Source: Rheinheimera sediminis | GTDB lineage: Bacteria; Pseudomonadota; Gammaproteobacteria; Enterobacterales; Alteromonadaceae | DNA: 52,005 bases | Direction: 5' to 3' | NCBI RefSeq assembly: GCF_004005375.1 | Contig: NZ_RZUF01000026.1 | Location: 1-52,005 of the forward strand | Shown here: positions 1-52,005 of the stretch, piece after piece | How the letters are laid out: each line of letters opens with the position of its first letter | How positions within the stretch are numbered: the first letter of the stretch is position 1 | Made by a program: the position numbers and the translations under genes | The notes under the pieces: model-generated | What the model was told of the DNA's origin: nothing | Seen by the model: the letters and a program-made list of their open reading frames with translations, nothing else | The model's database searches: none

Positions 1-4
1 AAAC

Positions 5-25
5 GGGCGCCCACAAGGGACGCCC
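5..25. repeat. GC-rich hairpin, REP-like
   Basis: GGGCG and CGCCC flank an inner CCC/GGG pairing with an ACAA loop and one bulged A, followed by cctaca. The form (TAGGGGCG-stem-CGCCC on the other strand) resembles short interspersed palindromes common between bacterial genes. Bases 1-146 otherwise hold only the leader of the S9 peptidase gene. Confidence 0.5.
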
Positions 26-146
26 CTACAGACGGTTTGTCTAATACCCAACCCCAAAACACCCCCATTAACCGCATCCCTCTGGTAATACAGCTCGAAC
101 TAAACCTAGTATCTGCTCAACCCATAATTAGAATTACGAGGTCTAG

Positions 147-2174
147 GTGCATTTACTTATCAAAACAGCTGTTTTTACGGCGATTTCAGGTCTTAGTCTG
201 ACAGCAGTTGCAACACAGCAGCCACTGCAGTACGAAGATGTATTCCAGTTGGAGTTTGTGTCAGAGCCTCAGATCAGCAGTGATGGCGATCAGGTCGTTT
301 TTGTGCGTAACCGCTTTGATCAGGTGCTGGATAAACGTATTGGCTCTTTATGGCTCAGTGAGACGAAAACTGGTCAGTTGCGGCCTTTAGTGTCAGAACA
401 AGCGGATATCAGCTCGCCTTTATGGTCAGAAGATGGCAAAAAGCTGGCTTTTATTTCATCAGCTTCTGGTAAGCCACAAATCCATATTCGTTGGATGGAC
501 AATGGTCAAAGCGGTCAGGTCAGTCATTTACCAGCAACTCCTTCAGGCTTAAGCTGGTCACCAGATGGGAAGTGGCTGGCTTTTTCCATGTTTACGCCGA
601 AAAAAGTCGCTAATCCCGTCACTTTACCTGGTAAGCCTGAACAAAATGACTGGGCTAAAGCTCCTGTCTATATAGACACTATGCAATACAGAGCCGATGG
701 CAGGGGGTATTTACCTGCAGGCTATCGACACATTTATTTGATGGCTGCTGATGGTGGTACTCCCATACAGCTAACCAGCGGTGATTTTGATCATGGTGGT
801 GAAATTAGCTGGCAAAACGACAGCAAAGCCTTTTATTTTTCAGCCAATCGTCAATCGGATAAAAGAGCTCAGGCTCAGAATAGTGAAGTCTATAAGTTAA
901 CTATTGCAGATAAAAGCCTGACTCAGGTAACAGACCGGTTTGGGCCTGATCACTCGCCCGCTTTATCCTCCGACGGCAAATGGCTGGCTTATTTGGGCTA
1001 TGACGATAAAAAGCTGGCTCATCAGGCCAATCAGCTTTATGTCAAAAATCTGCAATCTGGTGAGATTAAAGCTCTTACGGCAGATTTAGATCGAGCTATC
1101 GATAGCTTTAGTTGGGATGGTGACAGCGACGCGCTTTATATTCAGTACGACGATCAGGCTCAGGGAAAAATTGCGGTACAACCTCTGAACGGTAAACGCA
1201 AAGTGCTGGTCGATCAGGTCGGTGGCAGCTCGTACAGCCGTCCTTATACAGGCGGCAGTTTTACAGTGTCAGAGGATGGTGACATAGCCTATACCCAGAT
1301 GTCGACTCAGGCTCCGGCTGAACTTGGCTTATGGCAAGACGGTAAAAAGAAGCAACTGACCGAACTGAACAAAGATTTGCAGCTATCCCGTGATATAGGC
1401 GAAGTCGAAGAGTTTTGGGTAACGTCTTCGGTCGACCAGCGTAAGTTACAAAGCTGGCTGATTTTGCCGCCAAACTTCGATAAAACCAAAAAGTACCCAC
1501 TGATACTGGAAATCCACGGTGGCCCACATACCGCTTATGGTCCTGTCTTTGCGATGGAATTACAGTTGATGGCGGCTCAGGGTTATGTGGTGTTGTATAC
1601 CAACCCTCGTGGCAGCACTAGCTACGGTATGGAATTCGCCAATTTAATTCACCATAAGTTTCCAAGTGAAGATTATAACGATCTGATGGATGTAGTGGAT
1701 GCCACTGTTGCTAAGGGTTTTATCAATCCGGAGCAGTTATTTGTAACGGGAGGCAGTGGAGGTGGCTTATTAACCAGCTGGATAGTAGGTCATACCGACA
1801 GATTTAAAGCTGCAGTGGCGGTAAATCCTGTGATTAACTGGTTTAGTTTTGTGCTGAATGCCGATATGTACAATTACTTCAGCCAGTACTGGTTCCCTGG
1901 CATGCCATGGGAAAAACCAGAGCATTATCTGAAGCATTCGCCTATCAGTTACGTCGGCAATGTCAAAACTCCGACTATGTTAATGACTGGAGAATCAGAC
2001 CACAGAACGCCCATTTCTGAGACTGAGCAGTTTTATCAGGCGCTACAATTGCGGGGCGTTGAAACCGCTATGGTGCGGATCCCTGGCGCTTCGCATGGTA
2101 TCCATATCAGACCCAGTAATTTGATGGCTAAGCCTGCCTATATCACCTACTGGTTTAATAAATACAAAAAATAG
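147..2174 (+). CDS. S9 family prolyl oligopeptidase-type exported peptidase
   Basis: 675-aa serine peptidase of the acylaminoacyl-peptidase/dipeptidyl-peptidase group. The GTG start has ACGAGG five bases upstream. Residues 1-22 form a signal peptide, so it probably acts in the periplasm on short peptides. Residues ~30-390 carry beta-propeller blades (repeated 'SPDGKWLAF'-type WD40-like motifs). The C-terminal alpha/beta-hydrolase domain holds the nucleophile in GGSGGG (Ser537), Asp618 in GESDHRTP and His650 in GASHGIH, so the triad is complete. The oxyanion-side motif HGGP is at ~457-460. It is monocistronic and faces fre across a shared terminator. The substrate cannot be told from sequence. 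Confidence 0.93.
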   Translation: MHLLIKTAVFTAISGLSLTAVATQQPLQYEDVFQLEFVSEPQISSDGDQVVFVRNRFDQVLDKRIGSLWLSETKTGQLRPLVSEQADISSPLWSEDGKKLAFISSASGKPQIHIRWMDNGQSGQVSHLPATPSGLSWSPDGKWLAFSMFTPKKVANPVTLPGKPEQNDWAKAPVYIDTMQYRADGRGYLPAGYRHIYLMAADGGTPIQLTSGDFDHGGEISWQNDSKAFYFSANRQSDKRAQAQNSEVYKLTIADKSLTQVTDRFGPDHSPALSSDGKWLAYLGYDDKKLAHQANQLYVKNLQSGEIKALTADLDRAIDSFSWDGDSDALYIQYDDQAQGKIAVQPLNGKRKVLVDQVGGSSYSRPYTGGSFTVSEDGDIAYTQMSTQAPAELGLWQDGKKKQLTELNKDLQLSRDIGEVEEFWVTSSVDQRKLQSWLILPPNFDKTKKYPLILEIHGGPHTAYGPVFAMELQLMAAQGYVVLYTNPRGSTSYGMEFANLIHHKFPSEDYNDLMDVVDATVAKGFINPEQLFVTGGSGGGLLTSWIVGHTDRFKAAVAVNPVINWFSFVLNADMYNYFSQYWFPGMPWEKPEHYLKHSPISYVGNVKTPTMLMTGESDHRTPISETEQFYQALQLRGVETAMVRIPGASHGIHIRPSNLMAKPAYITYWFNKYKK

Positions 2175-2195
2175 AGTCTTGTTGTCATAAATAAA

Positions 2196-2232
2196 AAGGG
2201 CTGCCTTTCACAAAGCTGCCCTTCTGTTTTTT
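2196..2232. terminator. bidirectional intrinsic terminator (S9 peptidase / fre)
   Basis: AAGGGC (2196-2201) pairs with GCCCTT (2218-2223); inside are a T-T mismatch and a second GC/TTT-AAA/GC stem with a CAC loop. Six T follow on the plus strand (2227-2232) and A-rich sequence precedes, so it can end both convergent genes. Confidence 0.85.
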
Positions 2233-2241
2233 ATCAGAGGT

Positions 2242-2940
2242 TTACTTGATATAAGCAAAAGCATCAGCAAACATCTGCTCTCGTTTAGCACCTTGCTCCA
2301 GAAATGCGTCTCTTACAACTCCTACCATAGGGAAAGGACCTGCTATATAGATATCATAGGCTTCCAACGAGACAAAATCTTCCAGTACGGCTTGGTGCAC
2401 TAAGCCTGAACGGCCTTGCCAGATATCGGATGGACTTTGTACTACTGGCACCAGTTTAAAGTCATGATGAGCAGAGGCCCACTGTTGCAGTTCAGGCATA
2501 TGGTACAAGGATTCTTCGTGACGTACACCCCAGTATAAAAATACTGGTCTTTTTACGCCTGCAGCTGCTATCGCCTGTGCAATGCTGTACACATAAGAAA
2601 ATCCGGTACCACCGGCCAGTAACAAAATAGGATTATGGCTGTCCTCGCGCCAGAACGCCTGACCTAAACCTACCTCTACTGTCACTTGATCATTACTTTG
2701 TAGGTGTGTCAGCGCCTGACCTGAATACTGGTCTGCTACTGCACCGCCAATTTGCAACTCCAGCTGTGCCTGTCCGGGAATAGACGCGACAGAAAAAGGC
2801 CGCTTGTCTTGCTCTGTTAAGCACAATTGCAAATATTGGCCTGGTTTAAACTCCACTTTTTGTTGTGGTGTCAGCAGAACCTGATGTACTCCAGAGGTTA
2901 ACGGCTGAATTTTATCGACGGTACAAATCACTTTGGTCAT
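2242..2940 (-). CDS. fre: NAD(P)H-flavin reductase (Fre/LuxG family)
   Basis: 232-aa ferredoxin-NADP reductase-fold enzyme that reduces free FMN/FAD with NAD(P)H. The flavin-binding RPFS motif is at residues 47-50, the nucleotide-binding GGTGFS at 110-115, and a C-terminal IAGPFPMV near 205. Length and order match E. coli Fre (233 aa). It is the last gene of a ubiD-ferredoxin-fre transcription unit, 15 bases after the ferredoxin gene. Reduced FMN is the substrate of UbiX, which makes the prenyl-FMN cofactor of UbiD, so co-location with ubiD makes metabolic sense (inference). With the neighbouring ferredoxin it may also act as an electron-transfer reductase. Confidence 0.9.
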   Translation of the reverse strand: MTKVICTVDKIQPLTSGVHQVLLTPQQKVEFKPGQYLQLCLTEQDKRPFSVASIPGQAQLELQIGGAVADQYSGQALTHLQSNDQVTVEVGLGQAFWREDSHNPILLLAGGTGFSYVYSIAQAIAAAGVKRPVFLYWGVRHEESLYHMPELQQWASAHHDFKLVPVVQSPSDIWQGRSGLVHQAVLEDFVSLEAYDIYIAGPFPMVGVVRDAFLEQGAKREQMFADAFAYIK

Positions 2941-2955
2941 GAATAATCCTGCGGC

Positions 2956-3234
2956 CTAGCCACGAATAAAAGGGTGGTGTAAGGTCAAATCTGACTCGGC
3001 ATAAGCCAGACAACAATAAGTAAAGTTTTGCGCTTTATCCAGATCAGACAAAGGTTCTGGTGGCAGATAGGACACAGTACCAGAGCGCAGACGACAAACA
3101 CAGGAGGTGCACACGCCCTGTTTGCAACGAAACGGAAAGTCGATGCCATGGCGCAGCGCTGCATCGAGTATTGTTTCATTAGTCTCTACCTGAAAGCTCA
3201 GGCCACTGGGTAATACTGTTACCTGATGACTCAT
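2956..3234 (-). CDS. small plant-type [2Fe-2S] ferredoxin
   Basis: 92-aa soluble ferredoxin. The cluster ligands follow the plant-type pattern C-x4-C-x2-C...C: Cys37, Cys42, Cys45, with Cys74 or Cys75 as the fourth. The N-terminal half has the beta-grasp pattern ([17 protein letters not shown]). Its ATG overlaps the ubiD stop codon by 4 nt (ATGA), so translation is coupled. Together with the flavin reductase next door it makes up the parts of a fused class I oxygenase reductase (ferredoxin plus FAD/NAD domains) but split into two chains. The electron acceptor is unknown. Confidence 0.88.
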
Positions 3235-4742
3235 TTTTGGCCCGGTACTTTTAATGTGGGAACCGTTTTGTCTGCCGGTAATATACCCAGTTCGGCCCAG
3301 ATATTATCTACTTTAGCTTTGACTGCCGGATCCATCAGTATGGGTTCGCCCCATTCGCGAGTCGTTTCGCCTGGCCATTTATTCGTAGCATCTAAGCCCA
3401 TTTTGGAGCCAAGCCCCGATACAGGCGAAGCAAAGTCCAGATAATCAATGGGTGTATTTTCTATCAAGGTCGTATCACGCGCCGGGTCCATTCGGGTGGT
3501 GATAGCCCAAATCACATCCTGCCAGTCGCGGGCATTGATATCGTCATCGCAGACAATAACGAATTTGGTGTACATAAACTGCCGCAGGAAAGACCAGACG
3601 CCCATCATCACGCGTTTAGCATGGCCAGGATATTGTTTCTTCATAGTGACTACGGCCATACGGTAGGAGCAGCCTTCAGGCGGTAAATAAAAATCGACAA
3701 TTTCCGGAAATTGTTTTTGCAAAATAGGCACAAAAACTTCGTTTAATGCCACACCTAAAATCGCTGGTTCATCAGGTGGACGGCCAGTGTACGTACTATG
3801 ATAAATCGGATTTTCTCTGTGGGTGATATGAGTCACAGTAAATACCGGAAAGGAATCCACTTCGTTGTAATAACCCGTGTGATCACCATAAGGACCTTCA
3901 GGCGCCATTTCGCCTGCTTCTATGTAACCTTCCAACACATACTCAGCGCTGGCTGGTACTTGTAAATCGTTGCTGATACAACGGGTTACTTCGGTATTGT
4001 CACCCCGCAATAAACCAGCAAAAGCGTATTCAGACAAGGTATCTGGCACAGGAGTGACTGCGCCTAAAATCGTGGCAGGGTCGGCGCCTAAGGCGACTGA
4101 GACCGGAAAACGCTGGCCTGGATTGGCTTTTTGCCATTCTAAAAAGTCCAAGGCGCCACCACGATGGGATAACCAGCGCATAATAACTTTATTTTTACCC
4201 AATACTTGCTGACGATAAATACCCAGATTTTGCCGCTCTTTATGTGGGCCTCGGGTTACTGTTAAACCCCAGGTAATCAAAGGCGCTGCATCGCCTGGCC
4301 AACAGGTCATCACAGGTATTTTGCTTAAATCAACTTTATCGCCAGAAAGTACTACTTGCTGACAAGGAGCTCGCTTCACTTCTTTGGCTGGCATATTCAG
4401 TACTTGTTTGAAAATAGAGAACTTGCTGAACGCGTCTTTTAAACCTTTTGGTGGTTCAGGCTCTTTCAAAAAAGCCAGCAACTTACCCACTTCACGTAAG
4501 GCGGCTACGTCAGTTTGACCCATGCCCAGAGCAACGCGCTCTGGGGTGCCGAATAAGTTAGCAAGCACCGGAACATCAAAACCTTTTGGCTTTTCAAATA
4601 ACAAAGCAGGACCGCCAGCACGTAAAGTGCGGTCAGCTATTTCGGTCATTTCCAGATAAGGGTCGATTTCCATCGAAATTCGTTTGAGCAATCCACGTTG
4701 CTCAAGCTGACTGATAAAGTCACGCAGGTCTTTGTATTTCAT
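3231..4742 (-). CDS. ubiD: 4-hydroxy-3-polyprenylbenzoate decarboxylase UbiD
   Basis: 503-aa prenyl-FMN-dependent decarboxylase of ubiquinone synthesis; close to E. coli UbiD (497 aa). Cofactor and catalytic motifs are present: NLGIYRQQ at 172-179 (Arg177), and [12 protein letters not shown] with Glu282, Asp287, His288. The ATG start gives the usual [11 protein letters not shown] terminus. First gene of the unit with ferredoxin and fre. UbiX is not in this window. Confidence 0.95.
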
Positions 4743-4947
4743 AAGGCTCTGGCTCTGCTTAGTGTTGGGCTATTATACATGGCTGACTTAGGCAAGCCAG
4801 CCTGTCCGGCAAGACCATTACGGACTAAAAGGCAGATAAGACCAATAGGTATCGTCACGAGTCCTGTTCATCTGAACGCAGCTGACTTGCGTTTTACGCT
4901 CTACGTCATCTACTGTGGTACATAAAATAGGTTGCGGAGTAACTCTT

Positions 4948-5718
4948 ATGGAATTTCCTGAACAAATTAAGCAACAAAGCTGCATGGACTGCTTAAGTGG
5001 TCAATCGCTTGGTTTTGAGATCCGTATGGCGTTTCAACCTATTATCGACTGGTCTTTACAAGACATTATCGGCTATGAAGCTTTAGTGCGTGGGCCAGAA
5101 GGCCAAGGTGCTGGTTGGGTCTTTGAGCAAATTAATGATAGCAATAAATACTATTTTGATCAGGCATGTCGGGTTAAAGCCATTGAGACAGCCTCTAAAC
5201 TGGGTTTAAAGAAACTATTGAGTATCAACTTTTTGCCCAATGCTGTTTATAACCCAGAGACTTGTATCCGCGCCACTATTGAAGCCGGCGACTTGTTTGG
5301 TTTCGATATTACTCAAATTATGTTTGAAGTGACCGAAGGTGAGCAGATCACTGATCAGATTAAGTTAAAACGTATCTTCGAAAGTTACGCCAAGCGTGGT
5401 TTTATTACAGCCATCGATGACTTTGGTTCAGGCTATGCGGGCCTAGCCTGGTTGACGTCGCTAAGACCTGCGGTATTAAAGTTGGATATGGGGTTAATCC
5501 GGGATATTGATAAAGATTCAGTGAAACAGGCTGTATTGAAGGGGATTTTAACAGTCTGTTGTGAGCTTGGAACTAAAGTACTGGCTGAGGGCGTGGAAAG
5601 TAAGGCTGAATTGGATTATCTGGTTGCGTCAGGGATCCATTGGTATCAGGGCTATTATTTTGCTAAACCCCAACTAGAGAAACTATTGATTCACTCTGAA
5701 ATCAATGGCTGGCGCTGA
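4948..5718 (+). CDS. stand-alone EAL-domain cyclic-di-GMP phosphodiesterase
   Basis: 256-aa protein that is almost only an EAL domain; predicted to hydrolyse c-di-GMP to pGpG in the cytoplasm. Catalytic motifs appear intact: EAL at 44-46, Asn94 in NFLPN, Glu127 in FEVTE, Asp157-Asp158 in IDDFGSG, Lys178, Glu214 in EGVES, and QGYYFAKP at 234-241. No sensory, membrane or GGDEF domain is seen. The ATG at 4948 is chosen over an in-frame GTG at 4915 because GGAG lies at 4936-4939, 8 bases upstream. Confidence 0.9.
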   Translation: MEFPEQIKQQSCMDCLSGQSLGFEIRMAFQPIIDWSLQDIIGYEALVRGPEGQGAGWVFEQINDSNKYYFDQACRVKAIETASKLGLKKLLSINFLPNAVYNPETCIRATIEAGDLFGFDITQIMFEVTEGEQITDQIKLKRIFESYAKRGFITAIDDFGSGYAGLAWLTSLRPAVLKLDMGLIRDIDKDSVKQAVLKGILTVCCELGTKVLAEGVESKAELDYLVASGIHWYQGYYFAKPQLEKLLIHSEINGWR

Positions 5719-5769
5719 GCAAAAAAAAACTGTAGATTATCAGACATCTGGATGTCTAAGGTGTTCTTC

Positions 5770-6942
5770 ATGAAAAAAGCAACTCAACTAATCCATGCCG
5801 GCCGTGGTAAAGAGTGGACGGGCTCAGCAGTTAATCCTCCTGTAGTGCGGGCCTCTACCATTGTGTTCGATACTATGGCTGAAATGAAATACGCTACGGC
5901 TCATCGTGGCGACCGAGTGCCTTATTATGGCCGTCGGGGCACCGCTACTCATTTTGCGTTGCAGGATGCTATTTGCGATCTTGAGGGTTCTGCTGGCTGT
6001 GCTTTATATCCTTGCGGTGCTGCAGCTATTAACGCTGCATTGTTAAGCTTCTTAAAACAAGGTGATCACCTTTTAATGGTGGATACGGCCTATGAACCAA
6101 CCCGGGCTATTTGCGATAAGTTACTGGCTGGCTTAGGCATAGAAACAACCTATTACGATCCTTTAATTGGTGCTGGCATCAGTGCGTTAATTAAAGCCAA
6201 TACCAAAGTGATTTTTCTGGAATCCCCAGGTTCGCTGACGATGGAACTGCAGGACATTCCTGCTATTAGCGCCATAGCCAAAGCACATCACATAGTGTTG
6301 ATGCTGGACAATACCTGGGGCACTCCAGTGCTGCTGGATGCTTATGCGCTGGGTGTGGATATTTGTATCCAGTCAGCGACCAAATACATAGTAGGCCACT
6401 CCGATGCCATGTTAGGTATTGCTACTGCGAATGAAGAGTATTGGCCGCAACTACGAGAGTATAGTTACTTAATGGGCTATTGTGCTTCTGCGGACGATGC
6501 TTATCTGGCCAGCCGTGGTTTGAGAACCTTAAAAGTGCGTTTAGCTCAGCATGAAACCAATGCATTAAAAGTCGCGAAATGGCTGCAGCAACGACCTGAA
6601 GTAGAAACCGTACGTCACCCGGCGCTGCCTGAAAATCCGGGCCACGACATTTTCCAGCGAGACTTTTCCGGTAGTAATGGCTTGTTTTCTTTTGTGTTAA
6701 AACAAGGAGACGCCAAAGCTGTGGCGGCTTTTATTGAAGGCATGCAACATTTTAAAATGGGTTTTTCCTGGGGCGGCTACGAGAGTCTTATTATTCCAAA
6801 CTTAAGTGTGCAGAAGCTCAGAACAGCGAGCAGTTGGCCGTACAGCGGGCCTTTAATTCGTTTGCATATTGGTTTGGAAGATACAGAGGATTTAATTGCC
6901 GATTTAGCTGCGGCCTTTGAGCGTTTTCATCAGGCGCAGTAA
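5770..6942 (+). CDS. metC: cystathionine beta-lyase MetC
   Basis: 390-aa PLP enzyme splitting cystathionine to homocysteine, pyruvate and ammonia in methionine synthesis. PLP lysine is Lys205 in SATKYIVGHSD. YYGRRGT near residue 57 and the C-terminal SWGGYESL match E. coli MetC rather than MetB. The ATG at 5770 (AAGGTG six bases upstream) gives MKKATQLIHAG, matching the family N terminus; an in-frame ATG at 5752 would add six residues. Monocistronic; its 3' end meets an intergenic repeat. Confidence 0.93.
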   Translation: MKKATQLIHAGRGKEWTGSAVNPPVVRASTIVFDTMAEMKYATAHRGDRVPYYGRRGTATHFALQDAICDLEGSAGCALYPCGAAAINAALLSFLKQGDHLLMVDTAYEPTRAICDKLLAGLGIETTYYDPLIGAGISALIKANTKVIFLESPGSLTMELQDIPAISAIAKAHHIVLMLDNTWGTPVLLDAYALGVDICIQSATKYIVGHSDAMLGIATANEEYWPQLREYSYLMGYCASADDAYLASRGLRTLKVRLAQHETNALKVAKWLQQRPEVETVRHPALPENPGHDIFQRDFSGSNGLFSFVLKQGDAKAVAAFIEGMQHFKMGFSWGGYESLIIPNLSVQKLRTASSWPYSGPLIRLHIGLEDTEDLIADLAAAFERFHQAQ

Positions 6943-6965
6943 TCACAGCACCTGATATGTTTATT

Positions 6966-7093
6966 TATACCCAAGTAACTTGAAGTTGCGGGGAGGCGAC
7001 AAGCCAGTCAGACCCCGGGAGCATAGTAAACCTATGTGACCGGGGCGAAATGGCGCAGTCAACAAAGCTGCAGCTTTATGTACGAAGGGTATA
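6966..7093. repeat. 128-bp interspersed intergenic repeat, copy 1
   Basis: Bounded by TATACCC (6966-6972) and GGGTATA (7087-7093), with imperfect terminal inverted repeats extending inward. The centre is a hairpin at 7013-7045: CCCCGG-gag-CATAG-taaac-CTATG-tga-CCGGGG. A diverged second copy lies at 13628-13757. No ORF. It fills the gap between the convergent metC and membrane-protein genes and may serve as their terminator. Confidence 0.8.
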
Positions 7094-7789
7094 TTACTGT
7101 CGTAAAAAAGACTCGAGGCTTTCGCCTGTCACTTTGCCTATCTGGCTAAACAGGTAAAAAATCGCCACCATCAGCACTACAGTGACAGGCAATACAATCA
7201 CCGGATAACTCATAGCCGTCATTTGCGCCAGTTCTTCATTAAACGCTGGAGTTCCCGGTGCGCTCACCAGCAAATATTTAGCCAGGCCATAGTTCAGTAC
7301 CGACGACAAGGTAAAAGCGCCGGCGACCAAATAAGCACAGTTTTGCAGTTTAGCTGCAAACAATTGTTCTGCGCTGTTAGCCTTCAGGCATGCATCCAGT
7401 TTGGCCAAATCCAGCAACTCGTCATTCAGCAAAATTTTCTTCACTAATGGGTATTTACTGCGCTGACTCACCAGCACAATCACAGCAATAAGACCTGGCA
7501 CAGCGGCTTCTTTAATAGCGATATAAGCCGGGTCCAACTGCAATAAGCTCATACCACCAGTCAGTAAGACACTGATCACCCCAAGCACAGATAAAAAATT
7601 AACTTTTTTACTTTGCTGCAATTCCCACAAGCCAAAACCCACAGGAAAAGCCAGGGCCGCCACTAAAGCCCAAACAGGCCCGAGCTGATGTTCTTCGCTG
7701 AGTTTACTTAAAATCAGCGTAGGGATAACAATATTAAAAAGCAGGTTGACTAAAAACCCGGATGACTTTTTCTTTTCTGTCTGACTCAT
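7094..7789 (-). CDS. VC0807-like inner-membrane protein
   Basis: 231-aa integral membrane protein, about six hydrophobic segments (near residues 13-30, 37-54, 64-82, 89-107, 147-168 and 193-215). The pattern NIVIPTLIL near the N terminus followed by PVWALVAAL-FPV-G resembles the conserved 'VC0807 family' and is faintly like septation protein A (YciB). Function unknown. It is monocistronic; the stop codon abuts the repeat element. Confidence 0.7.
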   Translation of the reverse strand: MSQTEKKKSSGFLVNLLFNIVIPTLILSKLSEEHQLGPVWALVAALAFPVGFGLWELQQSKKVNFLSVLGVISVLLTGGMSLLQLDPAYIAIKEAAVPGLIAVIVLVSQRSKYPLVKKILLNDELLDLAKLDACLKANSAEQLFAAKLQNCAYLVAGAFTLSSVLNYGLAKYLLVSAPGTPAFNEELAQMTAMSYPVIVLPVTVVLMVAIFYLFSQIGKVTGESLESFLRQ

Positions 7790-8005
7790 AAATGCTACCG
7801 ATGCTGCCTGTATTACTAAAACCGCTGCTGACTGTAGCCCGAGTATATCTGATTTAACCGCTGTTACGCAGTATCACGCTGAACAGCGCTGCAGGCTCGA
7901 TAGAAAGGCTGGCGCAGTAGGCTACATTAGCAAAAGATCTAAACTACTGATTTGCTGAACATTGTAAAAACTTAGCAAGAACTCTGGCACTAAAGCGAAG
8001 CATTC

Positions 8006-8023
8006 TCAATGGCATATCATTGA
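8006..8023. promoter_or_regulatory. inverted repeat TCAATG-N6-CATTGA, candidate operator
   Basis: A 6+6 bp palindrome sits 17 bases upstream of the proposed -35 of the bacterioferritin pair. The surrounding ATTCTCAATG / ATCATTGA sequence is loosely Fur-box-like, which would fit an iron-storage operon, but the match is not strong. Confidence 0.35.
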
Positions 8024-8039
8024 TTTTATTGGTTTTTTC

Positions 8040-8067
8040 TTGATTTAGTTGGCTTTTTGACTAGAAT
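8040..8067 (+). promoter_or_regulatory. candidate sigma-70 promoter of bacterioferritin operon
   Basis: TTGATT (8040-8045), 16-bp spacer, TAGAAT (8062-8067), 32 bases before the first ATG. Confidence 0.45.
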
Positions 8068-8099
8068 AAGCACAGTTTTTGAATTTGCAGGTATCCGCT

Positions 8100-8576
8100 A
8101 TGAAAGGCCAACCCTTAGTGCTCGCTAAACTGAACGAGGTGCTGACCTCTGAGTTAACGTCCATTAACCAGTATTTTTTACATGCCCGTATCTATAAAAA
8201 CTGGGGTTTGGCTCAGCTCAATTCGGTTTGTTACAAGAAATCGATCAAAGATATGAAGCAGGCAGACGAGCTGATTGAGCGTATTTTATTTCTGGAAGGC
8301 CTGCCCAACCTGCAAGCTTTAGGCAAACTACGTATTGGCGAAGACACTGAAGAGATGCTGCAGTGTGATTTGGATTTCCAGTACGATCAGCTGCCTTTGT
8401 TACGTGACGCTATCAAATTATGTGAACAGCACCAGGATTATGTCAGCCGCGAGTTGCTGCAGGATATTCTGGAGCACGAAGAAGAGCATGTCGACTGGAT
8501 TGACACTCAGCAGCAACAAATTACTTTGATAGGTTTGGAAAATTACCTGCAAAGCCAAATGGGTTCTGGAGACTAA
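8100..8576 (+). CDS. bfr: bacterioferritin subunit, heme-ligand type with altered ferroxidase site
   Basis: 158-aa ferritin-like subunit of an iron-storage cage. Aligned by eye to E. coli Bfr without gaps through residue 130, it keeps Met52 (axial heme ligand), Glu18, Glu127 and His130, but position 51 is Asp, 54 is Gln (usually His) and 94 is Gln (usually Glu). The di-iron site is therefore probably weak or inactive while heme can still bind. The ATG at 8100 (AGG eight bases upstream; MKGQPLVLAKL) is preferred to a TTG at 8079. It lies 2 nt before a second subunit with the opposite pattern, which suggests mixed cages. Confidence 0.92.
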   Translation: MKGQPLVLAKLNEVLTSELTSINQYFLHARIYKNWGLAQLNSVCYKKSIKDMKQADELIERILFLEGLPNLQALGKLRIGEDTEEMLQCDLDFQYDQLPLLRDAIKLCEQHQDYVSRELLQDILEHEEEHVDWIDTQQQQITLIGLENYLQSQMGSGD

Positions 8577-8578
8577 TA

Positions 8579-9046
8579 ATGAAAGGTAATACACAAGTTA
8601 TAGCGGCTTTAAATGAGCTGCTGTCGAATGAACTCAGCGCCATGGATCAGTATTTTATCCATGCCCGCATGTACCATGACTGGGGTTTAAGCAAACTCTT
8701 TGAGCGCATTGATCACGAAGTGACAGACGAAAAAGCTCATGCGGCGGCGCTGATAGAACGTATTTTGTTTTTAGAGGGTACTCCGGATTTATCTAAACGT
8801 GATCCGCTGCAGGTCGGTACTGATGTGCCTTCCATGTTGCAAAACGATTTAAATGTGGAGTATTTAGTTGGCGCTTTACTGAAAAAGACCATAGCTCTGT
8901 GTGAATCTGTACAGGACTACGTTACCCGGGATTTGCTGATGACTTTGCTGGATGATACGGAGAACGATCATGCCCATTGGCTGGAACAACAGCTGCGCCT
9001 GATCAAGCTGATTGGTTTGCCCAACTATATTCAGTCGCAAATCTAA
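8579..9046 (+). CDS. bfr: bacterioferritin subunit, ferroxidase type lacking heme Met
   Basis: 155-aa partner subunit. Ferroxidase ligands Glu18, Glu51, His54, Glu94 and, after a one-residue insertion, Glu128 and His131 are present; position 52 is Lys instead of the heme-binding Met. This is the mirror image of the upstream subunit. Starts 2 nt after the upstream stop (taataATG), so the two are co-translated in similar amounts. Known heteropolymeric pairs (for example in Neisseria and Magnetospirillum) show the same division of labour. Followed by a strong terminator. Confidence 0.92.
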   Translation: MKGNTQVIAALNELLSNELSAMDQYFIHARMYHDWGLSKLFERIDHEVTDEKAHAAALIERILFLEGTPDLSKRDPLQVGTDVPSMLQNDLNVEYLVGALLKKTIALCESVQDYVTRDLLMTLLDDTENDHAHWLEQQLRLIKLIGLPNYIQSQI

Positions 9047-9062
9047 GGCTATTGTCTGTTGA

Positions 9063-9086
9063 AAAAAGCACCTTCGGGTGCTTTTT
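9063..9086 (+). terminator. intrinsic terminator of bfr pair
   Basis: GCACC-ttcg-GGTGC (9068-9081) with A5 before and T5 after; UUCG tetraloop. Confidence 0.92.
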
Positions 9087-9107
9087 CTGTTTAAAGCGGC
9101 CTGAAGC

Positions 9108-9181
9108 TGGAGCGGGTGGCGGGAATCGAACCCGTATCTAAAGCTTGGGAAGCTTTCATTCTGCCATTGAACTACACCCGC
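9108..9181 (-). tRNA. glyU: tRNA-Gly(CCC)
   Basis: On the minus strand the 74-nt cloverleaf starts GCGGGTG, pairs with CACCCGC, and ends TCCA with CCA encoded. The anticodon stem AAAGC/GCTTT encloses loop TTCCCAA, giving anticodon CCC. T arm is CGGGTTCGATTCCCG. It closely resembles E. coli glyU. It is a single gene, oriented against bfr and divergent from the hydratase gene. Confidence 0.96.
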
Positions 9182-9241
9182 ATGCGGCTTAAAGTACAAA
9201 GCCCAATGGACGCTGTCAACAAAGCTTGAAGGATATACCGC

Positions 9242-10003
9242 GTGACTCCAGAACAAATTCAACACTCTGCGGCCTGGCTGGCGGATTATCGCCGCCGTGG
9301 TGAAGCCGCGCCTTTATTGCCGGCAGAATTGCGTCCTACGTCATTGGCTGAAGCTTTTGCTATACAGCAGTGGTTGTTTATTGAATTAGACTTGCCTGTT
9401 CTGGGTTGGAAAGCAGGATTGCCCGGGCCTGATAAATGGGTGTTGGCACCTATAGCTAGTGTGCAGCAGGGTGAACTTTGTCTGTTTGAGCAAAAGTCAG
9501 AGCAGTACAGTATTGAGCCTGAACTGGCATTTTTGCTGTCGACCGATTTACCTGCCCGCGCTGAAGCTTATAGCGAAGCTGAGATCAAAGCGGCCATTGC
9601 TGTTACCCATTTAGCACTGGAGTTAATAATCCGGCCTTATAGCGCTGATGCTGGCGCAGAATTTTTAGATCAGCTGGCGGCCGGTTTATTTAATCAGGGT
9701 TTATATATTGGCCCTGCGCTACCCTCCCAGTATTTTCCGCAAGATTTTGAGCTGGTGCTGGAATATTCCGGTCAGCAACAGAAGTTTGCTGCTAAACACC
9801 CCAACGATGATCCGCTATTGCCTTTGTATTGGCTGGTGAACCATTTAAGTCAGCAGGGTATTGGTTTACAACAAGGCCAATGGGTGATCACGGGGTCTTA
9901 TGCTGGCGTGCTACAGGTACCAACTGATGCCTTAGTCAAACTGGAGTTTGGAACTCTTGGCCAAATCAATACTCAATGTAGTCACAATGCTGTGATAAGC
10001 TAA
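9242..10003 (+). CDS. 2-keto-4-pentenoate hydratase-like protein (FAH superfamily)
   Basis: 253-aa protein of the MhpD / 4-oxalocrotonate decarboxylase type. Metal-binding motif IEPELAFLL at ~93-101 and the C-terminal GQWVITGSYAGV typical of the family are visible. GTG start with AAGGA ten bases upstream. No meta-cleavage pathway genes lie nearby, so the substrate is unknown; orphan family members may handle other 2-oxo acids. The antiporter gene follows after 41 bp. Confidence 0.8.
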   Translation: MTPEQIQHSAAWLADYRRRGEAAPLLPAELRPTSLAEAFAIQQWLFIELDLPVLGWKAGLPGPDKWVLAPIASVQQGELCLFEQKSEQYSIEPELAFLLSTDLPARAEAYSEAEIKAAIAVTHLALELIIRPYSADAGAEFLDQLAAGLFNQGLYIGPALPSQYFPQDFELVLEYSGQQQKFAAKHPNDDPLLPLYWLVNHLSQQGIGLQQGQWVITGSYAGVLQVPTDALVKLEFGTLGQINTQCSHNAVIS

Positions 10004-10044
10004 TCGGCTGATTTGGTTTTTAATTTTGTCATGGAGAGTGATGG

Positions 10045-11394
10045 ATGGAGTTTTTACCGGCTTGGCCACTGACTATTACGCCCTTGTCTTCTTTTGGCTT
10101 GCTGCTGTTGATTGGCAGTTTAGGTGGCTATCTGGCACATCGCATCTCCTGGCTGCCTAGCATCACAGGTTTTATGCTGGTAGGGTTTTTAGTGGGCCCC
10201 AGCGGTTTAGGCCTATTGACTGAATCAGTGTTAAAAGACTCTCGTATCCTGATTGATATTACGTTAGCGTTAATTTTGTATCGGCTGGGTTCCTCACTGG
10301 ATTTGCGATTTTTACGCCAATCACCTCGCTTGGTGGTGATTGCTTTGGTGGAAAGCAGTCTAACTTTCAGTGCTGTGTTTACCGTATTGTGGCTATTCCA
10401 AATTCCATTGGCGTTGGCTGCTTTGATTGCCGCAATTTTAGTCTCGTCCTCCCCTGCAGTTTTATTGCATGTTGCTCATGAGGTTGGCGCTAAAGGACCT
10501 GTCACTGAATCTGCTAAGTCTCTCGTTGCACTCAACAATCTGCTCTCTTTCCTTGCCTTTGCCTTTGTAATACCTGTGTTATTAGTTGAGCAGGAGGCCC
10601 GCTGGCAGCAAGTCTTATTACAGCCTATGTATTTATTATTAGGTTCAGCTTTATTGGGCGGAATCATAGCTTACGGCTTGCATTTTTTAACCAGCAGAAC
10701 TCAGACTGCAGCACAATACAAAATGGCTTTAGTGGTTGGTGCGCTCATGCTCTGTTTGGGCTTGGCTCAACAATTAAAACTATCTGCACTCTTTGCACCT
10801 CTGGTTGTTGGCATAGTAGTTCGCAGCATGGAACGTGAAGAAGTTGTTTCCGCGTTGGAATTTGGCAGCGCTTTTGAGTTGTTTTTTATCGTTTTGTTTG
10901 TGTTTGCTGGTGCTAATTTGCATTTTGCCGAGTTGGTTGCTTTTGCCCCTGTTATTATGGTGTTGGTGATTGCGCGTAGTATGGCCAAATGGTTTGGAGT
11001 CAGTGTCAGTTCTGTACTTTTAGGTCAAACAGTGCGAACAGGAGCGGCTTCAGGTCTGTTACTTATTCCGATGGCTGGCCTTGCCATAGGATTAGTACAA
11101 AGCTCCAGTCAGTTGGTGCCTGAGCATGCAGCAGTGATCAGCGCCATAGTGTTGGGAGCTGTGACAGTGTTTGAGACTATAGGACCACCTATTGCCTCTT
11201 ATGCCTTCAGGTTAGCCGGGGAAACTGCAGTTCAGGCGTCAGCAATGAACAATACAGATAATAAACCTCAATACCCTTGGCAAGCGGATGGTACTGTGGA
11301 AGTGGATCTTTCGGCTTTGCACGCTCCTGAACCTGTAGATGCCGTAGCTCTGCAACAGGCCGAACCTAAGAGATTTAAATTCTGGCGCTGGTGA
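10045..11394 (+). CDS. CPA2-family cation:proton antiporter
   Basis: 449-aa multi-spanning transporter of the KefB/NhaP-like CPA2 superfamily; ~12 hydrophobic segments fill residues 12-395. Family features: GFMLVGFLVGPSGLG near 43-57, the ILIDITLALILYRLGSSLD segment, and SSSPAVLLHVAHEVGAKGPV near 133-152. There is no C-terminal RCK/TrkA-N domain; the last ~60 residues are a polar cytoplasmic tail. Likely exchanges Na+ or K+ for H+. ATG at 10045 follows GGAGAG. The 3' end nearly touches the convergent sigma-factor gene. Confidence 0.85.
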   Translation: MEFLPAWPLTITPLSSFGLLLLIGSLGGYLAHRISWLPSITGFMLVGFLVGPSGLGLLTESVLKDSRILIDITLALILYRLGSSLDLRFLRQSPRLVVIALVESSLTFSAVFTVLWLFQIPLALAALIAAILVSSSPAVLLHVAHEVGAKGPVTESAKSLVALNNLLSFLAFAFVIPVLLVEQEARWQQVLLQPMYLLLGSALLGGIIAYGLHFLTSRTQTAAQYKMALVVGALMLCLGLAQQLKLSALFAPLVVGIVVRSMEREEVVSALEFGSAFELFFIVLFVFAGANLHFAELVAFAPVIMVLVIARSMAKWFGVSVSSVLLGQTVRTGAASGLLLIPMAGLAIGLVQSSSQLVPEHAAVISAIVLGAVTVFETIGPPIASYAFRLAGETAVQASAMNNTDNKPQYPWQADGTVEVDLSALHAPEPVDAVALQQAEPKRFKFWRW

Positions 11395-12531
11395 TCACCA
11401 GTGCCAGCGGCCGCTTTGCATCAAGCCATAGATCAAACCAAATAAACCTGCACTAAAACCTGCAGTCATACCCAGTACACACCAGAGCGCATTTTTCCGC
11501 TTTATTCTGGCAAACTCTGTTTTATCAGGATACTGCCGTTGCAGGCGTGGACTGATGATTTGTTGTAACCGCAGCTGGCTATAGATCAGTCCTGCGAGCA
11601 AGAGTACAAAAGCTGCTACCGGCGCCCAGGCGCCGCTAGTCAGCTCGTAAGCTGCTGTTAAGAGCAACCCTGATAACAAGACCCAGAGAATAGTTTTGTT
11701 GCGTAAGGCTCTTAACGCGGTTTTTTCATCTTCACTCTCGGCCTTTTTTAGTACAGCTCGCATGCCGAAGACCACTCCGGCCACAGCGGCCAAAGCTCCT
11801 ATCATGGCACCACCCAGCAGCACTGCAACTTTCGCTAGCCAGCCACTTTGTTGTGCAGCGACAGAAACTGAAGTCGCAGCTGCCACAGGAGGTGCGACGC
11901 TGGTCAGTGCAGCTGCTATCACAGTGCTGAAGCCCAAACCTGGTGCAGTACTTAGTACCAGCTGACCGTAACGTGCCAGTAAGCTATCTTTTAATTGCTC
12001 ACGCACTCTGGATAGTTTTTTCCGTACATTCGCATCGCTTAACCCTAATAAATCCGCCACTTGCTGACTGGATTGCTCTTCACGGTAGTAAAGCAAGACG
12101 ATTTCTCTGCTGTCTTCCGGTAACTGGCTGATAAAGTCCTGCATAATAATTTGCTGCTGTTCACGCTCAAGCAGCTCTTGCATTGAAGCTGCCGGGTCGG
12201 CGAAGTTTTCCAACAGGCTTTCCGCTTCTTCACCTAACACTTTTTGTTTTATTTTGTTATCCCGCAGGTAGTTATAACTGCGATGCCTGGTCATTTGCCG
12301 GACCCAGGGTAAAAAGCTGGCGGGTTCACGCAGCGTTGCTAACTGGTGCCAGATATAAATAAACACTTCTTGCGCTACTTCTTCGCTGGCATCTAAATCT
12401 TTCACTATCGCCAAAGCTATGCCTGTGACCGTATGACGACATTGACTAATCAGCCGTTCAAAGGCGATGTGATCGCCTGCTGTGGCTGCAATCACATCAG
12501 GTAATAATTTCTGTTCCACTGTAGTTAACAT
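11395..12531 (-). CDS. ECF sigma factor with C-terminal membrane domain
   Basis: 378-aa fusion. Residues ~24-92 match sigma-70 region 2 (DLDASEEVAQEVFIYIW, then FLPWVRQMTRH), and ~130-182 match region 4 (LPEDSREIVLLYY..., helix-turn-helix VADLLGLSDANVRKKLSRVRE). The remainder (~195-378) is not sigma-like: an Ala-rich hydrophobic stretch 200-228, then likely transmembrane helices at 232-258, 281-296, 302-318 and 348-371. The sigma factor is thus membrane-tethered, and the C-terminal part may replace a separate anti-sigma. Starts 6 nt after the hydrolase stop; AAGGAA of its RBS lies inside that junction. Confidence 0.85.
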   Translation of the reverse strand: MLTTVEQKLLPDVIAATAGDHIAFERLISQCRHTVTGIALAIVKDLDASEEVAQEVFIYIWHQLATLREPASFLPWVRQMTRHRSYNYLRDNKIKQKVLGEEAESLLENFADPAASMQELLEREQQQIIMQDFISQLPEDSREIVLLYYREEQSSQQVADLLGLSDANVRKKLSRVREQLKDSLLARYGQLVLSTAPGLGFSTVIAAALTSVAPPVAAATSVSVAAQQSGWLAKVAVLLGGAMIGALAAVAGVVFGMRAVLKKAESEDEKTALRALRNKTILWVLLSGLLLTAAYELTSGAWAPVAAFVLLLAGLIYSQLRLQQIISPRLQRQYPDKTEFARIKRKNALWCVLGMTAGFSAGLFGLIYGLMQSGRWHW

Positions 12532-12537
12532 TTTTTA

Positions 12538-13425
12538 TTATTCCTTTATAAAATCAGTGATTTGCGCTAACAGCCACTCCGGCTGATCCCACATGATAAA
12601 ATGCCGTGCCTGCCAATTAAAGTCCAGCTTCGCCTGAGGAATAGTATTAATTTGTTGTTGATATAAAGCCTGAACCGCAGGACGCATAGCTTCCGAAGGT
12701 AAAGCTCCACCAGCTCCTAACAGCAACACAGGTTGTTGAATTTTATGCACTTCGCTGCGCAAGTCTGTGGTGAGTAGTTCAGCTATGACTGCACCTACTG
12801 TAGTTGGATCGGACTGCCTTGCCATTTCTGTGATGAGTGCGGCATGTTCTGCACTGCTGACCTGAACTGCTATGCCTTGTTTGGTGCTTTCAGCCAATTG
12901 CCCCGCTGTCATTTGCTGATAATACTGCTGCATCATTTTCGCCTGTGGCAGCATTTGCGCCACGCTGGTGTTGCTATCGCGGCTAAAAACCGGGGCCAGA
13001 TAAGGTAAGCCATCTACAGCTATAATTTCTCCTGTTAGTTGCGGGTGAGAACTGGCGAGCTGAAATGCCAAGAAAGCTCCCATGCTATGGCCAATCAATA
13101 CAGGTTTTTGTAACTGATGCTGCTGAATGTAAGCCGCCAGTTGCTGAGTGACTTGTGTTAGTTTCAGGGGGCTGGTCAAGGCCTTGGTTCCGGCAAAACC
13201 TGCGAGGTTGATTTGATGTAACTGGTGATCCGCTTTTAGCTCTGTAACCAGTTGCTGCCATACCCGCTGATCAGACATCAGGCCTGGGATCAAAATAATA
13301 GCCTTACCCTGGCCTTCCACCTGCACCTGAAAGCTTGGCTCAGGAATTTCATCTGCTTTAAGGTGTTGACTAGTGGTTATAAATGCTGCGGAACACAGCA
13401 GAATAAGTAGGTACTTTTTAAACAT
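12538..13425 (-). CDS. exported alpha/beta hydrolase
   Basis: 295-aa secreted or periplasmic hydrolase. Start chosen at 13425 (AGGAGT six bases upstream), giving MFKKYLLILLCSAAF, a clear signal peptide; an upstream in-frame start would add 18 residues and hide it. Nucleophile Ser114 in GHSMG, oxyanion motif IPGLMSD at ~46-52, and catalytic His275 (ARHFIMWDQPE). Substrate unknown (esterase/lipase-like). First gene of an operon with the membrane-tethered sigma factor, so it could be part of that sigma factor's signalling or its target. Confidence 0.85.
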   Translation of the reverse strand: MFKKYLLILLCSAAFITTSQHLKADEIPEPSFQVQVEGQGKAIILIPGLMSDQRVWQQLVTELKADHQLHQINLAGFAGTKALTSPLKLTQVTQQLAAYIQQHQLQKPVLIGHSMGAFLAFQLASSHPQLTGEIIAVDGLPYLAPVFSRDSNTSVAQMLPQAKMMQQYYQQMTAGQLAESTKQGIAVQVSSAEHAALITEMARQSDPTTVGAVIAELLTTDLRSEVHKIQQPVLLLGAGGALPSEAMRPAVQALYQQQINTIPQAKLDFNWQARHFIMWDQPEWLLAQITDFIKE

Positions 13426-13803
13426 AAGGTCACTCCTGAAGTTTAGTGAAGTTGCGTATTTGTGCAGCACTTCTACCAAGTACCTTGAGCTTTGTAGTCT
13501 GTGACAGAGTTTTGTACAAATATTTTTAGACTTCTAAACTTCTGGCTTTCTGTTTTGTTGATCGTTTTGTAATCTGTCAGGCTTGAGCACCAAACAAATA
13601 CCCGTTAGGGTGGATCAGAAGACTACATATATGGCCAAAGTAATTGGAGTTGCACAGAGGCGACAAGTGCGTGAGATCCCAGGAGCATAGTTAACCTATG
13701 TGACTGGGACGAGAGCATGCAGTCAACACAGCTGAAGCTTCAAGTACTAAGGGTATAGAAAGTGCAGAACAAACTGCAGGCAGTGCAACGAGGAGAGTGG
13801 GAC
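13426..13803. other. 378-bp intergenic region between hydrolase and ppc
   Basis: No gene supported. Contains leaders of two divergent genes and the second copy of the 128-bp repeat (13628-13757), which ends 46 bases before the ppc start codon. Confidence 0.6.
13628..13757. repeat. interspersed intergenic repeat, copy 2
   Basis: Diverged copy of 6966-7093; shares GGAGTTGC/GAAGTTGC, AGGCGACAAG, GGAGCATAG, CCTATGTGAC, GCAGTCAACA and the terminal AAGGGTATA. Central hairpin at 13677-13709: TCCCAG-gag-CATAG-ttaac-CTATG-tga-CTGGGA. Two stem pairs differ from copy 1 by compensating changes. Confidence 0.8.
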
Positions 13804-16434
13804 ATGTCGCAATATGCTGCCTTGAGGGCAAATGTCGGATTGCTGGGCACCCAGTTGGGTGACACCATACGCAATCAATTAGGTGACGCCGTATTAGAAC
13901 GTATTGAACAAATTCGTGCTTTAGCCAAAGAAGCAAGGCAGGGGACAGAGCTGCAGGACCAACAACTGAAGCAAGTACTAGCCAGCTTAACGGATCAGGA
14001 AATTCTGCCTGTGGCCCGTGCTTTTGCCCAGTTTTTAAATCTGGCCAACTTAGCAGAACAGCACCATACCATCAGTAAAGCTGGCCGCGCTTCTATTGAA
14101 AAGCCAGAGCCAGTGGCCGAATTACTGCAACTGTTGCAGGATAAAGAGATCAGTAAAAACCGGATTGAACAGGCAGTTGCTGATCTGTCGATTGAGCTGG
14201 TGCTGACTGCACACCCGACTGAAGTGACCCGTCGTACTCTTATTCACAAGTTGACTGAAATTGCAGCCTGCTTGGCAGAGCTGGAGCAGGATTTAGCCCC
14301 TGTACAGCAGAAAAAAGTAGAAAACCGCTTGTATCAGCTGATCACTCAAGCCTGGCATACCAATGAAATCCGCGAACAGCGGCCAACTCCTGTCGATGAA
14401 GCCAAGTCGGGTTTTGCTGTGATTGAAACTTCATTATGGGAAGCAATTCCTGAGTTTATTCGTGAACTGGACACTGCCTTATTGCCTGTTTTGGGTCATG
14501 GTCTGGCCTTAGATGCAGCGCCTATCCGTTTTTCATCCTGGATGGGTGGCGACAGAGATGGCAATCCTTTTGTGACGGCTAAAGTCACACGCCAGGTACT
14601 GCTGTTAAGCCGTTGGAAGGCCGCTGACTTATTTAGCCGGGATTTAGATGTGCTGGCCAATGAGCTGTCGATGAATCAGGTCAACGATGCATTACGTGCT
14701 GTGGTAGGCGATGTGTCAGAACCTTATCGCAAGCTGCTAAAAGATTTCCGTTCTCAGCTGCTGCACACCAGAGACTGGCTGACTGAAGCCTTAAAACACG
14801 ACAGATTACAACGGCCAGATGACTTAATTTGGCATAACCAGCAATTGCTGGAGCCTTTGCTGCTTTGTTACCAGTCGTTGCTTGATTGCAAAATGGAAGT
14901 GGTGGCTGAAGGTTTATTAAAAGATACTATCCGCCGTGCTTATGCTTTTGGTTTAACCTTGCTGAAGCTGGACGTCAGGCAGGAATCCGGTCGTCACACT
15001 GCAGTGTTTAGCGAGTTTACCCGTTATTTGGGTATTGGCGACTATGCCGAGTGGGATGAGGCTGCGCGTCAGGCATTTTTATTAAATGAGCTCAATAGCA
15101 AGCGACCTTTATTCCCCCGCAACTGGACTCCAAGCCCTGAAGTCAAAGAAGTTCTGGATACCTGTGACATAGTGGCCCGGCATGGTTCAGAAGCTTTATC
15201 TACATACGTGATATCTATGGCAGGTAAGCCCTCAGATGTGCTGGCTGTGCAGTTATTGCTCAAAGACGCTGGTATTACTTTCCCGATGCGGGTGGCTCCT
15301 TTGTTTGAAACCCTGGCGGATTTAACTAATGCACCGGAATGTATTAGCAAGTTGTTGGCCATTGACTGGTACAGAGGTTATATCAACGGTCGTCAGGAAG
15401 TGATGATTGGTTATTCAGACTCTGCCAAAGATGCTGGTGCTTTTGCCGCGGCCTGGGCTCAGTACAGTGCACAGGAAGCTTTAGTGGCTATCTGTAAGCA
15501 GGCGAAAGTACAACTGACTTTATTCCATGGCCGTGGCGGTACTATAGGTCGGGGCGGCGGTCCGGCTCATGCGGCTATTTTATCTCAGCCGCCAGGATCA
15601 CTGGCTGGTGGTTTACGGGTGACTGAACAAGGCGAGATGATCCGCTTTAAATTTGGTTTAAACGGCTTGGCACAACGCAGCCTTGCCTTGTATGCCAGTG
15701 CTGTACTGGAAGGCGTGTTGTTGCCTCCGCCAGTGCCGGAGCAAAGCTGGCGTGAGCTGATGCAGCAACTGGCCACAGTGTCCTGTGAAGCTTATCGTGC
15801 TGTAGTGCGGCATCACCCGGACTTTGTGCCTTATTTCCGCGCTGCTACGCCAGAGCTGGAGTTGGGTCAGTTACCACTTGGTAGTCGCCCGCCGAAACGG
15901 AATCCTAATGGTGGTGTAGAGAGCTTGCGTGCTATTCCATGGATTTTTGCCTGGTCGCAAAACCGCCTGATGTTGCCGGCCTGGTTAGGTGCTGGCAGCG
16001 CGCTGGCTGTGGTGGTCGAGCAGGGTAAAACCGAACTTCTGACACAAATGCGCGCGCAGTGGCCGTTTTTCGCCACCCGCTTGTCTATGCTGGAAATGGT
16101 GTACTTAAAAGCAGATGCGGAAATAGCAGCTTATTACGATGAAAAACTGGTGCCAGCGCCTTTGTTGCCTTTGGGACAACAACTGCGTCAGCAACTGGCT
16201 GCAGATACAGCCTTGCTGTTACAGCTGATCCAAAGCGATACCCTGATGGCGAAAGAAGCCTGGATCCGCGAGTCGATTATGTTGCGTAACACCTACGTCG
16301 ATCCGCTACATATTTTGCAAGTGGAGCTATTAAACAGAGTAAGGCACGCGCCTGAAACGGTTAACGACAGTATTAAAAGGGCTTTGATGGTAACTATTGC
16401 TGGTATTGCCGCCGGTATGCGTAACTCGGGTTAA
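13804..16434 (+). CDS. ppc: phosphoenolpyruvate carboxylase
   Basis: 876-aa anaplerotic enzyme adding bicarbonate to PEP to give oxaloacetate. Highly similar throughout to E. coli Ppc (883 aa): [13 protein letters not shown] with the catalytic His, [36 protein letters not shown], and the C-terminal [13 protein letters not shown] at 13804 is chosen because AGGAG lies 8 bases upstream and [15 protein letters not shown] matches the family; an in-frame GTG at 13762 lacks support. Monocistronic with its own terminator. Confidence 0.97.
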
Positions 16435-16454
16435 GTCGCTTATCTGACGTGGAC

Positions 16455-16490
16455 AAAAAAGAGGGCTCAAAGTAATGAGCCCTCTTTTTT
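16455..16490. terminator. bidirectional intrinsic terminator (ppc / TonB receptor)
   Basis: Nine-bp stem GAGGGCTCA (16461-16469) / TGAGCCCTC (16476-16484), loop AAGTAA, A6 before and T6 after. Confidence 0.93.
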
Positions 16491-16503
16491 CGAGAGTTAA
16501 AAC

Positions 16504-18795
16504 TTAGAAAAAGTTCTTTTTAAACTCAACACCAATAATACGAGGTTCGTTAACGAAACCCGTCAGGTTGTTGAAATCGATAGCGCCTTTCAGATTATCT
16601 TCGTCTGTGATATTACGGCCAAATAAAGCCACTTCGTAGTCGTTATCGAAGTTCAGATAACCAATACGTAAGCCTGCTTCGAAGTTGCCGTTCGTGCGGT
16701 ACTCCATAGACTCATAAAGGAACAGGTTGGTCTCACCCTGACGGGCTACGTCACCATACACATAAATCTCACCTGTGCTGACTGGAATATCGTAACGGGC
16801 ATTGACCGTTAAAATAGTTTCAGGAGCTTGTGGGAAAGGGTTGCCATCAATAAATACCAAGCCGGCCCCGTTAGATGGGTCTGTTGGAGTACAGGCGCCC
16901 GAACCACAAGGAGCAACCAGTAAGTTTTTATCCTTGAGTTCAGTGTTGTTGTAGCTAAAACCACCACCTAACACCAGGCTCTTAGTCGCACGCCATTCAG
17001 CGTCCACTTCGAAACCATAACCTACACCTTTATCGGCATTGATTAACTGGTTACCCTGCGTTTCACCGCCTATGGCTGATAATTGAATATCGTCAATGGT
17101 GTAATAAAACAAAGCACCGTTCAGACGCAGTGAATCGTCCAGTAAATCTGATTTAGCACCCACTTCAACCGAAGTAATAGTTTCTGATTCGGCTACTGAC
17201 GGCGCCTTTTCAAAAGCTACGTCACGACCCTGAATGGACTGGGCACGGAAACCGCTGGCAACACGACCAAAAACACTGGTTTTGTCGGTCAGGCGATAGT
17301 TGCTGCTTAATTCCCAGCTGACCTGGCCATCATCGACTTTGAGAGGATCGTAATCCTGGATGCTGGCTGAAGGGTTACCATTTGCATCAGGCACAACCAA
17401 AGCAACGCCGCCTACGTTTTGCTGTCCGACAGAGAACGTTTTTTCATCGTAGGTATATCGAATACCGCCTGTGATATCCAAGCGATCCGTCAGGTTGTAA
17501 GTCGATTGACCAAAAACAGCCCAGCTTTTATTGCCGTGGTAGACAGTCGTTGCGCCAAAGAAGCCGTCAATACTGGTTACACCAAAAGAAGAATCAAAAT
17601 AGAAGGCTCCAACCTGCCATTCTAAGGCTTCAGTGGTATCGCTGGCTAAACGTATTTCCTGAGTAAACTGTTCCAGATCATTTAACTGATCTTCAGTAAC
17701 AGCACCAAAAGGAATAAAACCTGGCCCCATCTGTTCAGGTACGTTGTCAAAATTTGCATCTATACGGTAACCGCCGTCTATATCTCCTTTACCTTTACCG
17801 TCTGCATTTTCCTGCGCTGTGATAGAAGTCAAAGTCATGCCGTTGATATCAAACTCAAGTGTCAGAGAGGCACCGAAGTTATCGTATTTCTGGAAGTTAC
17901 CTTCACCGTCATCGTAATACACTGTCTCGCGGTCGTAATTTTCATTCAGTTCGTTACTGCCCGGAGTTAAGACGTTTGCTCTGAATAAAGAGGACGTACC
18001 ATCCAGTTTGCGGCCATGTACGTTGAACAAGGCTGAGAAACTGTCAGTGTCATACAAGAATTGCAGACGTCCTGCTTTTTCGTCATGACCACCGGTAAAG
18101 TCTTTTTCGCCAGTAAAACCGTTATCCACATAATCGTCACGGTTCTGGTTCATCAAGGAGATGCGGGCTGATAATTCATCAGTTAACCCACCACCTGCCG
18201 CACCTTCCACGTTAATAGTACCGAAGCTGCCTACCGTTGCTTTGGTATAAGCTTCAAAGTCCTGAGTTGGCTTCACAGAGGTAAATTTAACTATACCAGC
18301 TGTGGTATTACGGCCGAACAAAGTACCTTGAGCGCCACGGATGACTTCAGCCTGAGCCATGTCAAATAACGGGAAGCTTTTAAGGATCACGTTTTCCATC
18401 ACCACGTCATCCATCACCACAGAAACTGGCTGAGAAGCTGCCAGGTCAAAATCTGTGTTGCCTAAACCACGAATATAAAAACGTGGTGCAGCACGGCCGT
18501 TTGATGATTCAGCGTATAAACCCGGAATTTTTCCGGATAAAGCCTGAATGTCCTCGCCACCTGCAAACAAAGCGTCAAATTTTTCACCGCTTAAGGTTGC
18601 AACAGAGATAGGAACTTCCTGGGTGCTTTGCACGCGTTTTTGCGCAGTCACCATAATGCGTTCCAATTTTGTCTCTTCTGCAGCTTGGTCTTTGTCACTT
18701 TCCTGCGCTAATAAAGCAGGAGAAAGACCCATAGCTGCTGCGAGAAGACTGGCCTGAATACTCAATGCCAGAACAGACTTTTTGCATGTTTTCAT
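16504..18795 (-). CDS. TonB-dependent outer-membrane receptor
   Basis: 763-aa receptor. Signal peptide (residues 1-31, ending ALLAQE), TonB-box-like RIMVTAQKR near 47-55, plug domain (~60-170, with IRGLGN, GAQGTLFGRNTTAGI), then a long beta-barrel ending in Phe (EFKKNFF), as required for outer-membrane assembly. The plug and barrel style is that of the large receptor group with 'VTAQKR' boxes. No siderophore, vitamin or glycan genes flank it, so the ligand is unknown. ATG at 18795 is taken; a TTG lies just upstream at 18798. Confidence 0.93.
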   Translation of the reverse strand: MKTCKKSVLALSIQASLLAAAMGLSPALLAQESDKDQAAEETKLERIMVTAQKRVQSTQEVPISVATLSGEKFDALFAGGEDIQALSGKIPGLYAESSNGRAAPRFYIRGLGNTDFDLAASQPVSVVMDDVVMENVILKSFPLFDMAQAEVIRGAQGTLFGRNTTAGIVKFTSVKPTQDFEAYTKATVGSFGTINVEGAAGGGLTDELSARISLMNQNRDDYVDNGFTGEKDFTGGHDEKAGRLQFLYDTDSFSALFNVHGRKLDGTSSLFRANVLTPGSNELNENYDRETVYYDDGEGNFQKYDNFGASLTLEFDINGMTLTSITAQENADGKGKGDIDGGYRIDANFDNVPEQMGPGFIPFGAVTEDQLNDLEQFTQEIRLASDTTEALEWQVGAFYFDSSFGVTSIDGFFGATTVYHGNKSWAVFGQSTYNLTDRLDITGGIRYTYDEKTFSVGQQNVGGVALVVPDANGNPSASIQDYDPLKVDDGQVSWELSSNYRLTDKTSVFGRVASGFRAQSIQGRDVAFEKAPSVAESETITSVEVGAKSDLLDDSLRLNGALFYYTIDDIQLSAIGGETQGNQLINADKGVGYGFEVDAEWRATKSLVLGGGFSYNNTELKDKNLLVAPCGSGACTPTDPSNGAGLVFIDGNPFPQAPETILTVNARYDIPVSTGEIYVYGDVARQGETNLFLYESMEYRTNGNFEAGLRIGYLNFDNDYEVALFGRNITDEDNLKGAIDFNNLTGFVNEPRIIGVEFKKNFF

Positions 18796-19043
18796 CAATG
18801 TTTTACCTTAATTTTTAGGCTGTTATATATTCTGGTGCGTCCTGCAGATCTGTTATCACAGCGAACCCTACAAACTCTGGAGTGACCACAGTGTTTGCCC
18901 TGATAACTTATGGCTACTATAGCATTTTGCAGCTACTTTTGCCGATCATGCTGATAAAATGGCTAAAAAGTATCAGCTTGGCGAATTTTTATTGTGCAAC
19001 ATCTATTTAAGCAAAATCAGATTTACATGCTTCTAACTTTCGC

Positions 19044-19988
19044 CTATTTTTCTGCTAATTGTACCAGTGCTGTATAAATTGAGCAGTGTCCCTGATGTGA
19101 GGAGTAGTAGCTGATAAGTAAGCTGTTTTGTCGCAATACCATACCTGCATAACTACAGTCTCCGGCTGAGGGCAAGGTCAGTAATTCTGTCAGCAGGCCT
19201 GTATCTTGGTTGATACCAACCAGACTGGTGCGTACTTTTGTATCATAGAGTCTGACCACTGCCAGCATTTGGCCTGAGGGTGCAAATATGGCTTGTGGGC
19301 CTCCTATGCGACAGCCAATATCTAGCCAATTCCAATGATGGTAAGGAGCAAAGGCGTAACCTAGCTGACCATGGTCCGGATCTTTGCGCAACAGACACCA
19401 GGCGGTATCTTTATGATCAAACAATAAAGCGGCCTCATTGGCATAACCGTCCGAATATATGCGTGGAGCTACAACCTCAAACTGGCCCGCAGTATTTTGC
19501 TGATACAAACGGATATGTCGATCAGGCCCGCATTTATAAGCAACAGCATAAGCCAGATTGCGTAACCAGCTTAAACGCCATAACCAATAATCAGCTTCAC
19601 CTACAGCCTGAGGTTCAGACCAGTTTTTCCCATCCGCTGAGAACCAGAGATAGGATTGATAGGCCTGATTCGTTTTGTCGTGAAAGGCTGCCGCTGCTAG
19701 TAATTGTAGCTTTGCACAGGGGGTCACACTGAGCTTACCGTCTCTCAAATCAGCAGCTGGGTTGCGCAGTACAGCCAGAGTGCGCCACTTTTTGCCTTGC
19801 ACTGAACTCATAATCCGCAGCACACCGTCAGTAGAGTGGTGGGTGGATGCTTGCCGGAAAACCAGATAATAACGCTGGTTAAAATAACATAAGTCTGTAA
19901 AAGCATTATGCTTTCCAGCCTTCCATACTCGCTGCGACCAAAGCAGTTTTATAGCTGTTGTATTTTGTTCTGCTACGGGGTTAGACAC
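19044..19988 (-). CDS. BNR/sialidase-like propeller protein of unknown function
   Basis: 314-aa protein without a signal peptide or membrane segment. HNAFTDLCYFNQRYYLVFRQ near residue 27-46, followed by STDGVLRIMSSVQGKKW and SYLWFSADGKNWSEP, are Asp-box-like propeller motifs as in sialidase/exo-sialidase-like hypothetical proteins. Catalytic arginine triad cannot be assigned by eye. Start is GTG at 19988. It is divergent from the microcin operon and shares its upstream region; no functional link is shown. Confidence 0.6.
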   Translation of the reverse strand: MSNPVAEQNTTAIKLLWSQRVWKAGKHNAFTDLCYFNQRYYLVFRQASTHHSTDGVLRIMSSVQGKKWRTLAVLRNPAADLRDGKLSVTPCAKLQLLAAAAFHDKTNQAYQSYLWFSADGKNWSEPQAVGEADYWLWRLSWLRNLAYAVAYKCGPDRHIRLYQQNTAGQFEVVAPRIYSDGYANEAALLFDHKDTAWCLLRKDPDHGQLGYAFAPYHHWNWLDIGCRIGGPQAIFAPSGQMLAVVRLYDTKVRTSLVGINQDTGLLTELLTLPSAGDCSYAGMVLRQNSLLISYYSSHQGHCSIYTALVQLAEK

Positions 19989-20015
19989 ATAGGAGGTCCT
20001 GCCTACGCTTTTTTG

Positions 20016-20033
20016 TTAATTATTTGTAATTAA
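20016..20033. promoter_or_regulatory. AT-rich palindrome upstream of the microcin operon
   Basis: TTAATTA (20016-20022), TTTG, TAATTAA (20027-20033): perfect 7-bp arms overlapping the proposed -35 of the microcin promoter and placed between divergent genes; candidate operator. Confidence 0.45.
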
Positions 20034-20051
20034 TTTGATCTTTGCTACACT
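20024..20051 (+). promoter_or_regulatory. candidate promoter of microcin operon
   Basis: TTGTAA (20024-20029), 16-bp spacer, TACACT (20046-20051); about 105 bases upstream of the adaptor gene start. Confidence 0.4.
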
Positions 20052-20155
20052 TGTTTTTCAACCAGCAGCCCTTGTTTTTTATAGTGTCGGGTTTATGCCT
20101 GTCGACACAAGTAGAAAGTCTTTTCGCAGTCTACAAAACTGCATGGAGTTTCACT

Positions 20156-21415
20156 GTGACGACAGAGCAAAGTTTATTTAGAACCAAAGCATTGCAAGCG
20201 CAACAGCGACGCCTGGAAGGTCAGGTGAGTATTATTCAGCCGGTCAGCGGTTCAGTATTGTGTTTTTGTCTGGTTTTCATTCTGCTCAGTCTACTGGTGT
20301 TTCTGCATCAGGCTAGTTTTTCCCGCAAAGAAACAGTTTTTGGCTACCTGAAGCCGTCCAGTGGCATTGTTCGTATTCAGAGCCAGCGCCCGGCTGTACT
20401 GCAGCAATTGTATGTTCAGGATGGCACTCTGGTTCAGGCTGGGCAAAAACTAGCCTTGCTGAGCAGTGACGAATATCTGGCTGTCGGAGAAAGTCTGACC
20501 GATCACCTGCAAACCAGCCTGACACTTCAATTGGCAATAAACACTCAGAAACAACAAGAACTTGGGCAGAGTTTTGAACAGCAGCGTGAACAATTATCAG
20601 CACAAATTGATAACGTTAAACAGCAACTGACTGAGAATAAGCGCCAGCAGCATCTCATGTCTCAACGCATAGATCTGCAGAGTCAACGATTGTTATCTCA
20701 ACACGAATTGGCGTTGAAAGGACATGTACCCAAGCAGCAACTGGAGCAGCAACAAGATCAGCATCTGATGTTACAACAGCAACTGGCGGAGGTACAAACT
20801 CTGGCTCAATCCATAGTGCAACAACAAATCCAGCGGGAAAATCAACTTCAGGCTTTGCCGCTTGAACTGCAGCGGCAATTGCAGCAGTTACAAGCGGAGC
20901 GGCTTAGTATTGAACAGCAAAAAACTGAACTTCTAGCTCGTAAAGAGGTAGTTGTCACAGCTCCTGTAGCGGGCAGAGTAACTAATTTAGTTGTGAACAA
21001 AGGCCAGTATTTACAGGGCAGTCAGGTTTTGATGCAATTAGTACCTGAATCAGGATTTTTATACGCTCAATTACTAGTGCCGACCAGAGCTTTTGGTTTC
21101 ATTCAGCCAGGCCAGACCACCTGGCTGCGTTTTGATGCTTTTCCTTACCAGCGTTTTGGTTCATATCAAGGGGAAATCCTTCAACTTTCAAAAGCGATAT
21201 TAATGGCGCAAGACCCCGACAGTCCAGTGCAAATTCAGGAACCCGTTTATCAAGTACAAGTTGAGCTAAATCAGCAGTTTATCGATGCCTATGGCGAAAA
21301 AATACCACTGCAGGCCGGTATGTTACTAAGTGCGGACATAGTACTGGAGCAGAGGTCAGTGCTGAACTGGCTGCTGGAACCATTGCTTAGTTTAAAAGGA
21401 CGATTTCAGATTTAA
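20156..21415 (+). CDS. HlyD/CvaA-type membrane fusion protein for microcin export
   Basis: 419-aa periplasmic adaptor. Start taken as GTG at 20156 (GGAG at 20145-20148, 7 bases away); the resulting N terminus, TEQSLFRTKALQAQQRRLEG then a single transmembrane helix (33-52), parallels CvaA of colicin V. Then a lipoyl-like half, a long Gln-rich coiled coil (~110-290), the second lipoyl half (VVTAPVAGRVTNLVVNKGQY) and a beta-barrel domain. Expected to link the downstream ABC exporter to an outer-membrane TolC, which is not encoded here. The microcin precursor follows after 79 bp. Confidence 0.9.
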   Translation: MTTEQSLFRTKALQAQQRRLEGQVSIIQPVSGSVLCFCLVFILLSLLVFLHQASFSRKETVFGYLKPSSGIVRIQSQRPAVLQQLYVQDGTLVQAGQKLALLSSDEYLAVGESLTDHLQTSLTLQLAINTQKQQELGQSFEQQREQLSAQIDNVKQQLTENKRQQHLMSQRIDLQSQRLLSQHELALKGHVPKQQLEQQQDQHLMLQQQLAEVQTLAQSIVQQQIQRENQLQALPLELQRQLQQLQAERLSIEQQKTELLARKEVVVTAPVAGRVTNLVVNKGQYLQGSQVLMQLVPESGFLYAQLLVPTRAFGFIQPGQTTWLRFDAFPYQRFGSYQGEILQLSKAILMAQDPDSPVQIQEPVYQVQVELNQQFIDAYGEKIPLQAGMLLSADIVLEQRSVLNWLLEPLLSLKGRFQI

Positions 21416-21494
21416 ATCAGGCTGTGTAGCTGCAAAGACACAGAATGATAGCTCAGGTGATGCTTGAGTTTAATCTAAGAGAGGAACTCGAAAA

Positions 21495-21677
21495 ATGAGA
21501 GCCTTGACGGTTGAGCAAGTAAGTGTGGTGAGTGGTGCTGGTTGGGGCGCTGTTGCATCCTGCTTTGTTATAGGACGATTCGGATTCAAAGTTGGATCTG
21601 CATTTGGGCCCTGGGGCGCTGTTGGTGGTGCAGTGGGTGGATGCATGGCTGGTGTAGGACTGTACTATCTCCCTTGA
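21495..21677 (+). CDS. class II microcin precursor, double-glycine-type leader
   Basis: 60-aa peptide with GAGGAAC before its ATG. Leader MRALTVEQVSVVSGA (15 aa) matches the colicin V leader pattern position by position: Leu at -12, Val at -7, Val at -4, Gly-Ala at -2/-1. Cleavage by the C39 peptidase would free a 45-aa, uncharged-to-basic, very hydrophobic peptide rich in Gly/Ala with GxxxG-like spacing (GAVGGAVGGCMAGVG), two Cys (23 and 50), three aromatic-rich patches and a YYLP end. Likely inserts into the inner membrane of target cells; a Cys23-Cys50 disulphide is possible. No close named microcin is recognised. Confidence 0.85.
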   Translation: MRALTVEQVSVVSGAGWGAVASCFVIGRFGFKVGSAFGPWGAVGGAVGGCMAGVGLYYLP

Positions 21678-21688
21678 TATCCCGATAC

Positions 21689-21716
21689 AAAGGTAGGGGT
21701 TGCTTCCCCTACCTTT
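21689..21716 (+). promoter_or_regulatory. intercistronic hairpin after microcin precursor
   Basis: Perfect 11-bp stem AAAGGTAGGGG (21689-21699) / CCCCTACCTTT (21706-21716) with a 6-nt loop, 12 bases after the precursor stop. No proper T-run follows (aattaaatgg), so it may act as partial terminator or 3' mRNA stabiliser, raising precursor over downstream genes. Confidence 0.7.
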
Positions 21717-21734
21717 AATTAAATGGAGCTGATT

Positions 21735-21989
21735 ATGAAGGCGTCAAATAATGATTGTTTGCACGAAGCTAAGAGTCTTTCTGTTTGGCAGTTTACTTTC
21801 AAACATGGGGTGTTAAGACTTGGCAGCGAGGCTGTTGTGGCTATTTGGCTAATTTTGGCTTTACGCAAAGTCGATCTTAGCCTGTGGGAGTTTGTTATCC
21901 CTTTGGTGGTTTGTCCGTTGATATGTTTTTTATACGCAGCTGCGCTTTGGAGGTTTCAGCACAGTAAGAATGGAGATCTGGGCGTATGA
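21735..21989 (+). CDS. small two-helix membrane protein, putative microcin immunity
   Basis: 84-aa protein with two likely transmembrane helices (about residues 29-45 and 51-75), a polar N terminus and a short charged C-terminal tail. Start at ATG 21735 is preferred because GGAG (21725-21728) lies 6 bases upstream; an in-frame ATG at 21723 would add four residues. Size, topology and position directly after the precursor resemble Cvi, the 78-aa colicin V immunity protein, though no sequence match is recognised. Assignment as immunity is inference from context. Confidence 0.7.
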   Translation: MKASNNDCLHEAKSLSVWQFTFKHGVLRLGSEAVVAIWLILALRKVDLSLWEFVIPLVVCPLICFLYAAALWRFQHSKNGDLGV

Positions 21990-22066
21990 AAAGAATTCGC
22001 GGGTCGTATGGGCTGAGTATGTTGTGTTGCGCTCCATGCTTGGCCTTGTGGATCAATTTTGATTGA
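21986..22066 (+). CDS. 26-codon Cys-rich small ORF overlapping the immunity gene
   Basis: ATG overlaps the upstream stop by 4 nt (ATGA). The peptide is basic at the N terminus (MKRIRGSYG) and then Cys-rich and hydrophobic (LSMLCCAPCLALWINFD). Too short for a stable domain; could be a co-translated membrane micropeptide, an immunity accessory, or chance. A GGAG lies 10 bases upstream. Speculative. Confidence 0.35.
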   Translation: MKRIRGSYGLSMLCCAPCLALWINFD

Positions 22067-22068
22067 TC
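22051..22068. repeat. inverted repeat GATCAAT-tttg-ATTGATC
   Basis: Perfect 7-bp arms around TTTG, at the end of the 26-codon ORF and 219 bases before the exporter start. May be an internal operator or mRNA hairpin. Confidence 0.4.
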
Positions 22069-22287
22069 AATCTGCGCAATGTTCTGTCTGAACCTAAGCG
22101 CTGATATTTTTTACCTGAGTTTTTTTCACAGTGATTTGATGCCAACACCTGCGTGGTCAGATAGAGAGTCACCAGGACTCAGGCTTGAATTGGATGTTAA
22201 TTATACCGAATGGCCATGGTTTCGAGATTCGCTGCAGATCAGAAGGCTGTTGGGTTTGATTTATTTTGTGTAAGCGAGAATGCTTTG

Positions 22288-24375
22288 ATGCAAACCATCT
22301 ATCAATCCGAAGCCGCTGAATGCGGACTTGCTTGTCTGGCCATGGTGGCTGGTGCTTATGGCTATAAAACTGATATGGCCAGTTTACGCCAACGCTATCC
22401 TTTGTCGCTGACAGGCTTAACTTTACAGCACCTGATGCAATTGGCTGACAATTTGGGCTTGGCTGGCCGTGCTTTACGGCTGGAGCTTGCAGAGTTAGGG
22501 CAACTGAAGTTGCCCTGCATTTTACATTGGCAAATGAATCATTTTGTCGTACTGGTCAAAGTAAAAAGGCAAAAGATTCAGATCCATGACCCTGCATTTG
22601 GCAAAAGAGAGCTTTGTTTTGTTGAGGTTGATCAGTGTTTCACTGGTATTGCTCTTGAGCTGGCCCCAACCTCAGAATTTAAACCACAGGATCAACGACA
22701 AAAGCTGAGTTTACGGCAGTTTTGGTCTTCGGCTTCAGGCTTGTGGTCTGCATTGTTCAGAATACTGTTGATGTCTCTGGTATTACAGTTTTTCTTACTG
22801 GTGGCGCCTTATTACATGCAGCTGGTCGTCGATGAGGTAGTGCTGAGTCGAGATCTGGCTTTATTGGATGTACTGGCAATAGGGTTTGCTTTGCTGCTGT
22901 TGATGCAAATTCTGACCAATATTCTAAGAAGCTGGTTAGTGCTGCATTTGGGGGCTGTCTTAAATCTTCAGTTGGCAACTAATCTGTTTCGGCATTTGCT
23001 GCATTTACCGATCAGTTTTTTTGAGAAACGCCATATGGGAGACATAGTGTCTCGTTTTGGCTCTTTACAGCAGTTGCGCGATTTATTGACCAATAGTCTG
23101 ATTGAGGCGCTGATCGATGGCCTGATGGCGTGCACTGTAGTGGTGTTACTTTTTGTTTATCATCCTGTTTTAGCTAGCGTTGTGTTGGTTGCTGTATTAG
23201 CTTATGCCTTGTTACGGTGTCTTTTTTACTCAGCACTGAAACAATGTACCGAACAAGGCATAGTAGCTGAGGCTAAAGAACAATCTGGTTTTATGGAAAG
23301 CGTTCGGGCCATTCAGTGTTTGCAACTGTTTTCAAAGCAGAGCCAAAGACTAAGTTTGTGGCAGAATCAGTACTCGGATGCCGTGGACCAGCAATTCAGA
23401 CTGGGCCGATGGCACTTATCTTTGCAGGCTATGCATCAGTTGTTATTTGGTATTGAACACATAGTGGTGGTTTATCTGGCGGCTTTGGCTGTGATAGATA
23501 ATTCGTTTAGTGTTGGAATGTTATTTGCGTTCGCCAGCTACAAAAGTCAGTTCACCCAAAGAGCTGCAGCTTTTATTGACCGCTGGATCGAATTCCGCAT
23601 GCTGGAGTTGCACTTGCAAAGGTTGGCAGATATTGCTCTGACAGATACAGAGAGTTTAGGAGAAAGCCAGATTTTTTTACCTTTGCAAGGTCATATTGAA
23701 TTACGTGATTTGAGTTTTCAGCAGACAGCTCAGGATCCTTGGCTGTTTCATCAACTGAACTTCAAGTTATCTCCTGGTGAGAGTGTAGCTATTATTGGGC
23801 CATCCGGCTGTGGTAAAACCACGCTGTTAAAAATTATGCTCGGAATGAAAATGGTACAGCAAGGTAAAGTTTTGGTGGATGGCATGGAACTCAGCAGTTT
23901 TGGTGTACAACATTACCGGAGTCAAATTGCTGCTGTGATGCAGAATGATCAGCTTTTATCAGGTTCTGTGATGGACAATATCAGCTTTTTTAGCCCTAAA
24001 CCTGATGTGCAGTATGTGATGCATTGTGCAGAACTTGCAGCTATCCATCAGGACATTATTGCTTTGCCAATGGGTTACAATACCTTAATTGGAGATATGG
24101 GATCAGCGTTATCCGGCGGCCAAAAGCAACGTGTACTGCTCGCCAGAGCTCTGTACCACAAGCCCAGAGTATTGCTGTTGGATGAAGCGACCAGTCATCT
24201 GGATGTGGCGCTTGAGGCACGAGTGAATCGGTCGATTCGTCAGCTACAGATCGCTCGCATTATAGTGGCGCACAGACCTGATAGTATTTTAACTGCAGAT
24301 CGGATCCTGCTGCTGCAGCAAGGCCTTCTCACCGATATCACCACAGAATTCCGTTCCTTGAATCATTCGGCTTAG
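22288..24375 (+). CDS. CvaB-type ABC exporter with C39 leader peptidase
   Basis: 695-aa peptidase-containing ATP-binding transporter (CvaB is 698 aa). Residues 1-125: C39 cysteine peptidase with Cys12 (AAECGLACLAM), His85 (MNHFVVLV) and Asp101 (IHDPAFG). Residues ~155-430: six-helix ABC membrane domain. Residues ~470-690: ATPase with Walker A GPSGCGKT (Lys510), signature LSGGQ (~608), Walker B LLLDEAT (Asp632), and AHR switch His. It cuts the Gly-Ala leader and exports the peptide. ATG 22288 is chosen because the protein then begins close to the peptidase fold; an in-frame ATG at 22210 would add 26 unlike residues. Confidence 0.93.
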   Translation: MQTIYQSEAAECGLACLAMVAGAYGYKTDMASLRQRYPLSLTGLTLQHLMQLADNLGLAGRALRLELAELGQLKLPCILHWQMNHFVVLVKVKRQKIQIHDPAFGKRELCFVEVDQCFTGIALELAPTSEFKPQDQRQKLSLRQFWSSASGLWSALFRILLMSLVLQFFLLVAPYYMQLVVDEVVLSRDLALLDVLAIGFALLLLMQILTNILRSWLVLHLGAVLNLQLATNLFRHLLHLPISFFEKRHMGDIVSRFGSLQQLRDLLTNSLIEALIDGLMACTVVVLLFVYHPVLASVVLVAVLAYALLRCLFYSALKQCTEQGIVAEAKEQSGFMESVRAIQCLQLFSKQSQRLSLWQNQYSDAVDQQFRLGRWHLSLQAMHQLLFGIEHIVVVYLAALAVIDNSFSVGMLFAFASYKSQFTQRAAAFIDRWIEFRMLELHLQRLADIALTDTESLGESQIFLPLQGHIELRDLSFQQTAQDPWLFHQLNFKLSPGESVAIIGPSGCGKTTLLKIMLGMKMVQQGKVLVDGMELSSFGVQHYRSQIAAVMQNDQLLSGSVMDNISFFSPKPDVQYVMHCAELAAIHQDIIALPMGYNTLIGDMGSALSGGQKQRVLLARALYHKPRVLLLDEATSHLDVALEARVNRSIRQLQIARIIVAHRPDSILTADRILLLQQGLLTDITTEFRSLNHSA

Positions 24376-24446
24376 CCTTTGTACAACTCGAGAGCTGTAG
24401 AGCAAAGCAACAGGCTTTGCACCTGTTGCATTGTAGACTAACACTT

Positions 24447-25622
24447 TTATGCTGCGGCACAGCGTGCCAATAAATCCTGCAAGCTGATGCGCGTTCGGCT
24501 TTCGATGAGATAGCGACCTAAAGTTAGCAACCTTTGCTGAGTCTGCTGTTTAAAGTCGTCGTCTTTTAGCTGCTTAAATTTATCTGCGGGTGCCCAGCCT
24601 ATAGTGCGGCGGATAAGCTCACAGCCTGCGTAACCCAGAGTATCTTGCCACACTTGCTGCAGGTACCATTCTTGGTATATGGCATTCTGAAAGCTCTGAT
24701 CTGTGGTTTGTTTTTGCATCAGCTGGCTGAATACGGCTGAGAACTCTTGCCAAAACAGCTCAATTTGATCTGACAAATAGTCATGCAAGGCACGTGTTTC
24801 TGCATCTTCCTGAGTCAGCACATTTAAAATAAGACTGGCAAGAAAAGTTCCTGCATCAAAACCTATCGGACCATAACAGCTAAATTCTGCTCCTAGTATT
24901 TTGTGCTGTAGATGATTCAGCAGTATATTGCTGCACTGCAAATCGCCATGCAGCAAAGCCTGAGGTTTGGCGAGAAAACCAGCTTTTAGCTTAGCTACTT
25001 CAGCCTGTAGTGTTTCATTAAGCCATAACTCTTGAACTTGTGGCAGTTGCGCTAAACTCAGGCTATTACGCTCATGGTTGCAGTAGGGGTCAGTAAATAC
25101 CAAATCCTCAATGACTAAACTGAGTTCTGGATTATTAAATTGCAGCTGTTTAGCTTTTTTAACCGGGCCGGCTAAAACAAAATCACTACTGTAAAAGCTA
25201 GTGGTAGCAAGATAGCGCGCCAGATGGATCGCTGTCTCCTTCACTAAAAGCCCAGTCGCGATAGCTGTTTGCAATGTCACGCAATCTGATAAGTCTTCCA
25301 GTAACAGTGCACACAAATCGGCATCATAAAACAGCACTTCAACCAGATAATCCGGGCATAGTTTGGCATGGTGTTTTAAGAAATCAGCCTCAACTTTTGC
25401 TCTGTTTAAGCTGATAGGCCAGTGCTGGCTATAAGCTGAGGACTCAGGTAAAGCCTGTTTCACAATAAGGCTGGTCCCCCTGTTATTTTTTACACGCACT
25501 ACTTGATTCAAGCCATCGCTTTTCAATAGATCTGTGCTTAATTGGCTGTGGTCGCCAAATAAATCGCTGTGCTTGTCTGCAAATAATGCGGCTTCTTTTA
25601 GGCTTAATACTTGGTATGGCAT
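24447..25622 (-). CDS. mtnK: S-methyl-5-thioribose kinase-like protein, altered DxE motif
   Basis: 391-aa member of the MTR kinase family (methionine salvage, phosphorylation of 5-methylthioribose). Family landmarks: LIVKQALP, HWPISLNRAKVEAD, LLEDLSD, FYSSDF, FNNPELSLVIEDLVFTDPY, YGPIGFDAG and GYAGCELIRRTIG. The catalytic-loop Asp is Asp227 in HGDL, but the metal-binding DxE, normally DPEF, reads GAEF (Gly244, Glu246). No mtnA or other salvage genes are nearby. It may be a diverged or inactive kinase or act on another substrate. ATG at 25622 (GGAA upstream) is chosen; an in-frame start at 25682 adds a non-conserved hydrophobic stretch. Confidence 0.78.
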   Translation of the reverse strand: MPYQVLSLKEAALFADKHSDLFGDHSQLSTDLLKSDGLNQVVRVKNNRGTSLIVKQALPESSAYSQHWPISLNRAKVEADFLKHHAKLCPDYLVEVLFYDADLCALLLEDLSDCVTLQTAIATGLLVKETAIHLARYLATTSFYSSDFVLAGPVKKAKQLQFNNPELSLVIEDLVFTDPYCNHERNSLSLAQLPQVQELWLNETLQAEVAKLKAGFLAKPQALLHGDLQCSNILLNHLQHKILGAEFSCYGPIGFDAGTFLASLILNVLTQEDAETRALHDYLSDQIELFWQEFSAVFSQLMQKQTTDQSFQNAIYQEWYLQQVWQDTLGYAGCELIRRTIGWAPADKFKQLKDDDFKQQTQQRLLTLGRYLIESRTRISLQDLLARCAAA

Positions 25623-25716
25623 CAGAAAACTGTTCCATAAAAAACAAAAGGTCATCATCGCAAACCACTTTAGGTCGCACAATCGTCTTTTTGTACTGTT
25701 GCAACGCCGTTTTGCG

Positions 25717-26529
25717 TTAAGGCTGCAGTTGTTTTGAGGTAAAACGTGCTAAAGCAGCTGTACGGGCTTTATAAAACGCCAAACCTGAGTCATTCAGAGT
25801 GTAATTGTCTATTCCATGAATTGTGCTGAGGAATTGTTCTTCCACAGAAGTATGCAGACAGGCTTTTGCTGTAGTCGCCAAGGGTTTGAAGCGCAAGCGC
25901 AAGCCCTCGGCCTCATAAGCACCGGTAAAGTGGTTACAGCCGGTAAAACCATCGACTCTATTGTCGATACTAAACTCCAGATAGGGAGTCGAATCAGGTT
26001 CTGTCGTTAGAACTTTTTGTCCCATCAACTCACTGAGCGTCCAGCGTACTCCGGTCAGCCTGGCTTGTGGTGGTTGATTTTGCTTTATCAGTTTGTAGTT
26101 GTCCGATAAATCACCAGTGATAATTTCACCTGCGATATCTAGTTGGAACAGCTGGTTTTCTCCCACCTTATACAAAGCCGCGCCATCTTTTAGGTGCAAC
26201 AATTGAACGACTGAACCCGTATTATCCCATTCGAAGCTACCTTGTTGCTGGATCGTATCAGTCTCTTTGCCCAAATATGTGATACTGAGCAGGTAACTAT
26301 TGTCCATGTTCAGTGTCAACAGAGTATCTATACCTTCACAGTCGGCACAAGGCAGCACGCCTCTGTAGGTCCCCGCCCAGTCCAGAGAGTTTTGGCTGTT
26401 GTGTTGCTCAACGACAGTTTCGACCTTTGTCGTCTCAGTGAAAACTGTTGCAGGTGGCTCAGCAGGCACTGGTTCACAAGCGGCTAAAACCAACCAGGCG
26501 GTCAGACTAAAGATCAGCGGTTTAGACAT
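25717..26529 (-). CDS. NlpE/META-domain lipoprotein
   Basis: 270-aa lipoprotein. Start at 26529 (AGGAG seven bases upstream) gives a lipoprotein signal peptide with lipobox LAAC (Cys18). Residues ~48-150 resemble the NlpE/copper-resistance domain: TYRGVLPCADCEGIDTLLTL, with the C61-x2-C64 motif. Residues ~158-265 form a META/HslJ domain: W-LSEL-G, PYLEFS, NRVDGFTGCNHFTGAY and PLATTAKAC. NlpE senses surface contact and envelope stress via Cpx in E. coli; whether this protein signals is not known. Located upstream of and co-directional with the kinase-like gene. Confidence 0.85.
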   Translation of the reverse strand: MSKPLIFSLTAWLVLAACEPVPAEPPATVFTETTKVETVVEQHNSQNSLDWAGTYRGVLPCADCEGIDTLLTLNMDNSYLLSITYLGKETDTIQQQGSFEWDNTGSVVQLLHLKDGAALYKVGENQLFQLDIAGEIITGDLSDNYKLIKQNQPPQARLTGVRWTLSELMGQKVLTTEPDSTPYLEFSIDNRVDGFTGCNHFTGAYEAEGLRLRFKPLATTAKACLHTSVEEQFLSTIHGIDNYTLNDSGLAFYKARTAALARFTSKQLQP

Positions 26530-26803
26530 AAAAATCTCCTTGTTTCTGGTTCTGGAGAACATGAAGTTGCATTATAAAGCTACTGCGCTGTACCAGAACT
26601 GAATTGGGCGAGCAAAGTGAACTGCTAATGATCGGATTTTTTGGTGATTCAAAGCTTGAGTGCATTTTTGCCTGAATAGCCAGTATGAAAAGACCAGCAG
26701 GCTCTGAGAATAGAACTGCCGAACAGCGTCGATTGACCTGAGATATAGCTATTGCCTGACAGGATATAAGCTTTCGCAAGCCTGAAGCTATTTCAGCAAA
26801 TGG

Positions 26804-27274
26804 CTAAGGCGACTTGCTGGTCGCAGCGTCTTGCCATGCCTCAGTTCCCCATAGGGGCACGCTTGTGAGCGAATGTTTGTAGCTGCCGGTACTTTCTTTG
26901 GTGGAATACGACAAGTACAACAAAGTTTGACTGCTGCTGTCCAAAATTCGGCGAATTTTTAAATTCTTAAATAAGATGCTCTTAGAGGTGCTAAAAATCA
27001 CTTCGCCGTTTTTAGAACGATCAATATCTTTTAACATGGCTGCTGTGATTTGACCTGTTTGGCGACAGGCAATGGACATGTCGGATGGGTCAGCAAAATC
27101 CAGATTAGCTTCAACATGACTAATGTGGCATGTAACTCCTGGAATTTTCGGGTCATCAAAGGTCTGAATTTTAATGTCTTTGGTGGTGAATAAACCTAAG
27201 CTGACAGCTGCTACTTCTTTATCAGAGCAGGCCGCGAGCCCAAGAACTGTAAACACCAAAAGCCATTTTTTCAT
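26804..27274 (-). CDS. creA: CreA family lipoprotein
   Basis: 156-aa envelope protein of unknown biochemical role. Lipobox LAAC at residues 13-16. Conserved CreA segments: FDDPKIPGVTCHISHVE, DMSIACRQTGQI, GEVIFSTSKSILFKNLKI-R, LLYLSYSTK. E. coli CreA lies beside creBC, which is not present here. The 241 bp upstream (26563-26803, on the NlpE/META side) hold no supported gene. Confidence 0.85.
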   Translation of the reverse strand: MKKWLLVFTVLGLAACSDKEVAAVSLGLFTTKDIKIQTFDDPKIPGVTCHISHVEANLDFADPSDMSIACRQTGQITAAMLKDIDRSKNGEVIFSTSKSILFKNLKIRRILDSSSQTLLYLSYSTKESTGSYKHSLTSVPLWGTEAWQDAATSKSP

Positions 27275-27310
27275 AGTTCAATCTCCCTTATTAGCTCAGT
27301 TCAGCAGAAA

Positions 27311-27334
27311 AAACGGAGCTATCGAGCCCCGTTT
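27311..27334 (-). terminator. intrinsic terminator of slyD
   Basis: On the minus strand AAACGGGGCT-cgat-AGCTCCGTTT forms a 10-bp stem with one G-U pair, followed by TT and TCT. Confidence 0.8.
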
Positions 27335-27345
27335 CTTTCTCAGCA

Positions 27346-27831
27346 TTAATGTCCTGCGTGTCCATCTAAACCATGTACATGGCCATGTGCCAGTTCTTCG
27401 TCTGTGGCATCGCGGACTAAAATCACTTCCACGTCGAAGGTCAGGTCAATACCTGACAGTGGGTGATTACCGTCTACCACAACTTCGTCTTCTGTAACAT
27501 CTAACACAATGACAGACTGCTCACGGCCGTCCGGACCTGCAGCGCGAAAACGCATGCCAACCTGCACGTCCATGCCTTCAAATAAGTTACGTGGTACGGC
27601 TTGAGTTAACTCATCATGGCGCTCGCCATAAGCTTCTGCGGCTGGTACTTCGGCTGTGAATTTATCGCCTACAGTTTTACCTAATAAAGCCTGTTCTAAA
27701 CCGTGAATTAAAGCGCCTGTGCCAAAAATAAACACCAGCGGTTCTCCGCCAGCTGAACTATCTAATTCGTTGCCTGCTTTGTCTGCCACAGTGTAATGAA
27801 TGGCGACTACTTTTTCTGCTTGTATGCTCAT
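27346..27831 (-). CDS. slyD: FKBP-type peptidyl-prolyl isomerase SlyD
   Basis: 161-aa cytoplasmic prolyl isomerase/chaperone with the SlyD layout: FKBP halves around an inserted IF flap (residues ~70-125). Motifs: VAIHYTVADKAG, FIFGTGALIHGLEQALLGKTVGDKF, and HPLSGIDLTFDVEVILVRDAT. The C-terminal tail is His-rich but short (HGHVHGLDGHAGH), as in metal-binding SlyD; in E. coli it delivers nickel to hydrogenase. Begins 12 nt after the ygfZ stop on the same strand. Confidence 0.93.
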   Translation of the reverse strand: MSIQAEKVVAIHYTVADKAGNELDSSAGGEPLVFIFGTGALIHGLEQALLGKTVGDKFTAEVPAAEAYGERHDELTQAVPRNLFEGMDVQVGMRFRAAGPDGREQSVIVLDVTEDEVVVDGNHPLSGIDLTFDVEVILVRDATDEELAHGHVHGLDGHAGH

Positions 27832-27842
27832 GCAAACCTCAG

Positions 27843-28817
27843 TTACGCGAGTGAATAGGGCAAAGGTGATATCACTAAAACCGATGCATCCGAAGTTGCT
27901 AATCGCAGTGGATCAGCTGGGTTAATATCGTTCGGTAATACCGCTAACACCCAAAGTTGCCCCTGAATATTCACCGCATTAATGACCTGGCCAACCCGAC
28001 GCCAGTTTTCCGACCATTGTACTTCAATATCTGTACCACTGGCCGGAGTTTCCTCAGTTTGTCCTTTGAGGATATAAGCTGCCCTTTTATTTTTACCCAG
28101 ATATTTCATTCGGGCTACAGTTTCCTGCCCAATGTAACAACCTTTGGTAAAACTAATGGCGTTGATACTTTGCAAATTCAGCATCTGTGGTACGTATTCG
28201 CCAATCACAGCTTGTTCTAAATAGGAAAACCCTTGTTGGATATGCTGAGCTAACCACAAGGTTGGAGCCGCAAGACTGCTGGATTGTTCCGCTAATAATT
28301 GCCTTGCATGGGCAAAATCTAACACTAGCAAATAATGCTCGTCAGCTAAACGCAGCAATTTACCGCCAGCAACAGAGCTTAATTGGCCGACAGCTGCAGG
28401 CTTGGTGTAACCCAATTTCTCCAGTAAAATCGCCGTGCCTGCACCACTGATACCTAAAATAGCCAGGCTGTCGTGGCCTGATTCAAAGCTGACTTTGGAA
28501 AACACACCAAACTTTTTCAACTGAGTGGCTGAGGCCTGCAGTTCGTCACGAAAGCCGATGTACCACAAGGCGTCGCCTTCGGCACATAAATGAAACTGGC
28601 CCCACATTTTGCCTTTGGCATCGCAGTGCGCGCCACGCAGGAAGTTGTCCGCGGTGAGTGTATTCAGGTCTGCAGTGACCTGCCCCTGCAGGTATTTGCG
28701 GCTGTCAGGCCCTGCAATAATCAGGCTTTCGAAGCCAGGTAAAGGACTGATGAAGGCGCCTTGCACCGAAGTTGATAAAGAAGCGAGTTGTTCTGCACTG
28801 ATCCAGGATGCTTGCAT
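27843..28817 (-). CDS. ygfZ: tRNA-modifying/Fe-S protein YgfZ
   Basis: 324-aa folate-binding protein needed for activity of certain Fe-S enzymes such as MiaB. Signature KGCYIGQETVARMKYLG with the conserved Cys. N-terminal GPDSRKYLQGQVTADL and HCDAKGKMWGQFHL also match. Divergent from sdhE, the arrangement conserved in many gammaproteobacteria. Confidence 0.94.
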   Translation of the reverse strand: MQASWISAEQLASLSTSVQGAFISPLPGFESLIIAGPDSRKYLQGQVTADLNTLTADNFLRGAHCDAKGKMWGQFHLCAEGDALWYIGFRDELQASATQLKKFGVFSKVSFESGHDSLAILGISGAGTAILLEKLGYTKPAAVGQLSSVAGGKLLRLADEHYLLVLDFAHARQLLAEQSSSLAAPTLWLAQHIQQGFSYLEQAVIGEYVPQMLNLQSINAISFTKGCYIGQETVARMKYLGKNKRAAYILKGQTEETPASGTDIEVQWSENWRRVGQVINAVNIQGQLWVLAVLPNDINPADPLRLATSDASVLVISPLPYSLA

Positions 28818-28853
28818 AAGGGTAAGTCTCTTAGAATACTAAGTCGATCATTG

Positions 28854-28879
28854 GGGGATTGAGCCAAAAGCTCAACCCC
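28854..28879. promoter_or_regulatory. hairpin in ygfZ/sdhE divergent region
   Basis: GGGG-a-TTGAGC-caaaa-GCTCAA-CCCC: ten paired bases with one bulge, followed by TATGAGGTTTTTTT. If transcribed toward sdhE it could act as a leader attenuator; as DNA it is a palindrome between the two promoters. Confidence 0.5.
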
Positions 28880-28932
28880 TATGAGGTTTTTTTGTTAGAA
28901 TCCGATCAATGCCAACAAAAGGAAAGCTGTAG

Positions 28933-29184
28933 ATGAAAGAATTAATGGGTAAACCCCGCCTGCGTTGGGCCTGCCGTCGTGGCATGCTGGAGCTGGACGT
29001 TTTATTGGCACCTTTTGTTGAAGAAGGTTACGATGCTTTGACTGATGAACAAAAATATACTTTTGAGGCTTTGTTAGCCTGTGATGACCCGGATTTGTTC
29101 GCCTGGTTTATGGGCCATGGAAAATCCGCAGATCCAGAGCTGCAAGCTATGGTGAATATCATTGTTAACAGAGTACGAGTATAG
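28933..29184 (+). CDS. sdhE: FAD assembly factor SdhE
   Basis: 83-aa small helical protein promoting covalent flavinylation of succinate dehydrogenase/fumarate reductase. Contains the conserved RRGMLELD motif (RGxxE) at residues 15-22 and FEALLACDDPDLFAWF. Matches E. coli SdhE (88 aa). ygfX overlaps its 3' end by 23 bases. Confidence 0.94.
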   Translation: MKELMGKPRLRWACRRGMLELDVLLAPFVEEGYDALTDEQKYTFEALLACDDPDLFAWFMGHGKSADPELQAMVNIIVNRVRV

Positions 29185-29608
29185 CCTGGCTTTTGTTCCA
29201 TCTCGTATGCGCCGGATTGTTTATCTGGCGCAATCTGTAGTGATCTTACTTATCTTTTTATTCCAGCCTTTTATTGCGTTGTGGTGGTTAGTACTCTGGC
29301 CTTGGCTATTTTTCTGCTTTTACCAGCTGATTTGGCAATGGCTGCAGCCCGTCAAAGCCCGGCTATTGTTCTTAAGCGAAAAAGGTCGGCTCAGGTGGTG
29401 GCAAGATGAATTGCCCGCAGGACAGTTATCTGCAGACGCTCTGGTGTCGCAGTTGGGCATTTTGTTGCGTTGGCAGGATTCCGAGCTGCAACATCATCAG
29501 CTCTGGGTTTACAGAGACAATGTATCCGAAGAGCATTTTCGAAGTCTGGCACGGGTGTGCCAGACGGTGAGATGGCAGCAACAAAGCAGCTTAACGGACC
29601 GGAGATAA
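29162..29608 (+). CDS. ygfX: YgfX/CptA membrane protein
   Basis: 148-aa inner-membrane protein, partner of sdhE. Two N-terminal transmembrane helices (~18-36 and 38-58), then a soluble domain with [25 protein letters not shown] and [22 protein letters not shown]. Start taken as TTG 29162, overlapping sdhE; the next ATG (29205) would cut conserved sequence. Its 3' end overlaps the convergent nadB end by 18 bases. Proposed in E. coli to act as a toxin on cytoskeletal proteins, which is disputed. Confidence 0.85.
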
Positions 29609-31195
29609 AATAGTGGGAGTAGGTTGGGCTAATTGATCCGGATAATCTAGGTTGTAATGCAGACCACGACTTTCTTTTCGCGCTATGGCGCTGCGTATAA
29701 TCAGCTCTGCCACCATAGTTAAGTTACGCAGTTCGAGCAGATTGTTACTGACACGAAAATTGCGGTAATACTCCTGAATTTCTCGCTGTAATAATTCCAC
29801 TCTGTGCAAGGCCCGTTCTAAGCGTTTTTCAGTACGAACTATGCCAACATAATCCCACATAAACAGACGCAGCTCATGCCAATTGTGAGTAATCACTACC
29901 TCTTCATCCGAGTCAATAACACGGCTTTCGTCCCAGCACGGTAATTCTGTAATTAATCGGGTCGCGCCTAACTCTTGCTTTATATGCCGTGCTGCAGCCT
30001 GCGCAAAAACTATACATTCCAGCAAAGAATTGCTGGCCATGCGGTTCGCGCCGTGCAGGCCTGTGTAGGCTACTTCACCTACAGCATAGAGATTGTCAAT
30101 ATCAGTTTGACCATTCAGATTCGTCATCACACCGCCACAGGTATAATGCGCTGCCGGCACTACTGGTATAGGTTGTTTAGTGATGTCTATTCCTACACTT
30201 AAGCATTTGGCATATATAGTAGGGAAATGCTCAATAATAAAATCTTTTGGTTTGTGACTGATATCCAGATAGACACAATGAGCCCCTAACTTTTTCATTT
30301 CATAGTCGATGGCGCGGGCCACGATATCGCGTGGCGCTAATTCAGCTCTTTCATCAAAATCAGGCATAAAACGGCTGCCATCAGGCCGCTTTAAATAAGC
30401 GCCTTCACCACGCATAGCTTCAGTGATCAGATAATTTTGCGCTTCAGGATGGTACAAACTGGTCGGATGGAACTGATTAAATTCCATATTGGCTACGCTA
30501 CAACCGGCTCGCCAGGCCATAGCTATACCATCACCGCTGGCCACATCAGGATTACTGGTGTACAGATAGACTTTGCTGGCACCGCCTGTCGCCAGCGCTA
30601 CACATTTAGCGCCTATCACTTCGACATGTTCTTCATCTCGGTTCCAGACATAAGCGCCATGGCACTTTTGTTCTGCTAAACCTAACTTGCTGGAGGTGAT
30701 TAAATCGATGGCGTTGTAGTTTTCCAACAACTGAATATTCGGATGACCTTTGACTTGCTCAACCAGGGTGATTTGCACTGCTCTGCCCGTCGCATCAGCG
30801 GCGTGCAAAATACGTCTATGACTATGGCCGCCTTCACGGGTCAGGTGGTATTTCAGTACGCCGTCTTCGTCTTTGTACTGATCAAAAGGCACGCCCTGAG
30901 CTATTAACCATTCCATTGCGTCTTTGGCATGCTCAGCAGTAAATTGCACCGCAGCTGCCTCACACAAACCAGCGCCTGCTATCAGGGTGTCATCAACATG
31001 AGAAGCAATACTGTCATTTTCATCAAAAACAGCTGCTATGCCGCCCTGAGCATACAAGGTTGAGCCTTCACGCAACGGGCCCTTACTCAGCACTATCACT
31101 TTGGCACTGTCGGCCAGATGCAAAGCCAGCGATAAACCCGCAGCGCCACTGCCGATAATTAATACGTCACAAAGATGTTTTTTTTGTTGTTGCAT
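29591..31195 (-). CDS. nadB: L-aspartate oxidase
   Basis: 534-aa FAD enzyme converting L-aspartate to iminoaspartate, first step of NAD synthesis. FAD motif [16 protein letters not shown] near the N terminus; active-site segments [49 protein letters not shown] and [10 protein letters not shown]. Almost colinear with E. coli NadB. ATG at 31195 ([12 protein letters not shown]) is preferred over GTG at 31204 by N-terminal length. Divergent from rpoE, as in E. coli. Confidence 0.96.
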
Positions 31196-31314
31196 GGGAT
31201 ACACTTATTCAGTCAAAAGCACATAAATGTCTGTAATTTGGGTCTTTATACGCTACTTTCCGGCAACTGGCCGTGCGATCTGCGGCAAATCGTAAATTTT
31301 TTTACTTATTCGCA

Positions 31315-31342
31315 GAACTATTCATATAGCTTCCAGTCATAA
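31315..31342 (+). promoter_or_regulatory. candidate sigma-E autoregulatory promoter of rpoE
   Basis: GAACTA (31315-31320), 16-bp spacer, TCATAA (31337-31342), close to the sigma-E consensus GAACTT-N16-TCTAA, 65 bases before the rpoE ATG. Confidence 0.4.
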
Positions 31343-31407
31343 GGGTACGCTTGACGAGCGCCAGTTGCAAAAAGAAAGTAGTATTTAGCATTAGGGGAAA
31401 GGCTCGG

Positions 31408-31983
31408 ATGAGCGAGCAAGAATTGGATTGGCAGATTGTCCAGCGGGTACAACAAGGGGATAAGGCAGCCTTTAATGTGTTGGTAAAAAAATACCAGCAC
31501 AGGATTGCGAACTTAATCTCACGTTATGTCTCTAACCATGGCGATGTAGCAGACGTGGCTCAGGAAGCATTTATTAAAGCTTACCGTGCTATTCCTGGTT
31601 TTCGTGGCGAGAGTGCATTTTACACCTGGTTGTACCGGATAGCTGTGAACAGTGCTAAAAATTACCTGGTAGCGACAGGACGCAAACCACCATCTACCGA
31701 CGTAGATGCGGACGATGCCGAGTTTTATGACGGCAGCGATGCGTTAAAAGAGCAGGATTCGCCGGAAAAACTTTTGTTATCCGATGAAATCCGTAATGTT
31801 GTGTTCGGTACCATAGAAAAGTTGCCAGACGAATTACGCACAGCTATAACTTTGCGTGAACTGGATGGCTTAAGTTACGAAGAGATAGCGGAAGTGATGG
31901 GTTGTCCTATCGGGACAGTCAGAAGCCGGATTTTCCGTGCACGTGAAGCTATAGATGCGCAGTTAAAACCGCTCATTAGTTGA
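31408..31983 (+). CDS. rpoE: RNA polymerase sigma factor RpoE
   Basis: 191-aa ECF sigma factor for envelope stress, same length as E. coli RpoE. Region 2 (DVAQEAFIKAYRAIPGFRGESAF split around the -10 recognition helix) and region 4 (LREL-GLSYEEIAEVM-CPIGTVRSRIFRARE) are complete. ATG at 31408 follows a GGGGAAAGG stretch; an in-frame ATG at 31351 adds a non-conserved tail. First gene of rpoE-rseA-rseB-rseC. Confidence 0.96.
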   Translation: MSEQELDWQIVQRVQQGDKAAFNVLVKKYQHRIANLISRYVSNHGDVADVAQEAFIKAYRAIPGFRGESAFYTWLYRIAVNSAKNYLVATGRKPPSTDVDADDAEFYDGSDALKEQDSPEKLLLSDEIRNVVFGTIEKLPDELRTAITLRELDGLSYEEIAEVMGCPIGTVRSRIFRAREAIDAQLKPLIS

Positions 31984-32006
31984 ACCTCCATTAAACAGGA
32001 ATCGGT

Positions 32007-32645
32007 ATGTCGTCAGAAAAATCAGATTGGCTCTCGGCTGCTAGTGATAACCAAGCTATTAGCCCGGAACAATTAGACAGATTGCTGCAAGATGCTGAAT
32101 TACAGCAAAGTTTTGGCCGTTATCATTTGATTGGCGCTGCCATTCGTAATGAGTTGCCTGCTCAGTTGGATATGCAATTTGCGGATAATTTTGCCAACCT
32201 GTTGGAACAGGAGCCTGTTTACCAGTTAGATGCCAGCTCTGTATCACACCAGCAAACGGCGACAGTGTCGTTTTGGAAAAAACTGGGTGAGGCTGCGAAC
32301 ACTGGCTGGTTTAAAACCGGCTTCCAGGGCGCTGTTGCTGCCAGCGTGGCACTCGTTGCTGTGTTAGGTGTGCAGCAGTTTCAGGGAGCTGGTCAGGATG
32401 CAGATTTGAACTCACCATTGCCAGTGTTGCAAACTCAGCCTGTAGCTGGCTTCGCCACTCCGGTTAGCTTGAGTCAGACTTCTGTCAATTCCCGTTTTGA
32501 ACAAGAACAGCGTCAGGCTTTGCTTGAACAGCAACAACGCTTACAGCAATTGCTGCAAGCTCATCGTCAGCAAATTCGGGTCATGGACACTGCGCAGCAG
32601 AACACTCCGGAAACCCAGGCTGAGAAACCAAGACAAGAGCAATAA
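32007..32645 (+). CDS. rseA: anti-sigma-E factor RseA
   Basis: 212-aa single-pass inner-membrane protein. N-terminal cytoplasmic domain binds RpoE (WLSAASDN, then FGRYHLIGAAIRNELP). Transmembrane helix ~107-124. The periplasmic part has a Gln-rich helical C terminus (~165-200), where RseB would bind. Regulated proteolysis by DegS/RseP is expected from the family. Confidence 0.92.
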   Translation: MSSEKSDWLSAASDNQAISPEQLDRLLQDAELQQSFGRYHLIGAAIRNELPAQLDMQFADNFANLLEQEPVYQLDASSVSHQQTATVSFWKKLGEAANTGWFKTGFQGAVAASVALVAVLGVQQFQGAGQDADLNSPLPVLQTQPVAGFATPVSLSQTSVNSRFEQEQRQALLEQQQRLQQLLQAHRQQIRVMDTAQQNTPETQAEKPRQEQ

Positions 32646-32647
32646 AT

Positions 32648-33571
32648 ATGGGTTGGAAAGGCTTAAGCAGTGCCTTGATCATCTTATGTTACTCCCACCT
32701 GAGCTTCGCTGAAGTCTCAGGGTGGGAATGGTTTGAACGAAGCCAGAGTTCAATCCGCCAATATAATTTTGAAGCTTCTTTTGTTGTGATAAAACCTAAT
32801 CAGGTGGACAGCTACCGCTGGATCCATGGTGTTCATAGGGATTCAGAGATAGAACAACTGATGCCACTTGAGCAAAGCGGGGTTGAAATTCTGCGCCGCG
32901 ATCAAATGGTCTATTACATTGCGCCAGAAAAAACACCGCTTGCAACAAAAAGTAGCACTATAAAAGAGCTACCTGCCTTGTTGTACCGCAATATTGAATC
33001 CATTAAAGCTCTTTATGATGCAGTGCCTGGTGGTGTGACTCAGTTATCGGGGCGTTCGGCCCAGCTACTAAGGTTAACACCGCTGCACAATGGCAGACCT
33101 GGCTACTGGATGTGGCTAGACAGCCAAACCGGTTTTCCGCTGAAAATAGATACCTTAACTGTTCAAAACGAAGTACTTGAACGCTGGGTCGTTACCCACA
33201 TTTTACCTCATGCCACATTGCCTGAAACTTTAAGTATCGCAGCGGATGCTGAGTTACCCCTTGCCGCTGAGGCACTGCCAGCATCCGATTTGCCTGAAAG
33301 TCCGTTGGAACTGTCCTGGCTGCCAGAAGGTTACCAGCAAATTCCAGTGACCTCGGCTATGGTGCCAGCTCAGGTCCTTGAACAGTGGCTGTTGTCTGAT
33401 GGTTTGCATCAGGTTTCAGTTTTTGTACAGCATAGTGCCAGCTTGCCGGCTCAGGCTTTCCGTGATGGCGCCACCACTATTTTTGTTATGCCAAAAAGTC
33501 AGTTTGACGTCACTGTGATAGGCCCTGTTTCTATTGAAACAGCCCGACAAATTGCCGAGGCTGTGCGTTAA
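32648..33571 (+). CDS. rseB: sigma-E regulatory protein RseB
   Basis: 307-aa periplasmic protein with signal peptide ending SFAEVSG (~residue 21). Large lipoprotein-localisation-like domain (~25-200; NFEASFVVIKPNQVDSYRWIHG split over the sheet) and a smaller C-terminal domain from ~225 (LSWLPEGYQQ). Binds RseA and mislocalised lipid/LPS signals. Starts 2 nt after rseA. Confidence 0.93.
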   Translation: MGWKGLSSALIILCYSHLSFAEVSGWEWFERSQSSIRQYNFEASFVVIKPNQVDSYRWIHGVHRDSEIEQLMPLEQSGVEILRRDQMVYYIAPEKTPLATKSSTIKELPALLYRNIESIKALYDAVPGGVTQLSGRSAQLLRLTPLHNGRPGYWMWLDSQTGFPLKIDTLTVQNEVLERWVVTHILPHATLPETLSIAADAELPLAAEALPASDLPESPLELSWLPEGYQQIPVTSAMVPAQVLEQWLLSDGLHQVSVFVQHSASLPAQAFRDGATTIFVMPKSQFDVTVIGPVSIETARQIAEAVR

Positions 33572-34030
33572 ATGCTGGAAGAAATTGCCACTGTAATGAA
33601 AAGCCAGAAGGATGGTGTTTGGCTGAAAACTCAAAGTGTCAGTAGCTGTAATGCCTGTCAGGCGAATAATGATTGTGGCACTGGTGTAGTGGCTAAGGCG
33701 TTAACCCCTCGCGAAAATTTGTTTTTTGTCAAAAGTCAGTTGCAGTTGCTGGAAGGACAAAAAGTGAAAATTGCCGTCAGCGAACAACACCTGTTGTCTG
33801 CTGCGGCTTTGTTGTATTTACTGCCTTTGTTTTGTCTGATCGCCGTCTCTGCTTTGTTGAGTCGCTTGCAACTGGCCGAAACGACCATAGTGCTGGGGTC
33901 TTTGGCCGCATTAGTGGCTGGTTTTGGTGTGGCACGATTATTCAGTGGCCCTTCAACTGAACAAGAGCAAATAGAAATCCTCGCAGTATTACCAGAATTG
34001 GCTGTGCAACATATCCGTATCACAGATTAA
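33572..34030 (+). CDS. rseC: SoxR-reducing / sigma-E operon protein RseC
   Basis: 152-aa membrane protein. N-terminal Cys motif C26-x2-C29-x5-C35 (SSCNACQANNDCGTG), two transmembrane helices (~74-95, 103-122). ATG directly follows the rseB stop. In E. coli it takes part in reducing SoxR; role here is by homology. Confidence 0.92.
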   Translation: MLEEIATVMKSQKDGVWLKTQSVSSCNACQANNDCGTGVVAKALTPRENLFFVKSQLQLLEGQKVKIAVSEQHLLSAAALLYLLPLFCLIAVSALLSRLQLAETTIVLGSLAALVAGFGVARLFSGPSTEQEQIEILAVLPELAVQHIRITD

Positions 34031-34137
34031 TACTCTGCTGAAATCCGCCGTAACATCTGAACACATAGCAACCAATGCCGAGATCGAGTACAATTCGCGG
34101 CAAATTTATCTGAATCAACTTTGGTGTTCGTCCTGTC

Positions 34138-34154
34138 TTGCCCATAAGGGGCAA
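34138..34154. repeat. small hairpin in lepA leader
   Basis: TTGCCC-ATAAG-GGGCAA, 6-bp stem, 35 bases before lepA, no T-run. Possibly a leader structure. Confidence 0.35.
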
Positions 34155-34189
34155 ACTAGGCTCACCTGATAGCAGCTTTAGCGGAAAAA

Positions 34190-35989
34190 ATGCCAAAAAT
34201 TACTCATATTCGTAACTTTTCAGTCATAGCCCACATAGACCACGGCAAATCTACGTTGTCCGATCGTCTGATCCAACACTGTGGCGGTTTAACCGATCGT
34301 GAGATGCAGGCACAGGTTTTAGATTCGATGGATCTGGAACGTGAGCGTGGTATCACCATTAAAGCGCAAAGTGTGACTTTGCATTACAAAGCCAAAGACG
34401 GTGAGACTTATCAACTGAACTTTATTGATACACCAGGCCACGTTGACTTTACCTATGAGGTCAGTCGATCTCTTGCGGCCTGTGAAGGTGCTTTATTGGT
34501 AGTTGATGCGGGTCAGGGTGTAGAGGCTCAGACCGTAGCCAACTGTTATACAGCCTTGGAAATGAACCTCGAAGTCTTACCAATTCTGAATAAAATTGAC
34601 TTACCACAAGCCGACCCGGACCGCGTTGCCGAAGAGATCGAAGACATTATTGGTATCGAAGCCATAGGTGCAGTGCAGTGTTCTGCTAAAACAGGTTTAG
34701 GTATTGAAGATGTATTGGAGACTATAGTCGCCAATATTCCTTGCCCTGAAGGCGATGTCGATGGACCTACTCAGGCGCTGATTATCGATTCCTGGTTTGA
34801 TCCCTACCAGGGCGTCGTGTCACTGGTGCGTGTAAAACACGGCAAAATCCAGTTAAAAGACAAAATCAAAGTCATGTCGACTGGCATGGTCTATGAAGTG
34901 GATAAAGTCGGTGTATTTACCCCTAAAGCCAATAACACAGGTATTTTAAGTACAGGCGAAGTAGGTTTTGTCATCTGCGGTATTAAAGAAATTAAAGGCG
35001 CGCCAGTGGGCGATACTCTCACTCTGGCCAAAAACTCAGCCACTGAGCCTTTGCCTGGCTTTAAGCGTATTAAGCCACAGGTGTATGCGGGTGTATTCCC
35101 TGTTTCTTCAGACGATTACGAAGATTTCCGCGATGCATTGGAAAAACTTAGCTTAAACGACTCTTCACTGTTCTATGAACCAGAAAGCTCAGGCGCTCTG
35201 GGTTTTGGCTTCCGTATTGGTTTCCTGGGTATGTTACATATGGAAATCATTCAGGAACGTTTAGAGCGTGAATACGATCTGGATTTAATCACTACAGCTC
35301 CTACTGTAGTGTACGAAGTCATCACCAAAAATGGTGAAACTGTGATGGTGGATAACCCCAGTGCCTTACCGCCAGTGGGTAACATTGATGAAATACGTGA
35401 GCCTATAGTGGAAGCTCATATTCTGGTACCACAGGAATACTTAGGTAACGTGATTAACCTTTGTATTGAAAAACGTGGTGTGCAGATGAATATGACCTAC
35501 CACGGCCGTCAGGTTGCAGTGGTGTACGAACTGCCTATGGCGGAAGTGGTGATGGATTTCTTCGACCGCTTAAAGTCGACCAGCCGTGGTTATGCCTCGC
35601 TGGACTACGCATTTAAACGTTTCCAGACCTCAGATATGTCAAGGGTTGATATTCTGATTAACGGTGAACGTGTTGATGCTCTGGCTATTATCAGTCATAA
35701 AGACTTTGCTCAGGGCCGTGGTCGTGAGCTGGCTGAAAAACTGAAAGAGCTGATCCCGCGTCAGATGTTTGATATCGCCATTCAGGCTGCTATAGGTGCA
35801 CACGTGATTGCCCGTACCACGGTAAAACAATTGCGTAAAAACGTATTAGCCAAATGTTATGGCGGCGACATCAGCCGGAAGAAAAAGCTGTTGCAGAAGC
35901 AGAAAGACGGTAAAAAACGTATGAAGCAGGTAGGTAATGTGGAAGTTCCACAGGAAGCCTTCCTTGCCATTCTGAAAGTCGGTAAATAA
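34190..35989 (+). CDS. lepA: elongation factor 4 LepA
   Basis: 599-aa ribosomal GTPase, same size as E. coli LepA. G1 [10 protein letters not shown]2/switch [14 protein letters not shown]3 DTPGHVDF, G4 NKID, and the LepA-specific C-terminal domain ending [19 protein letters not shown]. First gene of lepA-lepB-rnc-era-recO-pdxJ-acpS. Confidence 0.97.
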
Positions 35990-36003
35990 CAACAAGGGTA
36001 GTT

Positions 36004-36927
36004 ATGGCAGGTTATTTTGCAATTTTCCTCGTAGTATTGACCTTAGTCAGTGGTTTGATCTGGCTGATTGATATACTGGTATTTGCACCAAAACGTAAAG
36101 TTAAAGTTGCGGCTGCTCAGGCGGCTGCATCCGGTGGCCTGCCGTTACATGCTATCGAGCAGCTGGAAAAACCTTCTTATCTGGCAGAAACTGCCAAAGA
36201 AATTTTCCCGCTGATTCTGGCTATTACCATTATCCGTTCGTTTTTATACGAACCGTTTCAGATCCCATCAGGTTCTATGATGCCCACCTTATTGGTCGGC
36301 GACTTTATTCTGGTGGAAAAGTACTCCTACGACGTGAAGGATCCAGTTTGGCGTAAGCCATTGATCACCACAGGTCGTCCAGAGCGGGGTGATGTGATCG
36401 TATTTAAATACCCGGAACAACCTACTATTGATTTCATCAAGCGTACCGTAGGTTTACCAGGTGATCGTATTATCTATAAAAACAAGCAACTGTTTATCCA
36501 GCCAGCTTGTACTGCCGCCGACAAAAGCACATGCCCTGGTTTAGAAGCTGTGCCTTTAACTTTAGTCGCGGAAGGGGAGTTTTTGGATGGTGAATTGCCA
36601 ACCAAACGCTACTCTGAGCAGTTTGGCGAACGCAAACACGACATATTGCAGCATCCATTTAAAGCCGAAGATTTAATGCAGTATTACAAACAACCTGGTA
36701 CTGCTATCGAAGAATTTATTGTGCCTGAAGGCCACTATTTTGCGATGGGTGACAACCGCGATAACAGCCGTGATAGTCGTGCCTGGGGGTTCGTACCTGA
36801 AGAAAATCTGGTCGGTAAAGCTGTATTTATCTGGATGAGTTTTGAATTTAGCGAAGACCCGGACAACTGGTTGCCCTCATGGGTGCCTGTTGGCGTGCGT
36901 TTTGAACGTTTAGGCAAAATTAATTAA
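36004..36927 (+). CDS. lepB: signal peptidase I
   Basis: 307-aa inner-membrane protease that removes Sec/Tat signal peptides. Two N-terminal transmembrane segments (~4-26, 64-82). Nucleophile Ser91 in PSGSMMPT; general base Lys in [13 protein letters not shown]; late motif [11 protein letters not shown]. Follows lepA by 14 bp; its stop shares one base with the rnc ATG. Confidence 0.96.
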
Positions 36928-37601
36928 TGCAAAAACCTGTTAGCGGCCTTATGAAAAAGCTGGGTTACCAGTTTCAGCGGGTCGCGTTACTCGAACAAGC
37001 CCTGACTCACCGCAGTTGCAAAGGTGAACACAATGAGCGGCTGGAATTTTTAGGTGATGCTCTGCTTAGCATGGTGATTGCCGAAGCTCTGTATATTCAT
37101 TTCCCGAAAGCCCGCGAAGGCGACTTAACCCGTATGCGTTCTTCTTTGGTTAAAGGTATTACTTTGGCTGAAATAGCCAAAGAACTGGAGCTGGCCGAAT
37201 ACCTGCGGCTTGGCCCTGGCGAAATGAAAAGCGGTGGTTTACGTCGTGAATCTATTCAGGCTGATGCCGTTGAGGCGATTTTAGGTGCTATCTTCTTAGA
37301 TGCAGGCATTGAAGCCTGCAAAGACCGTATATTAAGTTGGTATGGCAGTCGTTTAACTGTGATTCAGCCCGGGGTGCAAAAGGACAGCAAAACCCAACTG
37401 CAGGAATACCTGCAAGGTCGTCGCATGCCCTTACCTTTATACGAAGTCATAGATACGCAAGGTGACGACCACGATCAAATATTTACCGTGCGTTGCACTA
37501 TGCAGGGCAGAGCCCCTGTGATCGCGTCTGGTAATTCCAGACGTAAAGCTGAGCAGGATTCAGCACGAATTTTATTGGAACAAGTTAAACATGACCTCTG
37601 A
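36927..37601 (+). CDS. rnc: ribonuclease III
   Basis: 224-aa double-strand-specific endoribonuclease. Catalytic signature [12 protein letters not shown], second acidic site [18 protein letters not shown]-terminal dsRNA-binding domain ([13 protein letters not shown]..., [14 protein letters not shown]). Overlaps lepB by 1 nt and era by 11 nt. Confidence 0.97.
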
Positions 37602-38487
37602 GACTTTTGCCGGACTGGTTGCCATAGTTGGCCGTCCGAACGTGGGTAAATCCACTTTATTAAACCAGCTGGTGGGTCAGAAGGTCAGTATTACATCACG
37701 TAAACCACAGACCACCCGCCACCGTATTGTCGGTATAGACACACAAGACAATTACCAGACTGTGTATGTCGACACACCAGGTTTACATATCGAAGAAAAA
37801 CGCGCCATTAACCGCCTGATGAACAAAGCGGCTGCCAGCACCATTTTGGATGTAGAGCTGATTATATTTGTGGTGGAAGGTACCCGCTGGACGGATGACG
37901 ATCAGATGGTATTAAATCGTCTGATCGCGGCAAAAAAACCAGTGCTGCTGGTTGTGAATAAAGTCGACTTATACAAAGACAAAGAAGAGTTATTACCACA
38001 TTTGCAATGGCTGAGCAGCCAGTTGGATTTTCAGCAGATCATCCCTTTGTCTGCGGAAAAAGGCACCAATGTGCAGTCGTTACGTGAACTGGTGCAAAAA
38101 CAATTACCGCCTTGTGAATTCTTCTTCCCGGAAGAATATGTCACTGACCGCAGCAGCCGCTTTATGGCGTCGGAAATAGTGCGGGAAAAGCTGATGCGTT
38201 TCCTTGGTGACGAACTGCCTTACGCAGTGACGGTTGAAATTGAACGCTTTAAGTGGGAAGAAAAACACTACCATATCGCCGCTTTAGTGCTGGTTGAACG
38301 CGACACACAAAAGCAGATGGTGATAGGTAAAAAAGGCGAACGCATTAAAACCATAGCCACTGAAGCCCGTAAAGATATGGAAACCTTATTTGAGCAGCCG
38401 GTGTTTTTACAGGTTTGGGTCAAAGTGAAATCAGGTTGGGCTGATGACGAGCGTGCACTTCGTAGCTTAGGCTACGGCGAAGACTAA
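37591..38487 (+). CDS. era: GTPase Era
   Basis: 298-aa GTPase for 16S rRNA maturation and 30S assembly. G1 GRPNVGKST, switch TTRHRIVG, G3 DTPGLH, G4 NKVD, then a KH domain with [12 protein letters not shown]. Overlaps the end of rnc. Confidence 0.97.
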
Positions 38488-38488
38488 A

Positions 38489-39169
38489 ATGGACAATCGC
38501 AGCTGGCCAGCTTTTATTCTGCACAGCCGCGCTTTTAAGGAACAGCAGTTGTTATTGCAGCTGCTGGTGCCTGAACTGGGCAGGGTCAGCGCTGTGATCC
38601 GTAAATCCAGCAGTAAAAAACAACAACGCTTGTCTTTGCAGCCTTTTCAGTTATTGCAGCTGGAACTGGTGGGCCGTTCTGATTTGAAAACCGTAAGTAA
38701 AGCGGAAGAAGCAGGCCCTGCCTTTTTGCTACAAGGTGAAAAGCTGTTTGGTGCCATGTACTTAAATGAGCTGATTTGCCGGTTATGGCCGGAAAACGTC
38801 GGCTCAGATGCTTTATTTGAGTTGTATCAACAGAGCTTACATCAACTGCTCACTGAAGAGCTTGAACCCTGTCTACGTCAGTTTGAATTTTCCCTGTTGA
38901 CCGAGTTAGGCCAGCCGGTGGACTGGGCTTACGACTCACAAGGTGACTTGCTGCAAGACGGCGCTTTGTATCAGTGGTGGCCCGAGCAAGGCTGGCAAAT
39001 TGCCGGCAAAGGTTGGAAGGGCGAAGTGCTCAAAGCCATAGGCCAGCAGCACTGGCAGCATCAGGACGTATTAAAAACCGCCAAGCAGTTAAGCCGTTTA
39101 TTATTAGCTCCTTTGCTTGGCAGCAAACCTTTAACCAGCAGAGCATTATTTCAACCTGTCAGGAATTAG
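38489..39169 (+). CDS. recO: DNA repair protein RecO
   Basis: 226-aa recombination mediator of the RecFOR pathway. N-terminal OB fold ([25 protein letters not shown] spans its first strands), then a helical domain. It lacks the Cys4 zinc site, as in E. coli RecO. One base after era. Confidence 0.93.
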
Positions 39170-39171
39170 CT

Positions 39172-39903
39172 ATGAGCGCCATTTATTTAGGTATCAATAT
39201 CGATCACGTTGCCACTTTACGTCAGGCCCGTGGCACTTATTACCCTGAACCTGTGCATGCCGCCTTATTGGCCGAGCAATTTGGCGCCGATGGTATTACG
39301 GTGCATTTGCGTGAAGACCGCCGCCATATTCAGGACCGCGATTTATTTGTATTGCGCCAAACCATAGCCACCCGCTTAAATTTCGAAATGGCTGTGACTG
39401 AAGAAATGTTAGGCATTGCCGCTCAGTTGAAGCCTGAATTCTGCTGTTTAGTGCCGGAAAAACGTCAGGAACTGACCACCGAAGGTGGTTTAGAAGTCGC
39501 AGGCCAATTCGATAAAATTCAGGATGCTGTGCTCCGCTTGCAGCAAGACAATATTTTAGTCTCGTTGTTTATCGACGCTGATGAAAAACAAATAGCGGCA
39601 GCGGCCAAAGCCGGTGCGCCTTATATTGAAATTCATACCGGCCAGTACGCAGAAGCGACCGACCCTAAAAAGCAAAAGGCAGAACTTGCGCGTATCGCTG
39701 AAGCTGCTGCTTATGCCGCTTCGTTAGGCTTAACAGTCAATGCTGGCCACGGCTTGCATTACCACAATGTGCAGCCAATAGCCGCTATTCCACAAATGTA
39801 CGAGCTGAATATTGGCCACGCCATCATTGCCCGCGCCATCTTCTCTGGCTTAGGCCCGGCAGTGGCTGAAATGAAACGCCTGATGGTGGAGGCGCGCCGT
39901 TAA
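39172..39903 (+). CDS. pdxJ: pyridoxine 5'-phosphate synthase
   Basis: 243-aa TIM-barrel enzyme of vitamin B6 synthesis joining aminoacetone phosphate and deoxyxylulose phosphate. Motifs: [67 protein letters not shown] 39172 with AGGA seven bases upstream. Its stop shares one base with acpS. Confidence 0.97.
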
Positions 39904-40280
39904 TGGCCATTGTTGGTTTAGGCACCGACATTATTGAAATAGCGCGCATAGAGCAAAGTCTGGCGCGCTCGCCCCGTTTAGTGCAAAGGGTACTGACTGA
40001 AACCGAGCAGCAAATCTTAGCTGCTCATGGCCAGCCAGCCCGTTATTTTGCCAAACGTTTTGCGGCTAAAGAAGCCGCCGCCAAAGCCCTTGGCACCGGC
40101 ATAGGCCGCGGTATTTCCTTTCAACATTTTAGTATCAGCAACGACCCTTCTGGTCGCCCTCAACTTGAACTGATAGGTCCGGCCAAAGAGCTGGCCGATT
40201 CGATGCAAGTACGTTCAGTCTGGCTTTCGATAAGCGACGAGCAGGCCTATGCCTGTGCTACCGTTATTTTAGAATCTTAA
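39903..40280 (+). CDS. acpS: holo-[acyl-carrier-protein] synthase
   Basis: 125-aa 4'-phosphopantetheinyl transferase for ACP. Mg2+ site GLGTDIIEIARIE (Asp9) and FAAKEAAAKALGTGIG (Glu near 58) are present. Last gene of the lepA operon. Confidence 0.97.
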   Translation: MAIVGLGTDIIEIARIEQSLARSPRLVQRVLTETEQQILAAHGQPARYFAKRFAAKEAAAKALGTGIGRGISFQHFSISNDPSGRPQLELIGPAKELADSMQVRSVWLSISDEQAYACATVILES

Positions 40281-40285
40281 CCTGT

Positions 40286-40313
40286 GCGGGCGGGGATAAA
40301 CCCGCGACCCTAC
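40286..40313. repeat. GC-rich hairpin after acpS
   Basis: GCGGG-gataaa-CCCGC core within gcgggcggggataaacccgc, followed by GACCCTACC. Same outline as the hairpin at 5-25 (GC-rich stem then ccctac). Could end the lepA-acpS transcript or be a REP-like element. Confidence 0.4.
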
Positions 40314-40340
40314 CAATTTCCTGCCTAATTAGGGTATAAG

Positions 40341-40368
40341 TACTTCACTTACGGCAGGAGTTGAAGTA
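40341..40368 (+). promoter_or_regulatory. RBS-presenting hairpin before borosin methyltransferase
   Basis: TACTTCA (40341-40347) pairs with TGAAGTA (40362-40368). The 14-nt loop carries the RBS AGGAG (40356-40360), and the start codon follows one base after the stem. Suggests translational control. Confidence 0.5.
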
Positions 40369-40369
40369 A

Positions 40370-41164
40370 ATGCAAAAAGGCAGTTTAGTTTGTGTAGGCA
40401 CTGGTATGACTTTGGGTTCTCATATCAGTCCTTTATGCCGCAGTTATATTGAACAAGCCGATGTGGTTTTTGTACTGGTCGCCGATGGCACTACTGAGCT
40501 GTGGATCCAAGGCATGAATGCCGATGTGCGTAGCTTGCAGCCTTATTATTCTGAAGGCCAGTCCCGTATGATCACCTATAAACAAATGGTGGCGGCTATG
40601 CTGGCTGAAGTGCGGCTAGGCAAAAAAGTCTGTGGTGCTTTTTATGGCCATCCCGGCGTCTTTGCCTGGGTGCCGCATCAGGCTATTAAAGAAGCGGTAG
40701 CTGAAGGTTATATGGCTCATATGGAACCCGGTATTTCAGCCGAAGATTGTTTGTATGCTGATTTGGGTTTAGACCCAGGAACCTATGGTTGCCAGCATTA
40801 TGAAGCCAGCAATCTGATGTTTTATCAGCGCACTATAGACACTACTGCTTATTTAATTTTATGGCAAATAGGAGTAGCTGGTGATAAGTCGCTGGCTAAA
40901 TTTACTACAGGCAGTGCCTATCGCGACGTCCTGGTAGAGCTGTTAAGCCAATGGTATCCGCTGGATCATCAGGTGATTTTATACGAAGCCGTTACTTTAC
41001 CTATTCAACAACCCCGTATCGAGCGTATCCCTTTGTCTGACTTACCTCAAGCACAAATGGATTTAAAAACGACCTTAGTTATACCGCCGGCCACTGTAGC
41101 TAAAGCCAATCAGCTGGTTTTGGACAAATTAAAAGCTGTAGTGGCGCAAGAAGGTCTGGTATGA
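40370..41164 (+). CDS. borosin-type peptide backbone alpha-N-methyltransferase (SonM-like)
   Basis: 264-aa SAM-dependent methyltransferase of the tetrapyrrole-methylase fold. It follows Shewanella SonM from end to end as far as I can recall that sequence: GSLVCVGTGM, SRSYIE-type helix, YGHPGVFAWV, MEPGISAEDCLYADLG, WYPLDHQVILYEA, PRIERIPLSDLPQA. Candidate catalytic Tyr59/60, Arg66 and Tyr70 match the Tyr-Arg-Tyr set of OphMA/SonM. Such enzymes methylate backbone amides of a partner peptide in trans. AGGAG nine bases upstream. Overlaps a GNAT gene by 4 nt; a SonA-like precursor lies 649 bp downstream. Cobalamin methylases share the fold, but no cob genes are present. Confidence 0.88.
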   Translation: MQKGSLVCVGTGMTLGSHISPLCRSYIEQADVVFVLVADGTTELWIQGMNADVRSLQPYYSEGQSRMITYKQMVAAMLAEVRLGKKVCGAFYGHPGVFAWVPHQAIKEAVAEGYMAHMEPGISAEDCLYADLGLDPGTYGCQHYEASNLMFYQRTIDTTAYLILWQIGVAGDKSLAKFTTGSAYRDVLVELLSQWYPLDHQVILYEAVTLPIQQPRIERIPLSDLPQAQMDLKTTLVIPPATVAKANQLVLDKLKAVVAQEGLV

Positions 41165-41676
41165 CAGCGGGCTGGGCTAAAGCTGCTGTTGCAGATAACT
41201 TTGTGATCCAAACACCGCGCTTATTGATCCGGCCTTTAGCTGCAGAAGATCAACAGCTGTATCTGGATTTATATACAGACCCGGCCACTATGCGTTTTAT
41301 CAGCCCGGCGTTTGCAAATCAAAAAGCTCTGGAGAGTTTCCGGATTGCCGTAAGGCTCAACCAAAAAGCACCTTTTAAGCGGTTGTTTCTGGCCATACTG
41401 GAACAAGGCGAGGCTGCTGGTATTTGCGCTATTAGCCAATGGCAGGCAGAAGATGCCACAGTCGAACTTGGATTGATGTTAAAGCAGCCATGGCATGCCA
41501 ATGGGTACGCAGTGGAATCTTTTTCTGCCTTAATCCAAAGGGTTGGTCACTGTTTTGATGGCGCTAACATTTGGGTGGACATAGACCCTGCCAACATAGC
41601 TGCTGTGAAGGTGGCTATCAAAACCGGTTTCAGGCCAGATGCCGCTCATCCCAGAGTGTTTTGGCTTAATGCGTAA
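41161..41676 (+). CDS. GNAT family N-acetyltransferase (RimJ-like)
   Basis: 171-aa acetyltransferase. TPRLLIRPLAAEDQQLYLDLY at the N terminus, ELGLMLKQPWHANGYAVES as the acetyl-CoA motif region (degenerate Q/R-x2-G-x-G/A), and NIAAVKVAIKTGF near the C terminus. ATG overlaps the methyltransferase stop by 4 nt, so the two are co-translated. Substrate unknown. It may tailor the borosin peptide or simply share the operon. Confidence 0.8.
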   Translation: MTAGWAKAAVADNFVIQTPRLLIRPLAAEDQQLYLDLYTDPATMRFISPAFANQKALESFRIAVRLNQKAPFKRLFLAILEQGEAAGICAISQWQAEDATVELGLMLKQPWHANGYAVESFSALIQRVGHCFDGANIWVDIDPANIAAVKVAIKTGFRPDAAHPRVFWLNA

Positions 41677-41812
41677 CGTACATTCTTAAATTGAAACTTT
41701 GCGTCGATACTGCCGCCCTTGTGCTTTTATTTTTATCGTTTTAAAGTGGGTTTAACGTGCTTACGTTATCTGCATCAGGTTGCTGATGTTTTTATACAAT
41801 TCAGGGGGTCTT

Positions 41813-42076
41813 GTGTCAGTGATTATCAGTTTATTAGAAAAGATGGGCCAGAATGCCGGTTTACGTTATGCCAATGCTGAACAATTAGTGGAGCTGATGG
41901 CGGAGACTGATCCTGCATTGATTTCAGCTGTTATCTGTGGAGACCAAGCAAAACTCGAAGCAATTTTAGGAGCCAGAACTAACGTAGTTTGTGGGGTACA
42001 TCCAGCAGAAGAACCACAAGAAAACGAACCTGAAGATGAATCTGAAGACGCTCAAGAAAAGATAAAAATAGCATGA
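41813..42076 (+). CDS. split-borosin precursor peptide (SonA-like)
   Basis: 87-aa protein. GTG start at 41813 with GGGGG 4 bases upstream; the resulting MSVIISLLEKMGQNAGL aligns without gaps to the SonA N terminus (MS...LGQDAQL type). Residues 1-53 form the helical borosin-binding domain (ANAEQLVELMAETDPALISA, then ICGDQAKLEAILG). The tail departs from SonA: N57-V-V-C-G-V-H-P64 is the likely modified core, followed by 10 Glu/Asp in residues 66-82 and KIKIA. It sits 136 bp after the GNAT and 14 bp before a diguanylate cyclase. Identity as precursor rests on domain likeness and the SonM-like neighbour. Confidence 0.8.
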   Translation: MSVIISLLEKMGQNAGLRYANAEQLVELMAETDPALISAVICGDQAKLEAILGARTNVVCGVHPAEEPQENEPEDESEDAQEKIKIA

Positions 42077-42089
42077 TTATCGAACCATA

Positions 42090-43838
42090 ATGAATGTTCT
42101 TGTGATGTTTGGATTAAAGAAACAAAGACGATACGCTATGTTTTTGTTTCTTTTACTTTATGGCTTTTCGCTAAACGCGCAGAGTGTGGTGTCCGATCTC
42201 TCTTATTTAGATTCCATCAAAAGTACAAATTTTGAAAAATTTGAGTCTGAATTGGCTCGTTTAGAAGAAATTCATCATAAATTTCAAAAAGAAGAGTTAG
42301 ATTATTTTTTATTTTTGAAAGCCTATTCGTTGACATTTAAAGGTCAAAATCAGGAAGCTCTTTCGTTAATCATTCCACTTTTGGAATCGAAAAGTGAAAC
42401 TGTCATTGGATTTCGCGCCAAGTCACTGGCCGTCAATACATTGCTATTGTCACGGCGATATCTAGAGGCGTTTACCTACCTTGAACAGTTAATCGTAACA
42501 CTACCTCTGATTGAGCAGCCTATGGCCAGAGAGCATGGGTTACGTGTCATAGCTATGATGTATAACCTGATTGGCAGATACGATCTGGCATTAAGTTATC
42601 TTGATCAGTTAATAAATGAACGGCCAAGTATTAATGCTGTGTGTGCAGCGCATCAGTTAAGAAGTGAAGCTCTTTTTCATTCTGGCCAAAGTGAAGATTT
42701 TGAACAAAAATCAGCCGAGGGTCTGAAGTATTGCATCAAACATGAACAGCTTTTGTGGGTAAATATTATCGTGTCTTTTCAGGCAAGAAACATGATTGCC
42801 AAAGAAGATTACACTCAAGCGATTAACGTATTAACAGCACATTATTCCCAGGTTGAACAAACTCGTTATGCAACCTTGGTACGCGAATTTGACAGCCTTC
42901 TGGCTCAGTCTTATCACAAATCCGGACAAACAGCTACGGCAAAGCAGTATGTGGTTAAGGCAGAAAATAGTCTCCATACAGCTACATCAAATCTTACTCA
43001 GGTTGAAATACTTTTACTTTTGTCTCAAATTGCTAAAACCGAAAAAAATTACCAACAAGCTTTGGATTATCACGAACAATATACCGCAGCTTTCACTGCT
43101 TATATGGATGATAAGTCGGCACAACAAATGGCTTACCATACAGCTCATTCGGAAATTCTGGCGCAGAATCAAAAAATTGCGCTGCTGGATAAAGACAATC
43201 AATTGCTGCAGTACGAGCAGACAGCGCTTAAGCATCAGGCCGCTTTTAACAAGTTGCTGATTATCGCTTTAGCTATTCTGGTGTTGGGTCTTGCCTTTAT
43301 GGCTTACCGCAGTTTTGTAGCCAGGCAAAGGTTTAAAGCTCTGGCCGAATACGATGATTTAACCGCTATTAGTAACAGATATCACTTTTCTGCTTCAGCC
43401 AAAGAAGCGCTGGCTTTGTGTGAAAAGGGCCAGTTACCCGCCGCGCTTATCGTGTTTGATTTAGACCATTTTAAACAAATAAACGACCAGCATGGCCATG
43501 CGGCAGGCGATTGGGCTTTGCGGCAGACGGTCGATACCTGCCGTAACTTTATGCGCAATAATGATGTGTTTGGCCGTATTGGTGGTGAAGAGTTTGCCAT
43601 CTTATTACCTGGTTGCCAAAGTGATAAGGCGCACTTATTGGCAGATATTTGTCGTGATGCCATTCACACTATAGATACTGCAGCTTCGGGTTATGAGTTT
43701 AAATTAAGCGCCAGTTTTGGCGTCACTTCTGCAGAAATTTCTGGCTATCATTTAACCAAGTTGATTGAAGACGCCGACACAGCCATGTATCAGGCAAAAC
43801 AACAAGGACGGAACAAAGTCCAATTCTTTCGGGGGTGA
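42090..43838 (+). CDS. TPR-sensor diguanylate cyclase (GGDEF)
   Basis: 582-aa membrane enzyme making c-di-GMP. Signal-like N terminus (basic KKQRRYA then FLFLLLYGFSLNAQS), periplasmic helical TPR-like repeats (~40-355), coiled coil (~360-390), transmembrane helix ~394-412, cytosolic GGDEF domain with active GGEEF and an inhibitory RxxD site (RNND) five residues upstream. Start uncertain: ATG 42090, 42105 or 42138, none with a good RBS. It lies 14 bp after the borosin precursor, possibly in one transcript. Confidence 0.9.
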   Translation: MNVLVMFGLKKQRRYAMFLFLLLYGFSLNAQSVVSDLSYLDSIKSTNFEKFESELARLEEIHHKFQKEELDYFLFLKAYSLTFKGQNQEALSLIIPLLESKSETVIGFRAKSLAVNTLLLSRRYLEAFTYLEQLIVTLPLIEQPMAREHGLRVIAMMYNLIGRYDLALSYLDQLINERPSINAVCAAHQLRSEALFHSGQSEDFEQKSAEGLKYCIKHEQLLWVNIIVSFQARNMIAKEDYTQAINVLTAHYSQVEQTRYATLVREFDSLLAQSYHKSGQTATAKQYVVKAENSLHTATSNLTQVEILLLLSQIAKTEKNYQQALDYHEQYTAAFTAYMDDKSAQQMAYHTAHSEILAQNQKIALLDKDNQLLQYEQTALKHQAAFNKLLIIALAILVLGLAFMAYRSFVARQRFKALAEYDDLTAISNRYHFSASAKEALALCEKGQLPAALIVFDLDHFKQINDQHGHAAGDWALRQTVDTCRNFMRNNDVFGRIGGEEFAILLPGCQSDKAHLLADICRDAIHTIDTAASGYEFKLSASFGVTSAEISGYHLTKLIEDADTAMYQAKQQGRNKVQFFRG

Positions 43839-43879
43839 TCTGGTAGCACTATTGAATCTTTGAATTGTTTCGATGTCAG

Positions 43880-43904
43880 AAACTCCGGTTTTACATCGGA
43901 GTTT
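43880..43904 (+). promoter_or_regulatory. hairpin sequestering the RBS of the TonB-like gene
   Basis: Perfect 8-bp stem AAACTCCG (43880-43887) / CGGAGTTT (43897-43904), 9-nt loop. The GGAG RBS (43898-43901) of the next gene is inside the 3' arm, and TTTT follows. May double as weak terminator of the cyclase gene. Confidence 0.55.
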
Positions 43905-43908
43905 TGCT

Positions 43909-44577
43909 GTGAAGATATGGATATTTTCTGTTGTAGTTCATCTGCTGTTGCTGTGGGCGCTGTCCTTTGTTGTGATCTCAACGCCTGAAAAGCCCGCAGC
44001 ATCAGTTGTGATTCAGAGTTACAGCTACAGCCCGATCCGCGCTAAACCAGAGCCCGCAGTTATTCCAGAGCCGCGCTCTGTCATTGAAACTAAAACGCCA
44101 GAGTCGGCACTATCGGCTAAAAAGCAGATATCTAAAAAAGCCAGAGTCTTAGAAACCACTGTGGCTATTGGGGCAATTGAAACAACCTCAAAGGTGAAGA
44201 GTAAATCAGACACTAAGGTAGCTGATACAAAACCAGCCCAAGTCACAGCTTCATTGCCGCTGGCAGAGCGCGCTTTAGCTTCTGTGACAGCTAAAGCCTC
44301 AGAGCCAATGACAGAGTGGAACCAACAACGCGAGGTGGTGGTCAGATCCATCAATCCGGTCGATACTGCTCTTGCGCCTGATATGTTTAAACCAGTAAAA
44401 GCCTTTACCGACGGTAGTTCGTTGGTTAAGGCGCATGGGGTCTGTTGGAGAGTTCCGCCTCCTGCAGCAGGTAAAAATGCAATCTGGTTATTTGCAGGTG
44501 TATCCTGCAATGACGACACCAAGGTCGACCAAATCAACGACATTTTGCAGAAACGTCGCACTTACGCTAAAGATTAG
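43909..44577 (+). CDS. membrane-anchored TonB-like proline-rich protein, function unknown
   Basis: 222-aa protein with one N-terminal transmembrane helix (residues ~4-24), then a Pro/Lys/Ala-rich spacer as in TonB-type energy transducers, and a C-terminal region with two Cys (HGVCWRVPPP and AGVSCNDD) not typical of TonB. No ExbB/ExbD nearby. Start taken as GTG 43909 with GGAG seven bases upstream; an in-frame ATG at 43873 lies inside the hairpin and lacks an RBS. Overlaps the convergent barA end by 4 nt. Confidence 0.65.
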   Translation: MKIWIFSVVVHLLLLWALSFVVISTPEKPAASVVIQSYSYSPIRAKPEPAVIPEPRSVIETKTPESALSAKKQISKKARVLETTVAIGAIETTSKVKSKSDTKVADTKPAQVTASLPLAERALASVTAKASEPMTEWNQQREVVVRSINPVDTALAPDMFKPVKAFTDGSSLVKAHGVCWRVPPPAAGKNAIWLFAGVSCNDDTKVDQINDILQKRRTYAKD

Positions 44578-47348
44578 CCTGGTACTTTTGTTGCTGCTGG
44601 CTCTGTGACCAATGGTGGCCAATCTTTCGCATCCTGCAATAAAGATTGGATCCTGTCCTGCAGTTCAAACAACTCAGGCTCCAGTTGTTCAGCTTGTTTA
44701 CCTTTTTTCAGTTCAGTTTCAATCAGTTCTGTCAGTTGCTTCAGTACTGGCAGGCCAGTGTAGCAGCTGGCTCCATGCAGTTTATGGATATGTTGCAGCA
44801 GTTGTTCGGCGTCCTGTTGTTGCATTGCTTGCTGAATAAGCGCCAGACTGTCAGGCAAAGACTGTACCAGCATCCATAACATTTCTTTGGCTAAATCCAG
44901 TTTACCGCCGGCTCTTTGCAAAGCCAGAGTCCAGTCCAATTGTTTGCTCTGTGGCAGCTGGTTTTCACCAACAGAAGCTGCTGTTGCTTGCTGAAAGTCC
45001 GGGCAGCATTCGCGCAAGGTATAATGCAGTAATTTTTCATCCAGAGGTTTGGTTAAAAACTCACAAAATCCCAGAGCTAACAGCCTGTCTCTTTCACCCT
45101 CCAGAGCATGAGCCGTCACCGCAATGATCGGAGTGGCTTCATTCAGTGAGCTTTGCTGAATACGTTGGCAGGCCTGAATGCCGTCCATCACCGGCATATT
45201 AATATCCATAAAAATCAGGTCGTAATGCTGCTGGTTAGCCTTTTGCCAAGCCTCAGCACCATTGTGGGCTGAATCGACCTGTTCTACCATTTCAGACAGC
45301 AGGGTATTAATGAGTTTTAAGTTGGCTTCGTTATCGTCCACTGATAGCACCCGCAAGCGGGCTTTAGGTTTGTCCTGCAATTGGTTTTGCTCAGGGAAGT
45401 CCAAATAAGGCTGCGCCAAAGTCATCGCCAGTTTGCGGTAATGCGCAGGTTTGGATAACACAGCTTTTGCACCTGAGGCTTGTAATACCTCACGTAAGTT
45501 TGGCGACAAGGTATTGACCAGTAAATACAATTGCTCGCTGTGAAGCTGCAACTGCTGCAGTAACTCGATCACCTGATTCACCTGGTTCAATGAAATTGAA
45601 CGACCAATCAAGGCCATATCAATTCTTGGCTGCAAAACCAGAGTCTGGCTTAACTGACTCATATTGCTGCAACTTATTATATTCATACCCCAGTGATCGA
45701 GCTGCGCCAGCATAGCCTCACGAGAATACTGCTGAGGTTCAAAGTACAATACTGTTTTTTGCTTCAGCTCTGTCAAAGGCAAAGGCTCTGCTATAGATAA
45801 ATGATGGCGTTTGCACAGCAAAGTAAACCAGAAGGTCGACCCTTCGCCTGCTTTACTCTCAAAGCCAATCTTGCCACCCATAGCTGTCACTAAGCGCTGC
45901 GAAATGACTAAACCTAAACCTGTGCCGCCATAACGACGGCCTATGCTGTTGTCGGCCTGAGCAAAACCACCAAACAAGCTTTTCTGTTGGTCTTCCTGAA
46001 TACCAATGCCGGTATCCTGCACTGAGAATCTTAGTTGCCATTGTTCATCTGGCATGGGGCGGCAACTGACGCGGATCACCACACTGCCTTGCTCGGTAAA
46101 CTTAATGGCATTGCCGGCTATATTGGTCAAAATTTGGTTGATCCGCATGGGGTCGGCAATTAAATCGTCCGGACAGCTATTTTCTATCAACAAGACCAGT
46201 TCAAGTTGTTTATCAAAGGCATTAGACGCCAGCAATTCAACGCAATCGTTTAATAAATCACGCAACGAAAAAGGTTCGGGGTTAATCGGCATCCGGCCTT
46301 CTTCCAGTTTGGCGTAATCCAACACGTCGTTGACCAAGCTGAGTAAACTATTGGCTGACTTTTGAATAGTAGCCAGATAATCCTGCTGGTTATGGGTCAG
46401 GTTAGTTTTTAACAATTGCCTGGCGAAACCAATAACAGCGTTGAGAGGTGTGCGTAATTCATGACTCATTTTAGCGAGGAAATCGGATTTGCTGCGGTTA
46501 TCTTCCATCGCCTTTTTGCGGGATAGGTCCAGCTCGATGTTTTGCATCTCCAGCTGTTCCATACTTTGTTGTAAGTCGCTGGTTGCCTGCTCAATACTTT
46601 GCTGCATTTCTTCGTCATGGGTTTTCAGTGCAGTGGCCAATGCATTAATACCAGAGCGTAACTGTTCCAGTTCGCCTAAAAAGGGCTGTTGCAACTGACT
46701 TTGGTACTGGCCCTCCCGCAGTTGGTCTATGACATCACCCATCTGTCGCAGGGGCTGACTGACTTTTTTGATTAGACGTAAACTGAAATACAGGCAAGCG
46801 GCAAGGCCGAATAAAATCATCATCAAACTGCTAAGCAAAGAGGTTTGTTGTGCCAACATCACTTTGTCTTTGGCTACTTGTACTGCTATGTAACCTAAAG
46901 GCTGATCAGCAGGTGCAGTGCTGAAGTCTGCTTGTTCAGGTAAAATAGGCGTGCGGATCACCAGCCAGTTGCCCATGTCTGTAATGGTACTTTGCTGCGG
47001 AATAGCGCTGTCTGGCGCATATTTCAGCATGGCAAAGTCTTTATGATAATTGGTCGTGACAAAGAGCTCGTGGTCGGCATTAAAAATAGCGATACTTTTT
47101 ACCAGCGCTGAGTTTTTTCTGTGGCTGACATCCAGCAGACGTTTGACGTCTTGTCTACTGTTGTGTAATAAAGCATGCTCGCTGGCAATAGCTAATGGGA
47201 CAGCAATGTTTTCAGCCTGATCTTCCAGATACTGGGCTAAATCATGATGGCGGGCATAGCTAAAATAACCCCCAAGGCATAAACTGACCAGTAAGGTCGG
47301 CACCAGGGTAGTCAATAAGACCCAATCTCTTAAACCAATTTTCGTCAT
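44574..47348 (-). CDS. barA: hybrid sensor histidine kinase BarA
   Basis: ~924-aa membrane kinase controlling the BarA/UvrY(GacA)-Csr switch between growth modes. Order: transmembrane helix ~12-30, periplasmic domain, second helix ~175-195, HAMP, HisKA with SHELRTPLNAVIGF, HATPase with GTGLGLVISQ, degenerate receiver, intact receiver with phospho-Asp in LIFMDINMPVMDG, and HPt with HKLHGASCYTG. Same multi-domain layout as E. coli BarA (918 aa). ATG 47348 gives MTKIGLRDW; a start three codons earlier is possible. Confidence 0.95.
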   Translation of the reverse strand: MTKIGLRDWVLLTTLVPTLLVSLCLGGYFSYARHHDLAQYLEDQAENIAVPLAIASEHALLHNSRQDVKRLLDVSHRKNSALVKSIAIFNADHELFVTTNYHKDFAMLKYAPDSAIPQQSTITDMGNWLVIRTPILPEQADFSTAPADQPLGYIAVQVAKDKVMLAQQTSLLSSLMMILFGLAACLYFSLRLIKKVSQPLRQMGDVIDQLREGQYQSQLQQPFLGELEQLRSGINALATALKTHDEEMQQSIEQATSDLQQSMEQLEMQNIELDLSRKKAMEDNRSKSDFLAKMSHELRTPLNAVIGFARQLLKTNLTHNQQDYLATIQKSANSLLSLVNDVLDYAKLEEGRMPINPEPFSLRDLLNDCVELLASNAFDKQLELVLLIENSCPDDLIADPMRINQILTNIAGNAIKFTEQGSVVIRVSCRPMPDEQWQLRFSVQDTGIGIQEDQQKSLFGGFAQADNSIGRRYGGTGLGLVISQRLVTAMGGKIGFESKAGEGSTFWFTLLCKRHHLSIAEPLPLTELKQKTVLYFEPQQYSREAMLAQLDHWGMNIISCSNMSQLSQTLVLQPRIDMALIGRSISLNQVNQVIELLQQLQLHSEQLYLLVNTLSPNLREVLQASGAKAVLSKPAHYRKLAMTLAQPYLDFPEQNQLQDKPKARLRVLSVDDNEANLKLINTLLSEMVEQVDSAHNGAEAWQKANQQHYDLIFMDINMPVMDGIQACQRIQQSSLNEATPIIAVTAHALEGERDRLLALGFCEFLTKPLDEKLLHYTLRECCPDFQQATAASVGENQLPQSKQLDWTLALQRAGGKLDLAKEMLWMLVQSLPDSLALIQQAMQQQDAEQLLQHIHKLHGASCYTGLPVLKQLTELIETELKKGKQAEQLEPELFELQDRIQSLLQDAKDWPPLVTEPAATKVPG

Positions 47349-47434
47349 CTGTAGCACTGCTTGATAGAATAGTCCGGAGCGAATTTATAATGACACAAGG
47401 CTTACCAAAAGCCCACCACAGGTACTAAGTCCAG

Positions 47435-48775
47435 ATGGTCAAAATTTATCAGGCTGCCAAAGGCAGCAGAGATAAACCTCAACAGTTAAAACAAATCGAA
47501 GTGCAGATTGAACGTCTGGATCACGAAGCTCAAGGCATAGGCTTCGATCAACAACGTATTGTATTCGTCAGTGGTGCTTTGCCCGGAGAGCGGGTGAAAG
47601 TGCAGTTGACTGAACAAAAAGACAAATCTGCCAAAGGCAAAGTGGTGAAAGTGCTGCAGGCGTCAGCTTTACGCCAGGCCGCGCCGTGCAAACATTTTGC
47701 CGAGTGTGGTGGTTGTCAGCTGCAGTATCTGTCGGCAGAACATCAGTTGGATTTGAAACAACAGGGTGTGGATCAGTTGATTCGCCATCAAACCGGCCTA
47801 ACGGCCTTGCCATGGCAAACACCACTGAAAAGTGCGGGTGAAGGTTATCGCCGTAAAGCCCGTATTGGTGTGTGGTTTGACAAAAAAACGCAGCAGTTTA
47901 CCGTAGGTTTTCGCAAAGCCAATGATAAGGTTATTACCTCGATTGACCAGTGTTTGGTGTTGAGTCCGGCTTTAGCTTCAGTATTTAGTGTATTGCAACA
48001 ACAACTGCCAAAACTGCAACAAGGCTCTGCTATTACTCATATCGAAGCTCTGGATGCTGATGGTCAGGTCTATTTAATAGTGCGGCATATCCGGCCTTTG
48101 CCGGACTCTGATCAACAAGCTTTGATTAAGGCCTGGCCAGAAGCGCTATGGATAGGCGAAGCAGAGCCTGAACTTTATCAGTATTGGCAAGTCGGAACAG
48201 CAGAACCTTGTTATCAGTTGCCTGCTTTAGGTTTGAAACTGATGTTTTCCGCTGCTGATTTTATTCAGGTCAATCAGAGTATGAATCAGCAAATGGTGCA
48301 GCAGGCATTGGATTGGCTCAATCCGCAACCGCAAGACCAGGTGCTGGAGCTTTATTCCGGGATAGGTAATTTCAGTCTGGCTTTAGCGCAGCGCGCTAAA
48401 TGGGTGCATGGTCTGGAAGGTGTCACCACTATGGTGCAACGCGCAGAGAGCAATGCTGAGCTGAATAGCCTGACAAATTTGAGTTTTAGCCAGGCTGACT
48501 TGCACTTGCCCTGGCCAAAAGCCGACTGGAATAAGCCGAAGTACCAAAAAGTACTGCTCGATCCAGCCCGCGCTGGTGCTGTGGGTGCAGTAGAACAAAT
48601 AGCGGCTTTAAGTCCGGCACAGATATTGTACGTGTCCTGTAATCCGCTTACTTTTGCTCGTGATGCAAAAGTTTTACTGGCTTGTGGCTATCAGCTGGAT
48701 AAAATCAGTGTGATGGACATGTTTCCACAAACCAGTCATCTGGAGTTGATGGCGTTGTTTCAAAGGAGAAAGTAA
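47435..48775 (+). CDS. rlmD: 23S rRNA (uracil-1939-C5)-methyltransferase RlmD
   Basis: 446-aa enzyme. N-terminal TRAM domain (ERLDHEAQGIGF, GALPGERVKVQL), Fe-S site C-x5-C-x2-C (PCKHFAECGGCQLQ) plus Cys near 173, SAM motif LELYSGIGNFSLAL, and the catalytic Cys in SCNPLTFARD. Divergent from barA, adjacent to relA as in E. coli. Confidence 0.96.
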   Translation: MVKIYQAAKGSRDKPQQLKQIEVQIERLDHEAQGIGFDQQRIVFVSGALPGERVKVQLTEQKDKSAKGKVVKVLQASALRQAAPCKHFAECGGCQLQYLSAEHQLDLKQQGVDQLIRHQTGLTALPWQTPLKSAGEGYRRKARIGVWFDKKTQQFTVGFRKANDKVITSIDQCLVLSPALASVFSVLQQQLPKLQQGSAITHIEALDADGQVYLIVRHIRPLPDSDQQALIKAWPEALWIGEAEPELYQYWQVGTAEPCYQLPALGLKLMFSAADFIQVNQSMNQQMVQQALDWLNPQPQDQVLELYSGIGNFSLALAQRAKWVHGLEGVTTMVQRAESNAELNSLTNLSFSQADLHLPWPKADWNKPKYQKVLLDPARAGAVGAVEQIAALSPAQILYVSCNPLTFARDAKVLLACGYQLDKISVMDMFPQTSHLELMALFQRRK

Positions 48776-48778
48776 CGA

Positions 48779-50971
48779 ATGGTGACGGTAAGGCAATCAC
48801 ATAGCGCCGAATACCACCCAGGCGGCACTCAAAGCTGGTTAACTGCATTGGGTTTACCCGAAGCAAAAATCAACGCCTTGCTGGATGCTGAACTCTGGTT
48901 ACATCAACAGAACTTAACCGACCAGGAACCCGAAGTACAAACGGGCTGGGAGATGGTTGAAATTCTGGCTGATTTGCGTATGGACAAAGATGCCTTAACT
49001 GCTGCCTTGTTATTTCCTTTGGTGGAAGCAAAGCTGTTGGAGTTGGAACAAATACAAACACAGTTTTGCCCTGCAGTGCTGACCATGTTAAACGCAGTGC
49101 GTCAGATGGAAGCCATTCGTTCTATTCCTGTTGGGCCCAATCAAAGCAGTAACCCACAACAAGCAGACAACCTGCGCCGTATGTTATTGGCCATGGTGGA
49201 AGATGTTCGTGCTGTGGTGTTAAAGCTGGCGTCGCAAATTTGTTATTTGCGTGGCGTAAAAAACGCTGATGAAGAAACCCGGGTACTGGCAGCCAAAGAA
49301 ACTAACGCTATTTTTGGCCCACTGGCTAACCGTTTAGGCATAGGCCAGATCAAATGGGAGCTGGAAGACTTAGCCTTTCGTTACCTGCACCCACAAACCT
49401 ACAAACAAATTGCCAGTTTGCTGGAAGAAAAACGCTTAGACCGTGAGCAGTATATGCAGGATTTTGTCGCCTCAGTGCGGCAAAAAATGCAGGAGGCTGC
49501 TATTTCGGTCGAAGTGTACGGCCGGCCTAAACATATTTTCAGTATCTGGAAAAAGATGCAGAAAAAGCAGCTGGCTTTTGATCAGCTGTACGATATTCGC
49601 GCTGTGCGTATAGTCACCACCAAGGTGCAGGATTGCTACGCCGCTTTGGGTATAGTACATACCTCGTGGCGGCACCTACCGAAAGAATTCGACGACTACA
49701 TAGCCACGCCAAAACAAAACGGCTATCAGTCTATTCATACCGTAGTGCTTGGTCCTGCGGGTCGTCCGGTTGAAATTCAAATTCGTACTCACCAGATGCA
49801 TGACGATGCCGAACTGGGAGTGGCTGCGCATTGGCGTTACAAAGAAGGCACAGGCCAAACGGCACGCGAAGGCCAGCTGGACGAAAAAATTGGCTGGCTG
49901 CGTAAACTTTTGGCCTGGCAGGAAGAGCTGGTCGATGGCTCGGATTTAGCCGAAGAGCTGAAAAACCAGGTCACCGAAGACAGGGTTTATGTCTTTACCC
50001 CTAAAGGCGATATTGTCGATTTACCTGTAGGCTCTACGCCACTGGATTTTGCTTATTACGTGCATTCCAATGTGGGCCACCGCTGCATAGGCGCGAAAAT
50101 TTCCGGCCGTATTGTGCCTTTTACCTATCAGCTGAAAACCGGCGATCAAATTGAAATTTTAACAGGCCGCGAGCCCAACCCAAGCCGCGACTGGTTAAAC
50201 CCAAACTCTGGCTATTTAAAATCCAGCCGCGCCCGCTCCAAGGTGCAGTACTGGTTCCGCCTGCAGGACAGAGATAAAAACATAGCCGCCGGTAAAGAGC
50301 TGCTGGATACCGAATTAAACCGCCTGAACCTGAGTATCGACAATATTCCTAAAGTGCTGGCGCGTTTTAACGTCAACAGCATGGAAGAGATACTGGCTGG
50401 TATTGGCGGCGGCGAAATTAAAGTCACCCAAGTGGTGCATTACGTACAAAGTCAGTCGGGCAAAATTCAACAGCCTGAAATTGATCCGCGCCTGATCAGT
50501 AAACCTATTTCCACTCAGCCAAAAAGCCACGTGGTGGTGCAGGGTGTAGGTAACTTATTGACCCATATGGCCGGTTGCTGTCAGCCGCTGCCTGGTGATG
50601 CCATTGTCGGTTATATCACGCAAGGCCGGGGTATAGCTGTGCACCGTGATGACTGTGACCAGTTTAAAACCTTGCAGGAAACTCATCGTGAACGGGTGGT
50701 GGAAGCCACCTGGGGCGATAAATACGCTTCAGGTTATGAAGTGACCATTCGTATTGTGGCGCACGACCGCAATGGCTTATTGCGGGATATCACCAGCATT
50801 CTGGCCAATGAAAAAGCCAACGTGCTGCGGATGAGCAGTAACTCGGATGTCTCGCAGCAAACTGCCACTATTATTATGACGATGGAGCTGTATAACCTGG
50901 ATTCACTGAACAAACTGTTGACCAAAGTCAGCCAGATTGATGATGTGATCGAAGCGAAACGGTTTCATTAA
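48779..50971 (+). CDS. relA: GTP pyrophosphokinase RelA
   Basis: 730-aa ribosome-linked (p)ppGpp synthetase. The N-terminal hydrolase fold lacks the HD pair (LLFPLVEAKLLE in its place), typical for RelA rather than SpoT. Synthetase motifs YDIRAVRIV and DDYIATPKQNGYQSIHT, TGS domain (VYVFTPKGDIVDLPVGSTPLDFA), zinc-finger-like CCQPLPGD, and a C-terminal ACT domain. GGAG before the ATG, 3 bp after rlmD. Confidence 0.96.
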   Translation: MVTVRQSHSAEYHPGGTQSWLTALGLPEAKINALLDAELWLHQQNLTDQEPEVQTGWEMVEILADLRMDKDALTAALLFPLVEAKLLELEQIQTQFCPAVLTMLNAVRQMEAIRSIPVGPNQSSNPQQADNLRRMLLAMVEDVRAVVLKLASQICYLRGVKNADEETRVLAAKETNAIFGPLANRLGIGQIKWELEDLAFRYLHPQTYKQIASLLEEKRLDREQYMQDFVASVRQKMQEAAISVEVYGRPKHIFSIWKKMQKKQLAFDQLYDIRAVRIVTTKVQDCYAALGIVHTSWRHLPKEFDDYIATPKQNGYQSIHTVVLGPAGRPVEIQIRTHQMHDDAELGVAAHWRYKEGTGQTAREGQLDEKIGWLRKLLAWQEELVDGSDLAEELKNQVTEDRVYVFTPKGDIVDLPVGSTPLDFAYYVHSNVGHRCIGAKISGRIVPFTYQLKTGDQIEILTGREPNPSRDWLNPNSGYLKSSRARSKVQYWFRLQDRDKNIAAGKELLDTELNRLNLSIDNIPKVLARFNVNSMEEILAGIGGGEIKVTQVVHYVQSQSGKIQQPEIDPRLISKPISTQPKSHVVVQGVGNLLTHMAGCCQPLPGDAIVGYITQGRGIAVHRDDCDQFKTLQETHRERVVEATWGDKYASGYEVTIRIVAHDRNGLLRDITSILANEKANVLRMSSNSDVSQQTATIIMTMELYNLDSLNKLLTKVSQIDDVIEAKRFH

Positions 50972-50993
50972 TTTGCGAACTTAACAACTTATA

Positions 50994-51023
50994 GCGCCGG
51001 AGCTTTATGCTCCGGCGCCTTTT
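50994..51023 (+). terminator. intrinsic terminator of relA
   Basis: 10-bp stem GCGCCGGAGC (50994-51003) / GCTCCGGCGC (51009-51018), TTTAT loop, then CTTTT. Lies 14 bases before the mazG start, so mazG may be served by read-through. Confidence 0.88.
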
Positions 51024-51037
51024 CTGCAGGATCTGCC

Positions 51038-51826
51038 GTGTCACAACCTCTTCAGCAATTATTAGCCATTATGGCCAGACTACGCGACCCACAAAACGGC
51101 TGCCCGTGGGACAAAGAACAAACCTACCAGACCATAGTGCCTTATACGCTGGAAGAAGCTTACGAAGTGGCGGACGCCATAGCACGCGAAGACTATGCTG
51201 AGCTTAAAGACGAGCTGGGCGATTTGTTATTTCAGGTGGTGTTTTACGCTCAGATCGCCAAAGAAGAAGGCCGTTTTGAGTTTGACGACTGCGCTGCCGC
51301 GATCAAAGACAAGCTCATCCGCCGCCATCCTCATGTATTTGCTGATATGAATTTGGATAGCAGCAAAGCCGTACTGCAAAACTGGGAAGCCATCAAAACC
51401 ACAGAACGCACTGCTTCCGGTAAAACCTCTGTGCTGGATAATATTCCACTCGCCATGCCAGCCTTAAGCCGCGCCTACAAACTGCAAAAACGTTGTGCTC
51501 AGGTCGGGTTTGACTGGCCTGACGTAGAAGGCGCCTGGGATAAAGTGCAGGAAGAAATTCAGGAAGTGGCAGAACTACCAGCTGGCGCTGCTGAACTGGA
51601 AGAAGAGTTAGGCGATTTGATGTTTGCGCTAGTGAATGTAGTGCGTAAACAGGGTTTTGACCCGGAAAAAGTCATGCGCCAGGCCAATCAAAAGTTTGAA
51701 CGACGTTTCCGGCAGGTGGAACAAGCTTTAGTCGATCAAGGCTCTAGTCCGGCACAGAGTGATTTGGCTGAAATGGATAAGCTTTGGGATATGGTGAAGA
51801 GGCAGGAGAAGTTGGGGAAAGCATAG
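51038..51826 (+). CDS. mazG: nucleoside triphosphate pyrophosphohydrolase MazG
   Basis: 262-aa house-cleaning NTP pyrophosphatase with two MazG domains. First: CPWDKEQTYQTIVPYTLEEAYE around the metal site, EELKDELGDLLFQVVFYAQIA-type second motif. Second: EEIQEVAELPAG, ELEEELGDLMFALVNV. GTG start at 51038. Next to relA as in E. coli, where it lowers ppGpp effects. Confidence 0.95.
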   Translation: MSQPLQQLLAIMARLRDPQNGCPWDKEQTYQTIVPYTLEEAYEVADAIAREDYAELKDELGDLLFQVVFYAQIAKEEGRFEFDDCAAAIKDKLIRRHPHVFADMNLDSSKAVLQNWEAIKTTERTASGKTSVLDNIPLAMPALSRAYKLQKRCAQVGFDWPDVEGAWDKVQEEIQEVAELPAGAAELEEELGDLMFALVNVVRKQGFDPEKVMRQANQKFERRFRQVEQALVDQGSSPAQSDLAEMDKLWDMVKRQEKLGKA

Positions 51827-51836
51827 ATGCTTGTCC

Positions 51837-51908
51837 TGTAGGTTGTACTCGCCTCGAAGCTGTAGGTTGTACTCGACGCGAAGTTGTAGGTTGTACTCGA
51901 CGCGAAGC
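51837..51908. repeat. three tandem 24-bp repeats after mazG
   Basis: Units at 51837-51860, 51861-51884 and 51885-51908, each beginning TGTAGGTTGTACTCG and ending CGAAGC/T; units 2 and 3 differ at one base, unit 1 at two or three. From 51909 to 52005 there is no supported gene. Confidence 0.9.
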
Positions 51909-51918
51909 GGCAGTACAA
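51891..51918. repeat. hairpin closing the tandem repeat array
   Basis: TTGTACT (51891-51897) of the third unit pairs with AGTACAA (51912-51918); inner CGC-gaa-GCG adds to the stem. REP-like; may end mazG transcripts. Confidence 0.6.
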
Positions 51919-52005
51919 CAATGAGGCGGTCGATAGTAAATACAATAAGACTTTGAATTCACAGCGTTTCGCCTCTGGCGAGATACTTTCTTTTGCTTCG
52001 CCAAA

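Follow-up and report, generated by a model that had tools for sequence, protein, structure and literature searches.

A Split-Borosin Cassette of Rheinheimera sediminis with a Constant TPR-GGDEF Partner Gene

The Locus

The window, i.e., the whole stretch of DNA analysed here (52,005 nucleotides from Rheinheimera sediminis), carries a row of four genes on one strand, whose features are collected in Table 1. The first encodes a methyltransferase, the second a GNAT acetyltransferase, the third a small precursor peptide and the fourth a protein that combines TPR and GGDEF domains. The GNAT gene overlaps the stop of the methyltransferase gene by 4 bases, and the TPR-GGDEF gene begins 13 nt past the precursor stop. 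The GTG start of the precursor is preceded by a purine-rich stretch (AGGGGG), and close relatives of the precursor have ATG at the same position. A promoter scan of positions 40200–44650 found 1 site against 7.6 expected, and terminator-like sites numbered 7 against 4.4 expected. An earlier note on this DNA had described methyltransferase and precursor as a split pair acting in trans, and this is how they are arranged: the two proteins are encoded separately and close by, with the GNAT gene between them. The TPR-GGDEF gene, which that note had missed, belongs to the unit.

Table 1. Genes and protein regions of the cassette in the window.
Feature	Position	Strand	Details
SonM-like peptide backbone (alpha-N) methyltransferase (putative), 264 aa	40370..41164	+	catalytic Tyr60, Arg66, Tyr70, Tyr92
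GNAT acetyltransferase (Acetyltransf_3), 171 aa	41161..41676	+	Pfam 3.5e-19
Split-borosin precursor, 87 aa	41813..42076	+	GTG start at 41813
Borosin binding domain (BBD), precursor residues 1–53	41813..41971	+	helices 3–13, 15–19, 22–28, 34–41, 45–52
Predicted core TNVVCGVHP, precursor residues 56–64	41978..42004	+	
Acidic C-terminal tail, precursor residues 65–87	42005..42073	+	SonA is without such a tail
Signal peptide-TPR-transmembrane helix-GGDEF diguanylate cyclase (putative), 582 aa	42090..43838	+	Pfam GGDEF 4e-42
TPR superhelix, residues 33–317, predicted periplasmic	42186..43040	+	
Predicted transmembrane helix, residues 389–406	43254..43307	+	by eye from hydrophobicity; LLIIALAILVLGLAFMAY
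GGDEF domain, residues 419–576	43344..43817	+	GGEEF 498–502, RxxD I-site 489–492; Pfam range

The Methyltransferase

Judged by its sequence, the 264-residue protein is a SonM-type peptide backbone N-methyltransferase. It is 54.7% identical to SonM over 254 amino acids (BLAST, 2e-101), and the SonM motifs that the earlier note had quoted are all present in its reading frame. When it was compared with all PDB chains by phmmer, 25 of the 25 matches at E ≤ 0.001 were borosin methyltransferases, led by SonM (2e-86) and followed by fungal borosin enzymes only (OphMA and dbOphM, 8e-51 to 4e-47; MroMA, 9e-44); no corrin methylase or RsmI was among these 25. The protein falls into the Pfam family TP_methylase (1e-16), to which two further proteins of the host genome belong: L227 (490 aa) and L228 (296 aa), which, by their lengths, are probably siroheme synthase and RsmI, respectively. 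Pairwise BLAST against these two, which took in all long open reading frames of both loci, gave no E-value better than 0.4. A grouping with cobalt-precorrin or RsmI-type enzymes, which the earlier note had named as the outcome that would speak against its assignment, is not what was found (0.4 against 2e-101 for SonM), and an identity as corrin or rRNA methylase was ruled out.

The catalytic Tyr/Arg/Tyr set proposed in the same note is likewise in place (Y59/Y60, R66, Y70), and Y92 can be added to it. In the alignment, Y60, R66, Y70 and Y92 correspond to Y58, R67, Y71 and Y93 of SonM, residues named in passages of the SonM paper (PMC8429565), and all four columns, i.e., the three of the proposed set and that of Y92, are invariant among 38 aligned sequences.

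The Precursor

Searched alone, the 87-residue protein found no convincing chain in the PDB (best E 0.78), and Foldseek gave weak matches, the best being SonA (E 1.3). A profile built from 48 of its relatives did find SonA chains in the PDB (best 3e-6), in agreement with the earlier description of the protein as SonA-like. A WD-40 repeat protein gave the best single entry of that search; it reached 1.3e-7 only as a sum over stretches, none of which passes alone, and it was taken as a repeat artefact. Structural alignment places residues 4–66 onto residues 4–70 of SonA. The locus is a type-IV-like split borosin, a kind already known.

The core had been called distinct, and it is unlike that of SonA: SonA ends in YLVISHGNGD, whereas the precursor in the window has TNVVCGVHP, with a cysteine, followed by a 23-residue acidic tail. 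By analogy with L63 and I65 of SonA, methylation would most likely fall within VVCGV (residues 58–62). Among the relatives of the precursor, a block of the form hydrophobic-x-Cys-xx(x)-P-A-E/D recurs at the core, and it is retained in three loci in which the BBD is shortened (L043, L053, L075). A cysteine anywhere in residues 39–72 occurs in 92 of 101 precursors, a count that includes some cysteines outside the core. Of the 91 precursors that are at least 80 amino acids long, 88 have a net acidic tail; in L050 and L052 the tail is rich in lysine (KKK repeats) instead.

Several variations on the precursor were seen. In L031 (7375–7749), a single precursor of 125 amino acids combines two Cys-rich cores with a second, incomplete BBD-like stretch. 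Several Rheinheimera loci (L002:5705-5938, L004, L005, L007) have an additional precursor upstream of the methyltransferase; the window has none, the gap from acpS to the methyltransferase being 89 bases. In L183, the gap at 2600–3490 (minus strand) encodes a BBD-like precursor whose core is repeated in tandem about a dozen times (DAAIIKGYA/PDAAIIKGYA), which reads as a multi-core split borosin.

The TPR-GGDEF Protein

The AlphaFold2 model of the fourth protein has a mean pLDDT of 92. Judged by eye, the protein has a signal-peptide-like start and one hydrophobic helix. The GGEEF and RxxD columns are invariant or near-invariant in 40 aligned rows, and the diguanylate cyclase looks active, with active site and I-site apparently intact. 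In the TPR domain, Cys185 and Cys215 are invariant and likely form a disulfide. When the TPR model was compared with known structures, Rap/pheromone entries, RapF and NprR led the best TPR matches, tied with APPBP2 (VIA-align 2), which is a degron receptor and no pheromone receptor; high structural Z-scores among TPR proteins may be generic, and the sequence identity between Rap or NprR and the TPR part is 10–14% only. Within the host genome, the TPR part has exactly two matches at E ≤ 0.01, and these are the TPR-GGDEF genes of the cassette in the window and of a second cassette, whose TPR parts are 22% identical to each other.

This second cassette lies on another contig of the host genome (L087:3794-7223) and is also compact and on one strand, in the order GNAT, methyltransferase, precursor, TPR-GGDEF. 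Its methyltransferase is 64% identical to that in the window. The cassette adjoins what we take to be a MiaB-like gene, and only two fragments of a pepsin-like protease lie alongside.

The Cassette in Related Loci

Relatives of the methyltransferase were scanned in one genome per species, which gave 101 confirmed stretches, and the best 80 loci were taken. Of these 80 loci, 78 have a gene with the homologous TPR domain downstream, on the strand of the methyltransferase; in the other two (L036, L078) the contig ends at the methyltransferase. A GGDEF domain with the motif GG(D/E)EF is in the same frame in 76 of the 78 TPR genes, the remaining two (L032, L059), without visible GGDEF, being cut by contig ends. 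The TPR frame starts within 150 nt of the end of a precursor frame in 77 of 78 cases, and precursors were detected in 77 of the 80 loci (all but L036, L076 and L078). The TPR-GGDEF gene is the most constant neighbour found in the related loci; genes, homology, operon-like order, domain layout and this conserved pairing were all observed directly. In one genome of the same genus (L168, 4460–6587 against 3506–4531), methyltransferase and GNAT are divergent from precursor and TPR-GGDEF, so the order of the cassette is not fixed.

The earlier note had listed the GNAT gene as an extra. The gene is real, but an odd extra it is not: 68 of the 80 loci have a GNAT gene no more than 2.5 kb from the methyltransferase and on its strand, and in three (L050, L052, L075) methyltransferase and GNAT are fused into one protein. 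In Rheinheimera the GNAT gene separates methyltransferase and precursor, in Shewanella it precedes the methyltransferase, and it belongs to the cassette.

A survey of the neighbourhood covered frames of at least 110 amino acids and families present in at least 5 loci, of which the 25 largest were considered, without library-based names. The most widespread of these 25 is a pepsin-like gene, which occurs in 19 loci of five genera. Two others reach four genera, and one of the two is a GGDEF protein. In its 19 loci (L058:3445-5217 and 18 more, out of 80) the pepsin-like gene lies upstream of the cassette: it adjoins GNAT in L055 and in every one of the 15 loci from Shewanella, adjoins the methyltransferase in L043 and L075, and is 3.4 kb off in L053. 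In both examples scanned it is PF00026, and it resembles the shewasin pepsin homologues (PMC4814920, in the passages covered). The cassette in the window is without such a homologue, and neither an exporter nor a protease was recognised next to it. The shewasin-like aspartic protease is a candidate for removing leader or tail of the borosin, and such a role in maturation would be our inference; the words “operon” and “adjacent” are absent from PMC4814920.

The Order-Wide Survey

As an independent count, 295 genomes sampled evenly across the order were searched with two profiles, one for the methyltransferase and one for the TPR part only. The methyltransferase was found at 108 places in 71 genomes (E ≤ 1e-40) and the TPR part at 131 places in 69 genomes (E ≤ 1e-20), with both present in 63 of the 295 genomes (hypergeometric 7e-48, a figure that ignores kinship). 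A TPR match lies within 3 kb of the methyltransferase at 87 of the 108 places, at 86 of them on the same strand. When the remaining 21 places were fetched, 17 adjoined a weaker TPR gene, which brings the places that have a TPR gene next to the methyltransferase or no more than 3 kb away to 104 of 108. The four without are L193, where the contig ends about 750 nt downstream; L187, a fused enzyme of 643 amino acids; L183, the locus of the many-repeat precursor, in which no TPR gene was found; and L226, which is decayed. In L226 (3009–5972), an intact-looking set of GNAT, methyltransferase and two precursors stands with a GGDEF remnant of 98 amino acids and a pepsin-like fragment, apparently a case of a decaying receptor. 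From the side of the TPR gene, 108 of the 131 places are within 6 kb of a methyltransferase and 23 are away from any methyltransferase match.

The output domain varies. Among 20 of the 87 strong TPR places (L154–L173), the TPR gene has GGDEF in 17, with L156 counted among them, and stands as TPR only in 3 (L162–L164); in L176 it is joined to a kinase. Pfam scans covered 20 chosen proteins from the fetched loci, one of them the fused enzyme of L187 and the other 19 TPR proteins. Histidine-kinase domains occur in 10 and GGDEF in 3, and 6 are TPR only. Of the 10 with a histidine kinase, three have receiver domains and one also a weak Hpt match. Of 16 loci with a kinase or TPR-only receptor that were inspected by eye, 14 have small BBD-like open reading frames in the gap separating the methyltransferase from the TPR gene. 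The types of receptor are strongly clustered on the methyltransferase tree (5 changes for GGDEF against 27 in shuffles), a tree that was used for this clustering only and in which the loci numbered L0xx were labelled GGDEF. Two arrangements stand by themselves: in a genome of the Shewanella family (L156:1862-3631) TPR and GGDEF are two adjacent open frames, and in L162, L163 and L164 two to four TPR-only genes (about 355–375 aa) follow the methyltransferase, with the precursor upstream.

One genome, taken on this match as that of Shewanella oneidensis, has a methyltransferase 100% identical to SonM (254 residues), then the 71-residue SonA, then a TPR-GGDEF frame of 596 amino acids. Outside the order, distant borosin methyltransferases without a TPR neighbour were found (L220–L224), as were ones that do have it (L217, L218, L219, L225). 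Two viral contigs from IMG/VR (L194, L195) carry distant borosin-type methyltransferases (37–39% identity), and these have no TPR neighbour. The pairing thus marks a large clade and not all borosins.

Comparison with Known Systems

The nearest known system is SonM/SonA of Shewanella oneidensis, a type IV split borosin (Miller 2021, PMC8429565), with which the window shares the fold, the catalytic residues and a separate precursor with a five-helix BBD. It also shares the order of methyltransferase and precursor and, as found in this analysis, the TPR-GGDEF gene that follows. Besides core, tail and the level of identity (54.7%), it differs in the GNAT gene between methyltransferase and precursor. 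The word GGDEF is absent from the main text of the SonM paper. No link of borosins to diguanylate or tetratricopeptide was found in the literature searched; Imani 2022, Cho 2022 and Lee 2024 lie outside it and may mention the TPR neighbour. The earlier note held that known borosins are few, which finds no support: 11 types are distinguished in a 2024 paper, and clusters of type IV are widespread in bacteria according to a 2024 review. The passages covered do not state a biological role for bacterial split borosins.

A second likeness is to RRNPP quorum sensing (Rap-Phr, NprR-NprX), where, according to PMC10075063, a small propeptide gene adjoins the gene of a TPR receptor, as one adjoins the TPR gene in the window. 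The best matches of the TPR model include pheromone-bound Rap and NprR, at the low sequence identity given above. In contrast to the RRNPP systems described there, the window comes from a Gram-negative bacterium, its putative receptor is predicted to be periplasmic and membrane-bound, and the output is GGDEF or, in relatives, a kinase; the peptide, too, would differ in being backbone N-methylated.

The third is RcbAB of Vibrio vulnificus, in which, as would be the case in the window, an N-terminal TPR part controls a C-terminal GGDEF domain. The same layout is cited for diguanylate cyclases of V. parahaemolyticus with a periplasmic TPR part. RcbB, the TPR-GGDEF protein of V. vulnificus, is regulated by another TPR protein, RcbA. 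All this is from PMC12282931, in which “methyltransferase” and “methylase” are absent and borosins are unmentioned.

A Proposed Signal and Its Receptor

The unusual feature of the locus is its fixed receptor-like partner. As the outer part of this partner is predicted to resemble pheromone receptors, the methylated peptides may be signals, and as the TPR-GGDEF gene is the most constant neighbour, a cassette of peptide plus receptor is to be preferred to a bare natural-product pathway. The best single explanation of the locus is that one cassette both makes the peptide and senses it as a ligand, with an effect on c-di-GMP or a phosphorelay, a reading to which we give somewhat better than an even chance.

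For the sites of methylation, processing, export, topology and ligand binding, we infer the following course. The methyltransferase would very probably bind the precursor via its five-helix BBD and N-methylate backbone amides in TNVVCGVHP as SonM does in SonA; that the backbone of the precursor is methylated at all seems, from the sequences, near certain. GNAT might then acetylate the product or the precursor, for which the chances are about equal either way. A protease encoded elsewhere could cut off the leader and the acidic tail, in Shewanella and some Alteromonas-like relatives perhaps the pepsin-like enzyme of the shewasin family encoded upstream, a step that we regard as possible and rather short of even. 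The small N-methylated peptide would get to the periplasm via an exporter, or its N-methylation could ease passage through the membrane. There it may bind the TPR domain and change the activity of the cytoplasmic GGDEF domain and, with it, the level of c-di-GMP. Other clades have, at this position, a TPR module that is either by itself or coupled to a histidine kinase. Several results weigh against the reading as a whole: cores and TPR parts show no co-variation beyond shared history, 23 TPR places are away from any methyltransferase match, distant borosin methyltransferases (L220–L224, L194, L195) have no TPR neighbour, RcbB is a TPR-GGDEF protein with another partner, APPBP2 ties with Rap, no exporter or protease was recognised beside the cassette, and in 11 loci there is one receptor to two precursor hits.

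Alternative Explanations

Most of the remaining weight, although the chance is small (about one in five in our judgement), goes to an ordinary split borosin with an outward role, e.g., antimicrobial or metal-binding, whose production the TPR-GGDEF protein controls or coordinates with surface life without binding any peptide. Borosins count as natural products, GGDEF proteins are widespread among bacteria, and the core cysteine with the acidic tail would suit metal binding. Also in keeping with it, the distances among cores do not co-vary with those among TPR parts beyond shared history (partial rank correlation −0.06, given methyltransferase distance). Such a role accounts poorly for a TPR gene that follows, without a change of strand, in 78 of the 80 loci and for TPR-kinases in the same place in distant clades. 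It also sits uneasily with numbers of precursors and receptors that are partly parallel: 9 of the 20 loci with at least two precursor hits have at least two TPR genes (among them L009, L010, L011, L024, L035, L040 and L041), against 3 of the 57 with one hit. There are also 11 loci with two precursor hits and a single receptor; some of the hits counted for L033 and L064 are fragments.

It is less probable still, and unlikely, that the precursor itself or its BBD, methylated or not, is the partner of the TPR protein and that no small peptide need be released. TPR domains typically take helical protein ligands, and distances among TPR parts are followed more closely by those among BBDs (0.34) than by those among cores (−0.06); in a first run, before the rank-based one with a GNAT control, the value for BBD and TPR was 0.595. 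Much of this signal is explained by the GNAT control, however, which reached 0.24 in the same rank-based distance test. Furthermore, a signal peptide is seen by eye on the TPR protein and none on the precursor, and the core motif outlasts a shortened BBD.

A unit of toxin and immunity, with a peptide directed against competitors and a TPR protein that gives protection or recognises self, would be in line with the several precursors per locus seen in Rhodanobacter-like genomes, where L041 has as many as five hits. We hold it to be very improbable: enzymatic, intact-looking GGDEF or kinase outputs suit signalling, and no neighbour family extends over more than five genera among the 25 largest, unnamed families of frames of at least 110 amino acids. 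A tetrapyrrole or rRNA methylase beside an unrelated small reading frame, suggested by the family name TP_methylase, can be given practically no chance in view of PDB matches that are borosin enzymes in 25 of 25 cases, E-values of at least 0.4 against L227 and L228, and a precursor profile that finds SonA.

Significance

The reading of the peptide as a ligand, sensed by the TPR protein beside it, may extend beyond the window. We consider it an even bet that the split borosins of the large clade, SonM-SonA included, are not antibiotics but backbone-N-methylated signals with adjacent periplasmic TPR receptors, and that the output of these receptors is exchangeable (diguanylate cyclase, histidine kinase, hybrid kinase), so that they would form a Gram-negative counterpart resembling RRNPP. 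Since the receptor-like gene is fixed beside the biosynthetic genes over many genera and also stands next to sonA, the question can be tested in Shewanella oneidensis: does the peptide derived from SonA bind the neighbouring TPR-diguanylate cyclase and shift c-di-GMP? If it does, Gram-negative bacteria would have a peptide signalling family of their own, based on backbone N-methylation.
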